A stretch of DNA of 64,000 nt. Source: Anaerolineae bacterium. Its GTDB lineage: Bacteria; Chloroflexota; Anaerolineae; Fen-1058. Below, one piece after another: positions 1 to 64,000 of the stretch (position 1 is the stretch's first letter; each line of letters opens with the position of its first letter). Below the pieces are notes generated by a model. The model ran no database searches. It saw nothing but the letters and a program-made list of their open reading frames with translations, and had not been told where the DNA came from. Both the position numbers and the translations under genes were made by a program. The stretch spans positions 54,787 through 118,786 of the forward strand of contig PMCF01000433.1 in assembly GCA_003154115.1 (NCBI GenBank), in the 5' to 3' direction.

Positions 1-1
1 T

Positions 2-1078
2 AAGCAGTGTGGTGCAGCGATGCCATCTGCTTCGCCGCTGGCTGTGCCGCCAGCTCAACCGGCTTGGTCGCCCGCACTACAGCCTTTCGCGTCGCCTGCG
101 CCCCTGTTCCCGTCACCGGCCGCCAGCCTGACTACGGCCTGGTTGACCTCGCCGGCCACCGGCCAGCGTTATCCGTTGAGCGCCTACACCACCATCGGGC
201 GTGGCGTGAGTAATACGATCGTTCTAACGGACTCCAGTGTATCCACACAGCACGCAACTATCACCGAGAGTAACGGCCAGTGGCAGATCAGCGACAACAA
301 TAGCCGCAATGGCACGTGGATCAATCGGGCGCGCCTGACCGCGCCGGGCGTGCTGCGTTCCGGAGATGAGGTCATGTTAGGCACGCTGGCGCTGCGCTTT
401 GAAACGAACCTTGCGCCAAATGTCAATGCAGGCGGCACCACCTTGATCGATCCGTCGCAGTTCCCCGTTCCGATCGGCACAGCTGGCTCCGCCGGTTCAT
501 CCGTCACCGGTCAAGGTGCGCCACAGGCGCGCGGCCGGATCCAGTTGCCACCGAATGAGCGAACCGATCAGCCCCCGCCGGACACGGTGCGCACCCTGAT
601 CATCGTCATTGTGACGTTGACCTTTATCGGCGCTTTGTTGTCGTTTTTGGCAGTTGCGGCGATAGCCGCCAGCGTTTTGATCTGTCTGGGCGGCGCGGTG
701 TGTATTCCGATTCTGCTGCTGGTGTGGGCGCCTTTTCAATTATTGTTCAACACTTTGCTAGGCGGGCTAAAAGACGACAAGCCGGTGACGATCGTCAATT
801 TTCACATTGACGACGAAATCAGTGGCTTGCCCATGGACATTACGTTTGCGCGCAAGCACGGCATGGGCGGCGGCCTCGCCCAAAATGACGTAGTGGAAGT
901 GTGGGGCAAGCAGCAGGGCGGGGCCGCCATCATGGCGCACAAGGTGCGCGTCGTCGAGCGGCAGGGCCAAGCAACTTCCATGTTCATCCCCATCAAAAAT
1001 CCGTGGCCGGCCTGGGTGCTGCTCATCGCGCTGGCTCCTGTCGTGTTGTTAGTGTTCGCATTCATCGCCGGGAGGTAA
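2..1078 (+). CDS. FHA-domain membrane protein with N-terminal zinc ribbon, 5'-truncated by the window edge
   Basis: The frame is open to the window edge; upstream of the listed Met it reads KQCGAAM, the end of a CxxCG zinc ribbon. FHA motif: TTIGRGVSNTIVLTDSSVSTQHATI...NSRNGTWIN. Hydrophobic segments follow. Confidence 0.85.
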   Translation, partial: KQCGAAMPSASPLAVPPAQPAWSPALQPFASPAPLFPSPAASLTTAWLTSPATGQRYPLSAYTTIGRGVSNTIVLTDSSVSTQHATITESNGQWQISDNNSRNGTWINRARLTAPGVLRSGDEVMLGTLALRFETNLAPNVNAGGTTLIDPSQFPVPIGTAGSAGSSVTGQGAPQARGRIQLPPNERTDQPPPDTVRTLIIVIVTLTFIGALLSFLAVAAIAASVLICLGGAVCIPILLLVWAPFQLLFNTLLGGLKDDKPVTIVNFHIDDEISGLPMDITFARKHGMGGGLAQNDVVEVWGKQQGGAAIMAHKVRVVERQGQATSMFIPIKNPWPAWVLLIALAPVVLLVFAFIAGR

Positions 1079-1081
1079 AGC

Positions 1082-3553
1082 ATGTCACAACCAACGCAGT
1101 CTTCCAATCGAACCTGGGTCTTGATCGTAATCGGTGTGACGGGCCTGGCGGCGCTCGTCGTCATGGCGATCGGGCTGGTGTTGTCCCGACCGACTGCTCC
1201 GGCTCCCACGGCGACCGCTTCACCTGCGCCGCCGGCCATCGCGCCCACCGGCTCGCCCACCCCAACGCCTGCCGCCAGTGGCTTACTTACCGCGACCCTT
1301 GCGCCACCGCCCGCGCTGGCCGATCTGGCGACTCAGTTCCCCAAGCTGGCCGATGTGTTGAATGATCCTGAGCTGAACACGGTCTATAAGGATTTCCTGG
1401 TGGCCTATCAGCAGGGCGGTGAGCAGGCGGCCATCGATCTGGCGCGACAGCGCGGCATTCTTTCGCCACAAAACGAGATTCGCGCGACGCTGATCCTGGA
1501 CAGCAATTATACCGAGGCGCTGGTGCAACAGCTAAAGGCCCAGGGCGTCATAGTCGAGACCGCCTACGAGAAGCAAGTCGACATCGCCGTGCCCCTGACC
1601 GTGATCAAAAACGCGATCGAGGCCGACCAGCCTGAAGCGGTCTTCAAGCAGCTCACCGAACTGGAGCACGTCATTCGCGTCAAAGCCCCGCAACGTAATT
1701 TCCCTGGGGTAGGGCAGGATCGATCCTTAGCCGCAGATGTGATCGGGCAAGGGGTGTCCATGATCGGCGCCGACAAATGGCACACGGCCGGCTTTACCGG
1801 GGCGGGCGTCAAAGTGGGCATTCTCGACTGTGGCTTCAAGGATTATCAAAAGCTGTTGGGCAGCGAACTGCCCGATCGGGTGGTGGCGAAGACCTTTGTG
1901 CACGGGCTAAGTGATCCCAATGATTCCGATGAAAAACATGGCACCGCGGTGGCCGAAATCGTGCATGAAATTGCGCCGGACGCGGAGCTATTTCTGGCGG
2001 ATTATGGCTGTCAGGGGGGGCCAACCGAAGGTCGGGCAGTCGAGTGGCTCAGCGCGCAGGGCGTGCAGATCATATCCAATTCCACGGGCAACCCGACCGC
2101 GCCCATGGACGGTACGGGCCAAGCCGTGGCGCTGGTGAAAAAAGCGGCCCAACAAGGTGTGCTGTGGATCAATTCATCCGGCAATGAAGCACTGCAGCAC
2201 TATCGCAGCCGGTTTACCGACACGAACAACAATCAGTATCATGAATTCGAGGGGACGCAGGAAGCGCTGTTGTTTGCCAGCGGTGAACCCGCCGTGGCGA
2301 TTGTTTTGCGCTGGAATGATTGGGACCCAGTCGATCAGGATCTGGATTTATTTCTCGCCGATAAAAACGGTAACATCCTCGCGCGATCGCAAAATTCACA
2401 AACTGGTGCGCCCGGCGATGAGCCGCTGGAAGTAATTGAATATGATGGGTTGACGGTTGGCGAGATTTATCACGTGGCCGTGTACGCCAGCAAGATCGAT
2501 CGACCGGTGCTGCTGGATCTCTATCTGGAGGGCGATCTCGAAATGACGCCCGTGACGGCCGGTTACAGCCTGCTCACCCCGGCCGATGCGCGCGAGGCGT
2601 TGGCCGTGGGCGCGGTGAAATGGAGCACTGATCAGGTGACGTCCTACAGTTCGCGCGGCCCCACGGACGACGGGCGCACCAAGCCCGATCTGGTCGCGCC
2701 GTCGGAAGTGGACAATGTCACCTATGGGCATTTCGGTGGCACGTCGGCCGCAGCGCCGCACGTGGCCGGAGCAGCTGCGCTAGTATGGGGCGCCAATCCT
2801 GGCTGGGATCGACAGCAGGTATGGGACTACTTGATTAACAATGCCGTCGATTATGGGCCGCGCGGCCCTGATGACGAGTATGGCGCAGGCCGGTTGCAGC
2901 TGGCGGACCCGGCGGCGCAGGCCGGGCCTACCTTGCCGCCGATAGCGCTACCCAGCGAGACGCCGGTTCCAAGTGATACACCTACACCCTCACTTACGCC
3001 TACTCAGACGCCAACCGCAGGCATTACGCCCTCTCCAACCCTACCGCCATCCATCACGCCAACGGCTTCGCCCACGCCGGGTGCGGCAGTCACTTCCTCC
3101 GATCAAAATTTGGGTGTCATCCTGATGATCGGAAGTGGCCTGGTGCTGCTGGCGCTGGTCATCATTGTGATCGTCCGTCTGCGTCGACGACCGGCCTCCG
3201 GCTTGCCGCGCAACCCTGCGCCCCAAGTCCCGCCGCCTTATGCGCCGCCGAGTTACCCGCAGGGGCCAGGGCCGGGGGGACCCACCCCTTACATGCCAAC
3301 CGTGGTGGCTCCGTCGGCGGCCTGTCCACACTGTGGCAAGCCGGTGCGGGTCGGGGCCAAGTTCTGCGCGGCCTGTGGGAAGACCATTGCGCCCGCTGTG
3401 CCGCCGCCTGCGCCGCGGCCGCCTGGCCCGACGACCCAGCCGCCCCAACCGACTCCTCCTCCGCCGCCACAAGTGCAAGTGTATTGCAAGAATTGTCGGC
3501 AGCCCCTGCGCTCCGGGGCGAAGTTCTGCGCGAAGTGCGGCACAAGACAATAG
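1082..3553 (+). CDS. Membrane-anchored subtilisin-like (S8) serine protease with C-terminal TM and two zinc ribbons
   Basis: Triad motifs VGILDCG (Asp), EKHGTAVAE (His), INSSGNE (Asn) and GGTSAAAPHVAGAAAL (Ser). N-terminal TM, second TM near the C-terminus, then CPHCGKPVRVGAKFCAACG and CKNCRQPLRSGAKFCAKCG. Good SD (ggaggtaaagc). Confidence 0.9.
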   Translation: MSQPTQSSNRTWVLIVIGVTGLAALVVMAIGLVLSRPTAPAPTATASPAPPAIAPTGSPTPTPAASGLLTATLAPPPALADLATQFPKLADVLNDPELNTVYKDFLVAYQQGGEQAAIDLARQRGILSPQNEIRATLILDSNYTEALVQQLKAQGVIVETAYEKQVDIAVPLTVIKNAIEADQPEAVFKQLTELEHVIRVKAPQRNFPGVGQDRSLAADVIGQGVSMIGADKWHTAGFTGAGVKVGILDCGFKDYQKLLGSELPDRVVAKTFVHGLSDPNDSDEKHGTAVAEIVHEIAPDAELFLADYGCQGGPTEGRAVEWLSAQGVQIISNSTGNPTAPMDGTGQAVALVKKAAQQGVLWINSSGNEALQHYRSRFTDTNNNQYHEFEGTQEALLFASGEPAVAIVLRWNDWDPVDQDLDLFLADKNGNILARSQNSQTGAPGDEPLEVIEYDGLTVGEIYHVAVYASKIDRPVLLDLYLEGDLEMTPVTAGYSLLTPADAREALAVGAVKWSTDQVTSYSSRGPTDDGRTKPDLVAPSEVDNVTYGHFGGTSAAAPHVAGAAALVWGANPGWDRQQVWDYLINNAVDYGPRGPDDEYGAGRLQLADPAAQAGPTLPPIALPSETPVPSDTPTPSLTPTQTPTAGITPSPTLPPSITPTASPTPGAAVTSSDQNLGVILMIGSGLVLLALVIIVIVRLRRRPASGLPRNPAPQVPPPYAPPSYPQGPGPGGPTPYMPTVVAPSAACPHCGKPVRVGAKFCAACGKTIAPAVPPPAPRPPGPTTQPPQPTPPPPPQVQVYCKNCRQPLRSGAKFCAKCGTRQ

Positions 3554-3630
3554 CGTACGAGCGATCCATCAGCGTCAAGCCGCGCGGCCACGCTGCGCAA
3601 CATCCATGATACGGATAAGGAGAAAATCTG

Positions 3631-5193
3631 ATGCAATGTTCTCACTGTGGTCACAACAATCGTCCCAACGCAAAATTCTGCGCGAATTGCCGGCAGCCGT
3701 TGTCAACGCCGCCGCCGGTGATGCCCCCTACGCCGCCGCCTGTCACGCCACAAGCCAAGTGCGTTCAATGCGGCCGGCCCATCCGCGCCGGTGCGCCGTT
3801 TTGCAATTACTGTGGCGCAGCACAACGACCCGCGCCAGTTGCGCCACCACCTGCACCCGCAGTGCAACGACCCGCGCCAGTTGCACCACCACCTGCACCC
3901 CCCGCGCCACCGCCGCCCGTGGCCGTGTCCCGTTCGCGCTGGCCGTATTTTGTGCGGCACGGGCTGATCGTCGGAGCGCTGACGGCCAGTCTGATCATGG
4001 CCCTGGCCGGAACATTTGCCGTCGAAAAAGCGAATCCGCCTCAACCGACTGCACCGCCACCCATCATGACACCGGTGGCAGGCGTGCCAACCCCGGCGCC
4101 GACCGCCGACTACCGCCAGGCCGTGGTGGCAATCGGGGTCTCGAACGATGGCCGCTTTGGCCTGAGCTCGACCACTGGCGATCCTGCCAATCGATCTGAC
4201 GATGGCAAGCAATTAACCTTCGACCCAAGTGGTAGAACTAACAACACCCGGGTCTGGATCGACGGCGACACACCGCTGTTTGGCGAAGGCGGCCTGGCCG
4301 AAGCGCCGCATCAGGTCAACGGCCAGATTCGCGCCGTCTGGAAGCAAGACAACATTGAGGTTGTTCAGACATTGTCCTACGTCAACGGGACCAGCACCGG
4401 TCGCGTGGATACGATGCAGATTCAATACGCGCTGACGAACAAGGGTAGTCGTGCCCAGCAGGTCGGTTTGCGGCTCATGCTTGACACGTTGATCGGCAAC
4501 AATGACGGTGTGCCCTTTGTGGTGCCGGGCCGCAGCGGCATCACCGATCGATCCATCGAACTACTCGGCGATAACGTGCCGGATTTCATTCAGGCGCTGG
4601 AAGTCCCGAATTTGACGCAACCGGGGGTGATCGTGCATCTCACGCTGCAGGGCGCGGACGCAACGCGGCCGGATCGGGTGGTTATTACAAAATGGTGCGG
4701 TGAAGATATTCCCTGGGAATATTACGTGCTCCTGGGCGGCGATGGGCAACCCTTGGAACGGTGCCTGACCGGCGCGCCGGATAGTTCGGTCGGGTTGTAC
4801 TTTGATCCGCAGGCGCTCGCGCCGGGCAAAACGCGCACGATCATCACCTATTACGGTCTGGGCGGTATTTCCAGCACTGCCACCGGCAACGCCCAAGTGA
4901 GTTTGACGTTCAATCAGGTCGTGCGGCAGGGCGATTCTTTTTGGATTGCGGCCCTGGTGGCAAATCCCAAAGCCGGTCAGAGAATAACGCTGGAATTGCC
5001 TGCCGGGCTTGAACTCTCCAATGGGTATACGGCGGAACAGGCCGTGACGGGCGGCGGTGATTATACGCAAATCTCATGGCGCGTACTGGCAAAAACGCCG
5101 TTAACCGATGGCGCCATCAAAGTCACATTGAACCCCGACAGCGTTACCGAGTCGCAAAAGATCACCGTGCTGCCTCAGGGCATTACGCGTTAA
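3631..5193 (+). CDS. Double zinc-ribbon membrane protein with a large predicted extracellular domain
   Basis: CSHCGHNNRPNAKFCANC and CVQCGRPIRAGAPFCNYCG, Pro-rich linker, TM (GLIVGALTASLIMALAGTFAV), then ~350 aa of unassigned domain. Confidence 0.75.
   Translation: MQCSHCGHNNRPNAKFCANCRQPLSTPPPVMPPTPPPVTPQAKCVQCGRPIRAGAPFCNYCGAAQRPAPVAPPPAPAVQRPAPVAPPPAPPAPPPPVAVSRSRWPYFVRHGLIVGALTASLIMALAGTFAVEKANPPQPTAPPPIMTPVAGVPTPAPTADYRQAVVAIGVSNDGRFGLSSTTGDPANRSDDGKQLTFDPSGRTNNTRVWIDGDTPLFGEGGLAEAPHQVNGQIRAVWKQDNIEVVQTLSYVNGTSTGRVDTMQIQYALTNKGSRAQQVGLRLMLDTLIGNNDGVPFVVPGRSGITDRSIELLGDNVPDFIQALEVPNLTQPGVIVHLTLQGADATRPDRVVITKWCGEDIPWEYYVLLGGDGQPLERCLTGAPDSSVGLYFDPQALAPGKTRTIITYYGLGGISSTATGNAQVSLTFNQVVRQGDSFWIAALVANPKAGQRITLELPAGLELSNGYTAEQAVTGGGDYTQISWRVLAKTPLTDGAIKVTLNPDSVTESQKITVLPQGITR
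3823..3906 (+). repeat. Two tandem copies of a 42-bp repeat encoding QRPAPVAPPPAP-x-x
   Basis: caacgacccgcgccagttgc[g/a]ccaccacctgcaccc occurs twice with 42-bp period. Confidence 0.8.
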
Positions 5194-5210
5194 TCTGGAA
5201 AGGATGAATC

Positions 5211-6062
5211 ATGTCACTCGTTTTGAAAATGATCTATGGCTGTCTCACAGGGGCCTGGGGCGGCTTCATCGCCTGGCTCCTGCTCGATCGGGTGTTGAAC
5301 ATTAATCTCACCAATACCTATGTTGACGCGCTGCTCAATGGCGCGATCATCGGCGCGTGTATCGGCGCATCAATCGGCGGGTTCGGCGGTGTTATCGAGC
5401 GGAACGGGAAACGTGCGGCGCGTGGTTTTGCGGCGGGTCTGCTCACGGGGCTGCTGGGCGGCGCAATCGGGCTATTGGTGGGCGAAGCCCTCTATCAAGC
5501 CGCTGGACAGTCTGACGCCACGCGCCTGATCGGCTGGGCCATCCTGGGTATCGGGATTGGCGCGGGCGAGGGGTTGTTGATGCGCTCGTCGCGCCGATTG
5601 ATCTTGGGCATGATCGGCGGGGTGTTGGGCGGGGTGTTGGGCGGCCTGGTCTTTACGCAAACCAAGACGGCGCTCGACCTGCCGGGCTTCAGCCGCGCGG
5701 TGGGCTTCACGATCCTCGGCGCGCTGTTGGGCCTGTTCATCGGCCTGGTGCCGGTGGTGATCAAGTCGTTTGTGGCGACGTTGAAAGTCGTGAGCAGCGG
5801 ACGCAATGAGGGCAAAGAAATCCTGCTGGAGGGGAAGCGGGTGACGCGCCTGGGCCGCGACGAGCATTGTGAACTGGGCTTGTATGGCGACCCAACGATT
5901 CAGCCGCAGCATGCCGAGGTGCGCCAGGGGCCGCAGGGTTATGTGATCCGCGCGCTGGGCACTGCGCCGCTGTACGTAAACGGGCAGCCAGCGAGCGAAC
6001 GGCTATTGCAGCAGGATGATCGGATTCGCATCGGACGGGAAGAGATCGTCTTCCGCGTTTGA
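5211..6062 (+). CDS. Multi-TM glycine-rich protein with C-terminal FHA domain
   Basis: Gly-rich TM repeats (IGACIGASIGGFGG, GGVLGGVLGGLVF), then FHA-like VTRLGRDEHCELGLYGDPTIQPQHAEVRQ...YVNGQPASERLLQQDDRIRIG. Confidence 0.8.
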   Translation: MSLVLKMIYGCLTGAWGGFIAWLLLDRVLNINLTNTYVDALLNGAIIGACIGASIGGFGGVIERNGKRAARGFAAGLLTGLLGGAIGLLVGEALYQAAGQSDATRLIGWAILGIGIGAGEGLLMRSSRRLILGMIGGVLGGVLGGLVFTQTKTALDLPGFSRAVGFTILGALLGLFIGLVPVVIKSFVATLKVVSSGRNEGKEILLEGKRVTRLGRDEHCELGLYGDPTIQPQHAEVRQGPQGYVIRALGTAPLYVNGQPASERLLQQDDRIRIGREEIVFRV

Positions 6063-6115
6063 ACGCTGACACTTCACGGGCGAGGCAACCGCCTGGAAAG
6101 CAACCGAGGTGAAAC

Positions 6116-6412
6116 ATGCCATTGACGATCGGCGTCATGCTCAGCAATCGTTATCGCAGCGAGACGCTGCTCGGACAGGGCGGGATGGGCGCGGTGTATC
6201 GCGTCATCGATCAGAATCTCAACCTGCGTGGCGCGCTGTTTTTGGAAGAGGCGCGGCGGCAGCTGGGGGATGAAGCGTTCTTGGGGTTTTTGCAGGAGTA
6301 TGCCATACTCTATGACAGCTGCGTTGCCACGGCCGATGATTTGTTTGCGGTTATGCGGAACCATAGTCCGATCGATATCAAGCAGCTGAAGACGACTTTC
6401 TTTCGGCAGTGA
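6116..6412 (+). pseudogene. Remnant: kinase N-lobe joined directly to the C-terminal part of an M1-type aminopeptidase-like domain
   Basis: LSNRYRSETLLGQGGMGAVYRV (kinase glycine loop) is followed by GALFLEEARRQLGDEAFLGFLQEYAILYDSCVATADDLFAVMRNHS, which resembles an M1 peptidase C-terminal segment. The rest of the kinase is absent. Confidence 0.65.
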
Positions 6413-6563
6413 TTTTGCCATTGCTGTCGCTAACAGTTTCTTCGACCCGATCTGATGCGCTTACAGGCGGGCTGAGTGACGGATAGGAAATGCACGAATG
6501 TCGATGAATTGAGCTCTGCAGGCATGTGCAATCTCAACCAAAATCGTAACGGAGGGAAGCGAA

Positions 6564-7793
6564 ATGTCTCAACGAAAAATTGTCACCGCTACACCGTCAG
6601 GTACACTCCGGCTGCTCGCCTTTATCGCAGTCGTTTTGGTGATTGGAGTAGCCGTCGGGGGATTGTTCATTATTCCCCGAGTCCAATCACAACAGACTCT
6701 GGAGCAACATTACCAGGCCGGCGTGGCGTTTCAAAATGTGAGCGACTGGACCGCCGCCGAGGGCGAGTACAAGCAAGTCATCGTCCTTGATGCCAACTAC
6801 AAGGACGCGCAATCACGGCTGGCCGAGGTAAAGACCAAATTGGCAGGCAGCGCGGCCACGGCGACCGCTGTCGCTATGACCCAGGCGGGTCAGGCGCAAG
6901 CCCAACTCCAGGCCACAACAATCGCCGCGCAAGCCACCGCCGCTGCTGGACCGACTGCCACTGCCGCAGCCCTTGAGGCGCATTACCAGAAGGGCTTAGG
7001 GTACATGAATATGAGCCAGTGGGCAGAGGCCAAAACTGAACTCGATCTGGTCTTTGCTGTTGACCCCAACTACAAAGAAGTACAGGCCAAATTGACCGAG
7101 GTGCGCCAAAAGTTGTCCGAGTTGTCATTGCTGACCCCAACACCAACTCCAGTGCCACTTGCGTCGCCGACTCCTAAGCCCACATCCGTTGCCGTAGGAG
7201 TCATTCCCTTTTCTGCGCCGGGCAATCCTCAGGCGTTAAATCCCGCCCTGGGCTGGCAGCCAGGCGGTTCAGAGGCCAGTGCTTATGACTTGACAATGAA
7301 CCCTGGCGCATTGACGCTCATCGCAGGCCCGGGGGTTGACAATTATGAAAGCGAAGATTCGGCGCCGTTGGTAGCATATTCAATTCGGGGAAATTTTGAG
7401 GCTCAAGTCAAACTCGTGATCAACTCAATCCAAGGCAGACAGTATGCTGGTCTGGGTGTCAGGTCAGTCCAGATACACACTACCTGGGTGAAACTGTTGA
7501 GAGGATGGCAAGATAATGGAGAAGGACAAAAGCTCTGGGCGCAAGTGGATCAACAGGGAAAGGCGGATGGCCTAAACTCTACTCCCTATACGGACGCCAC
7601 GATTTGGCTCAAGATTGAGAGGCGAGGTTCGCTTTTTACAATGTCCTACAGTGCGAATGGCAGTAACTGGGTCACGCTGGAAAAGGACTTTGTATTTGAA
7701 ATGCCGATTGACACCGAGATATATTTGTACGCTATTGCACGCGACAAGGGTGTTGTTGCTCAATTCTACGATTTCAAAGTGTTTCCCAAATAA
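6564..7793 (+). CDS. TM-anchored TPR protein with C-terminal concanavalin/DUF1349-like domain
   Basis: N-terminal TM; two TPR-like units (HYQAGVAFQNVSDWTAAEGEYKQVIVLDANYKDAQSRLAEVK; HYQKGLGYMNMSQWAEAKTELDLVFAVDPNYKEVQAKL). The C-terminus is a jelly-roll-like sequence (family assignment tentative). Confidence 0.8.
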   Translation: MSQRKIVTATPSGTLRLLAFIAVVLVIGVAVGGLFIIPRVQSQQTLEQHYQAGVAFQNVSDWTAAEGEYKQVIVLDANYKDAQSRLAEVKTKLAGSAATATAVAMTQAGQAQAQLQATTIAAQATAAAGPTATAAALEAHYQKGLGYMNMSQWAEAKTELDLVFAVDPNYKEVQAKLTEVRQKLSELSLLTPTPTPVPLASPTPKPTSVAVGVIPFSAPGNPQALNPALGWQPGGSEASAYDLTMNPGALTLIAGPGVDNYESEDSAPLVAYSIRGNFEAQVKLVINSIQGRQYAGLGVRSVQIHTTWVKLLRGWQDNGEGQKLWAQVDQQGKADGLNSTPYTDATIWLKIERRGSLFTMSYSANGSNWVTLEKDFVFEMPIDTEIYLYAIARDKGVVAQFYDFKVFPK

Positions 7794-7816
7794 CGCCACG
7801 ATTGAGGAGCAAACGC

Positions 7817-7936
7817 ATGGGTAATATCCTACTGACAGGCACAACTCTCAAAGGCAACTCTTACCGTATCTAGCGCTTGTTGGGCAAGGGTGGTTTTGGC
7901 GCGGTCCGTTGGCTCGTCGCTGATGACCTGAGTCTG
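7817..7936 (+). pseudogene. Ser/Thr kinase N-terminal remnant with an in-frame TAG
   Basis: MGNILLTGTTLKGNSYRI*RLLGKGGFGAVRWLVADDL; the paralogue at 8948 reads MVNILSSGTTLKNSSYRIQRLLGQGGFGAVYLAEDL. The Q codon became TAG at 7871-7873. Confidence 0.85.
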
Positions 7937-8028
7937 AGTGTGCCATCAGAGGCTACTTGTGTCGCTTGCTCAGCACGCACTCGGAATAACTTGCAACTTC
8001 AAATAAGATCGTAACGGAGGAAAAGAAA

Positions 8029-8925
8029 ATGTCACAGCGAACCAAAGTCGTCGGTGCACGAACGCCTGTCATCTGGCTTCTGATCGTTATCAGTTTGATT
8101 GTTATCGCCGCATTAGCCGTGGGCGGGCTGGTGATCTATCCCCAGATGCAAAAGCAACAAGCGGAACAGGCCCGCGCGGCTGAGGCTGAGCAGCACTATC
8201 AGGCTGGCCTCGCCTTCCAGAACGTGGGCGATGTGGACAAGGCAACGCAGGAGTATGAAAAAGTCATTGTCCTCGACGCCAACTACAAAGACGCGCAGTC
8301 GCGGCTGGCCGAGGTGAAGGTACAGTTGGCAGGAAGCGCAGCCACGGCAACCGCGGTCGCGCAAGCCACTGTCGCTGCCGGGCCGACCGCCACCGCCGCA
8401 GCCCTTGAGGCGCATTACCAGAAAGGCTTGGGGTATATGAATATCGGTCGGTGGCAAGAAGCGCGAGCCGAGCTAGAGCAGGTGTTTGCAGTGAATCCAA
8501 ACTATAACGACGTGCAAGCCAAACTGAAAGAAGCAGAAGCCAAATTGACCCAACTCAGCCCGACGATTATACCAACACGACGGGTTGTAGCTGCTACCGT
8601 GCAAGCGAATGGCGAATGGCAAAACAGCGGCGTCACCGTGCAGGCCGGGCAGAGAATCACCCTTGCGGCTTCAGGTAGATGGAGTCACGGTCAGTCTAAT
8701 TATGGGCCTGAAGGTTACGACAAGTACGATAACTCTGCGGTGTTACCCTCGGCGAAAATCGGGTCGCTCATCGGCAGAATTGGAAGTGGTCGTCCTTTTT
8801 TGATTGGGACAAGCCTTTCACTGACAGCAAATGATGATGGGGTACTCCAGTTAAGCATGAACGATGCCGTTGGCACTTTTGGGGACAATGACGGCTCGGT
8901 GACAGCACAGATTGACGTTCAATAA
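8029..8925 (+). CDS. TM-anchored TPR protein with C-terminal LecA (PA-IL)-like domain
   Basis: TPR units near-identical to the 6564 gene. C-terminus VQANGEWQNSGVTVQAGQRITLAASGRWSHGQSNYGPEGYDKYDN...GRIGSG...LQLSMNDAVGTFGDNDGSVTAQI resembles the PA-IL galactose-lectin fold. Confidence 0.8.
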   Translation: MSQRTKVVGARTPVIWLLIVISLIVIAALAVGGLVIYPQMQKQQAEQARAAEAEQHYQAGLAFQNVGDVDKATQEYEKVIVLDANYKDAQSRLAEVKVQLAGSAATATAVAQATVAAGPTATAAALEAHYQKGLGYMNIGRWQEARAELEQVFAVNPNYNDVQAKLKEAEAKLTQLSPTIIPTRRVVAATVQANGEWQNSGVTVQAGQRITLAASGRWSHGQSNYGPEGYDKYDNSAVLPSAKIGSLIGRIGSGRPFLIGTSLSLTANDDGVLQLSMNDAVGTFGDNDGSVTAQIDVQ

Positions 8926-8947
8926 AAGTGGTTTCCAGGGAGCAGAC

Positions 8948-11272
8948 ATGGTCAACATTCTATCTTCCGGCACAACTCTCAAAAACAGCAGTTACCGCAT
9001 TCAGCGTCTCCTAGGTCAGGGCGGCTTTGGCGCGGTCTATCTGGCTGAAGACCTCATCATCAACAAGTTCTGCGCCATCAAAGAAAATTTTGATAACTCC
9101 CCTGGCGCACAAAAGCAGTTTGACGTGGAGGCGCGCATCCTGGCGAACCTCAGCCATCAGCACCTGCCCCGCGTCACCGATAATTTCCTGGAGACGGCGA
9201 CCGGGCAACAATACCTGGTCATGGAATACGTCGAGGGCCAGGACCTGGCTGATTTGTTAGAGCAATCCGGCCCGCTGCCACAAGACAAGGTGCTGGCCTG
9301 GCTGGACCAGGTGTTGGATGCGGTGGCTTATCTGCACACTTACCAGCCTCGGCCCGTCATTCACCGTGATATCAAGCCGGCCAATATTCGCCTGCTGCCC
9401 GATGGCAAAACGGCCAAGCTGGTGGACTTTGGCCTTGCCAAAATCGGCGGCTCATCGGACAAGACGCGCGCGGCGGCGCGAGGAGCCACCGATGGGTTTT
9501 CTCCGCCAGAACAATATGGCACTACCGGTACTGATACTTATTCCGATGTCTATGCCCTGGGCGCTACCCTCTACGCCCTGCTGACCAATGTTGAGCCGCC
9601 CGTGTCTACCGATTTGGTTATTTCAGGCGCTCGACTTGACTTGCCACGCAAATTCAATCCCCTCATTAACCCGAATGTGGAACAGGTCATCCTGACGGCG
9701 ATGCAGCTTGATCCCAAACTGCGCTTCCCAACTGCCGGAGAAATGCGCCTGGCCTTGCAAGGCCGACGCCCGACGACGATCCTGGTTGCTTGCCCGCATT
9801 GCAATACACAGGTGCGCGCTGCGGCCAAATTCTGTCCGGCCTGCGGCCAAACGATTGTCCGCGTAGCGCCGTTTGTTTTCAAAAAGGTCAATCACCCGGT
9901 CAACGACATCAAAGAGTTGGTAAGTAGTTGTGACAGCTATTGGGACGAGGCGATCGGCTATTTTCGCCGGGGCGAATTTGATGTTTGGCTAAACCAGTTG
10001 GGACCGGCAGGACAGCTGCTCGCCGCACAGAGCCGCGCGCTGCGCGCCAAATACAACGATCCCTCAGCCGCGTTGGAAGAACTTTTGGAGGCCGCGGCAC
10101 CCACACGCTCGCGGCCCATCCTGACGGCCAATCCTGCCGTGCTCGATGTGGGGGCACTGCGAGCTGGCGATAGCAAAGTACTGACCGTGACCCTCTCTAA
10201 CAGCGGACGCGGTTACTTGCATGGCAACCTCCAGGCTCAACCTGCATGGATTCAGGTTCATCCAGCCAACTTCGGCTGTCTGGCTGGGGCCACGCAGAAA
10301 ATTGACATTGAGATCAAAGCGACCGGACTTTCAGGCACAGAGCTGGGTGTGGACTATGGCGGAACAGTGACTATCCTCTCCAACCGGGGACAGCAGACCG
10401 TGCCCGTTCGCGTGAAGGTGGTCGATGAACCGCAGGCTTGCCTTGATCCTGTGCAAGTGGATCTAGGCACGGCATCCTGGGGAAACCGGGTCCGAGGGCA
10501 AATCACCGTTGCCAACGCTGGCGGTGGCACGCTGCACAGCACTCTCGTCGCCAGTGAGCCGTGGATTACTGTAGATCCGGCCGGGCAACCCTTTGCGCTG
10601 GGCAAGGGACAGTCGTTGCCTGTCGTTTTTACTGTGAACACAGATCATTTCGCCCGGCGGGGTCGTTATAGCAGCCAACTCACAGTCCAAACCAAAACAA
10701 GGGGCAATCCGGCAACCGTGGTAACGATTCAGGTGGATGTGCCCTATCTGTTAGACCCGGCTCAACCGGCCACTGCCGTCAGCACTGCGGTTGACCTCAT
10801 CGCCGCCTGTGATGCTCATTGGGAATGGGGCCAGCATTTGCTGACAGTAGGCCGCATCGAAGCCTTTTTGCGCTTTATCGGCGAGGATGCGCTGGCCCAA
10901 ACTGCCGCCAACGCCCGCCAGCGCCCCGACCCCAACGCCGGTCTGGAAACGCTGCTGCGCGCGGTCGGCGCCGAACCGCCGGCAAAATACAACACCAACG
11001 TCGATGAGGTGTTGAGTCAGTTAGGCTTTGGTGTCTTTTCCAAACTTGGGCGCAAACCGCCTGTGGTGACGCTGCTCATCGAGAATGTCAGTCCACGCGG
11101 CTATCTACATGGTCGCGTGGACTCTTTGGCCGCCTGGTTAACAGCGTCACAGCCACACTTTGGCTGCTTGCCGGGTCAGGTGGCAGCGATAGAACTCTGC
11201 GCCGATCACAAGGTGAAGAAGGGTGGCTTCTTCTCAATGGGTACAGAATTGTTTGAAATCGTGGTGGACTGA
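8948..11272 (+). CDS. Ser/Thr protein kinase with zinc ribbon and C-terminal Ig-like domains
   Basis: LLGQGGFGAVYLAED, CAIKEN, VIHRDIKPANI, LVDFGLAK, then CPHCNTQVRAAAKFCPACG, then repeated Ig-like segments (LTVTLSNSGRGYLHGNLQAQPAWIQV). ATG at 8948 preferred over 8912. Confidence 0.9.
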   Translation: MVNILSSGTTLKNSSYRIQRLLGQGGFGAVYLAEDLIINKFCAIKENFDNSPGAQKQFDVEARILANLSHQHLPRVTDNFLETATGQQYLVMEYVEGQDLADLLEQSGPLPQDKVLAWLDQVLDAVAYLHTYQPRPVIHRDIKPANIRLLPDGKTAKLVDFGLAKIGGSSDKTRAAARGATDGFSPPEQYGTTGTDTYSDVYALGATLYALLTNVEPPVSTDLVISGARLDLPRKFNPLINPNVEQVILTAMQLDPKLRFPTAGEMRLALQGRRPTTILVACPHCNTQVRAAAKFCPACGQTIVRVAPFVFKKVNHPVNDIKELVSSCDSYWDEAIGYFRRGEFDVWLNQLGPAGQLLAAQSRALRAKYNDPSAALEELLEAAAPTRSRPILTANPAVLDVGALRAGDSKVLTVTLSNSGRGYLHGNLQAQPAWIQVHPANFGCLAGATQKIDIEIKATGLSGTELGVDYGGTVTILSNRGQQTVPVRVKVVDEPQACLDPVQVDLGTASWGNRVRGQITVANAGGGTLHSTLVASEPWITVDPAGQPFALGKGQSLPVVFTVNTDHFARRGRYSSQLTVQTKTRGNPATVVTIQVDVPYLLDPAQPATAVSTAVDLIAACDAHWEWGQHLLTVGRIEAFLRFIGEDALAQTAANARQRPDPNAGLETLLRAVGAEPPAKYNTNVDEVLSQLGFGVFSKLGRKPPVVTLLIENVSPRGYLHGRVDSLAAWLTASQPHFGCLPGQVAAIELCADHKVKKGGFFSMGTELFEIVVD

Positions 11273-11288
11273 ACAAGGATATCTAATC

Positions 11289-14200
11289 ATGACTAACTTG
11301 CCCGGTGTCTCCATCCCCATCGAACAAACCATCGATGCCCTCGAACGTCGCCGCCTAGATCAAGCCGCGCCACCCGTCCTGCCCATCTGGGGCCAGCTCG
11401 ACGCGACGGCCTTCTGGCGCGTGGTGGCGCAGTCGCGTTTCTGGGACGCGACGCAAGAGGCCGGGCGGCCCATCGACTATGAACAGTACATGGAAGATTT
11501 GATCACGGGCGCGCACGGCCTGAGCCTGCCCTTTGCCTATCTCATTCTGGGCAATCCCAAGTCCATCGCGGTGTATGCGGGCTTGCAGGGCGATGGCGTG
11601 GAGGGGCTGATGCGCTCTTCGCTGGAAGGCACCTTCCCCGGCATCGAACTCGCCGCGCAGCCGGAGAGTCGTTTGGGCAGCGCCACCTTCAAAGATCGGC
11701 AGATGTTGTCTGGCCGTCTGACGGGCATCCCTACGCGCAAGACCGGGCAGGCGGCTTATAGCGGCGCGTCGAAGTCCGCGCGGAACCTGCCCCAGGCGGA
11801 ACAGATCGAGCGTTTGCTGCGCGGGTTGTTTGGCAGCGCGTGGGGCTACCTGGTGCGCGCCGCGCCCGTGCCGGAGGCGCAAATCGTGACGCAGGCGCAG
11901 AACGGTTTCACTCAAATCGCCGCCGCCAAAAACCTGGTGCATTATCAGGTCAGCGAACAACAGCAAACCATGCGCTCGATCAGCCCGACCGAACAGCAAT
12001 CGGCCTCACGCTCGATCAATCAGGATCAGACCAATCGGCAGGCCGAGTACGCCGTGGAACTGTTGGAGCGCCAACTCGATCGGCTGAATCGCGGCAAGGC
12101 GCAGGGCATGTGGACGACCGATGTCTTCTTCTTCGCCGACGACGCGATCACGCTCAATAAACTGCGGGCGCTGCTGCGCGCCATCTTCGCCGGGCCGGAT
12201 TCCACGCCTGATCCCATCCGATCGTTTGCCTGCAACCCGGGCGGATCACCTTTGCCGCCCGAAGCGTTTTCCACGCTGTTGAACTCCGGCGAACTGGCGA
12301 CGTTCTGCCAGCTGCCCCAGGAAGAATTTCCCGGTTACGCGGTGCGCGATTACGCCCGCTTCGACACCGATCTCGTTGCGCCGCAGCGCCCGATCACGCT
12401 GCCGATTCCGATCGGGCGGGTGATGGACGGCGCGCGCCCCACCGGCGATTGGCTGGTGCTGGATACCAATGACTTCGCCAAGCACGGCCTCATCGCCGGC
12501 GTGACGGGCAGCGGCAAGACCAACACGGTTTTCTATTTGCTGGACAAGTTGCGCGCGCACAACATCCCCTTTCTGATCATCGAACCGGCCAAAGCCGAGT
12601 ACCGTCACTTGCGCAGCGTGGCCGGGCTGGAGCGGCTGCGCGTCTACACGCTGGGCGATGAAACCGTCTCGCCGCTGCGGCTCAATCCCTTTGAGTTTGA
12701 ACCCGGCATGCACGTGCAGACGCACATCGACTATCTCAAGTCGGTGTTCAACGCTGCCTTCATTCTCTACGCGCCCATGCCGTATGTGTTGGACACCTGC
12801 CTGCACGAAATCTATCAGGACAAAGGCTGGGATTTGACCAGCGGCCACAATCGGCGCGTGCGGCCTGCTGAACGGCAACAAGCGCATCAATATCCCGTGT
12901 TCCCCACGCTGTCTGATCTGTACCGCAAGATCGATGAAGTCGTCGATCGGCTGGGCTACGAAGAGCGCATTCAGCAGGATGTCAAAGCCGGATTGAAGGC
13001 CCGCATCGGCAGTTTGCGGCTGGGCAGCAAGGGTCTTATGCTCGACACGCCGCACGGTGTTTCCTTCAGTCAGCTGCTCGCGCAGCCCACCGTGCTGGAA
13101 CTGGAGCGCATGGGCAACGGCGACGAAAAGGCTTTTCTCATTGGTCTGGTCTTGACGCGCCTGTACGAATATCGTTGGGTCGAAGCCCGATCGGCGCACC
13201 CCGGCCAGAACGCTTTACGGCATGTCGTCGTGATCGAAGAAGCCCACCGGTTGTTGAAGAACGTCTCGACCGAAGTCGGCACCGAAGAAGCCAACACCAA
13301 AGGCCAGGCCGTCGAGACCTTCTCCAACATGTTGAGTGAGATTCGCGCTTACGGACAGGGTGTGTTGATCGCCGAGCAGATTCCCACCAAACTCGCGCCG
13401 GATGCCATCAAGAACACGAATCTCAAACTGGTTCACCGCATCGTCGCCGAGGACGATCGGGCGGTGTTGGGCGCGACGATGAATCTCGACGAAGGGCAGC
13501 AGCGTTTCGTGACGACGCTGCGCGCGGGGCAGGTCGTGGCGTATGCCGAAGGCGCCGATCGATCTTATTTGCTGCACGTCCCTGAGGTCAAGCAGTCACT
13601 GAAGCGCGTGGTGAGCGACGATGAACTGAAGCAGGAAGCGGCGGTCTGGCGCGCGGCTGCGCCCTACATGTCTGCCCGATTGGCGCGTCACATCCCGATC
13701 GAGCTGCACACGTCCAATCTGCGTGATTATGCGCTGGGCGTGCTGGGCCACGCCGAATTTCCGGCCGCGTTTGAGCGCTACTTCTTATCCTTGCTGGAAA
13801 GTCCGCGCCTGGCCGTGTATGGTTACAGCGAACTCTGGCAGGTGATCAAACGCGCGCCACAGCCGCGTGCGGATAAAGAAGTGAAAGCCATGGCCGCGTG
13901 GGTGATAGCCGAAGCGGTCAGCGGTGTGCTGGCCGAACGTGGCCGCCGCCAGGCGTGGTTCTACGCCGTGACCCAGGAAATGGCCGAGACGCTAGTCGAT
14001 GCGCTGGCCGACATCGCCGCGAATTTTGATAATCGAACGGTGGCGCTGGAAGCCTTGACGGTTAAACACACTCCGGCCATCGAGCGCGTGCGGCAGCGCT
14101 ACTTCAATCTCGTCAAGAACGCGCCCAAGCCGTTTGCCGGTTGTGATTTTTGCCAGGCGCAGTGCCGCTATCGGTTCGAGGTGGAGCCGTTGGTGAAAGA

Positions 14201-14444
14201 CAAAGCCACGCAGCGTGAATTCGTCGCCGCCATCCAGCAGACCAAGAGCGACGATGAAATGTGGAGCAAATTGGCGGGTGCGGCGAAAGAAAAGGCGCTG
14301 CAAGCCATCAATGAGCAGGCCGGGCCAGCCGCCGTGCAGGGTGTGGCAGTGTGCGTTGCAGCGCAGATCGGCCCACGGTTGGACTTTGCCAGTGGCAGTC
14401 AGAAGAAGATGGTGAGGAATGTGAAAGCGGTGTTGGAGCGATAA
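11289..14444 (+). CDS. HerA/FtsK-like P-loop ATPase
   Basis: Walker A GLIAGVTGSGKTNTVFYLLDKL, IIEPAKAEYRHL, Walker B HVVVIEEAHRLL, EIRAYGQGVLIAEQIPTKLAPDAIKNTNLKLVHRI; C-terminal Cys cluster CDFCQAQC. Confidence 0.88.
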   Translation: MTNLPGVSIPIEQTIDALERRRLDQAAPPVLPIWGQLDATAFWRVVAQSRFWDATQEAGRPIDYEQYMEDLITGAHGLSLPFAYLILGNPKSIAVYAGLQGDGVEGLMRSSLEGTFPGIELAAQPESRLGSATFKDRQMLSGRLTGIPTRKTGQAAYSGASKSARNLPQAEQIERLLRGLFGSAWGYLVRAAPVPEAQIVTQAQNGFTQIAAAKNLVHYQVSEQQQTMRSISPTEQQSASRSINQDQTNRQAEYAVELLERQLDRLNRGKAQGMWTTDVFFFADDAITLNKLRALLRAIFAGPDSTPDPIRSFACNPGGSPLPPEAFSTLLNSGELATFCQLPQEEFPGYAVRDYARFDTDLVAPQRPITLPIPIGRVMDGARPTGDWLVLDTNDFAKHGLIAGVTGSGKTNTVFYLLDKLRAHNIPFLIIEPAKAEYRHLRSVAGLERLRVYTLGDETVSPLRLNPFEFEPGMHVQTHIDYLKSVFNAAFILYAPMPYVLDTCLHEIYQDKGWDLTSGHNRRVRPAERQQAHQYPVFPTLSDLYRKIDEVVDRLGYEERIQQDVKAGLKARIGSLRLGSKGLMLDTPHGVSFSQLLAQPTVLELERMGNGDEKAFLIGLVLTRLYEYRWVEARSAHPGQNALRHVVVIEEAHRLLKNVSTEVGTEEANTKGQAVETFSNMLSEIRAYGQGVLIAEQIPTKLAPDAIKNTNLKLVHRIVAEDDRAVLGATMNLDEGQQRFVTTLRAGQVVAYAEGADRSYLLHVPEVKQSLKRVVSDDELKQEAAVWRAAAPYMSARLARHIPIELHTSNLRDYALGVLGHAEFPAAFERYFLSLLESPRLAVYGYSELWQVIKRAPQPRADKEVKAMAAWVIAEAVSGVLAERGRRQAWFYAVTQEMAETLVDALADIAANFDNRTVALEALTVKHTPAIERVRQRYFNLVKNAPKPFAGCDFCQAQCRYRFEVEPLVKDKATQREFVAAIQQTKSDDEMWSKLAGAAKEKALQAINEQAGPAAVQGVAVCVAAQIGPRLDFASGSQKKMVRNVKAVLER

Positions 14445-14481
14445 AGAAAAGTTCAGGCTTTACAACGCTGAGGAGAAGCTT

Positions 14482-15507
14482 ATGCCCTTGTCAACCGGAA
14501 AAATGCTCAAGAAACGCTATCGGATAGAGCGGCTCATTAAACAAGGCGGCTTTGGCGCCGTGTATTTGGCAGTTGATACTAAAACTGGAATTCAATGCGC
14601 TATCAAAGAGAACTTGGACACGTCACCAGATTCGCAGCATCTATTTCGAAGAGAGGCTGAAATTCTTGCCAAATTAAGTCATGTCAACTTACCACCCGTC
14701 ACAGCTTTCTTTGTAACGCCGACTGGACAGTATCTAGTCATGGAGTATGTCGAAGGCGAAGACCTGCAAGAAATCCTAGATCGGGAAAATGGTCGGGGCT
14801 TACCAATCCATCAAATAATGAGTTGGATCAAGCAGGTATGCGACGCGCTCAAATATCTTCATACGCGCGTGTCCCCAGTTATTCATCGTGACATTAAGCC
14901 AGGAAATATCCGTGTTACGGCCAGTGGGCAGGTAAAGCTGGTGGACTTTGGAATTGCTAAAGTTCATGTGCCTGGCTTGGCAACGACTAATGTAGCACGG
15001 GGTATCGGGACAGAAGGGTATTGTCCGCCGGAACAGCTTTATCAAACGGGCACTGATCCTCGCAGTGATATCTATTCACTTGCGGCGACGATATATACGC
15101 TCTTGTCGGGTATTGCGCCGCCCCATTGTGGGAATCGCATTGCTGGGACTGAAGATATGATACCTCTGGCTCAGTTACGACCAACTTTACCCGTACAGGT
15201 TGAGGCAGTGATATCAAAGGCGATGGAGCTAAGACTCGACCAAAGATATGATCAGGTTGATGAATTCTGGAAAGAACTGAGACAAGCGGTCTATCCGTTT
15301 GTGATTCAATCGAAAGACATTGATCCTGACCAAAAGAAGGCGGGTGCTATACTGCGGATGCGGCGCGCTTTGCAAAGCGGCGATTCACGCCGCATTGCAG
15401 CGGCCTATTATCCCGAGGTGCGAGAAGTTTATTTGACCTTTTCGGTGGATGAAAAAGATTTGCTCAAAAATGCATTAGATCAGTATCCGTGGCTTGTGGT
15501 TGTCTGA
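14482..15507 (+). CDS. Ser/Thr protein kinase, soluble
   Basis: LIKQGGFGAVYLAVD, CAIKEN, VIHRDIKPGNIRV, LVDFGIAK, YSLAATIYTLLSG; no TM seen. Confidence 0.92.
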   Translation: MPLSTGKMLKKRYRIERLIKQGGFGAVYLAVDTKTGIQCAIKENLDTSPDSQHLFRREAEILAKLSHVNLPPVTAFFVTPTGQYLVMEYVEGEDLQEILDRENGRGLPIHQIMSWIKQVCDALKYLHTRVSPVIHRDIKPGNIRVTASGQVKLVDFGIAKVHVPGLATTNVARGIGTEGYCPPEQLYQTGTDPRSDIYSLAATIYTLLSGIAPPHCGNRIAGTEDMIPLAQLRPTLPVQVEAVISKAMELRLDQRYDQVDEFWKELRQAVYPFVIQSKDIDPDQKKAGAILRMRRALQSGDSRRIAAAYYPEVREVYLTFSVDEKDLLKNALDQYPWLVVV

Positions 15508-15537
15508 AATCCTATCTCACAGAACAAAAGGAATGTG

Positions 15538-17133
15538 ATGTCTGCACGACCGACTGCCAATTTATCAGCGACGCCGAGTGCGTCAACTCCCGATTTTGCC
15601 CAGTTGCCTGAAGAATGGCGCAGTCTGGGCGAAGAGATCGCGCAGTTTGATGTGGCGTCTGCGCAACGCTTTGAAGATGTGGCGACCAGTCTCGGCACCC
15701 CCCAGGAAGATCGCTGGCTGCGGACCGGCGTGCTAGAGCATCTTGGCGTGGATAGCATTGAACGGCACGCGATTCAGTTGTTGCCAGGCGGCGACCGCAT
15801 GCTGTGGGTGCTCAGGATCTCCGAATGGTTTCGGAACGTCCTTATTCTCGTCCCCGTGCTGGTGACGTGGCTCGGGTTGTTTGAAGCAGCAACGAATTAC
15901 GCAGCGGCTGTCCAGGCGCAACCTGATCTGCAATATGTATCGTTCCTGCTGCTGTGGCAGCAAAACTTCATGAACCTGGGCGTGACGCCCGGGATGCCCT
16001 TTAGCACTATTGCGGCGATTGACTTTTCGGTGCTGCTGGTCATCATTGTCCTGACGATCTTTATCCACTTTGTGCGTGATGTGCTAGAAACGCGGGCGAC
16101 TAGTCGCGCCGCCAACTTGCGCCGTCGCATTGATGGACTGGCCTGGCGTACCAGTCTGTGGCTGGCCGACAAGGGCATTCAACAACACCAGCAAGAACAA
16201 CGCCAGTGGGATCAACGCTTGCAGACGTTTGATCGTTTCACGCCGACAGCGCAGGATTTGCTGGCATCGTTGATAGCAGAGCAGGATCGTGTGGTGAATC
16301 TAGCCACGGCTTATCAACAGGAATTTGATCAGCTACGGATACTATCGCGTGATTTGGCGGCAGCCACGAGCAGTCTGCCAGCATCGGTGCAACAAGTTCA
16401 GCTGGCCAATAGTCAGGCCTGGACCCAGCTACAAGGTTCATTGACCAGTTCGTTGAATACCTTACAACAAGTGTCAGCGCAACAAGCGCAACTGCAAGCT
16501 GCAACCACCTCAATGGGCGATGATATTCGTCAGGCCAGCCAGGCGATGGTGTCAGCCGCAAGTCAATCTGGAAAAGCGGCTGATGCTGCGGCGCAAGCTT
16601 CGGCACAGGCTAGCGGACTGGCGCAACAACTGCACGCCTCACAGGCCGGGTTGCAAGATAAAATGCGGGATACGTCAGCGGCCTTGCAGGGCAGCGCCGT
16701 GGTCTTCGCGGGCATCATTGCCTCGCTGAATCAACTGCGAAGCGGATTGGATGACCTGCTGCAAAGCAATGGGCAGGTGATCAATGGGTTGTCCACGTTA
16801 GTGCAACAACAGCCACCGATTTTCGAGAAATTCGAGCAAATCGCCGCGGCTTTTCAATCTGACTCTCAGCGAGTCCATAGCGACTTTGCGCAACTGGTGC
16901 AACTCGATGGGGCGATGATAGAGGAGATTCGAAAGTCAGTTTTAGCTACACAGGGACTATCATTGCGAATTGATGGGATGATGCAGACCTTTTTTCGAGC
17001 TCCTGCGCCGACTGCCGCGCCACCTGCCCGCCCGGCGCAGCAACCAACGGAGGTTGCAGTTCAACCGATTTCACCCGCCAGTCAGGAAAAACGCGGCGGG
17101 CTGTTTGGCAACATTTCTCGTGATAGGAAGTAA
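15538..17133 (+). CDS. Two-or-more-TM protein with long C-terminal coiled coil (MotA/ExbB/ZorA-like topology)
   Basis: TMs VLILVPVLVTWLGLFEAATNYAA and FSVLLVIIVLTIFIHFV, then a ~300 aa Q/A/S-rich heptad region. Confidence 0.7.
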   Translation: MSARPTANLSATPSASTPDFAQLPEEWRSLGEEIAQFDVASAQRFEDVATSLGTPQEDRWLRTGVLEHLGVDSIERHAIQLLPGGDRMLWVLRISEWFRNVLILVPVLVTWLGLFEAATNYAAAVQAQPDLQYVSFLLLWQQNFMNLGVTPGMPFSTIAAIDFSVLLVIIVLTIFIHFVRDVLETRATSRAANLRRRIDGLAWRTSLWLADKGIQQHQQEQRQWDQRLQTFDRFTPTAQDLLASLIAEQDRVVNLATAYQQEFDQLRILSRDLAAATSSLPASVQQVQLANSQAWTQLQGSLTSSLNTLQQVSAQQAQLQAATTSMGDDIRQASQAMVSAASQSGKAADAAAQASAQASGLAQQLHASQAGLQDKMRDTSAALQGSAVVFAGIIASLNQLRSGLDDLLQSNGQVINGLSTLVQQQPPIFEKFEQIAAAFQSDSQRVHSDFAQLVQLDGAMIEEIRKSVLATQGLSLRIDGMMQTFFRAPAPTAAPPARPAQQPTEVAVQPISPASQEKRGGLFGNISRDRK

Positions 17134-17703
17134 ATGATGATACCTTCTCGCCCACGACAAAACACGGTGGCACTCGCTGGTTGGTTATTCGCTGATTTAC
17201 TGCTCGGCATAGCCATGTTCTTTTTGGTCGCTAATTCAATCGGCGCACGCCAGCCGCCAGCCACGCCAACACTCGTGCCGACAGCAACAGCCATGCCCAG
17301 GCCCACGTCGACGCCGTTTCCGACGCCATTCCCGACGTCGACGCCGTTTGTGAGCCTTAATCCAGAGCCTTTTGCATTCGATATTCGTTCCACACCAAAC
17401 GCCTTGTTGGCCCCCTCTTCGACGACAGCTGGGCGGCAGGAACGCGCCAGAATTCTCAGAATATTAGAGGATCAGATCAGGGAACGTTGCGCTACTTCAC
17501 ATGCCGGCATCCTCTTGATATTCGGGCATGCGTCGAATCCGACTGAGGGCGGGCAGCTAGCGCAAGCCGCCGCCGAAATCATTCAAGACGCGCAGTTTAC
17601 GCAACTGTGCGGCGAAGTCGTCCCCCGCGATTTTCACTGGATTGATAACGCGGCAGCTAATCGAGGCTTGTTAAACTTTGAGATTTTCTTCTTTAATCGC
17701 TAA
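17134..17703 (+). CDS. Single-TM protein with MotB/OmpA-like C-terminus (ZorB-like topology)
   Basis: N-terminal WLFADLLLGIAMFFLVANSIG, Pro/Thr linker, then ILLIFGHASNPTEGGQLAQAAAEIIQ...NRGLLNFEIFFFNR. Starts directly after the stop of the 15538 gene. Confidence 0.6.
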   Translation: MMIPSRPRQNTVALAGWLFADLLLGIAMFFLVANSIGARQPPATPTLVPTATAMPRPTSTPFPTPFPTSTPFVSLNPEPFAFDIRSTPNALLAPSSTTAGRQERARILRILEDQIRERCATSHAGILLIFGHASNPTEGGQLAQAAAEIIQDAQFTQLCGEVVPRDFHWIDNAAANRGLLNFEIFFFNR

Positions 17704-17810
17704 CAACGCGAGGTAGAAGAACTTTTCCTATTGTCATTCGCCGTGAAAGAATTTGAACCCGCTTTGCATTAAGATATTGAGCGAGAGTGTCTGAAATCAG
17801 GAGGCCGAAC

Positions 17811-18461
17811 ATGGCCGATGTCGTAGCACCGCATGAGAAACAGATGGAGCAGCTACAGCCCCAGATTGAGGGTGCGCCTGAAGCCAGTTCCAAGCTGGCA
17901 AGCGCGGGGGATGCTTCGTCCGGCGTCAAACCGTTGGAACCGGGCAATGAAAACGAGAAACTCAAAATTGCCACAGGGCAACAAGAGCAGGGCGATGCGC
18001 TGGAGCGCAAATTGGGTCAGGCCAAAGAGGTCTCAGGTTACAGTGATCAGACTTTTATGGACAAACAGGGGCATCCCATCCAGACGCGCACCTGGCAAAG
18101 TGGCGATCTCGTCCAAGTCCGGGCTTATGATCAAACGGTGCAACAACCTAAGGAAACACCCGACCTCGGGCAGGCGGGTTCGGCCAATCTAGCCCTGGAA
18201 CGCGATTGGCGTGACGGCTCAACGCGGGCGCGGCTCAACGATATTGAGACCCCACCCGACTATCGCGGGAGTGGCATCGGCAGCCATTTGCTCGGTGAGT
18301 GTGAGCAAGTGGCCGGTCAGCGTAGTGCCAGGGAAATTTACGGCGCTTTCGTGCCACACGGTGAAAACCCGGCGGCCGTTCGAGAATTTTACCAGAAACA
18401 TGGCTATAGTTTCCGGCCCGGCGCGGCGGGCGGCGAAGAAGTGTTCAAACAATTCAATTAA
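17811..18461 (+). CDS. Protein with C-terminal GNAT-type acetyltransferase domain
   Basis: PPDYRGSGIGSHLLGECEQVAGQ...PAAVREFYQKHGYSFRP; SD aggagg before ATG 17811. Confidence 0.7.
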   Translation: MADVVAPHEKQMEQLQPQIEGAPEASSKLASAGDASSGVKPLEPGNENEKLKIATGQQEQGDALERKLGQAKEVSGYSDQTFMDKQGHPIQTRTWQSGDLVQVRAYDQTVQQPKETPDLGQAGSANLALERDWRDGSTRARLNDIETPPDYRGSGIGSHLLGECEQVAGQRSAREIYGAFVPHGENPAAVREFYQKHGYSFRPGAAGGEEVFKQFN

Positions 18462-18503
18462 GGCAACCGCCCGGTATTTGACCAGCTGGCCGTCTGTCGG
18501 GCT

Positions 18504-18625
18504 AGCAGCAATTCTCAATTTGCACCATCATGCTCGTGATGGTTGGGCACATCCATCGCTTCCAGCCGCCCGCGAAGCGTTTTCCCATCAGGCAAGAGCA
18601 TCCGACCCAAATGAGAATTGCTGCT
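18504..18625. repeat. Inverted-repeat-bounded element A (~122 bp)
   Basis: Ends AGCAGCAATTCTCAATTTG ... CAAATGAGAATTGCTGCT. Confidence 0.65.
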
Positions 18626-18747
18626 CTGGCGTGGCATCGCCACAAAATTCATACTGGTTCCACACCAATTTCGATCAAAAATAAGTAGTTTTACGGATAG
18701 ACAAACGGGACTTATTCGTGCATACTGTTGGCTGGTTATCCTTGTGA

Positions 18748-18899
18748 CAGCAATTCTCAATTTGATACGTTGCAATAGGCAGGCGACTCGAAGTCGCGCT
18801 TTATGAGCCGCTGGTTGATCGTCCGCCGGCGTGGACGCAATTTCGTCGGCGCGCAGCAGCCCATCAGGCACGATTTGAATCGCAAGTTGAGAATTGCTG
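18748..18899. repeat. Inverted-repeat-bounded element B (152 bp) with the same termini as element A
   Basis: CAGCAATTCTCAATTTG (18748-18764) ... CAAGTTGAGAATTGCTG (18883-18899). Confidence 0.65.
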
Positions 18900-19028
18900 A
18901 TCGGGTTATCACCTTCTCTCAAATATGGGATAGTAATCCATCAACTACATGTCACCTGTCACTTACAGGGTGTAAGGTTAATGCCACAATAAGCAGATAC
19001 CTCAATCTACTTCACAGGGGGAACACCG

Positions 19029-19778
19029 ATGCGCGACAAACAAACGCTTGAAGCCGTAGCTCGTCTGCTGGGGTTAATGACGGCCACACCCAACTTGCGC
19101 GATCAACCGCAGCCCGGCGATCGGCCTGGCGCATTCACTCACTGGTTTGACGGCGGCGCGATCACCGTGGTGAATGACTATGCCCTTTATGAATTCGTCG
19201 ACGGCGCACGGGCCTTGCTGCCTGCGCCTTTTCGACAGGTTTTCCTGCAGCTCCCGGATGGAACCCACTTGTCGCTTTCTTGGGAAAAGGTTGATCTGCC
19301 AGCCAAGTCCAGCGCGTTATCAGTTCGAGCGCAAGTACGATGTCCGCGCTGCCAGCATGATAATGCGCCCGATTCTCGTTTTTGCAGCGAGTGCGGTGCG
19401 GCGCTAACGTTGCCGACTGTTGCGCCGATCCTGCCTGAACCTGTGAGCGGTATGGGCGTTGCGAGTATTCCACCCGTTGTGGCGCAACCTGCACCAGCTC
19501 CGGTGATGGCTGCCCCCGCGGCTGCGCTTGAGACGATTCCGCCGACACCGGCTGCGGCAAAGCAGTGCCCACACTGCCTAGCACCGAACAAACCAACGGC
19601 GCGTTTCTGCTTGACCTGCGGCAAGCCCATCCCTGCTGCGGTGACCGGGCCTATCGCTCAAGGCAAGTCATCGCCCCCGTCTGCGCCTGGTACGGCTGAG
19701 AAAATCTGTGCTAGTTGCCAATTTGCCAATACTTCGACCGCGCATCACTGTCAAAGATGCGGCGCATTATTAGCGTGA
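19029..19778 (+). CDS. Multi-zinc-ribbon protein
   Basis: CPRCQHDNAPDSRFCSECG, CPHCLAPNKPTARFCLTCG, CASCQFANTSTAHHCQRCG. Confidence 0.75.
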   Translation: MRDKQTLEAVARLLGLMTATPNLRDQPQPGDRPGAFTHWFDGGAITVVNDYALYEFVDGARALLPAPFRQVFLQLPDGTHLSLSWEKVDLPAKSSALSVRAQVRCPRCQHDNAPDSRFCSECGAALTLPTVAPILPEPVSGMGVASIPPVVAQPAPAPVMAAPAAALETIPPTPAAAKQCPHCLAPNKPTARFCLTCGKPIPAAVTGPIAQGKSSPPSAPGTAEKICASCQFANTSTAHHCQRCGALLA

Positions 19779-19787
19779 GGCGCAACC

Positions 19788-20510
19788 ATGCAACTTACTT
19801 GCCCCCACTGTCAGAGTCTCAATCGCCCGGACGCGAAGTTTTGTCTCTCCTGCGGCGTGCCTTTGACCACGATCCAAGCCCAGCCCGCCGCCTCGCCCGG
19901 TTCTCCGCCAGTTTCTACGGTGGCGTGTCCTCAGTGCGGCAAAGATGTTAGTGTGAAAGCCAAGTTCTGCAACTATTGCGGCCAACCGTTCAACCCGTCG
20001 CCAGTGGCCGTGCTGTCTGCCGCTCCAGCTTCGGCCCCGCCGCCGGGCCTTCCAGCAACACCGCCTCCACCCTATGCCGCACCAGCTTATACACCTAAAA
20101 ACAAGGTCATGTCACACCGCCAGAAGGTGACACTCATCGTGGTGGGAGTGATGGTCGGAACGATATTGGGAATACTGGCTCTTCTTTTTTTGCCGGAAGT
20201 GTTAAAAAAGATTACCCCGCCTGCGAGTTCTGCATCGTCCACACCATCGGTTGTGCCCTCAGCAACGCCAACACAAGCAATGTCTTCGCCGACCAATGTT
20301 GCGCCTTCTGTTTCCCGGCCTGAGTGTCTACCCATATTACGAAGGGACGGTCAGGTACAGAAATATTCCGTTAAAAAACCTGATGAAACGCTGGACGGAA
20401 TCGCGGAACAATATCACATGCGTGTTGGTGATTTAATTCGGCTCAATGATTTGCGCGGAGACTATCGGCCTCAACCAGGTGATTGTCTGTGGGTCTACCC
20501 CAAAAACTGA
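19788..20510 (+). CDS. Double zinc-ribbon, single-TM protein with C-terminal LysM domain
   Basis: CPHCQSLNRPDAKFCLSCG, CPQCGKDVSVKAKFCNYCG, TM VTLIVVGVMVGTILGILALLFL, LysM-like YSVKKPDETLDGIAEQYHMRVGDLIRLNDL...QPGDCLWV. Confidence 0.82.
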   Translation: MQLTCPHCQSLNRPDAKFCLSCGVPLTTIQAQPAASPGSPPVSTVACPQCGKDVSVKAKFCNYCGQPFNPSPVAVLSAAPASAPPPGLPATPPPPYAAPAYTPKNKVMSHRQKVTLIVVGVMVGTILGILALLFLPEVLKKITPPASSASSTPSVVPSATPTQAMSSPTNVAPSVSRPECLPILRRDGQVQKYSVKKPDETLDGIAEQYHMRVGDLIRLNDLRGDYRPQPGDCLWVYPKN

Positions 20511-20555
20511 CGACACATCTTGTCTAGCGATCATTCGACAAAAGGATTTTCTTCC

Positions 20556-21812
20556 ATGCTCAACACAGGCGCATTGCTTCAACAAAATCGGTATCGCATC
20601 GTGCAGCGGATTGGCGGCGGCGGCATGGGTGTCGTGTATCTAGCCGAAGATATGCGTTTGGCCGGACGGCGCTGTGCCATCAAAGAATTTTCGCCGGATC
20701 AACTCTCGCTGCAGGATCGCGACTGGGCCACGCAGACTTTTCGGCAAGAGGCTGCCATCCTGTCCAGACTCACGCATCGCGGCCTAACCAATATCTATGA
20801 TTATTTCGGAGAAGGCACAACCGAATATCTGGTCATGGAGCTGGTTGAGGGCGAAACATTGGAAGCCCGTTTGGAGCGCGCCAAAGACGGACGGTTACCG
20901 CAAGCCGAGACGCTGGAGCTTGCAGATCAATTGTGCGATGTGCTGGAGTATCTGCACCAGCAAGCGCCGCCCATCGTCTTCCGTGACCTGAAGCCTGGAA
21001 ACATCATGTTGACGCCAGCGGGTCAGGTCAAATTGATCGACTTCGGTATTGCCCGCTTGTTTAAGCAGGGTCAGTCGCGCGATACCGTCAGCCTGGGCAC
21101 GCCCGGCTACGCCGCCCCGGAACAGTACGGCGGCAAGGGGCAGACCGATCCTCGCTCGGACATTTATAGCCTGGGCGTGGTTCTACACCAGATGCTGACG
21201 GGCTACGACCCGACCGCGACGCCTTTCAATCTGCCGGTGACACGGACGCTCAATGCCAGTGTGCCACCCGCCTTGGAGGCCGTTATCCGCAAAGCGACTA
21301 ACGTCGATCCGAATCAGCGGTTTCAAACGGTTGCTGAAATGCGCGCCGGCTTGTCTGGTCAGGCGTCAACTTCGCATGGCCGGATCTTGGTATTGTTGGC
21401 ACTGGGCGCGTTAGCGGTGCTGTTACTGGGGGGGGCGTTCCTGCTCAGTTCAAATAATGGCATCACAGGAGTGGTGGGGGGCACACCTACGGCAACGGCG
21501 ACAATAACCGCATCACCACCCACCGTTGCGCCGACTGCGACAGCGACGCGCACCGCTACACCGACTTTCACTGCGACTGCCACGCGCAATCCAACGGTTA
21601 CGCCACTCAGCGCGACCGCGACGGAGACCGAGACGCCTTCACCGACGGCAACGCGTGTCTTGCCGACGCGTGTCCGCGTCATCAACACTCAGGTCCCACC
21701 CACGGCAACGCAGCCGACCTGCCCGTCAGGTCAATTCTGGGATGACATTATGAAGCGCTGCAAGAATCAGCCAGGCGGCGGGCCAGGGCCAGGGCCAGAG
21801 CCAACACGATAG
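20556..21812 (+). CDS. Membrane Ser/Thr kinase (FRD-type catalytic loop)
   Basis: RIGGGGMGVVYLAED, CAIKEF, VFRDLKPGNIML, LIDFGIARLF, TM ILVLLALGALAVLLLGGAFLL, Thr/Pro-rich tail. Confidence 0.92.
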   Translation: MLNTGALLQQNRYRIVQRIGGGGMGVVYLAEDMRLAGRRCAIKEFSPDQLSLQDRDWATQTFRQEAAILSRLTHRGLTNIYDYFGEGTTEYLVMELVEGETLEARLERAKDGRLPQAETLELADQLCDVLEYLHQQAPPIVFRDLKPGNIMLTPAGQVKLIDFGIARLFKQGQSRDTVSLGTPGYAAPEQYGGKGQTDPRSDIYSLGVVLHQMLTGYDPTATPFNLPVTRTLNASVPPALEAVIRKATNVDPNQRFQTVAEMRAGLSGQASTSHGRILVLLALGALAVLLLGGAFLLSSNNGITGVVGGTPTATATITASPPTVAPTATATRTATPTFTATATRNPTVTPLSATATETETPSPTATRVLPTRVRVINTQVPPTATQPTCPSGQFWDDIMKRCKNQPGGGPGPGPEPTR

Positions 21813-21922
21813 TACAGGCGAGCATTGCAGATCAACCTGTTCATTAACAAATCCTAAAAGGGTGATAAGTAGCGCGACCCTATCGCTTTGACAGCAATTC
21901 AACCCCATCCAGGAGGCGCACA

Positions 21923-24900
21923 ATGTTGCAGACTACAGTTCGAAGCAGGAAAATCTTCATCATGAGCGTTGTGTTAATCATGGCTGTGTCGCTAATCTCG
22001 ACACAAGTCGCGGCACGTAGTTCGAGCCGTCCCCCAACGCGAGTTACTGTCGTGCAAGGGCAGCCTGAAGCGGGTCCCTTGCATCTAGCGCTTGTATTTG
22101 ACAACGACACCCTCGTCGGCACCGTTACCGTATCCAGCAAAGATAACAGACCATGGGCGGATGTGCGTGGTCAAGCTTACTTGCTGAATTCGGCTGGGGA
22201 GCGTCTGGCGGTTATCCCGCTACAACCGCTCGGGCCTGGAGAGTTTCGGCTGATTGCCCCACTAGGCAAACTCGCTTCAGCATCAGGTTACTTGGATATC
22301 CAACTGCCGGGGAATGAACAGGCAGCTGAAGTGCGTGGAGTGTATCAAGTTGACCGGGCTAATCGTACGCTTGTTTGGGCCAAGTCGGCGCCTGATAGCC
22401 CAACTGCGCGCTTCCCTCAATCGGCGGGCGGCCCTGATGCTTTTGGGTATGTCTGGGATGACACGACGACCTATTCATGGATTGACACGTCTGGCGGAAC
22501 GTCTGTTTCACTGCGTGATGACGACTGGGCCGGGCCGTTTCCTCTTGGATTCACCTTCAATTTTTATGGTCAGAACTATACCCAGTTCTATATTGACTCG
22601 AATGGTTATATCGGGTTCGACCCCACTCAGAAGGCGTCCTACTGGTCCAACGTTCGTCTCCCATCCGCGCATCGACCAAATAATGTAGTTGCGCCGTTCT
22701 GGGAAGACTTTGATCCCACACAGGGTGGTGTAATTCGTTACCGCACAGTAGGGACCTCGCCCAATCAGATGATGGTTGTAGAGTGGAGCAATGTGCCGAT
22801 ATACGGCACGTCCGAACTTCAATCTTTCCAGCTGATCCTTTACGAAGGCAGCAATAATATCAAGTATCAGTATCCGGCAACTCGACAAGGTGACAGCGGT
22901 GACCTTTTCTACGCCACGGCGGGCATCGAAAACGACGATGGCACGATTGGGCTGGAGTACCCCTACCTCATCCCAATTACAACAACTCGCGCCGTGCAGT
23001 TCAACTACAACCGTCCGGCATATAACGTCTTCCTCACCCCCTGGCTTCAAGGGAGTTCAGCGGCCGCTGGCGCATCTGCTTCCTTCCACGTGCTGGTCAA
23101 GAACTTAGGGACCAATGCCGATACTTACACGCTGAGTCGCTCGGCGTATAGTGGCGCAGATTGGGCGGTGAGCTTCTATCAAAGCGATGGTATCACACCG
23201 CTGGCGGGCAACTCAACCGGCAGCATCGCGGCTGGCGCGCAGAAGGACATTGTAGCCAAAGTGAATGTGCTCGCCGGAGCCAGCATAGGAAGTTGGTCTC
23301 GTGTAGCGGTGCGGACTACTTCACAAACCAGCGGAACTGTGCAAAGCACAGTCGTGCTGGATGCCATGAACACCCCCTCATTTTATCAGGCGTATGTCGA
23401 TGATTACAGCGGTGACGGCACAGAAGACTCTGAGAATTATATCGATCCGATTGTAGCTGGCGCGCATCGCTCCATGCGCTTAACGACCGACCTCGACAAT
23501 TCGAACTATGCGGGCATAACGGCTATGCCGGATGGCAACGCCGTAACTGTCTGGAATACAAATTATACGAACAACAATTCGATATCTGTTAGCGATGTTC
23601 AGTACGCGGTTGTCGATCAGAATGGAAGTTTTGTCCGGCCCATCACCCGGCTGACGAATAACTCGGCTGCAACACAAAGAACCTTTGATTTCAGCCCAGC
23701 ACCTGCTGTCGCGCCGAATGGCAACATCCTTATCGGCTGGGCCTTGCAGAAGGATACCAACGGTGACAGGTCTATAGATCGCTATGATGCTTGGTATACA
23801 ATAGTTAGCAGGAGTGGCGGAACTATCAAGGTTCCAACCGCGCTGACAAATAATGCCAGCGACTATCCGCGTGACTATCCACCTTCCGTTGTTGCGCTTA
23901 TCAACGGTAATTTCCTATTGACTTGGGAACATGCGGCCTCAAGCAGTGGACCCGTGGATATTCACTACGCTGTGTTGGACAGCAATGGCAACATTGTCAA
24001 GGGTCCCACCCGGTTGACCGGAGGCGGAGGATTGAATGTGACCCCAGGCGCGGCTTCGTTCCCTAATGGGAAAGCTGCCATCGTATGGATTTCTTACAAC
24101 ACCGATGGCAATGGCGAGGTTTATTACGCTGTGCTGAATGCCGATGGGACATCCCCAAACGTGCTCACACCCATTACTGCGAATGGTGCTAACGCCAGCA
24201 GCAGCGATCCGGATGTGGCTGCTTTGGCTGACGGACAACTGGCCGTTGCCTGGACACAGGCAACAACGGACTTCCAGATTCAGTATAAAGTCGTGACCGG
24301 CGAGCCTCCGGTGCCTTCTAGCTGGACCACAATCGCCAGCCAGGATTTTGAAGGAGCCTTCCCTGGGGCTTGGCAGGTCTTTGATAACGATGGAACCACC
24401 AACGGCGAATATCAATGGGCTAAACGAAACTGCAAATCCTACGCGGGTAGTTATAGTGGTTGGGCGGTTGGTGGTGGAGCGAATGGCGCTGTTTTGACCT
24501 GCGGTGCTAACTATCCAAATAACGCCGACTCCTGGATGGTCTATGGCCCGTTCAGTTTGACTGACGCCACGGCTAGCGACCTTCAATTCAAACTGTGGTT
24601 AAATAGTGAGACTAGCTATGATCAGATCTGTCGGCTCGCGTCGATTAACGGTACAAACTTCTTCGGCACCTGCACCACAGGAAACTCGGGAGGTTGGATT
24701 GACAAAGTCCTGGATCTTTCTAACGTTTACAATCTGGGCAACTTAATGGGGCAGTCTAACGTCTGGGTGGCGTTGGTATATTCCAGCGATGCGTCTAACA
24801 ACTATCCAGAGGGCGCTTATGTGGATAATATTGTGCTGCGGAAATGCACGTCTCCATCATGTCCGGCCACAAACATTACAAGGTCTATTTCAGGTGACGG

Positions 24901-25810
24901 ACAGTCCGTGGAGTCGCCCAAGCAAGTGATGCGTGCGCTCAGCTCAACCGCCACGAACACTAGTGTCCAGCCTCAGGCCGCGCTTGCGACAATCTACACG
25001 GTTCCCAATGCAGTGAGCGGTGCTAACAACTACGTGTCCCTCAGCATCTCTCCTACTGTCAATCATAACGATCTTCTGATCATGACTTGGTTGGATGATG
25101 CGAACACCGAATTCGTGTTGTACGCCTTAGCGAACCAGACAGGAACGATTTTAACTCCTGCGACTGTCTTACAGCGCACGCGACATTCTAATATTTGGTC
25201 AAGTTGGAACGGTTACGGGAACGCCTACATGCCGCTTCAAGTAAACATGACGGTCAAGGTTTATCTACCGGTTGTGCTCAAAGGCTATCCACCTGTCCCG
25301 CCTCCCCCGCCAGTCACGAATGGGGGATTTGAAACAGGCAATTTGTACGGCTGGACCGCAGGTGGCGGCGTGGGGCTGGTGCCACAGGTGGTTACTTCTC
25401 AACGCCGCACAGGGAGTTATGCTGCGCTTCTTGGCCAGGAGGGTGCTCCATGCGAATCTTCTGGTGGACTGATTGGCTCGTCTTGGATCTACCAGGATAT
25501 CACAGTGCCCAGCTCGGGCTCGGCACAATTGACGTTTTACTATCGCATTTTCACCTATGACAAGCTCAACGCTGACAAGTACGACAGTTTTGAAGTTTAT
25601 ATCAATGGCACACTGTTGAATCGCATGGGAAATACCACCCCAAGTTTCGGCTGTTCAAAGCCGATCAATGATCTGAATTGGCAACTGTTCGCCTATGATC
25701 TGAGTGCCTACCGTGGCCAGACCGTTCGGCTGCAATTAGTGAACACTACGCGTCCGGACGGCTGGTATGGGACATGGACCTACGTTGACGATGTGGTGAT
25801 AGGCCCTTAA
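21923..25810 (+). CDS. Large secreted multidomain protein (propeller-like, MAM-like and CBM-like regions)
   Basis: Signal-peptide-like N-terminus; repeated 'ALPDG.AVAW'-like blades; DFEGAFPGAWQVFDNDGTTNGEYQWAKR; VYLPVVLKG; C-terminal NGGFETGNLYGWTAGGG...RLQLVNTTRPDGWYGTWTYVDDVVI. Confidence 0.8.
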   Translation: MLQTTVRSRKIFIMSVVLIMAVSLISTQVAARSSSRPPTRVTVVQGQPEAGPLHLALVFDNDTLVGTVTVSSKDNRPWADVRGQAYLLNSAGERLAVIPLQPLGPGEFRLIAPLGKLASASGYLDIQLPGNEQAAEVRGVYQVDRANRTLVWAKSAPDSPTARFPQSAGGPDAFGYVWDDTTTYSWIDTSGGTSVSLRDDDWAGPFPLGFTFNFYGQNYTQFYIDSNGYIGFDPTQKASYWSNVRLPSAHRPNNVVAPFWEDFDPTQGGVIRYRTVGTSPNQMMVVEWSNVPIYGTSELQSFQLILYEGSNNIKYQYPATRQGDSGDLFYATAGIENDDGTIGLEYPYLIPITTTRAVQFNYNRPAYNVFLTPWLQGSSAAAGASASFHVLVKNLGTNADTYTLSRSAYSGADWAVSFYQSDGITPLAGNSTGSIAAGAQKDIVAKVNVLAGASIGSWSRVAVRTTSQTSGTVQSTVVLDAMNTPSFYQAYVDDYSGDGTEDSENYIDPIVAGAHRSMRLTTDLDNSNYAGITAMPDGNAVTVWNTNYTNNNSISVSDVQYAVVDQNGSFVRPITRLTNNSAATQRTFDFSPAPAVAPNGNILIGWALQKDTNGDRSIDRYDAWYTIVSRSGGTIKVPTALTNNASDYPRDYPPSVVALINGNFLLTWEHAASSSGPVDIHYAVLDSNGNIVKGPTRLTGGGGLNVTPGAASFPNGKAAIVWISYNTDGNGEVYYAVLNADGTSPNVLTPITANGANASSSDPDVAALADGQLAVAWTQATTDFQIQYKVVTGEPPVPSSWTTIASQDFEGAFPGAWQVFDNDGTTNGEYQWAKRNCKSYAGSYSGWAVGGGANGAVLTCGANYPNNADSWMVYGPFSLTDATASDLQFKLWLNSETSYDQICRLASINGTNFFGTCTTGNSGGWIDKVLDLSNVYNLGNLMGQSNVWVALVYSSDASNNYPEGAYVDNIVLRKCTSPSCPATNITRSISGDGQSVESPKQVMRALSSTATNTSVQPQAALATIYTVPNAVSGANNYVSLSISPTVNHNDLLIMTWLDDANTEFVLYALANQTGTILTPATVLQRTRHSNIWSSWNGYGNAYMPLQVNMTVKVYLPVVLKGYPPVPPPPPVTNGGFETGNLYGWTAGGGVGLVPQVVTSQRRTGSYAALLGQEGAPCESSGGLIGSSWIYQDITVPSSGSAQLTFYYRIFTYDKLNADKYDSFEVYINGTLLNRMGNTTPSFGCSKPINDLNWQLFAYDLSAYRGQTVRLQLVNTTRPDGWYGTWTYVDDVVIGP

Positions 25811-25858
25811 AACAGCCCCCATCCGTGTCTCGAGAGATATTGATCTCAAAATGTTTCA

Positions 25859-25892
25859 CCTGGGGCATCAAAGGCAGCTTTGATGCCCCAGG
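25859..25892. promoter_or_regulatory. Perfect 15-bp stem / 4-nt loop hairpin abutting a kinase start codon
   Basis: CCTGGGGCATCAAAG-GCAG-CTTTGATGCCCCAGG; kinase ATG at 25897. Confidence 0.75.
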
Positions 25893-25896
25893 ATGA

Positions 25897-27612
25897 ATGT
25901 CTATGCTAGGACCAAACGTAATCCTTCAATCCCGTTACCGTATTCAGCGCTCCCTGGGCAGTGGCGGCATGGGTGATGTTTACCTGGCGGAAGACACCCG
26001 CCTGACCGGGCGTTTCTGCGCCATCAAAGGCATGTCGCCCGCGGCGCTGCCACCCGCCGATCGCAACTGGGCCATTACCGCCTTTCGGCAGGAAGCGCAG
26101 ATGCTCGCCACGCTGCGGCATCGCGGCCTGACCCAGGTCGCCGATTTTTTTGCGGAAGGCGGCAATTGGTATCTGGTGATGGAATACGTGGAGGGCCTCA
26201 CGCTCGAAGACCGCTTGCAACAAGCGCCGGGCAACCGGCTGCCGGTTCAAGAAGCATTAAGTATCATTTACCAATTGTGCGATGTGCTGAACTATCTCCA
26301 TCGCCAGAATCCGCCGGTTGTCTTCCGTGACTTGAAACCTTCCAACGTCATGCTGACCCCGCAAGGGGAAGTCAAGCTCATCGACTTTGGCATTGCGCGT
26401 TTCTTCAAGCCCGGCAAAGCGCAGGACACCGTCAACCTGGGCACGCCGGGCTATGCCGCGCCCGAACAACACGGGCACGGCGGTCAAACCGACGCGCGTT
26501 CGGATGTCTACAGTCTCGGTGTGCTGCTTCATCAAGTCCTGACCGGTCACGATCCGACGGCCACCATTTTTAGTTTGCCCTCCGCCCGATCGCTCAACCC
26601 GGCGATTCCGGCCGCCGGTGAAGCGGTGATTGTTCGCGCCACTCAGATGAATCCCGCCTTCCGGTTTCAAAGTGTGCAGGAATTTCGCCAGGCGCTCTTT
26701 TTGGCGACGCCGACGCCAACGACACAAATGCCCGCAGTACTCCCATACACGGCGACCACGCCTGTACCAATTGGCCCAGCCACGCCGCAGTATCCCGTTG
26801 TTCCACCTGCGCCGCCTTATCCCCCGGCGCAGTCCTATTCTCCGCCTGCCACACCTGCCTCAAACAAATGGCTCTGGGCTGGTCTGGCTTTGCTGGCGAT
26901 CATTAGCCTGGTATTGGTGGCGATTCTCATTTCACAGTCTAACTCCGGTAATACGACGCCTATCACGATTACTCCGGTCGTCCAACACGATACGTCATCG
27001 CCGACTGCGACTGTGAACGATGTGGGCGGCGACTCCAGCCGAGATGATACTTCAACGCCGAAGCCTGTCACATCAACTCCGTTACCGACCGTCACACCGC
27101 GTCCTACCAACACGTTGCGATCCACTTCGACGCCGCGACCGACTATTACACCCCGGCCAACAGATACATTTGCGCCAACCTGCCCCGCCGTTTCCGGCCC
27201 GTTTGCCAGTTTGGGAACAGAGCTGCAAAGCCGGCTGGGGTGCGTTCAGGGAGCTGCTTACGCGACTGATGCTGCGGAAGAACTCTTTCAAAACGGGCGC
27301 ATGATCTGGCGCAAAGACAACGATCGGATATACGCCATCTATAATAGTGGCCGTTGGGAAAGTCACGCCGATACCTGGCTTGAAGGCGATCCCGATTATT
27401 CCTGCGGCGGTTCCGAAACGCCGCCCACTCCTATTCGCGGCTTTGGCCGGGCCTGGTGCAATTTTGCCAGTATCCGCAACGGGCTAGGCAATGCGGTCGA
27501 TGGTGAACGTGGACTTGGGATCACGGTACAGCAATTTGCCAATGGGTTCATTGTACGGACCGATAATCAAACCATGGTGCTGTACAATGATCAGACTTGG
27601 GAGCGACGGTAG
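25897..27612 (+). CDS. Membrane Ser/Thr kinase with C-terminal LGFP-like extracellular domain
   Basis: SLGSGGMGDVYLAED, CAIKGM, VFRDLKPSNVML, LIDFGIARFF, TM, then AAEELFQNGRMIWRKDNDRIYAIYNSGRWESHADTW...IRGFGRAWC. Confidence 0.9.
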   Translation: MSMLGPNVILQSRYRIQRSLGSGGMGDVYLAEDTRLTGRFCAIKGMSPAALPPADRNWAITAFRQEAQMLATLRHRGLTQVADFFAEGGNWYLVMEYVEGLTLEDRLQQAPGNRLPVQEALSIIYQLCDVLNYLHRQNPPVVFRDLKPSNVMLTPQGEVKLIDFGIARFFKPGKAQDTVNLGTPGYAAPEQHGHGGQTDARSDVYSLGVLLHQVLTGHDPTATIFSLPSARSLNPAIPAAGEAVIVRATQMNPAFRFQSVQEFRQALFLATPTPTTQMPAVLPYTATTPVPIGPATPQYPVVPPAPPYPPAQSYSPPATPASNKWLWAGLALLAIISLVLVAILISQSNSGNTTPITITPVVQHDTSSPTATVNDVGGDSSRDDTSTPKPVTSTPLPTVTPRPTNTLRSTSTPRPTITPRPTDTFAPTCPAVSGPFASLGTELQSRLGCVQGAAYATDAAEELFQNGRMIWRKDNDRIYAIYNSGRWESHADTWLEGDPDYSCGGSETPPTPIRGFGRAWCNFASIRNGLGNAVDGERGLGITVQQFANGFIVRTDNQTMVLYNDQTWERR

Positions 27613-27746
27613 AATTCGTGTTGAAGCACTTGACAGGGAAATGATATGCGAAACCATCATCTTGCCGCCGCTCCCGGTGGCGTGTTCCACATTCCAATCC
27701 GCCCCGCGGACGGGGCTTGGAGCAGTTATTGCAGGGGAGTCCACAC

Positions 27747-29441
27747 ATGTTACCGATAAATGAACTCGAAAACTTGACAACGCCCTACGATACACAGGGT
27801 GATACCCGTGCATCTGAACCCAACCCCAGCGAGTTGTCCGGGTACTCTTCGGGGATGCTGTCCCAAAAACTACTTAAGAACCTTGGGCCATATGAACTCC
27901 TAGATGAAATTGGCGAGGGCAGTTTCTCCAAAATCTACAAGGCACTTGACACCAGAACAGAAAATGTCGTTGCACTTAAGATTCTTCAAGGGAAGAAAAT
28001 TCAGCGATCACAGCGTATTCAAGAACGGTTAATTTCACAGGAAAAGATCATCACCGAAATGGATCACCCCAACATCCTGCCCGTTTATGCTATCGCCGAA
28101 TATGATGAGGTGCCCTGTATTTCGATGAAACTGGTCGAGAGTGGTTCACTGGCGGATCGTTTGGCAGACTGGTCTTGGCAGCCTTCCATCCGTAAGCTCT
28201 TGGACATTGTGCGTCAGGTTGCGGATGGCTTAACGTATTTGCATGAACGGGGAATTATCCATCGCGACATCAAACCAGCTAATCTGTTGCTAACATTTGA
28301 TGATCATGTCTATGTGACGGACTTTGGGATTGCACAAGTGATCGAAAGAGCGTATAGGGGCGTGATTGTTGGGACTCCTGAATACCTGGCTCCTGAAGCA
28401 ATCGTGCATCCTGAGAATATCGAGACGCAGGTCGATATTTATTCGCTAGGTATTGTTCTGTTTGAATTGTTCGTCGGGCATCTCCCATTTGAGGCAAAAT
28501 CTGATACCGAGTTGCTGTTTTTGCAGGTTAATCAGCCGATACCAAGTATGGGAGACATACCATTGCAAATTAGCAGTTTGATAGAAAAGTGCCTTAGTAA
28601 ACAACCTGATAGCCGGCCGGCCACCGCACAAGAATTGAGCCAGGAAATCACGCAACTGTTAGTTTCTCTGCCTGATGAAACCCTAGCACGAGTTTTTACG
28701 CATAGAAAAACATCTCGCGGTAGTAGTTCAAAGCGAATCACTCAAGTTTTAGAGATTACAACCAGTTTGCCTGTAGCGCCTGTAGCGCCTGTAGCGCCAT
28801 TATCCCTAGGCCAACCCATCTGTCCTCGCTGTGGAACCGTTAACCGGCCAGTAGCACTTTTTTGCAAAAAATGTAGCTATCCAATAGCAGTTACTCAATT
28901 AACTGGTCCACTATCATCAGGCCAACCTATTTGTACGCAATGTGGGACGGTTGCCCGCCCCAAGGCACGTTTCTGCAAAAAATGCGGTTACCCAATCGCA
29001 ATTGTCCAGTCAGGTTATCCGCCTCTGACGCAAAACAAAGAATTTGCTGACGAAGTACCGCAGGAGGATGGCAGAACTGCATTTGCAGTCTTGATTAACT
29101 TATCTGGCCCCGTTGCAAGGGAACATTTTCTGATTTGGCGTAAGCGAGTTGCAATTGGTTCCGGTGCAGACAACGATGTTGTCGTTCAAGACTCAAGTGT
29201 TTCTCGCCAACACGCTTTGATTGTTTACGAAAGTTACACCAACAAGCCGGGGGCTTTCACACTCTATGATTTGGCAAGCAACAATGGAACCTTTGTGAAT
29301 GCAGGTCAAAATCCATGTACTAAGCGTCGCCTAAAGCATAACGATCTCATTACCCTCGGTAGGGTTAAGCTATTATTTATGCGGCTGGATGACAATCCGA
29401 CCCTCATCGTATCTGAATCTTTTGACTTGGAGGCTAAATGA
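27747..29441 (+). CDS. Ser/Thr kinase with two zinc ribbons and C-terminal FHA domain
   Basis: EIGEGSFSKIYKALD, VALKIL, IIHRDIKPANLLL, VTDFGIAQ; CPRCGTVNRPVALFCKKC and CTQCGTVARPKARFCKKCG; FHA VAIGSGADNDVVVQDSSVSRQHALI...ASNNGTFVNAGQ. Confidence 0.93.
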   Translation: MLPINELENLTTPYDTQGDTRASEPNPSELSGYSSGMLSQKLLKNLGPYELLDEIGEGSFSKIYKALDTRTENVVALKILQGKKIQRSQRIQERLISQEKIITEMDHPNILPVYAIAEYDEVPCISMKLVESGSLADRLADWSWQPSIRKLLDIVRQVADGLTYLHERGIIHRDIKPANLLLTFDDHVYVTDFGIAQVIERAYRGVIVGTPEYLAPEAIVHPENIETQVDIYSLGIVLFELFVGHLPFEAKSDTELLFLQVNQPIPSMGDIPLQISSLIEKCLSKQPDSRPATAQELSQEITQLLVSLPDETLARVFTHRKTSRGSSSKRITQVLEITTSLPVAPVAPVAPLSLGQPICPRCGTVNRPVALFCKKCSYPIAVTQLTGPLSSGQPICTQCGTVARPKARFCKKCGYPIAIVQSGYPPLTQNKEFADEVPQEDGRTAFAVLINLSGPVAREHFLIWRKRVAIGSGADNDVVVQDSSVSRQHALIVYESYTNKPGAFTLYDLASNNGTFVNAGQNPCTKRRLKHNDLITLGRVKLLFMRLDDNPTLIVSESFDLEAK

Positions 29442-30337
29442 ACTTGCAGGACAGTCGGTTGATGCAAATTAGGGCAAATTTAGATCGGGACCTTCGCCTT
29501 CTGGCAGAATACGAATCAAACTTGAGATTGACCTCTGATCCCAAGGAGCGCATGAAGTGTCAGAGCGAGATCGAGCAATTGAAAAGCTCAATTGCTCTAA
29601 GCAAGTCTGAGCAGCAAGAGCTATCTTCCCCTCCTGAAATTTCCAGAATTACCAACATACCCAAGTTAGCCCGCCTGATCGTAACGCGCGATGGTCGACA
29701 AATGGTGCTAATTCCAGCCGGACGGTTCCTGAGTGGCGCACAAAAAAACGAAAGAGAATTACATGCTTTCTACATTGACCGGTATCCTGTGACAAAAGGT
29801 GATTACCTCCACTTTTTGGAGTCGACCGATCGGCCTGTACCTGGCCACTGGCCAGACGTAACATTGCCACAAGGCCGGGAGCGACATCCAATTATCAACC
29901 TGACTTGCTCTGAGGCCATGGCTTATGCTGAGTGGGTTGGCAAACGGCTGCCCACTGAAGATGAATGGGAAAAAGCTGCGCGAGGCCCGGATGGCAGGCT
30001 ATGGCCTTGGGGTAATCGGTTTGACGAGCGCTTGTGTGCGACAACCTGGCGGTTTGACTACGATCAGCGTGACACAACGATGGTGGGTGGTTTTTCACCA
30101 CAAGGAGATAGTGTTTACGGAGTTAGCGACGTAGGGCATATCTGGGAATGGACGGCCAGCTGGTTTGAGTCAGTTCGGTACAAAGTCGTCAGAGGTGGTC
30201 CATGGCGCGACACGAAAGAACCCCCTCTTGTTATTAATCGTAGCTTTGAAGATGATCGCGCGCATGATGTTGGCTTTCGTTGCGCGTGCAACGCCGACAG
30301 GATAGCCGACATACTTGCATCGGTCCTGATTGGATAG
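29438..30337 (+). CDS. SUMF1/FGE-sulfatase-fold protein with N-terminal helical adaptor-like segment
   Basis: VLIPAGRFLSGA...FYIDRYPVTKGDYLHFL...CSEAMAYAEWVGKRLPTEDEWEKAARGPDGRLWPWGN...GGFSPQGDSVYGVSDVGHIWEWTASW...VVRGGPWRD. ATGA overlap with the kinase. Confidence 0.92.
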   Translation: MNLQDSRLMQIRANLDRDLRLLAEYESNLRLTSDPKERMKCQSEIEQLKSSIALSKSEQQELSSPPEISRITNIPKLARLIVTRDGRQMVLIPAGRFLSGAQKNERELHAFYIDRYPVTKGDYLHFLESTDRPVPGHWPDVTLPQGRERHPIINLTCSEAMAYAEWVGKRLPTEDEWEKAARGPDGRLWPWGNRFDERLCATTWRFDYDQRDTTMVGGFSPQGDSVYGVSDVGHIWEWTASWFESVRYKVVRGGPWRDTKEPPLVINRSFEDDRAHDVGFRCACNADRIADILASVLIG

Positions 30338-30348
30338 GGAGTTGATCG

Positions 30349-31206
30349 ATGACCCGCAAAGAAACCCTTGAGCGTCACATCCGAGAATCGAGTTTGCTTG
30401 TAGGTGAGTATGAATCCAAGCAACAAACTTCTAACGACCCAAAAGAAAAACTGTCAGCTGGGCGTAGCATCTCTGAGCAGCGTGAACTCTTAGCCGGATA
30501 TTTGTCTGAGTATGCGTCTTTGTGCGCTGCACTGAATTCTGCGATGCCTGCCGATATTGCTGAGATAGGAGCAAGTCTTGGACATTCTTTAGGCCCGTCC
30601 TTGGATAAACAAATTCATCAGGGAGGTAGCAAAGTGAGCGACCGCGTCAAAATACTTGTGATATTTGCCAATCCAAAGGGAAGTGACCACTTGCGGTTGG
30701 ATGAAGAAGATCGCATTATACGTGAATGCTTGGAACGAGCCAAGCATCGCGAGTCCATGCATTATGAAATCCGGCATGCGGTACGAGTAAAGGACCTCCA
30801 GCGTATGTTACTGGAGGATGATTATCAGGTTGTCCATTTTTCCGGGCATGCAACTTCCTCTGGGAAACTTGCTTTAGAAGATGAGGACGGTAATCCAAAA
30901 TTAGTCGCGCCAGGTACGCTGGCGGCCCTTTTGTCCAATTTCAAGTCTATCGAGTGTGTGCTGCTTAACGCCTGTTATTCTGCACAGGCAGGCGGTCCAG
31001 TTTCTTTGGGCATTCCCTTCACAATTGGTATGGAAGGCCCAATTTCAGATGATGCGGCCAAGCACTTCACACGTGGCTTCTACGATGCACTTGGCGCCGG
31101 CAAAGGCTATCAATTTGCGTATAACATGGGCTGCAGCGCTATGGCGCTGGAAGGGTTTGCTGCAGAGGAACTCACTCCACAGTTTATGGAGAAGCAATCG
31201 ACTTAG
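30349..31206 (+). CDS. CHAT-domain (caspase-like) protein with N-terminal helical adaptor-like segment
   Basis: His motif VVHFSGHATSSG and Cys motif VLLNACYSAQ; N-terminal LLVGEYESKQQTSNDPKEKL matches the SUMF1 partner. Confidence 0.88.
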   Translation: MTRKETLERHIRESSLLVGEYESKQQTSNDPKEKLSAGRSISEQRELLAGYLSEYASLCAALNSAMPADIAEIGASLGHSLGPSLDKQIHQGGSKVSDRVKILVIFANPKGSDHLRLDEEDRIIRECLERAKHRESMHYEIRHAVRVKDLQRMLLEDDYQVVHFSGHATSSGKLALEDEDGNPKLVAPGTLAALLSNFKSIECVLLNACYSAQAGGPVSLGIPFTIGMEGPISDDAAKHFTRGFYDALGAGKGYQFAYNMGCSAMALEGFAAEELTPQFMEKQST

Positions 31207-31264
31207 CTTCCTGCGCAAAGCATCATGGCGATTCTAATTGTGGATAAGATTTGAAGGCGGACCT

Positions 31265-32347
31265 ATGCACATTCGACGCAAAATGTATGCAATCTCTGTG
31301 ACCCTGCTGTTATGGACAATACTGTTTTTTCAGCCAATAGCGGATTCCCGGTCTGAAACATTCGTCACCGGGCGTGTGCAAGTCCGCAAAGAAATACTGA
31401 CCTTGCGAGCCTACGATTGGAAATCGGCGCTCGTGCCGACTTCTGCGGATGATCCGATCTACCCCTACCCACGCCTCGACTTCGATAAAGTTGGCCCGGT
31501 CGCCGATATCACGACAACAGTCATCGTCCTTGAAAGCCCCGGCGTGCGCCTGACCATTGCGCCGGAATATGGCGGACGCATTCTGCGCTGGTACGACAAA
31601 CGCAATCAGCGTGAAGTGCTCTACGTCAACCCTGTGATTAAACCCACCCACTGGGGCTATCGCGGTTGGTGGCTGGCGACGGGCGGCATCGAATGGGCCT
31701 TTCCCACCAACGAGCACGGCCTGAATGAATGGCGGCCTTGGAAATATCGGACGTACAGCGGTGGCAATTATGCGGCGGTGGTCGTTTCAGATCATGAAGA
31801 TCGCACTGGCCTGGATGTGTCCGTCACAATCACCCTGTATGCGAATGACCAGATTGTCATTACGCCGCGCATCGCGAATAAGACCCGCGCGACGCAAGCG
31901 TTCCAGTTCTGGATCAATGCCATGCTGCCCTACGCCCCCGACTGGCAATTTAATCTACCTGCTAAGATGGTGGAAGTTCATTCCACCGGTGATGAGAGCC
32001 TGCCAGGGCCGGGCCAAAAAATGACCTGGCCCACTTTCAATGGTCGCGACTTCTCGCACGCTGCGGAGTGGCAGCAATATCTGGGCGTCTTTGCCGCACC
32101 GACCTTGAGCGGCAAAGCCAGCGTCTTCAATCCGGCCACCGGCGCTAAAGTGACCCGTTCGTTTCCCGCACCGATCGCGCGCGGCGTTAAACTCTTCCTG
32201 CTGGGCGACCTGCCTGCTGACCTGTATACGGATGGTGACAGCCGGTACTATGAACTGTGGGGCGGTTATACGCGCACCTTCGACGAAAACGCCACGCTTA
32301 AACCCGGTCGCAGTGTGACCTGGATTGAATACTGGTCTTCACGCTAA
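31265..32347 (+). CDS. Secreted DUF5107/mutarotase-like protein
   Basis: Signal-peptide-like start; VRLTIAPEYGGRILRWYDKRNQREVLYVNP, GGIEWAFPTNEHG. Confidence 0.7.
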   Translation: MHIRRKMYAISVTLLLWTILFFQPIADSRSETFVTGRVQVRKEILTLRAYDWKSALVPTSADDPIYPYPRLDFDKVGPVADITTTVIVLESPGVRLTIAPEYGGRILRWYDKRNQREVLYVNPVIKPTHWGYRGWWLATGGIEWAFPTNEHGLNEWRPWKYRTYSGGNYAAVVVSDHEDRTGLDVSVTITLYANDQIVITPRIANKTRATQAFQFWINAMLPYAPDWQFNLPAKMVEVHSTGDESLPGPGQKMTWPTFNGRDFSHAAEWQQYLGVFAAPTLSGKASVFNPATGAKVTRSFPAPIARGVKLFLLGDLPADLYTDGDSRYYELWGGYTRTFDENATLKPGRSVTWIEYWSSR

Positions 32348-32360
32348 AGAGTCACTTCCT

Positions 32361-34295
32361 ATGTTAATGCCCGACACGTTGCTGCAAAGTCGTTATCGCA
32401 TCCTCCGGCAGATCGGCGGCGGCGGAATGGGCGTGGTCTATCTCGCTCAGGATGAGCACCTGGCCGGGTTGCCCTGGGCGATTAAAGAGCTGTCGCCTAA
32501 TCAGCAGGCCCCAGCTGATCGGGCCTGGGCCATTGCGGCGTTTCAGCAAGAGGCTCGTCTTTTAGCGAATTTGCAGCATCCCGGCCTGGTCCACGTCACC
32601 GATTATTTCTCCGAATACGGCAACTGGTACCTGGTGATGGACTTTGTGTCAGGGCGAACTTTGGAGGCATGGCTAACCCAACTGCCCACTGGCCTTCCCA
32701 TCCCCATCGCTCTGAACTATATCAACCAGTTGTGCGCCGTGCTGGAGTACCTGCACAGCCAGGTGCCGCCCGTGATCTTTCGCGATTTGAAGCCGGGCAA
32801 CGTGATGGTGGCCGACAACGGCGAAATCAAACTAATTGACTTCGGGATTGCGCGTTTTTTCAAACCGGGCCAGACCCACAACACGGTCGACCTGGGAACA
32901 CCGGGTTATGCGTCGCCAGAACATGACAGCCGCGGGCAAACTGATCCACGATCAGACATCTATAGTTTGGGCGTGTTGTTCCATCAATTGGTTACCGGCT
33001 ATGATCCGGTCAGTGCGCCCGTACCGTTTCAACTGCCCCCAGTGCGCAGTCTTAATCCGCAGGCGCCGGACTTGGTGGTTGCGGCGATTCAACGCGCGAC
33101 ACAACGGCGGCCTGAACAACGATTTCAGAGTATTGCCGAGTTTCGTCAGGCGCTCTTTACGCCGATACCCGCGCCGCCGGCCCCCGGCCGCCGGCCCCCT
33201 CCACTACCTGCGCAGCGCGCCAACCGCCCGACCGCAAAGTGGGGACCGATCGGGGTGGCGGTCCTCATCGGGTTGATGCTGATCGGCGCGCTGGCGTTCA
33301 CCGCCTTCCCTAAACCGCAACCCACACCGACCGCAGCCCCGTCAACGCTTGGCCCTGGTTTGACACGATCACCATCCACCGTGCCCCCATCGGCGGCACC
33401 GCCTTCTGCCAGGCCCCCATCCGTCGCACCGCCATCGCCTTCTATCCCGACTGACTTGCCGCCTGATCCGAATGCGCCTCGGCGGATTGTTTTTGCGCGC
33501 GGTGAAGTAGGCTGTTCGACGATTGTCGCGTTTGATCTGGACACTCGGGTCGAGACGACTTATCGGGGCTATGACAATAGCATCGAACCCACATGGTCGC
33601 CCGACGGCAGCCAGTTTGTCGCCAGTTCGGGTTCATGCGCCAATGGCGACCAAGCGTTGTTTGTCTTTACGCTGGCCAACGGGCGATCTGTCCCGATCGT
33701 CCAAGACGGCAACACGATCGATCCCGATTGGGGCCGAGATGATCGCATCTATTTTGTGAAGGGCACCACCCAAACGGGCGGTCGCATTTACTCGGTTCGG
33801 CCTGACGGCAGCGATGAACGCGCAACGGGTCTCAGTGGGCGGCAGCCCGCATTGTCGGCCGATGGCCGCTATCTCACCTACATGAAGCAAGCCGGTACTG
33901 TCTGGCGCGCCTATGTGGCGGTGACGCGCGGCGATGGCACCTTCGCCAATTCAGAGCAACTGCCTTTCCCGAGCTCGATAGCCGGGGGCGTTCATGCCCG
34001 CATGCCGCACTGGCTGGGCGACAGTAACCGTGTGTTGTTCAACGTGACGGATAAAAATTTCAACACGATTGCCCTGGACACTTTCGACCTGGACACGCGC
34101 CAAAATACTGTGTGGGACGGTGTCAGCCCCAACGGCCAGCATTTCGCGCGACCGGCTTGTGGGCAAAATCATTGGTGTGTGGCGAATGAAGTCAATGGCG
34201 GCATGTGGCTGTTGCGCGAAGACGGCGGCAATTTCACAGTCGAACGGCAACTGACGGCGAATGTGCAGGACTGGGGCGCAGATATTTATCCGTAG
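32361..34295 (+). CDS. Membrane Ser/Thr kinase with C-terminal TolB/PD40-like propeller
   Basis: QIGGGGMGVVYLAQD, WAIKEL, IFRDLKPGNVMV, LIDFGIARFF, TM, then repeats EPTWSPDGSQFVASS, DPDWGRDDRIYFV, QPALSADGRYLTYM. Confidence 0.9.
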   Translation: MLMPDTLLQSRYRILRQIGGGGMGVVYLAQDEHLAGLPWAIKELSPNQQAPADRAWAIAAFQQEARLLANLQHPGLVHVTDYFSEYGNWYLVMDFVSGRTLEAWLTQLPTGLPIPIALNYINQLCAVLEYLHSQVPPVIFRDLKPGNVMVADNGEIKLIDFGIARFFKPGQTHNTVDLGTPGYASPEHDSRGQTDPRSDIYSLGVLFHQLVTGYDPVSAPVPFQLPPVRSLNPQAPDLVVAAIQRATQRRPEQRFQSIAEFRQALFTPIPAPPAPGRRPPPLPAQRANRPTAKWGPIGVAVLIGLMLIGALAFTAFPKPQPTPTAAPSTLGPGLTRSPSTVPPSAAPPSARPPSVAPPSPSIPTDLPPDPNAPRRIVFARGEVGCSTIVAFDLDTRVETTYRGYDNSIEPTWSPDGSQFVASSGSCANGDQALFVFTLANGRSVPIVQDGNTIDPDWGRDDRIYFVKGTTQTGGRIYSVRPDGSDERATGLSGRQPALSADGRYLTYMKQAGTVWRAYVAVTRGDGTFANSEQLPFPSSIAGGVHARMPHWLGDSNRVLFNVTDKNFNTIALDTFDLDTRQNTVWDGVSPNGQHFARPACGQNHWCVANEVNGGMWLLREDGGNFTVERQLTANVQDWGADIYP

Positions 34296-34303
34296 AACTG
34301 ATC

Positions 34304-34389
34304 TGAAAATGCTCGCAGTCCTCGTCCCCGAGGGTGTCCCTCTGCGAGGGTGTTTCCCGGGAACGGCGCGCGAGCGCGGAGCGTTTTCA
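34304..34389. repeat. Intergenic imperfect palindrome between kinase genes
   Basis: TGAAAATGCTC (34304-34314) vs GAGCGTTTTCA (34379-34389), GC-rich interior. Confidence 0.45.
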
Positions 34390-34466
34390 TCATCGACGTG
34401 AAGGTGAAACGTGTTCACTCCAATCGATCCCAAGTCAGCGCCCATGAACAACCGGAGCAATCGAGC

Positions 34467-36302
34467 ATGTTAGTCTCTGGCACAATCTTACAGAGCCGCT
34501 ACTGTATCTTGCGCGAGATAGGCACGGGCGGCATGGGGATGGTTTATTTGGCTGAAGATATCCATTTAAACGGTTATCGCTGCGCCATCAAGGAAATGTC
34601 CCCCAGCCAGGTGCCGCCGCAGGATCGCAACTGGGCCATTAGCGCTTTCAAGCAGGAAGCCCACATGCTGTCAACGCTTAACCATCCCGGCATCGTCCGT
34701 GTCTCGGATTACTTTGCCGAAAATAGCAATTGGTATCTAGTGATGGAATACATCGAAGGGCAGACGCTGGAAACCTACCTAGGCCGGCAGGGCTTGCCCA
34801 CGCAGCTGGCCGTCAGTTATATGGATCAGCTCTGTGCAGTGCTGGACTACCTGCACCGCCAGAATCCGCCAGTGATTTTCCGCGACCTGAAACCCGGCAA
34901 CATCATGGTCAAACCGACGGGCGAGATCAAGCTCATCGATTTTGGCATCGCCCGGTTCTTCAAGCCGGGGCAAACTCACAACACGGTGAATCTGGGCACA
35001 CCGGGGTATGCCTCACCGGAACATGGCAGCGGGCAGACTGACAATCGTTCAGACATTTACAGTCTGGGCGTACTTCTCTTGCAGTTGGTGACGGGTTACG
35101 ATCCCACTCTGGCGCAAGTGCCTTACTTGCTGCCGCCCGCCCGCAGCTTAAACCCTCTGGCACCGCCGGTCATTGAAGATGCGGTCCGCCGCGCCACACA
35201 GATGACTCCGGCGCTGCGATTTCAGACCGTGGCAGATTTTCGACGGGCATTGCATCCTCCCGTGTCTCCAATCTCTGGTTCTTTGAACTTGCCGAAGCAG
35301 CGTCGCTTGATTATACTGATAGGATTAGTCCTAGTCGTTGTGGTAGGCGTATTTGGAGCCTATTCTAGTGCGCGATCTCCAGCCGCACTATCAACCATTC
35401 AGCCGCCCGCCAAAGCCTTGACCCCAACCCGAACACCATCTCCACTGCTGACGCCGTCAATGACACCCACACCAAAACCAATTGCAACAGCGACTTTCCA
35501 AGCGTCGTTGACGCCAGTTGTTACAATTGAAAGAGCTCAAATACCCGCTGGTGAGTTTAGAGCGGGTTCAACCCTCGCAGAAATTGACGGCCTCAAAGCT
35601 GAATTGTGTTTCGACTATTCGGCCTCACAGCAGAGATCATGTGATTCACAATGGTTTGCGGATGAGCTAGCCAACAATGGCACTTACTCATCGAGTAAAT
35701 TCGATATCGACAAATATGAAGTAACCAGCGAACAGTATCAGCAATGCGTTGCCCAGGGCGCGTGTCAACGTCCGAGCATGAACGGCAACAATCCGCGGCA
35801 TGGCTACTATGCGGATTCTCGTTACGATACTTACCCGGTTGTCTATGTGACTTGGACACAAGCGCGCACCTATTGCCAATGGGCGGGTGGTCGTCTTCCG
35901 ACGGGGCTTGAATGGGAGAAGGCAGCCCGTGGGCCGAGCGGCAATCGTTGGCCCTGGAGCAACACTAAGCCCACCACTGAAACTAACTTTCGCCATGCAG
36001 GCGATGCGAGTGCTGATGAGAAAGATACGGCTTTAAACGGCGGTAATGCTTGGCCAGTCACCTCCCTGGTGCAGGACATCAGTTACTATGGCGTGGCAGG
36101 CATGGCCGGCAATGTCATGGAGTGGGTCGATGGTATGTATGATTTGACGCGCCATGAAATTCGCGGTGGTTCATGGAATACGGGCATCTGGACCACTCGT
36201 GCAGCAAATCGCACGCCCGAATGGCCTGATAGTGCGTCGGGGCAGACCGGGCAAATGGCCTATTTTGATGTCGGCTTTCGGTGTGTTTACGATGTCCGTT
36301 GA
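34467..36302 (+). CDS. Membrane Ser/Thr kinase with C-terminal SUMF1/FGE domain
   Basis: EIGTGGMGMVYLAED, CAIKEM, IFRDLKPGNIMV, LIDFGIARFF, TM, then FDIDKYEVTSEQYQQCVAQGAC...CQWAGGRLPTGLEWEKAARGPSGNRWPWSN...GMAGNVMEWV...IRGGSW. Confidence 0.93.
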   Translation: MLVSGTILQSRYCILREIGTGGMGMVYLAEDIHLNGYRCAIKEMSPSQVPPQDRNWAISAFKQEAHMLSTLNHPGIVRVSDYFAENSNWYLVMEYIEGQTLETYLGRQGLPTQLAVSYMDQLCAVLDYLHRQNPPVIFRDLKPGNIMVKPTGEIKLIDFGIARFFKPGQTHNTVNLGTPGYASPEHGSGQTDNRSDIYSLGVLLLQLVTGYDPTLAQVPYLLPPARSLNPLAPPVIEDAVRRATQMTPALRFQTVADFRRALHPPVSPISGSLNLPKQRRLIILIGLVLVVVVGVFGAYSSARSPAALSTIQPPAKALTPTRTPSPLLTPSMTPTPKPIATATFQASLTPVVTIERAQIPAGEFRAGSTLAEIDGLKAELCFDYSASQQRSCDSQWFADELANNGTYSSSKFDIDKYEVTSEQYQQCVAQGACQRPSMNGNNPRHGYYADSRYDTYPVVYVTWTQARTYCQWAGGRLPTGLEWEKAARGPSGNRWPWSNTKPTTETNFRHAGDASADEKDTALNGGNAWPVTSLVQDISYYGVAGMAGNVMEWVDGMYDLTRHEIRGGSWNTGIWTTRAANRTPEWPDSASGQTGQMAYFDVGFRCVYDVR

Positions 36303-36317
36303 TTCTGGAGAGCACGC

Positions 36318-38303
36318 ATGACAACTCGCCCCGACCGTCCTTCCCCATCTAGGATCCGCGTGACTCACCGTCGCTCCGGGCTAACCCATTCACCGTGGCT
36401 GATCGCGATCTCGCTGCTGATGATCGTGCTCATTCTTACTGGTGCGTGGCTGTTTGTGGGGCGTTGGCCTGATCCAACTGAGCCGGCTTTGCCGGCGGCT
36501 GTGAAAGCGAAAGCGACCTCAACATCAACTAGGCCGCCTCTCGCGTCGCCTCCACTGGCAGTGATGACTATCGCTCCATCATTGTCCTCAGTTCCGCCAA
36601 CGAGCCTGGCATTGAACTCGATTGCATTGCCGACGCCATCGTGGCAACGCTTAAGTGTGCCCCCCGATGCAGAACTTCAAGCCGCTATTGCTGTGATGTC
36701 GCTTGAAGATAAGGTTGCACAGCTGCTCATTATCGGGTTTAATGGACAATCGGTAGGTGAATCACCAGAGTTGGAGTTGATGGTGGGTCAGCAGCATGTC
36801 GGCGGCGTGATCCTGTTGGAGCCTAATGCACACGATCCGGTTCAGATTAAACGTCTGACGACCGAGCTGCAAGCGCTGGCGACAACTTCGGGAGCGCGTA
36901 TTCCGCTTTTCATCTCTAGCAATCATGAAGGCGGCATCGTTGTGCGTATTTCCGATGGGGTAACCGGTTTCCCGGGCAATATGGCGGTGGCGGCCACCGG
37001 TCAGTTAGAGTATGCGAATGTAGCGGCCGCCTATGCCGCACAAGAACTACGCGCGATGGGCATCAACATGAATCTGGCCCCCGTGGTCGATGTTAACGAT
37101 AATCCGCTGAATCCCGTCATTGGTGCGCGATCGTTTGGGTCCACCCCGGTTCTGGTGGCTGAATATAGCCGCATGAGCGTGCGCGGCTCGCAAGACTTTG
37201 GCGTTATCGCCGTTGCAAAGCATTTTCCCGGGCACGGCAGTGTCGCGGTTGATTCGCATGGTGACTTGCCGGTAATCACTGACTCGCGTGATGATCTGGA
37301 ACGCCGTGCTCTGGGGCCTTTTAAGGCCGCAATTCAGCAAGGCGTCGCTGCCATCATGACGGCGCATATCGCCGTACCTGCCTTAGATGAAAGCGGACGC
37401 CCGGCCACCCTATCATCGCAGATTCTAACCGGACTATTGCGCCATGATTTGAAATTCGACGGCTTGATCATGACTGATTCGTTGGGTATGGGTGCCGTCT
37501 CGGCTGGGCGCGGACAACCCCAGGCCGCTGTTGAAGCGGTACAGGCTGGGGCTGACATCGTGCTGTCAACAGGCCCACTGGATGCAGAGTTGGGCATTAT
37601 TCGTGCGTTGGTCGCGGCGGTGAGAAGCGGCCAAATTCCGGTTGAACAGATCGATCAATCGGTATTGAGAGTTCTGCGCGTCAAGCATGCATTTGGCTTG
37701 TTTGATCAGCCTATCGTTGGAGATCTAAGCGCAGTCGGCTCGCCCGAGCATCAAGCTGCCGCTAATGAAATTGCGCGGCGATCGGTCACAGTGCTGCGTG
37801 ACAGTCAAAAATTGTTGCCGCTTGGCCCTTCTGTGAAACGGTTGTTGATTATCAGCCCGATCGATCTGCCACCCTCAACGGATGGCAACTCCACTCTGCT
37901 GGCCGAGTTGTTGCGTGCACAAGGTTATGAGGTCACGGAATTAAAGCTTGATCTGGATGCTGGTTCAAGCCGAGACGCTATCCGCGCGCAGGCGCGTGCT
38001 CAAGCCGCCGCCTACGATGCCGTCATCTTTGGCGAATGGGAACTGATCAAGCGTGAAATCAACACGCAAGACCACTGGCAAGCGCAGCTCATGTCGGAAT
38101 TGAGCACGCTCAATTCCAATTTCATAGTTATCGCGTGGCACAACCCTGCCGCGATATTGCGTAGCCCACCGCTGGCGGCTGTTTTGACCGACTATGGCGA
38201 CACGCGTGCTCAGGTCGCCGCCGTGGTCGAGGCGTTAACCGGCTCGCTCGTTCCAACGGGACGGTTACCCATGGATCTATCAACGACTCTGTCCCCGCCT
38301 TGA
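36318..38303 (+). CDS. Glycoside hydrolase family 3 (NagZ-like), N-terminal TM
   Basis: AVAKHFPGHGSVAVDSHGDLP, GVAAIMTAHIAVPALD, FDGLIMTDSLGMGAV; N-terminal TM. Confidence 0.88.
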   Translation: MTTRPDRPSPSRIRVTHRRSGLTHSPWLIAISLLMIVLILTGAWLFVGRWPDPTEPALPAAVKAKATSTSTRPPLASPPLAVMTIAPSLSSVPPTSLALNSIALPTPSWQRLSVPPDAELQAAIAVMSLEDKVAQLLIIGFNGQSVGESPELELMVGQQHVGGVILLEPNAHDPVQIKRLTTELQALATTSGARIPLFISSNHEGGIVVRISDGVTGFPGNMAVAATGQLEYANVAAAYAAQELRAMGINMNLAPVVDVNDNPLNPVIGARSFGSTPVLVAEYSRMSVRGSQDFGVIAVAKHFPGHGSVAVDSHGDLPVITDSRDDLERRALGPFKAAIQQGVAAIMTAHIAVPALDESGRPATLSSQILTGLLRHDLKFDGLIMTDSLGMGAVSAGRGQPQAAVEAVQAGADIVLSTGPLDAELGIIRALVAAVRSGQIPVEQIDQSVLRVLRVKHAFGLFDQPIVGDLSAVGSPEHQAAANEIARRSVTVLRDSQKLLPLGPSVKRLLIISPIDLPPSTDGNSTLLAELLRAQGYEVTELKLDLDAGSSRDAIRAQARAQAAAYDAVIFGEWELIKREINTQDHWQAQLMSELSTLNSNFIVIAWHNPAAILRSPPLAAVLTDYGDTRAQVAAVVEALTGSLVPTGRLPMDLSTTLSPP

Positions 38304-38332
38304 CGGCGGAGATTGCTGTGAGGTGAAATTCA

Positions 38333-40210
38333 ATGGCATCACTGGGTACATTACTTCAATCACGGTACCGTATTTTGCGCGAGATAGGCACGGGCGGCAT
38401 GGGCACGGTCTATCTGGCGGAAGATACCCATTTGGCCGGTTATCGCTGCGCGGTCAAGGAAATGTCGCCCGGCCAGGTGCCGCCGCAGGATCGCAATTGG
38501 GCCATTAACGCTTTCAAGCAGGAAGCCCAGATGCTGTCCACACTCAACCACCCCGGCATTGTCCGCGTTTCGGATTACTTTGCCGAAAACGGCAATTGGT
38601 ATCTGGTGATGGAATACATCGAAGGACAGACGCTGGAATCTTACCTGGGGCCTCAGAGTTTCCCCACCCCGCTGGCCGTCAACTATATGGATCAGCTCTG
38701 CGCGGTGCTGGACTACCTCCACCGCCAGAACCCGCCGGTGATTTTCCGCGACCTGAAACCCGGCAACATCATGGTCAAACCGACGGGCGAGATCAAGCTA
38801 ATCGACTTTGGCATCGCGCGCTTCTTCAAGCCGGGGCAAACCCACAATACGGTGAATCTGGGAACGCCGGGGTATGCCTCGCCGGAACATGGCAGCGGTC
38901 AGACCGATAATCGTTCAGACATCTACAGCCTGGGCGTACTGCTCTTGCAGTTGGTGACGGGTTACGATCCTACTTTGGCGCAAGTGCCATACCTGCTGCC
39001 TCCCGTGCGCAGCCTAAACCCTCAGGCACCGCCAGTCATTGAAGATGCGGTCCGTCGCGCCACACAGATGACTCCGGCGCTGCGCTTTCAGACCGTGGCC
39101 GAATTTCGACAAGCCTTGCGTGCTCCTGTGCCGCCGCCCGTTTCCGCCACGACGCCGTATCCAACGTCCACCCATACGCCGACGACCATCATGCCACCTC
39201 AGGGGGGAGCGCCGCCCAAATCATCAACGCTTCCCAAATGGATCGGGGCCGTGGCGGGCGTGATCTTGCTCTTGCTATTGGTCTTGATCGCGCTGCCTGC
39301 CATCACTCCGAAACCTCCTGCCACTCCGGCCCCGCCTGCCTCACCTGCGCTAGGCGGGGGCCTGACGAGCATACCCTCATCACCATCTCCTTCACGACCT
39401 GACCCAGTCACGGTTGAGCCAGTCGTTCCGCCGCCGGTAGGCATTACCCCAAGCGCACCGTCCACGATCACGCCGCAGCCGCCGCAGCCCAGCAGATTTA
39501 TCGCTCAAGATCGCGAGCTTGGCAGTTCGGCGGGGGGACGCTCGATCCCGGTGCTGGAAGTCGGCAATCCCGATGGGCCGGTGGTCGTTCTGGTGGGCAG
39601 CATTGAAGGCGATCAAGCGGACACCTCCGACACCGTTCGGCAACTCATGGATTGGTACCGCTCACGCCCGGATCAGGTTCCCAACGGCGGCCTGCTGTAC
39701 CTGATTCCCAGCCTTTGTCCTGATGGCAATGCCCGCAATTCCCGCTTCAATGCCAACGAAGTGGATCTCAATCGCAATTGGGATTCTGGCAACTGGGTTC
39801 GTGATGCCGTTGTGCCCGGCTATCCCAAAGGCAAACCTGGAGCCGGAGGTTCTGCTCCATTTTCCGAGCCGGAGACGCGCGCGCTGCGCGATCTGCTGAA
39901 TCAGTTTTATAGTTCAGGACGAACGGTCTATTTGCTCACTCTGCACTCGACGGTGAATTCCGGCTCGCGCGATCAAGTCTTTCCGGGATATACCTCGGCC
40001 AGCATTCACGACGCCTCCAAAGCATTGACGCAGCGAGTAGGGAATCTGCTCGGCTACCGGTATAATACGGCGTGGAGCTATGATACGACGGGCGAAGCGA
40101 TTGCCTGGGCCGCCGAGCAGGGCATTCCTGCGGTGGATATCGTACCGCTAAAAAACAACGGGCCGGCGCGTTCGGCGATGATTAGTGTACTTGAAGAAAT
40201 CCTGCGTTAG
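38333..40210 (+). CDS. Membrane Ser/Thr kinase fused to an M14-carboxypeptidase-like domain, apparently catalytically dead
   Basis: Kinase nearly identical to the 34467 gene; C-terminus VVLVGSIEGDQADTSDT...NEVDLNRNWDSGNW...FSEPETRALRDLL...LTLHSTVNSG. Expected zinc-binding and catalytic residues look replaced. Confidence 0.88.
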   Translation: MASLGTLLQSRYRILREIGTGGMGTVYLAEDTHLAGYRCAVKEMSPGQVPPQDRNWAINAFKQEAQMLSTLNHPGIVRVSDYFAENGNWYLVMEYIEGQTLESYLGPQSFPTPLAVNYMDQLCAVLDYLHRQNPPVIFRDLKPGNIMVKPTGEIKLIDFGIARFFKPGQTHNTVNLGTPGYASPEHGSGQTDNRSDIYSLGVLLLQLVTGYDPTLAQVPYLLPPVRSLNPQAPPVIEDAVRRATQMTPALRFQTVAEFRQALRAPVPPPVSATTPYPTSTHTPTTIMPPQGGAPPKSSTLPKWIGAVAGVILLLLLVLIALPAITPKPPATPAPPASPALGGGLTSIPSSPSPSRPDPVTVEPVVPPPVGITPSAPSTITPQPPQPSRFIAQDRELGSSAGGRSIPVLEVGNPDGPVVVLVGSIEGDQADTSDTVRQLMDWYRSRPDQVPNGGLLYLIPSLCPDGNARNSRFNANEVDLNRNWDSGNWVRDAVVPGYPKGKPGAGGSAPFSEPETRALRDLLNQFYSSGRTVYLLTLHSTVNSGSRDQVFPGYTSASIHDASKALTQRVGNLLGYRYNTAWSYDTTGEAIAWAAEQGIPAVDIVPLKNNGPARSAMISVLEEILR

Positions 40211-40221
40211 TGATCTTTCTG

Positions 40222-41496
40222 ATGGGAGTTAGCCCAGTGACCGAGCCTACAGCCCCTTTGCCACCTGTCAGCCAGCCATCAAAGAGTGACCCTGATCTGA
40301 TAGTTGATGAGCGGGTATCGGTGCAACGTACGAAACCCTTTCCGTGGTGGATTGTTTTTTTCGGCGCGGTAATCGCGGCAGTGCTGTTATTGAGCGTCTT
40401 GACGATTCACGTGTTAAGAGATCGCACCGGTTCGGCCACTCAGACGCTGGCTGTCGTCGCGACTGTTGAACCGACCACGCCAGCGGTTGTGGCACACGCG
40501 ACTCAGACACCGCTGCCGACATTAACTCCGCTCGCGCCGACGGTGCTGCCTGTGGCGGCGGCAAGTGAGGCACCCACCGCCATTCCGCCAGCCGAGCCGT
40601 TCATCAGCGCGCCCATGGCCATCGGGCAGTCGGCAGGTGGCCGCCCGCTACTAGTTTATCGCCTGGGGTATGGGCCGCGCAAACGCGCCCTGATCGGTGC
40701 GATTCACGGCGGCTACGAGTGGAACACGGTCGATTTGATGACCAAAACGCTTGACTACTTAGGGCGCTATCCTGATTTGATCCCGTCCGAAGTGACTTTG
40801 TACATTCTGCCGTTAGCCAACCCCGATGGGTACGCGGCCGGACGCGATGCGATCCATGGCCGGGTCAATGCCAACCAGGTCGACTTGAATCGCAATTGGG
40901 ACTATCAATGGCAGATAACGGCTACACACGGCACGCGCCCAGTGTCGGCGGGCACGGCGGCTTTCTCTGAGCCTGAGACACGCGCACTGCGTGACTTCAT
41001 CCACGACTATGAGATTCAAGACGTTATCTTTTACCATAGCGCCTTTACCGCTGTTTTCCAGGGAGCGGGGATTACAACTTCGCAGACAGTCGAATTAGCG
41101 AAATTGCTCGCACAGGCAACCGGCTATCGCTATGCGCCGGAAGGCGTGCCCGGACAGATCACCACGGGCGATGCGATCGATTGGCTAACGGTTGAAGGCG
41201 TCAATGCAATCGAAGTTGAACTGACCACGCATCAGGACATTGATTGGAAACAAAACCTGCGTGGGCTGGAAGCCTTTTTGAAATGGAATCTGCCTGAGAC
41301 TGCGGCGCCAGCCGTCGCGTCTTCACCGCCACCGCCGGGCGTCACCTCGATAACTCACACGGTTCAATCTGGCGATACCTTATCGGCGATTTCCGTAAAA
41401 TACGATGTATCAGTTGAGGCCATTGCTCAAGCGAATAATATTGTCGATATCAACAGTATTACCCTTGGGCAAGTGCTGATCATTCCCAGCCCATAA
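40222..41496 (+). CDS. M14-family carboxypeptidase-like protein with TM and C-terminal LysM
   Basis: ALIGAIHGGYEWNTVDLM, NQVDLNRNWDYQW, FSEPETRALRDFI, NAIEVELTTH, then LysM THTVQSGDTLSAISVKYDVSVEAIAQANNI...LGQVLIIP. Confidence 0.9.
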   Translation: MGVSPVTEPTAPLPPVSQPSKSDPDLIVDERVSVQRTKPFPWWIVFFGAVIAAVLLLSVLTIHVLRDRTGSATQTLAVVATVEPTTPAVVAHATQTPLPTLTPLAPTVLPVAAASEAPTAIPPAEPFISAPMAIGQSAGGRPLLVYRLGYGPRKRALIGAIHGGYEWNTVDLMTKTLDYLGRYPDLIPSEVTLYILPLANPDGYAAGRDAIHGRVNANQVDLNRNWDYQWQITATHGTRPVSAGTAAFSEPETRALRDFIHDYEIQDVIFYHSAFTAVFQGAGITTSQTVELAKLLAQATGYRYAPEGVPGQITTGDAIDWLTVEGVNAIEVELTTHQDIDWKQNLRGLEAFLKWNLPETAAPAVASSPPPPGVTSITHTVQSGDTLSAISVKYDVSVEAIAQANNIVDINSITLGQVLIIPSP

Positions 41497-41502
41497 CGTG
41501 CA

Positions 41503-41530
41503 ACCCGTTGCGCGAAGCGCGCAACCGGGT
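41503..41530. promoter_or_regulatory. Strong intergenic hairpin
   Basis: ACCCGTTGCGCG-AAG-CGCGCAACCGGGT, one bulge, no U-tract. Confidence 0.5.
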
Positions 41531-41555
41531 GACCAGCAAGGTCACAATTACCTGA

Positions 41556-42329
41556 ATGTGCTTACGCCTTCTGATCGCTATCCCCCTAATCGCGATGTTG
41601 ATCGACTGCCAGCCAACGCCGGTCCCTATTACGCCTGCACGGTTGATCGAAACACGTTCACTCCCAACGGCCACACATACCTTGCCTCCAACGGCGACGC
41701 GCCGCTTCACGGTTACCCCGCTTCCAACTTCCACGCTTTTACCTCCTGCGCTGCCGACCTCCACTGCCACACTCCCGTTTGCGCCTGCCGCTGGAGCTCA
41801 ACCTTGCCAGCAGCCCCCCGACGATTACAGCCGGATAAATATAGGCGATCAAATTGTAAACGCGCGCACGCTGTGGATGTTGAATCTGGCCAAAACTTTG
41901 TACACCGGGCGCGGCGATCCGCTGGCAATTGTACAAGGCTCTTATGCCGATAACGTAGCGGCAAGCTTCGGGACGCACGCCGGTGGCGGTGCAGTCGATA
42001 TCAGCGTATTAGTGAAAGACAACGCTTCAGTTGTGCTGAACCGCGCGGAAATGGAAGAACTGGTCAGCGCGCTGCGTCAGGCAGGTTTTGCGGCCTGGTT
42101 ACGCTTGCCCAACGATCTCAACCCGCCCACGCCCCTTCACATTCACGCGATCGCCGTTGGCGATCGTGAACTATCCGAACCGGCGCGCCGGCAAATCGAC
42201 GGGCCAGAAGGCTACTTGCGCGGCCTTAACGGTGTGCCACCTGAACATGGCGGGCCGCAACCTGATCGGCAGGGCGGACCGATTATCTGTGCGTGGATGA
42301 TCGCGCTGGGCTATCAAGATTGGCGCTGA
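41556..42329 (+). CDS. Exported M15/VanY-like peptidase domain protein
   Basis: ASFGTHAGGGAVDISV (HxxGxAxD-like) and PLHIHAIAVGD (HxH); hydrophobic N-terminus and Thr/Pro linker. Confidence 0.6.
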   Translation: MCLRLLIAIPLIAMLIDCQPTPVPITPARLIETRSLPTATHTLPPTATRRFTVTPLPTSTLLPPALPTSTATLPFAPAAGAQPCQQPPDDYSRINIGDQIVNARTLWMLNLAKTLYTGRGDPLAIVQGSYADNVAASFGTHAGGGAVDISVLVKDNASVVLNRAEMEELVSALRQAGFAAWLRLPNDLNPPTPLHIHAIAVGDRELSEPARRQIDGPEGYLRGLNGVPPEHGGPQPDRQGGPIICAWMIALGYQDWR

Positions 42330-42347
42330 CATGAACGAGGTGCAACG

Positions 42348-43859
42348 ATGCTACCGGTCAATACCTGGCTTGACAATCGATATCGAATCATCCAAGAACT
42401 CGGCGGGGGCGGCCAGGGCACGGTTTACCTGGCTGAAGACAGCCGCTTGGGCACACAACCGTGTGCGGTCAAAGAGCTGTCGCCGAACCAGTTGCAGCCG
42501 CAGGATCTGGGCTGGGCTATTCCTGCGTTCAAGCAGGAAGCCGAAATGCTGGCGAGGCTGAATCACCCTGGCCTTGTGCGTGTCAGTAACTATTTCTCGG
42601 AACGCGGCAACTGGTACCTGGTCATGGACTATGTCCCGGGTCAAACCTTGGAGCAGATTGTGGGACAAGCACCGCGGGGTGTGCCCATTGATGTCTCTGT
42701 AAACTACACGCTTCAGATCTGCAACGTGTTGGAATATCTCCACAGCCAACAGCCCGCGGTGATCTTTCGAGATCTTAAACCGGGCAATATCATGGTCACC
42801 CCTAGCGGCGAGATCAAACTGATCGACTTTGGTATTGCGCGCTTTTTCAGACCCGGACAGACTCGAAACACCGTAAATCTTGGAACGCCCGGCTACGCAT
42901 CACCCGAGCACGGCAGTCTAAGCGGAGGCACCGATGTGCGTTCCGACATTTACAGTCTTGGCGTCGTCTTGCACCAATTGTTGACCGGCCACGATCCGGC
43001 GGCTGCGCCTTTCAACCTGCCACCAGTGCGTAGCCTCAACTCCAACATCCCTCCGGCACTTGAAACGGTAATCCAGAAAGCTATCCAACTGCGCCCTGCT
43101 GATCGTTTCCAGACGGCGGCTGAATTTAAGCAAGCGTTGCTATCCGGCATTCCGGTCATGGGAGGCAGGAGTAAAACACAAGTAATGCCAGGAAACAGCC
43201 CGACCGGGGCAGGCCCGACGCGCCCGAGAAGCAACAAGGTGTGGTTGCTCTTAGCTGGGCTGCTGGCCGCGGTTGTCGCTGGTGTCTTCTTCGTCAGGCA
43301 ATCGGCGCTACCGCCGGAAACGCCCCAGCCCGTCTCGCAGCCACGACCAGCCAGCGCCGCGCCGTCGGCGGTCGTAGCGCCGACTTCTTCACCACAGCCA
43401 TCTCTGCCGACGCATTCTGCGCCGCCTCCAACCAGTACCTTGAGTAAAAATACTCCACCGGGGCAAGTTCGCGACCCAGCCCCGGCGCGTATGTTTAAAT
43501 TCATGAGCTGCGCGGAACCATGCGCCGATAGTAGCTCCAACGCCACCAGGACTTTTCCAGAAGGCATAACCCGGCTGTATGCTCAATGGAATTATGAGAA
43601 CATCCCGGCTGGCGCGCACTACATCCGTGAATGGACCATGAACGGCCAGTCGTGGATCAAATATGATTGCACCTGGCAAGGGGCGGAATCGGGCGTAGAT
43701 AAAGTAACGCTTAAAGAGCCTGGCGGTTTGTATTCCGGCGCCTGGCAAGTAACGATTGCGGTTGACGGCAAGGTCTTGTTGCAAGAAGTGGTTGTTGTGG
43801 AGGGCAATTCAACGTATTGGTCACCCGCTGGCACCGTTAACAGCTGCTACGGAAAATAA
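42348..43859 (+). CDS. Membrane Ser/Thr kinase with novel C-terminal domain
   Basis: ELGGGGQGTVYLAED, CAVKEL, IFRDLKPGNIMV, LIDFGIARFF, TM VWLLLAGLLAAVVAGVFFV, then ~130 aa Cys-containing domain. Confidence 0.92.
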   Translation: MLPVNTWLDNRYRIIQELGGGGQGTVYLAEDSRLGTQPCAVKELSPNQLQPQDLGWAIPAFKQEAEMLARLNHPGLVRVSNYFSERGNWYLVMDYVPGQTLEQIVGQAPRGVPIDVSVNYTLQICNVLEYLHSQQPAVIFRDLKPGNIMVTPSGEIKLIDFGIARFFRPGQTRNTVNLGTPGYASPEHGSLSGGTDVRSDIYSLGVVLHQLLTGHDPAAAPFNLPPVRSLNSNIPPALETVIQKAIQLRPADRFQTAAEFKQALLSGIPVMGGRSKTQVMPGNSPTGAGPTRPRSNKVWLLLAGLLAAVVAGVFFVRQSALPPETPQPVSQPRPASAAPSAVVAPTSSPQPSLPTHSAPPPTSTLSKNTPPGQVRDPAPARMFKFMSCAEPCADSSSNATRTFPEGITRLYAQWNYENIPAGAHYIREWTMNGQSWIKYDCTWQGAESGVDKVTLKEPGGLYSGAWQVTIAVDGKVLLQEVVVVEGNSTYWSPAGTVNSCYGK

Positions 43860-43879
43860 CTCTGCAAAAGCGAGATAGA

Positions 43880-45622
43880 GTGCAGACGTTGTCAAATCCT
43901 CGCGCCATTCAACCATCCGGTAGGCTAATCATCCTCCTCGGCCCGCTTGGTACAGGAAGGTTCCAAGCCCTTCTCGCTCTAGCCGGTCTATATCCGTCTT
44001 TCGTGATGGATGACACACTCAAGGCGGTAGCGCAAAATTCAACCTACATCAGCCTCTGCCCGCAGCAGCGCTTGCTATCCAGCCGCCTGACGGTGCGCGA
44101 GAACATGCGGTTGATGGGCGTGCTGCATGGCTTGACTGAGCCTGAGCGCATTGACGAGCTGCTTCAACTAGGCGATCTGTCCGCACAGGCCGATCAACTC
44201 GTTTACCACCTGCCACAACACCTCGGCCGTGTCTTGAATTTATTGGTGGCGCTGCTGCCCCAGCCTGACCTGCTGCTCATCGACGATGTGACACAGGGGT
44301 TAAGCCGGCCCGCCAGCCGCCAGCTCTGCCATATCCTCCATGCGGAACAACGCCGACACCCACGAACGGTTTTATTTGCCACAGCGAGTCTGCAAACGGC
44401 CCAGGCACTCAGTGGTGAAGTCTGGCTATTCGATGGGAAAACGGTTCGTGCTCAATGGCCGCCAGGTACAGCGCCAACAGAGGTACTGAAGACAGCTGCT
44501 TACCGTATCACCTTGAACACCAGCCGCGCCGCAGAAATGTTCTGCGCCGGTCTGGCCACACAACCAGACTTTGTGCGAACGTATCGACAATTAGACGCAC
44601 GCACGGTCCAGGTACTCGTCGATCATCCGTCACGATTGCTGTGGTTGTTGCAACTGGCCGGCCGCGCTTTGCTGGATTTTCAGGCTTTGCCACAAGAAAT
44701 TGACTTGACCCTTATCCAACTATCGATGGGAGATGTGGCTTTACGCCCCAGTTCGCATACCGATAGCGCAATCAATCCCAGTCAACTCTTGCCGCTAGAA
44801 TCGGTAGTGAAGAATCGATCCATGTCGTGGGTAGCAATTGCCCGGCTGGCTCAGGCCGAATGGCAAACCCACTTCCGACAATTCTGGAAAGCGGGCAATG
44901 TGCTTTTCTCCAGTTTGTTGTTATTGTCTTTACTGCTGGTCGCGCTGCAAGTTTTTAGCACAGAACGCTGGATGACCTGGGGACCCATGCTCCTGCTGTT
45001 TTCTTCCGGCATCGGTTTGGGCTTCGCAACTGAGTCGCTAAGCCGCTTGTCTAACGTCGCCGAGGCAGAAACTCTATTTCAATCGGCGCGCTCGATTGGT
45101 CCGGATCGCCCCGGCTCGTTGCTGGCTTTATACGATCTTTCAAAGATTGGGCGGAGAAATGTCCTGCTCGGCTTAATCGGCGGACAATGGCTGATCTTGC
45201 TGAGTCACACGCTTGTTTTTCTCTTGATCTGGGCAAGCGTGCTAACCACTCTGACCACAGATCCAGTATGGCTCACTGCCAGTGTGCTTTACTGGTGGTT
45301 ACTTACACTAGACTCACTGGCAGTAGCCGTCGTCGTAAGCGGTTTGGTTCATCGTCCTGGGTGGGGACGCTGGGCCGGATGGGGCAGTGGCCTTGTGATA
45401 TTGGCCGTGGCAATTCTAATGACCAGTAACCAACCGTTATTGTGGCTGTGGCCTTACACCGGCTTCACCGTTGCCCTGACCCAATTACTGACCGAACCAT
45501 CTAACGCGCTGGCCGCATTTGGAGCAGGGGTGTTAGGAACCATCTTCTTGTGGAGTCTGGCTTTATACTCATTTACCCGGCGGCGATCTGTTTGGCCGCT
45601 GAGCACGAGTGGTGAAAAATGA
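43880..45622 (+). CDS. ABC-ATPase-like protein with degenerate P-loop fused to a membrane domain
   Basis: GPLGTGRFQALLALAG (degenerate Walker A), YHLPQHLGRVLNLLVALLPQPDLLLIDDVTQGLS (degenerate signature, Walker B kept); ~6 hydrophobic segments at the C-terminus. Confidence 0.7.
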   Translation: MQTLSNPRAIQPSGRLIILLGPLGTGRFQALLALAGLYPSFVMDDTLKAVAQNSTYISLCPQQRLLSSRLTVRENMRLMGVLHGLTEPERIDELLQLGDLSAQADQLVYHLPQHLGRVLNLLVALLPQPDLLLIDDVTQGLSRPASRQLCHILHAEQRRHPRTVLFATASLQTAQALSGEVWLFDGKTVRAQWPPGTAPTEVLKTAAYRITLNTSRAAEMFCAGLATQPDFVRTYRQLDARTVQVLVDHPSRLLWLLQLAGRALLDFQALPQEIDLTLIQLSMGDVALRPSSHTDSAINPSQLLPLESVVKNRSMSWVAIARLAQAEWQTHFRQFWKAGNVLFSSLLLLSLLLVALQVFSTERWMTWGPMLLLFSSGIGLGFATESLSRLSNVAEAETLFQSARSIGPDRPGSLLALYDLSKIGRRNVLLGLIGGQWLILLSHTLVFLLIWASVLTTLTTDPVWLTASVLYWWLLTLDSLAVAVVVSGLVHRPGWGRWAGWGSGLVILAVAILMTSNQPLLWLWPYTGFTVALTQLLTEPSNALAAFGAGVLGTIFLWSLALYSFTRRRSVWPLSTSGEK

Positions 45623-47373
45623 GACTTGCCCCGATCCCGGTTAGCCTGCTGTTTCGCCAGCAAATCTCGCACGCTGAAGCGCTCGAAAGTTATCAAATCG
45701 AGGTCGTCAAAGCGCCCGGGCGCGGCTGGGGTGGGCCGCTTACTCCACACGGCTTGGACGACACACAAATCCGGGCTATCAGGACCCTCTATCGTGGCTA
45801 CTTGAAACGGCAGCGCACGGCTACGGGCCTGGCTATATCAGAACAAGAGATTGAGCCGCTGCGCGCAGCGGGTAGTCAACTATTTCGCGCGCTGCCCAAT
45901 ACGATCCAAGATCGACTGCGGCAGGTCCAAGCCCTGGCGTGGCAAACAGGCCAATTGCTGGAGTTGACGCTGATTTTTGAGCCTGGCGCTCAACCGTTGG
46001 CTAGCTTACCCTGGGAACTGCTGCACGATCCCGAACGGCGTTATTTCTTTGCGCTTCACGGCGGACTCATGCGCCAACTTAGATTTTCGACCGCCCCGAA
46101 AATCGATCCAGGCTACGCGCCACACTCAATTTTGGGATTATGGGCCGAACCTGCTAATGTGGAAAATCTATCAATCCGCAAGCAGTTTACTCCTGCACCA
46201 GGCCGCGTGGGTTGGATCACCTGGATTGAGGGATCAGATAGTCTCAACCAACTCGAAGAGCAATTAACAACCGGGCTGTATGACGGCTTGCATATCACTG
46301 CGCATGGGCGCGCCGATGAGAATGGAAGCGATCTGTCTTTAGCCTTTGTCGCCCAAGATGGCAGTCCACTCTGGCTTAGCCCCGATCAGATTGCAACCTT
46401 GATCGCCCAGTATCCAGTGGTGCGTTTTGTATATTTAGATGTCTGCCACAGCGGTGATAGCTTGGATGATTATGCACCAGGGGGGCTAGCCGGCAAGCTG
46501 CTCGGCATGGGCATATCCAGCGTCGTTGTCATGCAAGATGAAATCACGCAAAACGCGGCTGGATTACTCGCGCAAGTTTTCTATCACAACCTGGCGAACC
46601 AAGTGCCTAGCAGTCAGGCAATGACGGCGGCCCGTACTGCTGTTCGTGTTCGCCAAGATGATCCCGCGCACTGGAGCGTTCCAGCGTTCTATAGCCAGGA
46701 AACGCTGCCCGCTGAAAATACCTTGGCCGTAGACAAGGTTCTCGATCGAATTCCGGATCTTCTGCGTCCGCTTAGTCTCTGGCTTTTGATCTTAGCTCTG
46801 TTGATCGGACAACTCTCGTACGCTTTCGCCAATCAGTCAACACTTGCCTCAAACGACATCAAGGGGTACTTGCTGCTCGTAACCGAGAGCATTCTATTGC
46901 CCTTACTGGCCGCCTGCGCGATGTGTCTGGGACAAGATCAAATCGCCGTTAGATACAACCTAAAAGGAAAACAGTGGCTGGAAGTACTCGTGCACAAATA
47001 TACAGCCGCCTTTGTGTGGGGATTCATGGCTTGGGTTGCCATGACAGTGGTGTGGCTAGGTCTGAGCTGGGCAGGGATAACCACACACCTCAGCCCGGGA
47101 ATGAAGCAGATTATCTGGGGAATAGCCCTGGCAGGTTTGGCTGGCGCTGGTTACGTGGGAGCGCGGCAAGCGATTCGACAAAAGATGTTGTTCCTGCGAT
47201 TAGGCCCCTCATCAGTCAAAGCCAGCAATTGGATTTTGTTATTTGGGATTGAGCTACTACCGATAGGTCTGGCCTGGCTGATCGCTCTGGCCTGGCCATT
47301 CCTGGCCTCAACTCTGATTGGCGTTTATCTAGTCATCGCGATGTTGATCGTGGTGATTATCGGCTTGCGCTAA
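45619..47373 (+). CDS. CHAT-domain protein with C-terminal multi-TM region
   Basis: DGLHITAHGRADENG (His), FVYLDVCHSGDSLDD (Cys), then several TMs. ATGA overlap with the preceding gene. Confidence 0.87.
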   Translation: MRLAPIPVSLLFRQQISHAEALESYQIEVVKAPGRGWGGPLTPHGLDDTQIRAIRTLYRGYLKRQRTATGLAISEQEIEPLRAAGSQLFRALPNTIQDRLRQVQALAWQTGQLLELTLIFEPGAQPLASLPWELLHDPERRYFFALHGGLMRQLRFSTAPKIDPGYAPHSILGLWAEPANVENLSIRKQFTPAPGRVGWITWIEGSDSLNQLEEQLTTGLYDGLHITAHGRADENGSDLSLAFVAQDGSPLWLSPDQIATLIAQYPVVRFVYLDVCHSGDSLDDYAPGGLAGKLLGMGISSVVVMQDEITQNAAGLLAQVFYHNLANQVPSSQAMTAARTAVRVRQDDPAHWSVPAFYSQETLPAENTLAVDKVLDRIPDLLRPLSLWLLILALLIGQLSYAFANQSTLASNDIKGYLLLVTESILLPLLAACAMCLGQDQIAVRYNLKGKQWLEVLVHKYTAAFVWGFMAWVAMTVVWLGLSWAGITTHLSPGMKQIIWGIALAGLAGAGYVGARQAIRQKMLFLRLGPSSVKASNWILLFGIELLPIGLAWLIALAWPFLASTLIGVYLVIAMLIVVIIGLR

Positions 47374-47388
47374 AAGTGTGCCGCTGTT

Positions 47389-48057
47389 TTACGCCTGTAC
47401 CTGAATGATGATCTGCACTAACACGGCGATGGGCACATTCTCAAAACGAGCTACCCCAGCCTCATCAGTGGCCATAGTTTGATCGAGATCTTGGGCAACG
47501 ATATGAACTGAACGGCCCGCGACCTGCGCTAGTCCCAACCGATCAACGCGCACCAGGAGTTGGCAATTCAAGTCGGATTGGCGCATGGCTCGTGTCTCAA
47601 TCGTTAAGGGGACAGGTTGTCCAACCCGCTGACTGAAAAGCAGCCATTCCTCGCCCGTGGTTGAGCTCGCCAGTGTGGGCACTTGAGTTGGGGCTGCAAA
47701 ACTTAAGCGCAGCACATACCAAGCCTCTTGTATTTCAGTGGTCGCATTGACGACGCGTCCCCACAAAGCATTGACTTGCTCAAGCAAAGATGGCACCAAG
47801 CCTGTCGTGGACTTGGCGGCTTCAGCACTCTCCGCCATATCCGCCGTCGCTGCCAGCATCAGCTCAACCAGGTCAGCATAGGCTTGCGCGCAGGCAACAC
47901 AGGCTTCGATGTGCTGCAGTTGGGTGAAGTATCGCTGGTCAACTTCTTCGCCGGCTACCTCGGCGCTGGCGATTTCGGCCAACACTTCACTGTCAAGATG
48001 TAGCTCGGTCGACGCTTTCAGCGCTTGCTGCAAAAACGTGATGCCCCGTTGGCTCAC
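47389..48057 (-). CDS. HC2-type zinc-finger (putative anti-sigma) protein
   Basis: HIEACVACAQAYADLVELM (HxxxCxxC); 4-nt overlap with the 48054 gene. Confidence 0.65.
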   Translation of the reverse strand: MSQRGITFLQQALKASTELHLDSEVLAEIASAEVAGEEVDQRYFTQLQHIEACVACAQAYADLVELMLAATADMAESAEAAKSTTGLVPSLLEQVNALWGRVVNATTEIQEAWYVLRLSFAAPTQVPTLASSTTGEEWLLFSQRVGQPVPLTIETRAMRQSDLNCQLLVRVDRLGLAQVAGRSVHIVAQDLDQTMATDEAGVARFENVPIAVLVQIIIQVQA

Positions 48058-48314
48058 AATAGATCCTCGTCCGCCAGAGCGCTGGCTGTCAGATCAGCCA
48101 GCGCTTCGTATTCACTCAGGCAAATCACACAGACATCCAAATGAGAGGCCAAATCGGCATAGATCTGGTCAACGGGGTCCCCCGCTAATTCCGCGCTGAC
48201 AAAGGCTGGCAATTCTATTTGATAGGATACGCAAGTCTTCCTGACAGATGTCACTGCCACAGGAACAGACAGCTGTGTAATGAGTCGTTGAACATTAACG
48301 GAAAGACTTAGCAT
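48054..48314 (-). CDS. Small HC2-type zinc-finger (putative anti-sigma) protein
   Basis: HLDVCVICLSEYEALADL (HxxxCxxC); overlaps the upstream sigma gene. Confidence 0.65.
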   Translation of the reverse strand: MLSLSVNVQRLITQLSVPVAVTSVRKTCVSYQIELPAFVSAELAGDPVDQIYADLASHLDVCVICLSEYEALADLTASALADEDLL

Positions 48315-49165
48315 AGATCTTCTCCGGGTGGTAGGCCCAGGATATCCAGCAACTTCCTATGCGCCTCTGGTGGCAAATGGTGCAAAGTTTGCACGATCCG
48401 CGCTTTGATCATGCGGATCTCGTGAGGTTTTTTGCCTAACAACCGCGCGATCTCTTGTGGACTCAACCCGTTGAGAAAATGCTCCTCCGCCACGCGCAAC
48501 TGCAAGTCAGTCGCCAGGTGGGTTCGGAAGAAATCGCGCAGCTGCTGGCGCACTTGTTCGTTAGCTACATGATCTTCCACACTGCGCTCACTCGTCTCAT
48601 GATCTGAAATATGCTCTTCCCAATCACTCTCGGCCGGGCCAGATTGGCCTGCGCTGATCTCTTCTAATGATAGCTCGAGGCCGTCACCACGCATGACCGC
48701 CGTTCTCCGGCGATGCTCGTCAATCATTTTAGCACGCATGGTTTGCAACGCATATGCCCACAAAGCCCGTGGCGCCTTAAGCGGCGACTGCTCCAGGCGA
48801 GCCTGCAAATCACTTATTGCCAGCTGGACGAGTGAATCCTGCTCGTCGCGATCGGCGGTGAACCGATGGGCCTGTTGTCGAAGCCAGCGGTACAGCTCGG
48901 TCCATGCTTGTTCACACCGATCAGATCCAGGCTGACGGCAATTTTCATGCAAAAAAACAGCGTAACGTTGCCACACCTGAGTTTGTATAGCTTTAACCGC
49001 AGTCGACTCTGATGGCAGTGGCGCAGACAAGTCCTGCCAGATCTGGCTCGCTAATTCAAGTGGATCGGCCAGCTGCCAGCCCTGCGCTGTCAGATATTGC
49101 CGAACACACTGGCAGCAACGAGCGTAATCAAAAGCGAGCGTATCGAGTAAGTCGGACTTCAGCAT
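48308..49165 (-). CDS. Sigma-70-family RNA polymerase sigma factor (ECF-like)
   Basis: Region-2-like ALWAYALQTMRAKMIDEHRRRTA; region-4-like RVAEEHFLNGLSPQEIARLLGKKPHEIRMIKARIVQTLHHL. Confidence 0.8.
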   Translation of the reverse strand: MLKSDLLDTLAFDYARCCQCVRQYLTAQGWQLADPLELASQIWQDLSAPLPSESTAVKAIQTQVWQRYAVFLHENCRQPGSDRCEQAWTELYRWLRQQAHRFTADRDEQDSLVQLAISDLQARLEQSPLKAPRALWAYALQTMRAKMIDEHRRRTAVMRGDGLELSLEEISAGQSGPAESDWEEHISDHETSERSVEDHVANEQVRQQLRDFFRTHLATDLQLRVAEEHFLNGLSPQEIARLLGKKPHEIRMIKARIVQTLHHLPPEAHRKLLDILGLPPGEDLC

Positions 49166-49280
49166 GGGTCAAAAAGAAAGGCAATCGACGATATGACGAT
49201 ATGATTAAGCGTCTCTTTGCGTCTTTTGAAGGTGAACGCGGTGGCCACCAAGTTACACCTTCATCACACCAGGAGACAAC

Positions 49281-49469
49281 ATGTTTCGCAAAAACTTACG
49301 CCGTTGGTTGTTGGCCGGCCTGTTAGCCGCCACGCTGGGCCTGCCGTTTCTGCAGGTTGCCGCCGAGCATTCTACCACTGTAGCCGAAGATGTCACCTCA
49401 CCCCTGTCTGGTGACTGGCACAATCAAGTGGCGGATCAAATTCCAGGTGGCTCGGGTGGTGGCGGGTAA
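49281..49469 (+). CDS. Small predicted secreted peptide (62 aa)
   Basis: SD aggag before ATG; MFRKNLRRWLLAGLLAATLGLPFLQVAA|EHSTTVAEDVTSPLSGDWHNQVADQIPGGSGGGG, signal-peptide-like. Confidence 0.55.
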   Translation: MFRKNLRRWLLAGLLAATLGLPFLQVAAEHSTTVAEDVTSPLSGDWHNQVADQIPGGSGGGG

Positions 49470-49536
49470 TTAACCTCCGGTCACCTTCTAAGAAGATCAC
49501 GACATCCGCTCGGAAAACACAATGATCACTTGCTGA

Positions 49537-52500
49537 CTACGCCGCTCCCTCACATCCAAAGCTCCCCCAGTGCGCCATGCCCGCCTTCTTCCGGTGCGCG
49601 GCGCGCTGGGCCAGGGCCAATGCTGTGGCCGGGTCTTCACCAGCGACGACGTGCCGATAAAAATCCTGCATCAACTCGGCGGCATCTTCATCCAGTACCG
49701 GCCACAGACTGCCGACAACATGCTGCGCGCCGGCCGCGAGGCACGTTGTCGGCAGTCCGATTAGCTCATCACCTTCATAGATCAGCGCCTGGGTGCCGCT
49801 GCACGCGGACAGCGTGATCAACTCTGGCAATGGCGCCAGCTGCTCCAGCTGATCGAGCCACAGGTCTTGATCGTGCAGGGCGATGCCGCTCAGCCGCCCG
49901 GTGCTGGCATCATGGGAAGCGTGGCTGGCGATGTGTAGAAAGCGAAACGAGGGCCATTCAGGTTCGTTGCGTAAGGCTTGCCAGTTGGCCCAGGTTGCCT
50001 TCTCATCGAGCAGCTGCCGACTACCCGGCTCCCACAACGCTAGCAGCTGCTCGATCTCTACCGTCACTTGCGGTAAGGCGGCTCGGTGCAGGCCAAAATC
50101 CGAGACGCCTATCGCCAGACCAATTGGGCGACGTGGTTCACTCGGGCACGGGCGTAGCCAGAGTTGTTGCAGACTGTGCAGCGATAGCACGCTGCCGGGG
50201 ATGCCGCATTCCATCAGCGGTTGCTGTGACGTCGGCTCGATCAATGCCGCCCACGGTACTTGATGCAGCTGGCGATGCGGTGCGATCAATATCGACGTAG
50301 CGGGCGTTATACGCGCTCCCAGCGTCGCCGGCAGCAACCAGTGACCCAGCTGCGCCAGATCGACTGTTGTAGGCCACCGACCGTTCTTCGCTGTTTTGGT
50401 GCACTGTTCTAACGCAAAATGAAATGAAGCGGTCAGGGGCCGCGTCTCAATCGTGCATTCGTTAGCTGTCACGCTGAGGCAGTACAGATGTGAGGTCGTC
50501 AAATAATAATCGAGCGCAAGCCAGCGGTCGCCCAACCGCTGAGTTGCCAGCTGGACGAAGGTGGCCAGATCGAACTCAGCGCGCAAGGCTGGCGTGTTTT
50601 GATCGGATCGGGCGGTCCGTTCCCATCTTTCGCGCTGCGCCGCATACTGTTGAGTCTTACGCCGCAGCTGTACCAGCCGCTCACGCTCTTCGGCTGAACC
50701 TAGACGCCGCGTCGCACCGAAACTCTCCCGTACCTGATCGCGCAACCAGCGCAGTTCGGCCTCCAATTGTTGCAGTTCGGCGTTGTCGGTCAACGTTGGC
50801 GAAACACTCCGTTGCGCGATCTGCGCTTTGTGGGCTTCGATAAAATACGCCGCCTCGTATGGATTATGGTAGCGCGCGGCCACGGCGACGGCCTGTTCCA
50901 GCAGTGGGGCAGGCCGTTGCAGAAAAGTTCCGGTCAAAGTCGGCTGCGAAAAATTCTGGCGCAGCTGCGCCAGGGCCGTCGTCATACGACGATAAGCGCC
51001 TAGCGCCACTGTATCGTTCTGATCCGCTTCGGCCAGCTGCGCTAATCCGGCCCAGGCCAGCCAATCGGTTTCAGGCATCCCGTCCCGGTTGAGAGCGAGC
51101 GCTTGTTCCCAGACCGTGCGTGCGTGGGAATAGTCCGCTATTTGAAAATAACCACGTCCCAAAGCGGCCAGACAAATGGCTTGCTCCAGTTGCATCTCCG
51201 CACAACCGGCCACTGCCTTTTTCAAATACTCCACCGCTTCGGTGGAACGATCTAGCGCGCACAAGGCCTCACCGAGCAAGCGCTGTGCCAGGACAATTTG
51301 CGTGGTCACGCCCTGTTGCTGTGCCAGATCCAGAGCCTGTTGCAAATACCCTAACGCTTCAACGCCCCGCTGTTCATAGAAGAGCGATCGGGCACGTAAG
51401 TTGTAAACGGTGGCGAGATAGATGGGCTGTTGCGCTTGCTCGTAATAGTGGGTGGCTTGATCGAGGTAAGCGTGGGCCGTGGGAAAGCGGCCAAGGTACT
51501 GCCATAACAGTGCCAAGAATATCGCACATTCGGCCCCCCGATCGTATCGGTGCAGCTGTTCGAACTGTGTCTGCGCGCGTTCGATGTGATGCAGCGCCTC
51601 TTGATAACGTCCCAGTTGGCTAAGCGCTTCTCCCCGGTAGAGTGCTGCGATGGCGGGCATCAGCAGCGATCCGGTGCGTTGATACAATATTTCTGCTTCG
51701 CTGAAGTTTTGCAGACTGCGGGTTTCGTGGCCCAGTCGCAAATGCAGCTTGCCGGAGTTCACCAGATAATCGGCATACAGCACATCCGGGCGTTGGACGG
51801 CAAAGATGATGTCAGCATGGTCAAAAGCGCGCGCGGCCTCACTCAATCGGCCGGTGTCGTAGTAAATCTGAGCCAAGCCGGTGTGACACTGCACGGCTAA
51901 CAGGGGCAGATCGGTCTGTTCAAAGAGGTGCAGTGCCTGCTGAAAATGATCGATCGCGATGTCGGGGTTATCCGTGGAGTACTGTTCGGCAAAGGCCAAT
52001 TGCAACAAGGCCCGGCCGCTTTCCACGGGCGCCGACAGACTGTTCAACAGCTGCAACGCGCGTTCCAGCTCCGCGCGTGCCGCGAGCATGTCACCTTGCT
52101 GCCGCAGGTTACGCCCCCGATAGATCACGCAGCGTGCGACTTGCACGGCGTCACCCAGCGCGGCGAAGTCTTGTTCGCTGCGCGCGATGTTCTCGGCGGC
52201 GGGCGCAGTTTGCGAGGCGAGGATTTGAGCGTAGGCCAACGCCAGGCGGCAGTGCGGCACAAACTCGTCAAAGTGGTATTTTATCAAGTGATCGAGCGCG
52301 TGGTTGAGTTCGGCGCTGGCCTGCGTGAAGTTGCGCACCCAGATGAGTTCGTTGAGCTGCCACTCGCAGGCGGCCAGCCAACCCGGTTCGTTCAACTCGA
52401 TAAAGGCTTCACGCGCACGCTGCAAGGCACTCGCCACGCGATCGGGCCGTACCCAACCAGTGGCCGCGCGGCCCAGTTGCCAGGCCGCGCGGGCGTGGAG

Positions 52501-52734
52501 AAATCGATCGGTGGTGTGACCGGCAGCCGCATCCAGCAGCGCCGCCAACGCCCAACCATAGCGTGGTCGCGCATAGGCCGCCCGCCGGGATTGCTCGCCG
52601 AGGTGATCGAGCAAGACTTGATCTAGCCGGGGCAGGGGCGCAGTCAGCGCGTGAAGGTCAGATTCAAGATCGGGTTGAAGATAGAGTTTTTCGACCAGTG
52701 CCAGGTAGGCCGAAATAGCCGGTGTATCAGCCAT
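49537..52734 (-). CDS. TPR-CHAT protein
   Basis: Long TPR array (e.g. ALYRGEALSQLGRYQEALHHIERAQTQFEQL), then CHAT: FRFLHIASHASHDAS (His), LITLSACSGTQ (Cys), GLPTTCLAAGAQHVVGSLWPV. Start at MADTPAIS (52734) preferred over 52788. Confidence 0.92.
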   Translation of the reverse strand: MADTPAISAYLALVEKLYLQPDLESDLHALTAPLPRLDQVLLDHLGEQSRRAAYARPRYGWALAALLDAAAGHTTDRFLHARAAWQLGRAATGWVRPDRVASALQRAREAFIELNEPGWLAACEWQLNELIWVRNFTQASAELNHALDHLIKYHFDEFVPHCRLALAYAQILASQTAPAAENIARSEQDFAALGDAVQVARCVIYRGRNLRQQGDMLAARAELERALQLLNSLSAPVESGRALLQLAFAEQYSTDNPDIAIDHFQQALHLFEQTDLPLLAVQCHTGLAQIYYDTGRLSEAARAFDHADIIFAVQRPDVLYADYLVNSGKLHLRLGHETRSLQNFSEAEILYQRTGSLLMPAIAALYRGEALSQLGRYQEALHHIERAQTQFEQLHRYDRGAECAIFLALLWQYLGRFPTAHAYLDQATHYYEQAQQPIYLATVYNLRARSLFYEQRGVEALGYLQQALDLAQQQGVTTQIVLAQRLLGEALCALDRSTEAVEYLKKAVAGCAEMQLEQAICLAALGRGYFQIADYSHARTVWEQALALNRDGMPETDWLAWAGLAQLAEADQNDTVALGAYRRMTTALAQLRQNFSQPTLTGTFLQRPAPLLEQAVAVAARYHNPYEAAYFIEAHKAQIAQRSVSPTLTDNAELQQLEAELRWLRDQVRESFGATRRLGSAEERERLVQLRRKTQQYAAQRERWERTARSDQNTPALRAEFDLATFVQLATQRLGDRWLALDYYLTTSHLYCLSVTANECTIETRPLTASFHFALEQCTKTAKNGRWPTTVDLAQLGHWLLPATLGARITPATSILIAPHRQLHQVPWAALIEPTSQQPLMECGIPGSVLSLHSLQQLWLRPCPSEPRRPIGLAIGVSDFGLHRAALPQVTVEIEQLLALWEPGSRQLLDEKATWANWQALRNEPEWPSFRFLHIASHASHDASTGRLSGIALHDQDLWLDQLEQLAPLPELITLSACSGTQALIYEGDELIGLPTTCLAAGAQHVVGSLWPVLDEDAAELMQDFYRHVVAGEDPATALALAQRAAHRKKAGMAHWGSFGCEGAA

Positions 52735-52745
52735 TGAGGTCAACG

Positions 52746-53639
52746 TCAAACGAGTTCCAGAGTGAGTTGCAAGTCGGCCATGAAGCACTGTCGGGTTTCA
52801 TCCCACACCAGGTTGAGGGGAATGGCTGCAAAGTCCACGCGTCCGCGCTGCGAGATTATCGCTAGGGCGCGATACGAGCCCCACTCGACATTGGCGCGCA
52901 GATCAGGCAGGTCAACAGATTGTTCCGGTTGGGAAGCCGGACCGACTTTGAGTTGCAGGTGCAGCGTCTCAGCGGCTTCTGTGCGCCAGACGGCCTCCAG
53001 CACAATCGACAGCGGCTGTTGATTCATTTCTACTTCGCTGCGCAAGAGCGTGAACCAGGTGTCGTCCAGGCCGGGCTCCGAGCGATAAGCGCCTGCAACC
53101 TGCGGTGTGGCCGGGAAAAAGATCGCGTGAAGTTGATCGGCCGTTTGACGCCAGGTGGCGCGCCAGTTGGCGTGCCACCTGGCAGGCGAGGGGGGCTGCG
53201 TCGCAGACGACGTCCGGGCCTGTTTCTGCAGAAACGACAGATCGGGCGCGGGTACGTTGTGAAAAGGCTGCACGGTCGATTCCAGGGCTTCGCGCAATAG
53301 CTGATAGGAGAACTGGCAGCGCGCGCAGGTTTGCAGATGGGTCTGTAAATAGGGGGGCAGCGGCGCTGGATCGAGGCCGTTGAGTTCATCGTCGACGATA
53401 CGATCGAGGATGGCCTCAACCTCCGCGCAGGCGGCCGCTAGGCCGGCTGGTGAAGGCGCATCATCCGGCAAGTCAGCCTCGCTGGCCGTTTCAATATCTT
53501 CGGCCAGCCGCCGGAAGCGCTCGGGCCAGGGCGCGATTTCCCGCAGGCGCAAGCGCAGCTCGTCAAGGGGGGCAAGGCGAGAATCGTCAGTCATGTTGCT
53601 CTTATTTAGATAATGCGATTTGCCGTTCAAGTCTTTCAC
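52746..53639 (-). CDS. HC2-type zinc-finger (putative anti-sigma) protein with C-terminal beta-rich domain
   Basis: YLQTHLQTCARCQFSYQLLREAL (HxxxCxxC); 4-nt overlap with the sigma gene. Confidence 0.7.
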   Translation of the reverse strand: MKDLNGKSHYLNKSNMTDDSRLAPLDELRLRLREIAPWPERFRRLAEDIETASEADLPDDAPSPAGLAAACAEVEAILDRIVDDELNGLDPAPLPPYLQTHLQTCARCQFSYQLLREALESTVQPFHNVPAPDLSFLQKQARTSSATQPPSPARWHANWRATWRQTADQLHAIFFPATPQVAGAYRSEPGLDDTWFTLLRSEVEMNQQPLSIVLEAVWRTEAAETLHLQLKVGPASQPEQSVDLPDLRANVEWGSYRALAIISQRGRVDFAAIPLNLVWDETRQCFMADLQLTLELV

Positions 53640-54460
53640 TTGGCGAGCACTTTCTTGAGGCGCTGCAAGGCGCGGTGCTTCAGGTTGTAAACCGCCTGCG
53701 GACTTTTGCCCAGACGCCGCGCCACTTCGTCTTCCGAACGATCGTAAAAGTATACTTCAATAATAACACGCTGCTGAGTTTCACTGGGTAGTTGAGCAAT
53801 GGCGGCCAGCAGCCAGTCCTGCACTTCCGCCTGCGCAAACGGATCGGCGGTCGGATCAGCGAGCAGCTCATGCAAAGAGAAGGAGTCCGAGTCGGCTGAG
53901 GTGGTCAGCGCTCGATCGAGCGACTGGAGCTCTGGCGCGCGTTCCAGAACATCATGCGAGCGCTGGTAATGCTGCAAGATTTTGTTTTTGAGGATTACCG
54001 TCGCCCAGGCGTCGAAGGCCACATCGTAAGGAAACACTTCGCGGAAAATCGTTTCGCAGGTTTCCTGCGCGAAGTCGAGCGCTTCGCGCATGTTGGGCGC
54101 GGTGTGATTCAGGCGCTGCAAGATGCGGCCGGCCCGCTGCGTGAGCCGCTCAAACAAACCGCCCCAGGTCGGTTCATGGCGCTCAGCCAGCGGCTGCACC
54201 CGGTTATATTCCAGCAATACCACGCGAATTACCCGATCGATATACGCCAGGCGAGTTCTGGCTGTCAGCGGATAAGCGACGATGCGGTCGAGGCGGCCCG
54301 ACTCGGCATTGCGTCCCACGATCTCGCGCACCAACCGGCTCAAGGCCGCACGAGATAAACCAAGAGAGGCTAAGTCGTCGTTGGTAACCAGTTCTTTGAC
54401 ACGGTCACGGCATTGAGTGTGGAGATCGGGTAAATGGGTGGGCATGCTGATTGAATTCAC
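53636..54460 (-). CDS. Sigma-70-family RNA polymerase sigma factor (ECF-like)
   Basis: Region 2 FDAWATVILKNKILQHYQRS; region 4 QLPSETQQRVIIEVYFYDRSEDEVARRLGKSPQAVYNLKHRALQRLKKVL. Confidence 0.85.
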   Translation of the reverse strand: MNSISMPTHLPDLHTQCRDRVKELVTNDDLASLGLSRAALSRLVREIVGRNAESGRLDRIVAYPLTARTRLAYIDRVIRVVLLEYNRVQPLAERHEPTWGGLFERLTQRAGRILQRLNHTAPNMREALDFAQETCETIFREVFPYDVAFDAWATVILKNKILQHYQRSHDVLERAPELQSLDRALTTSADSDSFSLHELLADPTADPFAQAEVQDWLLAAIAQLPSETQQRVIIEVYFYDRSEDEVARRLGKSPQAVYNLKHRALQRLKKVLAK

Positions 54461-54618
54461 GGAAGTTAGGAACCGCGACTACTTTATCATGTGCCGGGTA
54501 ATGTGGCAAACGAGGCAAACTGTCGCGTTCGGCTTGCCATCGAGCGGATGTGGAAGTTTGCCAAGAGGTAGTGCTGTAGGTTAAGCGCGTCGGAAGATTA
54601 GCGCATGATCGACATTTG

Positions 54619-54843
54619 CTAGAGCAGATCGTCGAAGTAGAGCGAGGCAGGTTTACCGTTAGCGTCCACGCTGCGCCACCGATCGGCTTCTTCACGCGGC
54701 ATGAACGTCCGCCCGATTTCCTGCGCGTAGTACAGGATGCAGGCTTGCACGGTTTTGTGTTCCCCAGGGTTAGGTACGGAGAACTCGGAATCTTCGGATC
54801 TCGTTCGAGTCTCTAAATCCAGATCGGAGCGGGCATAAGCCAA
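54619..54843 (-). pseudogene. hsdR: Type I restriction (HsdR-like) N-terminal remnant
   Basis: NPGEHKTVQACILYYAQEIGRTFMPREEADRWR resembles an HsdR N-terminus; truncated. Confidence 0.5.
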
Positions 54844-54919
54844 TCAGCGTTCAGCTTCAGGCGTGTTCATAGCTTTGGTGTACGCGTTGAAGAAGTTGGA
54901 AAAATGTTGCGAGACGTCG

Positions 54920-55228
54920 TCAACTGCTGGCCGATCTTGTCGGCCAGTGTGCGGATGATCGATCAGACGGGGTCATCAGGATTGGCTGGAGTGGAATGTA
55001 GAAGCGCACCAATTTCTTATCGCGCGCGATGAGTTTGAACGCTTTCGCGCGTCCACCGACTTCTTGTGCGATGCGATTGATTTCGTCATCGAAGACATCG
55101 CACAGGCGCTTGGCGAAGACCAACGGCAGGATGTAATCCTTGTACTTGGGCGCGTCCTTCGCACCGCGGATGGAGCAGGCCGCATCCCACAGCCATTGTT
55201 CGATCGATTTGTCGGTGTTGTTGGGCAT
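54920..55228 (-). pseudogene. hsdM: Type I methyltransferase HsdM N-terminal remnant
   Basis: MPNNTDKSIEQWLWDAACSIRGAKDAPKYKDYILPLVFAKRLCDVFDDEINRIAQEVGGR...KLVRFYIPLQP, then frameshift and truncation. Confidence 0.85.
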
Positions 55229-55407
55229 AGAGTTCCTGATGAATGATGAATCACGACAGAGGTAGAGCAATTGTAAGGTCAAAGGGCTGGGGGAGCAAGT
55301 GATAGAGAGTGTCGGCGGGTGCGGAGGCAGTGAAACTTGTAGTGTTGTAACACTGTTCGATCAATGTCCGCCTGCTGATGCTATAATCGCTGCTATTCCA
55401 CTTACTT

Positions 55408-56919
55408 GTGCGTGATACGATGAAGCATAAATTATCTGTCGTCATCGATGGCCCAACCGCCAATATGTTCGCCAGCCGTGTCATTGAGGACGCTCGAACC
55501 CTACGTCCTCCGACGGGTGATTTTCAGCAGCCTGTCCAATTCGCGGCGAAAAGGATTTTTCTTCATCTGGAACCGGCCAGTCGTACCGAGCGAGATAATC
55601 CGGTTAGGATCGTTATCGAGGGTAGTGCCTATGAACTGATAGGCCGCGAACGGCATTTACTCCAGCCGCCCCAGGAGATGATTGAGTTCGGAGTAACCGA
55701 TATTGGCGACTATCGCATTGAAGTCGATGCGATTTGGGAGCCCGAGGCGCGTGATTTCGTCGAAGCGCTGTGGCTGTCAATTAGCAAACGTTGGAACTCG
55801 ACGCCTCCTCTCGCGCAGCTTCATACTACCCTCACCGAATTTGGAATCTGGTGTAATTATCCTGCTGAAGAAATGGCTCGTGCCATTACTCAATGGCTGG
55901 GGTCGCTAGACCGTCCAAATTTGAAATGGAAGTCGCAGATGGTTTTGAGCCTTGGTGCCATCGGAATGGACTTCGCCCTGCAACTTGAAGACCTGACCAC
56001 TCGACAAACGGGTGAGTGCTATTTCAGTGTTCGCCAGTGGAGCAAGTTTGACGTAACCAATATTTACCTTCAGCCTATCTTTGCGAGCAATCATGCCGTG
56101 GCCGGACTGCAGCATTCCTTTGTACGCGAGATCGAAGAATTCGTCGTCGGTCAGCTTGATCAAGTCAGGAGGGATACTTCGACAATCGATCGCTTGCCGG
56201 TGGCACCTCAACTTGAGCAGGTCCAACAGTCTTCAGCTAACCTGCCCGCTGCGGCTGCCTCACCTGAAGCGCCAGCCTCACAGGATACGTTGGAAGCTGC
56301 CCGAATAATCAACCTGACCCATTTGGACAATCTGTGGAGAATCAGTCGCGGAAGCACAGAGATAGCTCTGTTTAATAAAGCCAATGGCTTTTGGTTTTTG
56401 TCTTACTTGCTTAAGCGCCCTGGTGAAACGTTTAGCTCGGTCGCTATATTCCAGGCCACAGTCGGAAGCAAAGAACTTGGAATGATGCGTACTAGCCTTG
56501 ATCCAGACGGTTCTATTGTTGAACATGACTGGGGTGCAGCCCACAATGTGGTTGATAAACAGACGATCCAGAGCGCCAAAAAGCGGATTCAGGCTATCGA
56601 TGCTGAGCTTGCAGCTGATAGTGGGGGTGAAAACCCCGAGGAGTTCATCGAGCACAAACAAGAACTTGAACAAGAGCGCAAGGAGATTGAGGCTTACCTG
56701 AAGCAAAGCACGGGCAAATTTGGAAAAAGTCGTAAGACTGGTAATTCGCTTGAGAACGCACGCAGTAATGTTACCCAGCAGATCAGAAAGGTAATCAAAG
56801 ATATTGCTGCCAAAGACGCAGAGTTGGGTGCGCACTTAGAATCCACCGTGTTCACAGGCACAAGCTGCACGTATCAACCTGATCCGCAGCATCCAATCCA
56901 CTGGAATGTGATGTTCTGA
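55408..56919 (+). CDS. Hypothetical protein with C-terminal coiled coil
   Basis: Long ORF; KQELEQERKEIEAYLKQSTGKF heptad-like; followed by a terminator. No family recognised. Confidence 0.7.
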   Translation: MRDTMKHKLSVVIDGPTANMFASRVIEDARTLRPPTGDFQQPVQFAAKRIFLHLEPASRTERDNPVRIVIEGSAYELIGRERHLLQPPQEMIEFGVTDIGDYRIEVDAIWEPEARDFVEALWLSISKRWNSTPPLAQLHTTLTEFGIWCNYPAEEMARAITQWLGSLDRPNLKWKSQMVLSLGAIGMDFALQLEDLTTRQTGECYFSVRQWSKFDVTNIYLQPIFASNHAVAGLQHSFVREIEEFVVGQLDQVRRDTSTIDRLPVAPQLEQVQQSSANLPAAAASPEAPASQDTLEAARIINLTHLDNLWRISRGSTEIALFNKANGFWFLSYLLKRPGETFSSVAIFQATVGSKELGMMRTSLDPDGSIVEHDWGAAHNVVDKQTIQSAKKRIQAIDAELAADSGGENPEEFIEHKQELEQERKEIEAYLKQSTGKFGKSRKTGNSLENARSNVTQQIRKVIKDIAAKDAELGAHLESTVFTGTSCTYQPDPQHPIHWNVMF

Positions 56920-56920
56920 A

Positions 56921-56962
56921 CCTGTAAACCACATTTTTACCGCCTGTAAAGCCAATTTTTAC
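56921..56962. repeat. Two imperfect 20-bp direct repeats with 22-bp period
   Basis: CCTGTAAACCACATTTTTAC (56921-56940) and CCTGTAAAGCCAATTTTTAC (56943-56962). Confidence 0.6.
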
Positions 56963-56997
56963 GCCTCATAGTGTGAGAACACTGTGAGGCGTTTTTA
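56961..56997 (+). terminator. Rho-independent terminator
   Basis: ACGCCTCATAGTG-TGAGAA-CACTGTGAGGCGT followed by TTTT. Confidence 0.85.
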
Positions 56998-57126
56998 TTC
57001 AGCAGCCGCAAAATTCCACCCTACCCCTAGCAAAACCCTTGAAAAACAGGCCGTTTTTGAGTCGCCCGTAGCAGCCTTAGGGTGTAATTTTGCGGTTACT
57101 GTTTTTATTTGCAAAAGGAGTCGATT

Positions 57127-57485
57127 ATGCAGCGAATACACCGCTTTACGTTACGTCTAGGCGATGCGGAACTCGGCGCTTTGGTACGGCTGAGCGCAGT
57201 GCTGCGGCGTAGCCAGTCTGACACCGTCAGGTGGTTGCTAGCGGCCTGTCGGAGAGGAAATCTCATCCCCTGTTTGTGGGTGTTTTGACGCCACAAGTGG
57301 GGAGTAAGTCGCTATTCTGACCTGAAATACCCGCCCAAGTGGTGTTTTTCTCCGTCCGTTATGTTCTCTCCGACAGGCTGCTAGCCGAGGCCAATCGTCA
57401 ATTGGCTCCCAGTTCGTCGCCAGTCAGTGAGCCGGAGCCGAATCAGAATAATCAAAGTACAGAGGTGCGGCATGGGACAGTATGA
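57127..57485 (+). pseudogene. Ribbon-helix-helix gene split by a MITE
   Basis: MQRIHRFTLRLGDAELGALVRLSAVLRRSQSDTVRWLLA | MITE | EANRQLAPSSSPVSEPEPNQNNQSTEVRHGTV*; removing the element and one CTAG restores the frame. Confidence 0.8.
57237..57385. mobile_element. MITE-like non-autonomous element with ~20-bp TIRs and CTAG target duplication
   Basis: GCTAGCGGCCTGTCGGAGAG ... GTTCTCTCCGACAGGCTGCTAGC, CTAG at both junctions. Confidence 0.85.
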
Positions 57486-57675
57486 CTCAGTATTGATCGA
57501 GATAATCGCTCAAGCGGCGCAGCATGGCCGTCGTCTGCGGCTGGAGCAGGGACGGGTCGCCGGACCGGTATCGCTCACTGAGCGCTCTGGCGAGCAAGTT
57601 GAACAGGGTGCGGCTATGAACCCGGTTGAGCAATCATTGACGCTGCAGAATGCGCCGAGGGAACATGAAGGTTAA
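57472..57675 (+). CDS. Small hypothetical protein in the replication module
   Basis: Overlaps the end of the reconstructed RHH gene and the start of the PrimPol-like gene. Confidence 0.5.
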   Translation: MGQYDSVLIEIIAQAAQHGRRLRLEQGRVAGPVSLTERSGEQVEQGAAMNPVEQSLTLQNAPREHEG

Positions 57676-58504
57676 CGTAGAGAATATTCCAGTGGAGATG
57701 CTTCAGCATCCAACCTGGATATGTTGGACCTATCGCATGCGCCACGGAAAAATGACAAAGTGCCCACTTCAACCAAACGGTGAACCGGCAAGCAGTACTG
57801 ACTCTGCGACATGGCACTCGCTCGAGCGATGTAATGCTGCCGCCCATCGGTTTAGCGGCATTGGCATCGTGCTGACCAACGGCCTCGCCGGTATTGATCT
57901 CGATCATCACGTTGACGAAGCTGGTCATCTATCCGATCTGGCACAACGCCTTATCGCACAACTCAATTCCTACACCGAACTATCACCATCAGGTAGAGGG
58001 TTGCACATCCTGTTCAGAGGAAAACTACCGGTCGGTGGTCGCCGCAACGATCGTATGCACTTCGACTGGTATGACACCGGACGCTATTTTACAGTCACCG
58101 GCCGGCATCTGGCCGGAACTCCGCTGAGGTTGGCGCGCACCGATCGCGTTCTGCTGGCTATTCAGGCCGACGTGTTTGGTACACCGGTTCGGTCCGAAAC
58201 ATGTTCGCGCTCGCCCATCGTCGTGGGTGATGATACTGAACTATTGGAGCGTGCGATGGCAGCGCGTAACGGCGATCGATACCGTGCTCTATGGCATGGC
58301 GATACTACCGCATATGCTGGTGATCACAGCCGAGCGGATCTTGCGCTGTGCGGAATGCTGGCGTTCTGGACAGGCGGTGGCGCGGTGCGCATCGATCGGC
58401 TGTTTCGGCAATCAGGGTTGATGCGTGAGAAATGGGATCGTCGACATTATGCCGACGGCAGAACGTATGGCCAAGCTACTATAGCTAAGGTACTTGGTCG
58501 TTGA
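57665..58504 (+). CDS. PrimPol-like protein (phage NrS-1 polymerase/primase type)
   Basis: GIGIVLTNGLAGIDLDHHVDEAG, YTELSPSGRGLHILFRG, DTGRYFTVTGRHL, SRADLALCGMLAFWTGG. Confidence 0.82.
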   Translation: MKVNVENIPVEMLQHPTWICWTYRMRHGKMTKCPLQPNGEPASSTDSATWHSLERCNAAAHRFSGIGIVLTNGLAGIDLDHHVDEAGHLSDLAQRLIAQLNSYTELSPSGRGLHILFRGKLPVGGRRNDRMHFDWYDTGRYFTVTGRHLAGTPLRLARTDRVLLAIQADVFGTPVRSETCSRSPIVVGDDTELLERAMAARNGDRYRALWHGDTTAYAGDHSRADLALCGMLAFWTGGGAVRIDRLFRQSGLMREKWDRRHYADGRTYGQATIAKVLGR

Positions 58505-59886
58505 TGGGGGTGACGAACTTGGAGCAAACTAACATTGCGCTTTATACCTCTGGCGGACATATCTGCCCGCCGCTGCCAGCAGGCGTGCAGTTTGATCTGG
58601 AACTTGGCAAAGATGCAGGTCAATCGATTGATCGCTATCTAGAGCAGGCTTTGGCTATTTCGCCGGCAACGCCTAGCATTTTTCACGAGAGTGCTGCGCT
58701 TACTCAGGTCGGTATCGTTGTTGCGCGCAGGTTAAAAATACAAATGCCACACGCAGCCGTTTTCCCTAATCTATGCAGTGCTTGGGTTGCGCCCACAACT
58801 TTGTATGCCAAAACAACCGGCCTGGAAATTCCACGTCGCAATCTTCGGAGCAGGTTTCCACACCTGCTCGGTGCGCAAGAAATGACCTTGGAGGCTATGT
58901 TGGCCGACATGGCAGGGCTGGAACCTGTGAACCTTGCGACCTTATCAGAAGAAGACCAAGATCTTTGGAAGGAAGAACGTAACTTCGCTGCACAGCGCGG
59001 CCTGATTATCGACGAGATGAGTGGTCTATTCGCTGGCGCAGGTAAAGACTATAACGCCGGCCTCATCGAGGCCATTCTTCGTTTGTCTGACTGTGACGAG
59101 CACTTCGTACGTTCAACGCGCGGTCAAGGACGTCTCTCCATTCGGAATGCTTACCTAGTATTTCTTGGGGCGAGCACTCCTGGCGGTTTGGCGCCTCACC
59201 TCAATTCAGAACGATTATGGTCTATGGGGGTGTGGCCTCGCTTTGCGCTCCTTACACCCGAAGATGGGCGGCCGGCGTGGCAAGAAGCGCGCCCCTTCGG
59301 GGGAACACTCGATCTTAGCGCCACTCTTTGTGAACTTTATACCCGATTGCCGCCGGTCGTATGGCCCCAGACGCCTATCGCACTCGATGTGGGCGTCGGT
59401 ACCACCGTTCTAAATACTTGGACGCGGTACGACAAATCGCTTCGCTACGATCTTCTTACGCCAGAACTGCCAGAGCGACTATGGGGCTGGTATGGCCGTG
59501 CTCCAACGCAAGTGCTAAAGGTCGCTGTCCTTCTGGCCGCACTCGATTGGAAGGCAGGTGCAGCTCCCAAAATCGAATTACCGCACTTGATGCGCGCGAT
59601 TTCCATTGTTGAAAGCTGGCGAGCCAGCGTGCATCGGCTGTTAGCGATGACGACTCAGAGTGTATATAGCACGATGCAGCAACGAATCACACGTTTGCTG
59701 GCTTTAGCCGACCCCCACGGCGCGACTTTACGCGACATGTACAAAGCCTTTCGGGACAAAACGCCCTTCGAGATTGAATCGGTATTGGAGCAAATGGCGC
59801 GGGTGAATGAAATCATCGTCGTGGATGTTCGGCCCGGCCCGCAAGGTGGCCGGCCTACCAAACGTTATCGTTTAGCCGCAGTTTAG
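58504..59886 (+). CDS. DUF3987-like replication protein
   Basis: QRGLIIDEMSGLFAGAGKDYNAGLIEAILRLSDCDEHFVRSTRGQGRLSIRNAYLVFLGASTPG; TGATG overlap with the PrimPol-like gene. Confidence 0.7.
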   Translation: MGVTNLEQTNIALYTSGGHICPPLPAGVQFDLELGKDAGQSIDRYLEQALAISPATPSIFHESAALTQVGIVVARRLKIQMPHAAVFPNLCSAWVAPTTLYAKTTGLEIPRRNLRSRFPHLLGAQEMTLEAMLADMAGLEPVNLATLSEEDQDLWKEERNFAAQRGLIIDEMSGLFAGAGKDYNAGLIEAILRLSDCDEHFVRSTRGQGRLSIRNAYLVFLGASTPGGLAPHLNSERLWSMGVWPRFALLTPEDGRPAWQEARPFGGTLDLSATLCELYTRLPPVVWPQTPIALDVGVGTTVLNTWTRYDKSLRYDLLTPELPERLWGWYGRAPTQVLKVAVLLAALDWKAGAAPKIELPHLMRAISIVESWRASVHRLLAMTTQSVYSTMQQRITRLLALADPHGATLRDMYKAFRDKTPFEIESVLEQMARVNEIIVVDVRPGPQGGRPTKRYRLAAV

Positions 59887-59961
59887 AGGATTCATAGGTT
59901 CTGGCGGTTTTGGTTCTGTCCCTACCGCCCCGAAACGTTCGCACGCGATCAGAGGATCACC

Positions 59962-60006
59962 GCAGTTGTGGCTTTTTATGGACAAAACCCAAAACCCCAC
60001 AACTGC
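59962..60006. promoter_or_regulatory. Inverted repeat upstream of the GxxExxY gene
   Basis: GCAGTTGTGG (59962-59971) ... CCACAACTGC (59997-60006). Confidence 0.5.
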
Positions 60007-60043
60007 CCTACCCGGCACTATCACACTTCTATGGAGATTCGCT

Positions 60044-60436
60044 ATGCCTGACGAGAAATATGTCGACCTGACGAGCAGCGTTATTGCTGCATACCACACG
60101 GTTTTTTACGCTACCAAACATCACCAAGCTTATACCGTCTTCAACCTGGCCGAGGCGATGAATATCGAACTGCAAATGCGCGGCCATCGCGTCGAACGCG
60201 AGGTCGGTGTGCTACGAACCTATCAACGCCAACCGATTGGCCCGGCCTATGTCGATATCATCGTTGATCGACTCGTTGCCATTGTAGTCAAGAAAAATGC
60301 CAAACTCACCACCGTTCATGACGCTCAACTGCGGGCCTATCTTGATGACAGTGACTGTCCGCTTGGACTGCTGATCAACTTCGGCGGGCAGGAACCTGAA
60401 GTGCGGCAGTTCGATCGCCGTGAGGAGAGTGAGTAA
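60044..60436 (+). CDS. GxxExxY (PDDEXK_3) family protein
   Basis: VIAAYHTVFYA...LQMRGHRVEREV...YVDIIVDRLVAIVVKKN...QLRAYLDDSDCPLGLLINFGG. Confidence 0.78.
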   Translation: MPDEKYVDLTSSVIAAYHTVFYATKHHQAYTVFNLAEAMNIELQMRGHRVEREVGVLRTYQRQPIGPAYVDIIVDRLVAIVVKKNAKLTTVHDAQLRAYLDDSDCPLGLLINFGGQEPEVRQFDRREESE

Positions 60437-60437
60437 C

Positions 60438-60989
60438 ATGGCCCTGTTTTTCCAGCGCAAACAAGTCGAACGCGACGGCGCACGCCAGTTGTTGAACGGC
60501 ATTGCCACGCAGTTTGAAGTGATGACCTATTTCACCGCTCTATATGGATCAAAGTCCATTGAGGAAGTCGGACGTGAACTTGCAGCGGCATTGCGAGAAA
60601 CGCTGGCTGAACAAACCCGACAAACCGAGGAGGCGCGTCGTCTGGCTGATGCCTGGCAGCAAAAATTTCAGATCCAGCTAAATGAGAACACACGCCAACG
60701 GCAGGAGCAGACCGCTCTGGCACAACGCGCCCGCGAAATGGGCGTGTCGTTTAGTTCGGCTTACGGGCAGTTGGAACAGGCCCGTGCAACAGCCATACAA
60801 CTCGAAGTTTCACTGAATCGTGAACGCGCCGGCCGGGCAGGTGATGTCACGCGCCTGGAATCCAAAGTTGCTGACCTCAACCGGATTGTTGCCGCCCAAC
60901 AACTTGAGATCCTCAAATTGCGTGGTGAGCCTATCGGCGATGAGGAGGTGTCAGATGAACGTGCTGACCTGAATCAAGAACACCCGTAG
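60438..60989 (+). CDS. Coiled-coil hypothetical protein
   Basis: Q/E/R-rich heptads throughout; two nt after the upstream stop. Confidence 0.6.
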   Translation: MALFFQRKQVERDGARQLLNGIATQFEVMTYFTALYGSKSIEEVGRELAAALRETLAEQTRQTEEARRLADAWQQKFQIQLNENTRQRQEQTALAQRAREMGVSFSSAYGQLEQARATAIQLEVSLNRERAGRAGDVTRLESKVADLNRIVAAQQLEILKLRGEPIGDEEVSDERADLNQEHP

Positions 60990-61155
60990 CGTCTTGGCCA
61001 GCCTTGCGCCATGCGTTTGTGCTGATGTAGATGCCAGAGCAATCACGTGCAAATCGTTCTTGCGCACAAATCACGCGCATAAATACGAGGGTCAAGATTA
61101 TATAACGATCTGATTTGTATTAACCGCACCATTCTCGATTAGAAAGGAAACTGCC

Positions 61156-62631
61156 ATGCCTGACAAAACCGAACTCAAGGTCGTACACCAAACGCTGCTC
61201 GATCAACTCACCGACCAGCCCTGGCTTGCCCTGCTGGCGACGCTGGATGTCGCCGGCGTTGCCGACACCCAGCAATTTCAGAAAGCCACTGGCCTCAATC
61301 GTGACAAAACCATGAGGCTGCTCGACGACATGCATGCTATCCATCCTGACCTGTGCCCGTGGCTGGGTCACGCCGTTCCCCGTCCCGGAGTGCGTGGTCA
61401 TCCGCCCAAGGTCTATCGTTTGGGCGAAATGGGTGCCGCGATATTACGCCTGAATGACTGCCCTCAGGCCCGGGCCTGCGGTCTGAAAGACGATACGCCG
61501 ATTGCGCATGCCTTGGCTTTGCTCGATCTGTCCCTCGCTGCGAAGCAGTCCGGTGTTGCCATCCAGATCGATCGGGAGTTGAAATACGGCAACGGGCGCG
61601 GTCTCCGTCCCGATGGCTTGATCACGCTCCCCGATGGGCTGCTCGCGTTTTTTGAAATTGAGCAGGCGGCGGCACCGGACTATTTGCGTCGCATGAAAGA
61701 CAGTCTCCAAAACCGACTGGACTTCTTCCGCAACAAGGAGGGTCAGGCCGCTCAACCCATTGTGCGAATGCTCATCAACGTGCCACGCGGCAAAACGTGG
61801 ACGAAGACGATTGGTTACTGGCAGCAGGTGATCCCGATCGCCTTCGGTCGCAATTTCAGGAAGCCGCCCTATCGGATTCTGGCCCTGCCCCTGGCAGAGT
61901 TTCTGCAGAATCCCGATTGGTCGGCGCAGCCCGACGAAACTCGCTGGATCGATCTCACGTCCTCTGCGGCTGAAGAGGCGGCGACCACTAACGCGGGGCT
62001 TCCCGCGTTAGTGGTCGCCGCGAAAGTTCCCAATGGACTACGTTCCCGGTCGAGCTATGATGATCGCCTCATTATCGAGGCGTTGTGGCAAGTGTTCCAG
62101 GAAACGGCCCACAAGCCCGACCGTAATCTGTCGCGTGCTGATCCGGCATTCTTCGAATTGATGCGCCTGATCCACGCGGCCTCCCACGATGAGCATCTTT
62201 CGCCACGGGAGCAGGCTGGCATGCCTGATGCGTCACTGTATCTGCTGATGCGCTATTTGCAGATGCATCCGCTGTTGCGAACAGACATTCAAAAAGCGCT
62301 CAAGCGCGGTGCCATCATGACTCGTTGGAATCCGACGATGGTCACCCATCGCATGCAAATCGTGATCGATACGTTTCTGGAGTATCACGGTTGGCACGTT
62401 GACGGTCCGTTGCAGGCGCGCGCCGCCATGACGAACTGGGACGATCGCGAGCCGCGCGTTTTCTCGGTTGAGGTCTCGATCGGGTCGAGCGAGTTGTTGA
62501 TGTCGGAACGGGATGGGGTGGTGCCGGGCCGCGACGAACTCGATCGTGCGTGCCGAGCGTTGGCCTGGGTGTTGTATGCGCTATTCGCTTATGCCCGTCA
62601 CGTTGGTCTGGAAACCCCTGTGTTCTGGTGA
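61156..62631 (+). CDS. Replication-relaxation family protein
   Basis: Winged-helix N-terminus (DTQQFQKATGLNRDKTMRLLDDMHA...VYRLGEMGAAIL), then RPDGLITLPDGLLAFFEIEQA. Confidence 0.75.
   Translation: MPDKTELKVVHQTLLDQLTDQPWLALLATLDVAGVADTQQFQKATGLNRDKTMRLLDDMHAIHPDLCPWLGHAVPRPGVRGHPPKVYRLGEMGAAILRLNDCPQARACGLKDDTPIAHALALLDLSLAAKQSGVAIQIDRELKYGNGRGLRPDGLITLPDGLLAFFEIEQAAAPDYLRRMKDSLQNRLDFFRNKEGQAAQPIVRMLINVPRGKTWTKTIGYWQQVIPIAFGRNFRKPPYRILALPLAEFLQNPDWSAQPDETRWIDLTSSAAEEAATTNAGLPALVVAAKVPNGLRSRSSYDDRLIIEALWQVFQETAHKPDRNLSRADPAFFELMRLIHAASHDEHLSPREQAGMPDASLYLLMRYLQMHPLLRTDIQKALKRGAIMTRWNPTMVTHRMQIVIDTFLEYHGWHVDGPLQARAAMTNWDDREPRVFSVEVSIGSSELLMSERDGVVPGRDELDRACRALAWVLYALFAYARHVGLETPVFW
61978..62021. 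repeat. Perfect 20-bp inverted repeat with 4-nt loop inside a CDS
   Basis: GCGGCGACCACTAACGCGGG-GCTT-CCCGCGTTAGTGGTCGCCGC. Confidence 0.9.
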
Positions 62632-62777
62632 ATCGCAGATGTGACAGCAGCGCACGTTCGATTACGTTGGTTGATCAATCGCAGGTCAAATGATCTGCTT
62701 CACGCCCTTTAACAATCAAGTCTGGTGCAATTGCATGGATGCATCAGGTTGGCTATAATCCGTTCTGAAGGAGCCGC

Positions 62778-62981
62778 ATGGCCGAAGACTGGATTACCAC
62801 ACACGAAGCTGCTGAGATCAGTGGGTATCACCCTGTGCATCTGCGCCGGTTGATTCGCGCTGGCAAAGTAACAGGTCAACGCTGGGGCCGCGACTGGCAA
62901 ATCAGCCGGTCCAGCTTGTTGGACTACCTCAAGAAAGCGGAGGACCTGGGCGAAAAGAGAGGACCCAAACCGGGATCTTGA
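62778..62981 (+). CDS. Excisionase/HTH_17-type DNA-binding protein
   Basis: WITTHEAAEISGYHPVHLRRLIRAGKVTGQRWGRDWQISRSSLLDYLK. Confidence 0.82.
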   Translation: MAEDWITTHEAAEISGYHPVHLRRLIRAGKVTGQRWGRDWQISRSSLLDYLKKAEDLGEKRGPKPGS

Positions 62982-62987
62982 CAATCA

Positions 62988-62996
62988 TGGTATAAT
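62988..62996 (+). promoter_or_regulatory. Candidate extended -10 promoter
   Basis: TGG-TATAAT at 62988-62996, overlapped by the palindrome ATGCTC-CCTAGA-GAGCAT (62995-63012). Confidence 0.5.
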
Positions 62997-63002
62997 GCTC
63001 CC

Positions 63003-63161
63003 TAGAGAGCATTGTTTATCGCTTGAGCGGGCGGCGTAAGTGCTGGTAACACTTACGCCGCCCTGACCCAACGAGCCGGAATCGACGGCGCGTAAGGCTG
63101 TGTGGCATTTTACTGCACACAGCAGATTGACGCCAACCTGAAACCGGGTTGGCGTCTTTTT
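63003..63161 (+). ncRNA. Candidate structured small RNA
   Basis: Extended -10; perfect hairpin GGGCGGCGTAAGTG-CTGGTAA-CACTTACGCCGCCC; second small hairpin TGTGTG..CACACA; intrinsic terminator. No convincing ORF in the +63003-63161 span. Confidence 0.55.
63129..63161 (+). terminator. Rho-independent terminator
   Basis: GACGCCAACC-TGAAACCG-GGTTGGCGTC then TTTTT. Confidence 0.85.
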
Positions 63162-63237
63162 GTTGAACCGGCCGAGTGTCAGGTTTACGGTGCGTTCTTT
63201 GCAAAGGATCAAGATTTGAACGACAAGGAGGAATTTG

Positions 63238-64000
63238 ATGAAAGTAAAAGCACAAATCATTATCGGATTGGTGTCTCTCGCATGTTTGCTGGCCTACACC
63301 TGGGTTCATACGGGTGCCTTGTTGGCCTCCTACGTTGAACCGCATGTGGTCGGTTTTGTCGCCGCCGCCGGGATCGAACTGGCGATTGTTGGACTGTCGC
63401 TTCGGGTAAACGAACTCCGCAGGAGTAGTCTTGGAGCGCGCTTTTTTGTGTTCACCCTGATCGCGGTGGTTATCGTGTCGGCGTTGGCAAATGTCAGCGA
63501 GGGTTTCGCGGTGAAGTTTCACGAACCGCTGACGGTGTCCAATGTGGGCAAACTGGACATTGTGCAAGCCGTTGTGTCGGTGGCGGCAACCGCGTTGATC
63601 AGTCTGGTGACACTCGCCCTCGCCGAAATTGTCGGGCAGGACGTCAGTGCTGCTGTAAAGGTGTCCAGTCGGGTTGCGAAACCGTCGGCAGTGACAGTGC
63701 CTGTGGTGACGCCGGAAGTGTCCGATACAACGTCAACTACAGATGTGGTGAACACATTGACGCCGACACTTGAACAAGCCCGGAGTGTCAAGGCCAATCA
63801 GGATGCCCAACAAAAAGCAGCAGCACTGGACATGTTGATTGAACAACTGACCCGCGACCCGGACGTTACGGTCACTGAACTGGCACGTTTGATTGGCAAG
63901 AGCCGGACGACGGTTTACGCCTATCTGGACGAGTTGGAAGCGTCAGGCAAGATACATCGCAATGGACAGGCAACGGTGCTAGCAGCCTGTCGGAGAGAAC
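63238..64000 (+). CDS. Three-TM-like membrane protein with C-terminal HTH, 3' end disrupted by a MITE end or cut by the window
   Basis: Open to the window edge; SD aaggaggaattt; MKVKAQIIIGLVSLACLLAYTWVH...; C-terminal VTVTELARLIGKSRTTVYAYLDELEASGKIHRNGQATVLAACRRE, where LAACRRE is MITE-encoded. Confidence 0.7.
   Translation, partial: MKVKAQIIIGLVSLACLLAYTWVHTGALLASYVEPHVVGFVAAAGIELAIVGLSLRVNELRRSSLGARFFVFTLIAVVIVSALANVSEGFAVKFHEPLTVSNVGKLDIVQAVVSVAATALISLVTLALAEIVGQDVSAAVKVSSRVAKPSAVTVPVVTPEVSDTTSTTDVVNTLTPTLEQARSVKANQDAQQKAAALDMLIEQLTRDPDVTVTELARLIGKSRTTVYAYLDELEASGKIHRNGQATVLAACRRE
63978..64000. mobile_element. Left end of a second copy of the CTAG-flanked MITE
   Basis: GCTAGCAGCCTGTCGGAGAGAAC matches the 57237-57385 TIRs. 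Confidence 0.8.

Follow-up and report, generated by a model that had tools for sequence, protein, structure and literature searches.

A conserved sigma factor–HC2 protein–TPR-CHAT protease operon in Anaerolineae suggests a CRISPR-free route from protease to gene activation

The window analyzed here is the whole 64,000-nt stretch of DNA from an Anaerolineae bacterium (Chloroflexota; Fen-1058; GCA_003154115.1, contig PMCF01000433.1, forward positions 54,787–118,786). Its minus strand carries a trio of genes for a sigma factor, an HC2 protein (HC2-1) and a TPR-CHAT protease, which are given below with their parts.

54481–54509, minus strand: housekeeping-type promoter-like site TTGCCA-17-TAAAGT upstream of sig1 (consensus match only)
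53636–54460, minus strand: sig1, ECF-like sigma factor of 274 aa with an N-terminal extension of about 90 aa (alternative ATG near 54445)
52746–53639, minus strand: HC2-1, candidate anti-sigma factor
53274–53594, minus strand: N-terminal domain of HC2-1, helical and anti-sigma-like, bearing HxxxCxxC (the ORF opens at 53639, likely ATG at 53594)
53163–53273, minus strand: HC2-1 linker, residues 108–144, low confidence/disordered and variable in relatives (proposed site of CHAT action)
52746–53162, minus strand: HC2-1 C-terminal beta-sandwich, which is CarboxypepD_reg-like in relatives from clade B (domain on which CHAT is proposed to dock)
49537–52788, minus strand: TPR-CHAT protease, 1065 aa from ATG 52734
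49921–49923, minus strand: codon of the predicted catalytic His938 (HIASH; position from ATG 52734)
49801–49803, minus strand: codon of the predicted catalytic Cys978 (LSAC; position from ATG 52734)

The three genes named in the original prediction were all recovered. The sig1 product matched TIGR02937 at 63 bits (cut-off 42.9) and contains sigma r2 and r4 domains, HC2-1 holds the sequence HLQTCARC, which conforms to HxxxCxxC, and the protease matched PF12770 (138 bits) and TPR_12 (70 bits). A scan of the genome contigs with the sigma factor returned one relative. The 4-nt overlap reported between sig1 and HC2-1 is valid only with the GTG start at 53639 and is lost with the in-frame ATG at 53594, the more probable start, since no relative aligns with the extra residues. 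Similarly, the likelier start of the CHAT gene is ATG 52734, located 11 nt past the HC2-1 stop codon.

The window HC2-1 itself had no match in Pfam or NCBIfam, and its family was recognized through relatives: zf-HC2 was matched by 10 of 23 clade B members, and the family is homologous to the clade B HC2 plus CarboxypepD_reg proteins (profile–profile 95%, E 3.6e-8). The protein is soluble, and its structure model has two domains, in which an anti-sigma-like helical domain is joined through a disordered linker to a C-terminal beta-sandwich that gave weak matches to solved folds. The helical N-terminal domain, the HxxxCxxC motif and the gene position beside a sigma factor are those of class I (HC2/ZAS-like) anti-sigma factors. 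As a correction to the original prediction, however, the zinc ligands are missing in many relatives that retain the beta domain. They are gone from eleven loci and several further clade B members, in which the sigma factor and the beta domain remain, and in most of them CHAT too. The finger is therefore dispensable and was rejected as the key feature.

The His and Cys said to be kept by the CHAT domain were confirmed as H938 and C978 (numbered from the ATG); neither varies among the 32 aligned CHAT sequences, which argues that catalysis is under selection. The structure model of the protein resembles Csx29 and separase in fold; a Foldseek comparison with Csx29 gave an E-value of 4.4e-14 and TM scores of 0.51–0.59 by Csx29 length, and a phmmer search of PDB with the CHAT domain alone gave no match. 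The TPR profile matched many TPR proteins, including RapF, RapH, RapI, RapJ and NprR; these matches are unspecific, since kinesin light chain and LGN score better.

The trio is not a chance neighborhood, because it is conserved across the phylum. The sigma factor and HC2 genes lie directly upstream of CHAT in 28 of 37 loci selected on CHAT score alone, and upstream of 46 of the 63 TPR-CHAT genes for which the sequence extends 1.9 kb or more upstream; outside the class, an HC2 protein gene precedes CHAT in 25 of 26 cases. The order of the trio is maintained in many families, across class and phylum, and the conservation across Chloroflexota that had been put up for checking was thus found. No paper on a sigma–HC2–TPR-CHAT operon was found in the literature, apart from the ECF54 remark considered below. 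The absence of a visible CRISPR array, also claimed originally, was confirmed, as no CRISPR-like array was found within the window. A subtype III-I Cas7-11i is encoded on a different contig, away from any CHAT gene, and relatives of the window proteins in phages and plasmids were absent or distant.

The locus extends beyond the trio to a second sigma unit (sig2-HC2a-HC2b), a membrane CHAT gene and a small secreted peptide gene, as follows.

49281–49469, plus strand: gene for a small secreted peptide of 62 aa with a signal peptide and the tail PGGSGGGG
49201–49280, plus strand: peptide-gene leader with a hairpin pairing the Shine-Dalgarno sequence GGAGAC (z −3.5)
48308–49165, minus strand: sig2, second ECF-like sigma factor
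48054–48314, minus strand: HC2-2a, short HC2-like protein
47389–48057, minus strand: HC2-2b, HC2-like, with a C-terminal part resembling the beta domain by eye
45619–47373, plus strand: membrane CHAT protein, convergent with HC2-2b
43880–45622, plus strand: ABC ATPase-membrane protein, 4-nt overlap with the membrane CHAT gene, candidate neighbor of the locus

The arrangement of the membrane CHAT gene with HC2-2b recurs at three other loci. Position 49281, quoted as the start of the region in the original prediction, is the first base of a conserved small plus-strand ORF that was unnamed there. This peptide gene lies tail-to-tail with the CHAT gene (68 nt apart) and is divergent from sig2. Its linkage to the locus, the selection on its coding sequence and its leader hairpin are regarded as established.

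Comparison of loci revealed two CHAT clades whose secreted partners are mutually exclusive. A subtilase is encoded at 27/40 clade B CHAT loci versus 0/36 in the window's clade, and a secreted-peptide gene at 19/36 window-clade loci versus 0/38. The window-clade peptides are 35–73 aa long, secreted and Gly/Cys-tailed, and their genes run tail-to-tail with the CHAT gene; searches of the peptide families against Pfam and NCBIfam gave no convincing match. De novo motif discovery in the sequences preceding the peptide genes gave TGTAAtgTt-N13-16-CGTCCTtTc, which scored 156 against 131 ± 3 for shuffled sequences, which were given fewer random starts. Interpreting this motif as a promoter is difficult, since the strand that pairs with the Shine-Dalgarno sequence also forms its second half.

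These observations suggest that a protease may activate genes without CRISPR. The N-terminal domain of HC2-1 would keep the sigma factor inactive by binding it, and the C-terminal beta-sandwich would dock onto the TPR-CHAT protein. A signal may be received by the long TPR array, upon which CHAT would cut the anti-sigma factor in its disordered linker, or disable it otherwise, so that the sigma factor is freed. In the window's clade, the secreted peptide, with its translation gated by the hidden ribosome site, may be the signal or an output. The linkage of the trio, the domain layout, the invariant His and Cys and the Csx29-like fold all fit such protease-controlled sigma release. We give roughly even weight to the reading that the genes form a cytoplasmic signaling cassette for control of the sigma factor by a caspase-like protease, exerted by way of a soluble anti-sigma factor, with the peptide in the same circuit in the window's clade. 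A narrower version is unlikely, namely that the Gly/Cys-tailed peptide serves as a signal between cells or of export status, sensed by the CHAT TPR array, leading to anti-sigma cleavage and sigma release, with a subtilase replacing the peptide in the sister clade. If true, it would make the locus a CRISPR-independent counterpart of Craspase, with the peptide replacing the target RNA.

The direction of control may also be reversed, which we judge a somewhat unlikely alternative. The sigma factor and HC2 would then sense the signal and raise the protease together with the peptide or subtilase, and CHAT would act on other targets, for example in programmed death or remodeling, with HC2 not its substrate. 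The CHAT gene is indeed distal in the operon, the adjoining secreted subtilase or peptide genes resemble effectors, and sig1-HC2 pairs exist without CHAT. In favor of the preferred reading, six such pairs have a short HC2 protein of 75–109 aa lacking the beta domain, and in seven genomes with a sig1-HC2 pair that lacks an adjacent CHAT, a related CHAT gene is located elsewhere. Counting against it, other pairs keep the beta domain yet have no adjoining CHAT, so this domain is not exclusive to CHAT neighbors. Against the reversed order, the leaders of sig1 operons look housekeeping-driven, not autoregulated, as judged by eye. Moreover, the beta domain and linker of HC2 are more like a protease partner than a sensor, and zinc sensing is gone in many members. 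The sig1 leaders share no alternative-sigma motif visible by eye, on which ground autoregulation of the sigma factor was rejected; no regulon is apparent either, which weighs against the preferred reading. Promoter-like sites of the housekeeping type were not above chance number in the region upstream of sig1.

Control could instead be stoichiometric, with the TPR-CHAT protein acting as an anti-anti-sigma factor that binds the beta domain of HC2, while proteolysis serves another purpose. TPR arrays do bind proteins and peptides and the genes share one operon, but the invariance of the CHAT His and Cys speaks for selected catalysis and makes this quite improbable. More improbable still is a redox- or zinc-responsive ZAS-type HC2 that releases the sigma factor alone beside a linked but mechanistically separate CHAT, for although the window protein has HxxxCxxC and soluble ZAS anti-sigma factors responsive to oxidative stress are known (PMC8999054), whole lineages without zinc ligands keep the sigma factor and the beta domain, and mostly CHAT.

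CHAT proteases abound in multicellular-type bacteria, and to our knowledge those outside CRISPR and gasdermin systems are mostly without known substrates. The substrate question becomes directly testable with this conserved operon, in which a candidate anti-sigma substrate is encoded beside the protease. The linked peptide with its hidden ribosome site is likewise a testable new component, unexplained so far.

Among known systems, CalpL-CalpT-CalpS consists of a type III CRISPR-linked protease, anti-sigma factor and sigma factor, in which CalpL, a protease of the Lon type, senses cyclic oligoadenylate through a SAVED sensor. The proposed cassette would follow the same logic of a soluble, protease-controlled anti-sigma/sigma pair. 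The short secreted-peptide gene adjoining a TPR receptor resembles RRNPP systems (Rap/NprR/PlcR); RRNPP receptors have a phosphatase or DNA-binding domain as output, whereas that of the candidate receptor here is a protease.

A closer precedent is ECF54, for which an ECF sigma factor beside CHAT, a subtilase and a "carboxypeptidase" was described and proteolytic control proposed (Huang et al. 2015; Casas-Pastor et al. 2021, via PMC8999054). The conservation of the trio and the Csx29-like fold support the original interpretation in part, but a CHAT/subtilase/sigma context had already been proposed as protease-regulated and the locus is larger than the trio. Clade B loci have the ECF54 composition (CHAT, subtilase, "carboxypeptidase"), and an actinobacterial locus of Nonomuraea has S8-ECF-beta-domain protein along with a CHAT gene. 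At the window locus, CHAT adjoins the sigma gene and the carboxypeptidase-regulatory-like protein is represented through the family homology of HC2-1, but a subtilase is absent from all 36 window-clade CHAT loci. This clade differs further in another sigma type, the secreted peptide replacing the subtilase and the second sigma unit. ECF54 is listed as lacking an anti-sigma factor (PMC8999054); at the loci compared here, the "carboxypeptidase" is a fused HC2 plus CarboxypepD_reg-like protein and probably the anti-sigma factor missing from that literature.

The original parallel with Craspase (Csx29-Csx30-CASP-sigma, PMC10028731) holds for the TPR-CHAT protease fold with its His and Cys and for a two-domain candidate substrate adjoining an ECF sigma factor, the C-terminal domain being the likely docking part. 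Craspase cuts the two-domain Csx30 at non-conserved sites, and the C-terminal part of Csx30 docks (PMC11106740); HC2-1, with two domains and a variable disordered linker, has the same layout. Membership does not follow: the CHAT protein scored 15.5 bits against a cut-off of 300 for the Csx29 family (NF041237) and was rejected from it, no gRAMP or array is linked, and the anti-sigma candidate is of HC2 type, with no match to a Csx30 model. Craspase may have recruited a pre-existing protease/anti-sigma/sigma logic.

The original prediction that the sigma factor, HC2 and TPR-CHAT genes are co-directional was borne out, as all three were found in one direction. The genes of the locus are arranged as follows.

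53636–54460, minus strand, ECF-like sigma factor (sig1)
52746–53639, minus strand, HC2 protein, candidate anti-sigma factor (HC2-1)
49537–52788, minus strand, TPR-CHAT protease
49281–49469, plus strand, small peptide
48308–49165, minus strand, second sigma factor (sig2)
48054–48314, minus strand, HC2-2a
47389–48057, minus strand, HC2-2b
45619–47373, plus strand, membrane CHAT

The intergenic gaps of the trio are small; the sigma stop at 53636 is followed by a likely HC2 ATG at 53594, and the HC2 stop at 52746 by a likely CHAT ATG at 52734. Family scans recognised both sig1 and the TPR-CHAT protease and gave no direct family match for the window HC2 protein, which possesses HxxxCxxC and whose family relatives match zf-HC2. 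Just upstream of the operon lies a remnant of HsdM of type I restriction-modification (54460–55282, minus strand), broken after approximately 100 residues. The adjoining region (8912–43859) holds a long co-directional series of Ser/Thr kinase-like genes together with FHA-, sulfatase-modifying-factor- and CHAT-like (30349–31206) genes, their kinds being assigned by eye except for the CHAT.

Relatives were searched with each trio protein and then by profile searches across 396 genomes of the class, and approximately 120 loci were annotated by home-made HMMs, among which the sigma–HC2–TPR-CHAT order recurs repeatedly. Sigma and HC2 genes were both located upstream on the same strand for 46 of the 63 TPR-CHAT genes having at least 1.9 kb upstream, a fraction on which selection bears because part of this set was fetched through an HC2 match; both were also upstream in 28 of 37 usable loci selected by CHAT score alone. 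For 26 loci from the rest of the phylum, the HC2 protein was directly upstream in 25, and the sigma gene was partly visible in 16 despite short flanks. The source assembly (class Anaerolineae, 7.7 Mb, 460 contigs) gave 16 CHAT matches, of which this is the sole CHAT gene in such an operon, indicating that the linkage is a property of this subfamily and not of CHAT generally. In one genome (G015), the cassette CHAT of locus L094 (contig C22) consists of fragments, and a closely similar full-length CHAT stands alone on L095 (C54).

In a maximum-likelihood phylogeny built from 76 CHAT regions, a 40-row clade (clade B) was split from the remainder with a support of 100/100. Clade B proteins have approximately 950 residues, their matches to the profile start only near profile position 155, and they accompany a plain ECF sigma factor; a secreted S8 subtilase is next in 27/40, versus 0/36 in clade A (Fisher 8e-11), the window's side, whose CHAT proteins are longer (approximately 1080 residues). 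Clade B looks like the ECF54 genetic context, which includes a “carboxypeptidase” component and for which an anti-sigma factor is listed as absent (PMC8999054). The counterpart of this component in clade B is a fused HC2 + CarboxypepD_reg-like protein, of whose 23 members 10 match the HC2 model and 11 the CarboxypepD_reg model. It is homologous to clade A HC2-1 across most of its length (hhalign 95%, E 3.6e-8), and judged from sequence it is probably the anti-sigma factor listed as absent for ECF54. In an actinobacterial locus of Nonomuraea (L305), S8 and an ECF sigma factor are joined by a beta-domain protein that matches this family (E 2.9e-10), and a CHAT gene runs on the opposite strand. 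That the linked beta-domain protein is probably an anti-sigma factor is new.

The HC2-1 model (pLDDT 82.8) is helical over residues 1–107; a linker modelled with low confidence leads to a confidently modelled beta-sandwich (residues 145–282), to which TRAF-like domains are weakly similar (E 4e-3). Zinc ligands are absent from many HC2 members, whereas their helical and beta domains are retained. Many clade A members carry a short P-x-L-S-F-L motif behind the anti-sigma domain (about 53220–53250 in the window), and several HC2-2a proteins terminate in it. The TPR-CHAT model was confident (pLDDT 90.7, pTM 0.87) and was grouped by Foldseek with separase and Csx29 of Craspase (8eey_B, E 4.4e-14; TM 0.51–0.59 by Csx29 length). 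His938 and Cys978 are placed in this model after two CHAT-domain strands, an arrangement shared with clan CD peptidases. Numerous TPR proteins match the TPR profile, the Rap and NprR peptide receptors among them, which permits peptide sensing by the TPR part and does not single it out.

Besides the window, the loci with a sig2–HC2a–HC2b unit behind the CHAT gene are L092, L093, L094, L190, L191, L193, L197, L203 and L204; L088 has sig2 with one HC2, and L186 and L202 have sig2 alone at a contig end. The convergent membrane CHAT gene adjoining HC2b in the window appears again in L190, L191 and L193.

The gap behind the CHAT gene contains a short gene on the opposite strand, which encodes 35–73 residues with a signal peptide and nearly always has an ATG start preceded by a strong Shine-Dalgarno. 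The C-termini are mostly Gly/Cys-rich (CPGSGC, CPGGDC, CHGGGC, GGNCGGG; PGGSGGGG in the window). A strict detector, whose criteria were fixed after the first cases were known and then uniformly applied, gave 17 hits in 1.04 Mb of fetched loci, 16 of them tail-to-tail with a CHAT gene at 46–183 nt. A relaxed detector recovered the peptide gene from 19 of the 36 loci of clade A, not from the other 17, and from 0/38 clade B loci (Fisher 4e-8). This two-clade exchange of secreted partners is new. The peptide genes appear to be translated and under selection, since homologous pairs gave dN/dS of 0.15–0.40 in seven cases and 0.57 in one. Predicted cleavage behind an AxA site, located by eye, would leave 8–10 residues of the shortest peptides, and the predicted remnant DAFDPPWG is the same in L092 and L093, whose signal peptides are different. 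A peptide of the same type (L214:12886–13089) lies approximately 3.4 kb from a sig1–HC2 pair without an adjacent CHAT gene. The peptide may be a TPR ligand, a sigma-controlled product or a membrane-active effector.

The 19 peptide leaders folded more strongly than their shuffles, at a mean z of −2.5 compared with −0.3 for 72 other genes from these loci (p 1e-6), and their Shine-Dalgarno was more frequently paired with an upstream strand (0.73 versus 0.49, p 5e-4), these p-values being somewhat optimistic because some of the loci are related. Such a peptide with a hidden ribosome site is new. A TGTAA(T/G)G element was observed at −57 to −83 upstream of the peptide genes in several loci, with near-constant spacing from the Shine-Dalgarno-pairing strand; it may represent a −10 element or the site of a regulator.

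Another contig (C363) of the same assembly encodes a full-length gRAMP, Cas7-11i of CRISPR subtype III-I (L268, L302:8529–11771, minus strand), which scored 1660 bits with NF049957 (cut-off 800); the 13.5 kb read there contained neither a repeat array nor any gene for a CHAT, sigma, HC2 or subtilase protein. The proposed parallel of our locus to Craspase–Csx30–RpoE is plausible, though membership of Craspase itself is excluded and a related context, ECF54, was already known. By analogy, the simplest reading is that CHAT would disable HC2-1, upon which the sigma factor would be freed; we infer these steps beyond gene linkage and domain layout. Csx30 holds back CASP-sigma (PMC10028731), is cut by Craspase at varied, non-conserved sites and docks through its C-terminal part (PMC11106740). 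HC2-1 follows the same logic, consisting of a sigma-side domain, a variable linker and a conserved C-terminal domain.
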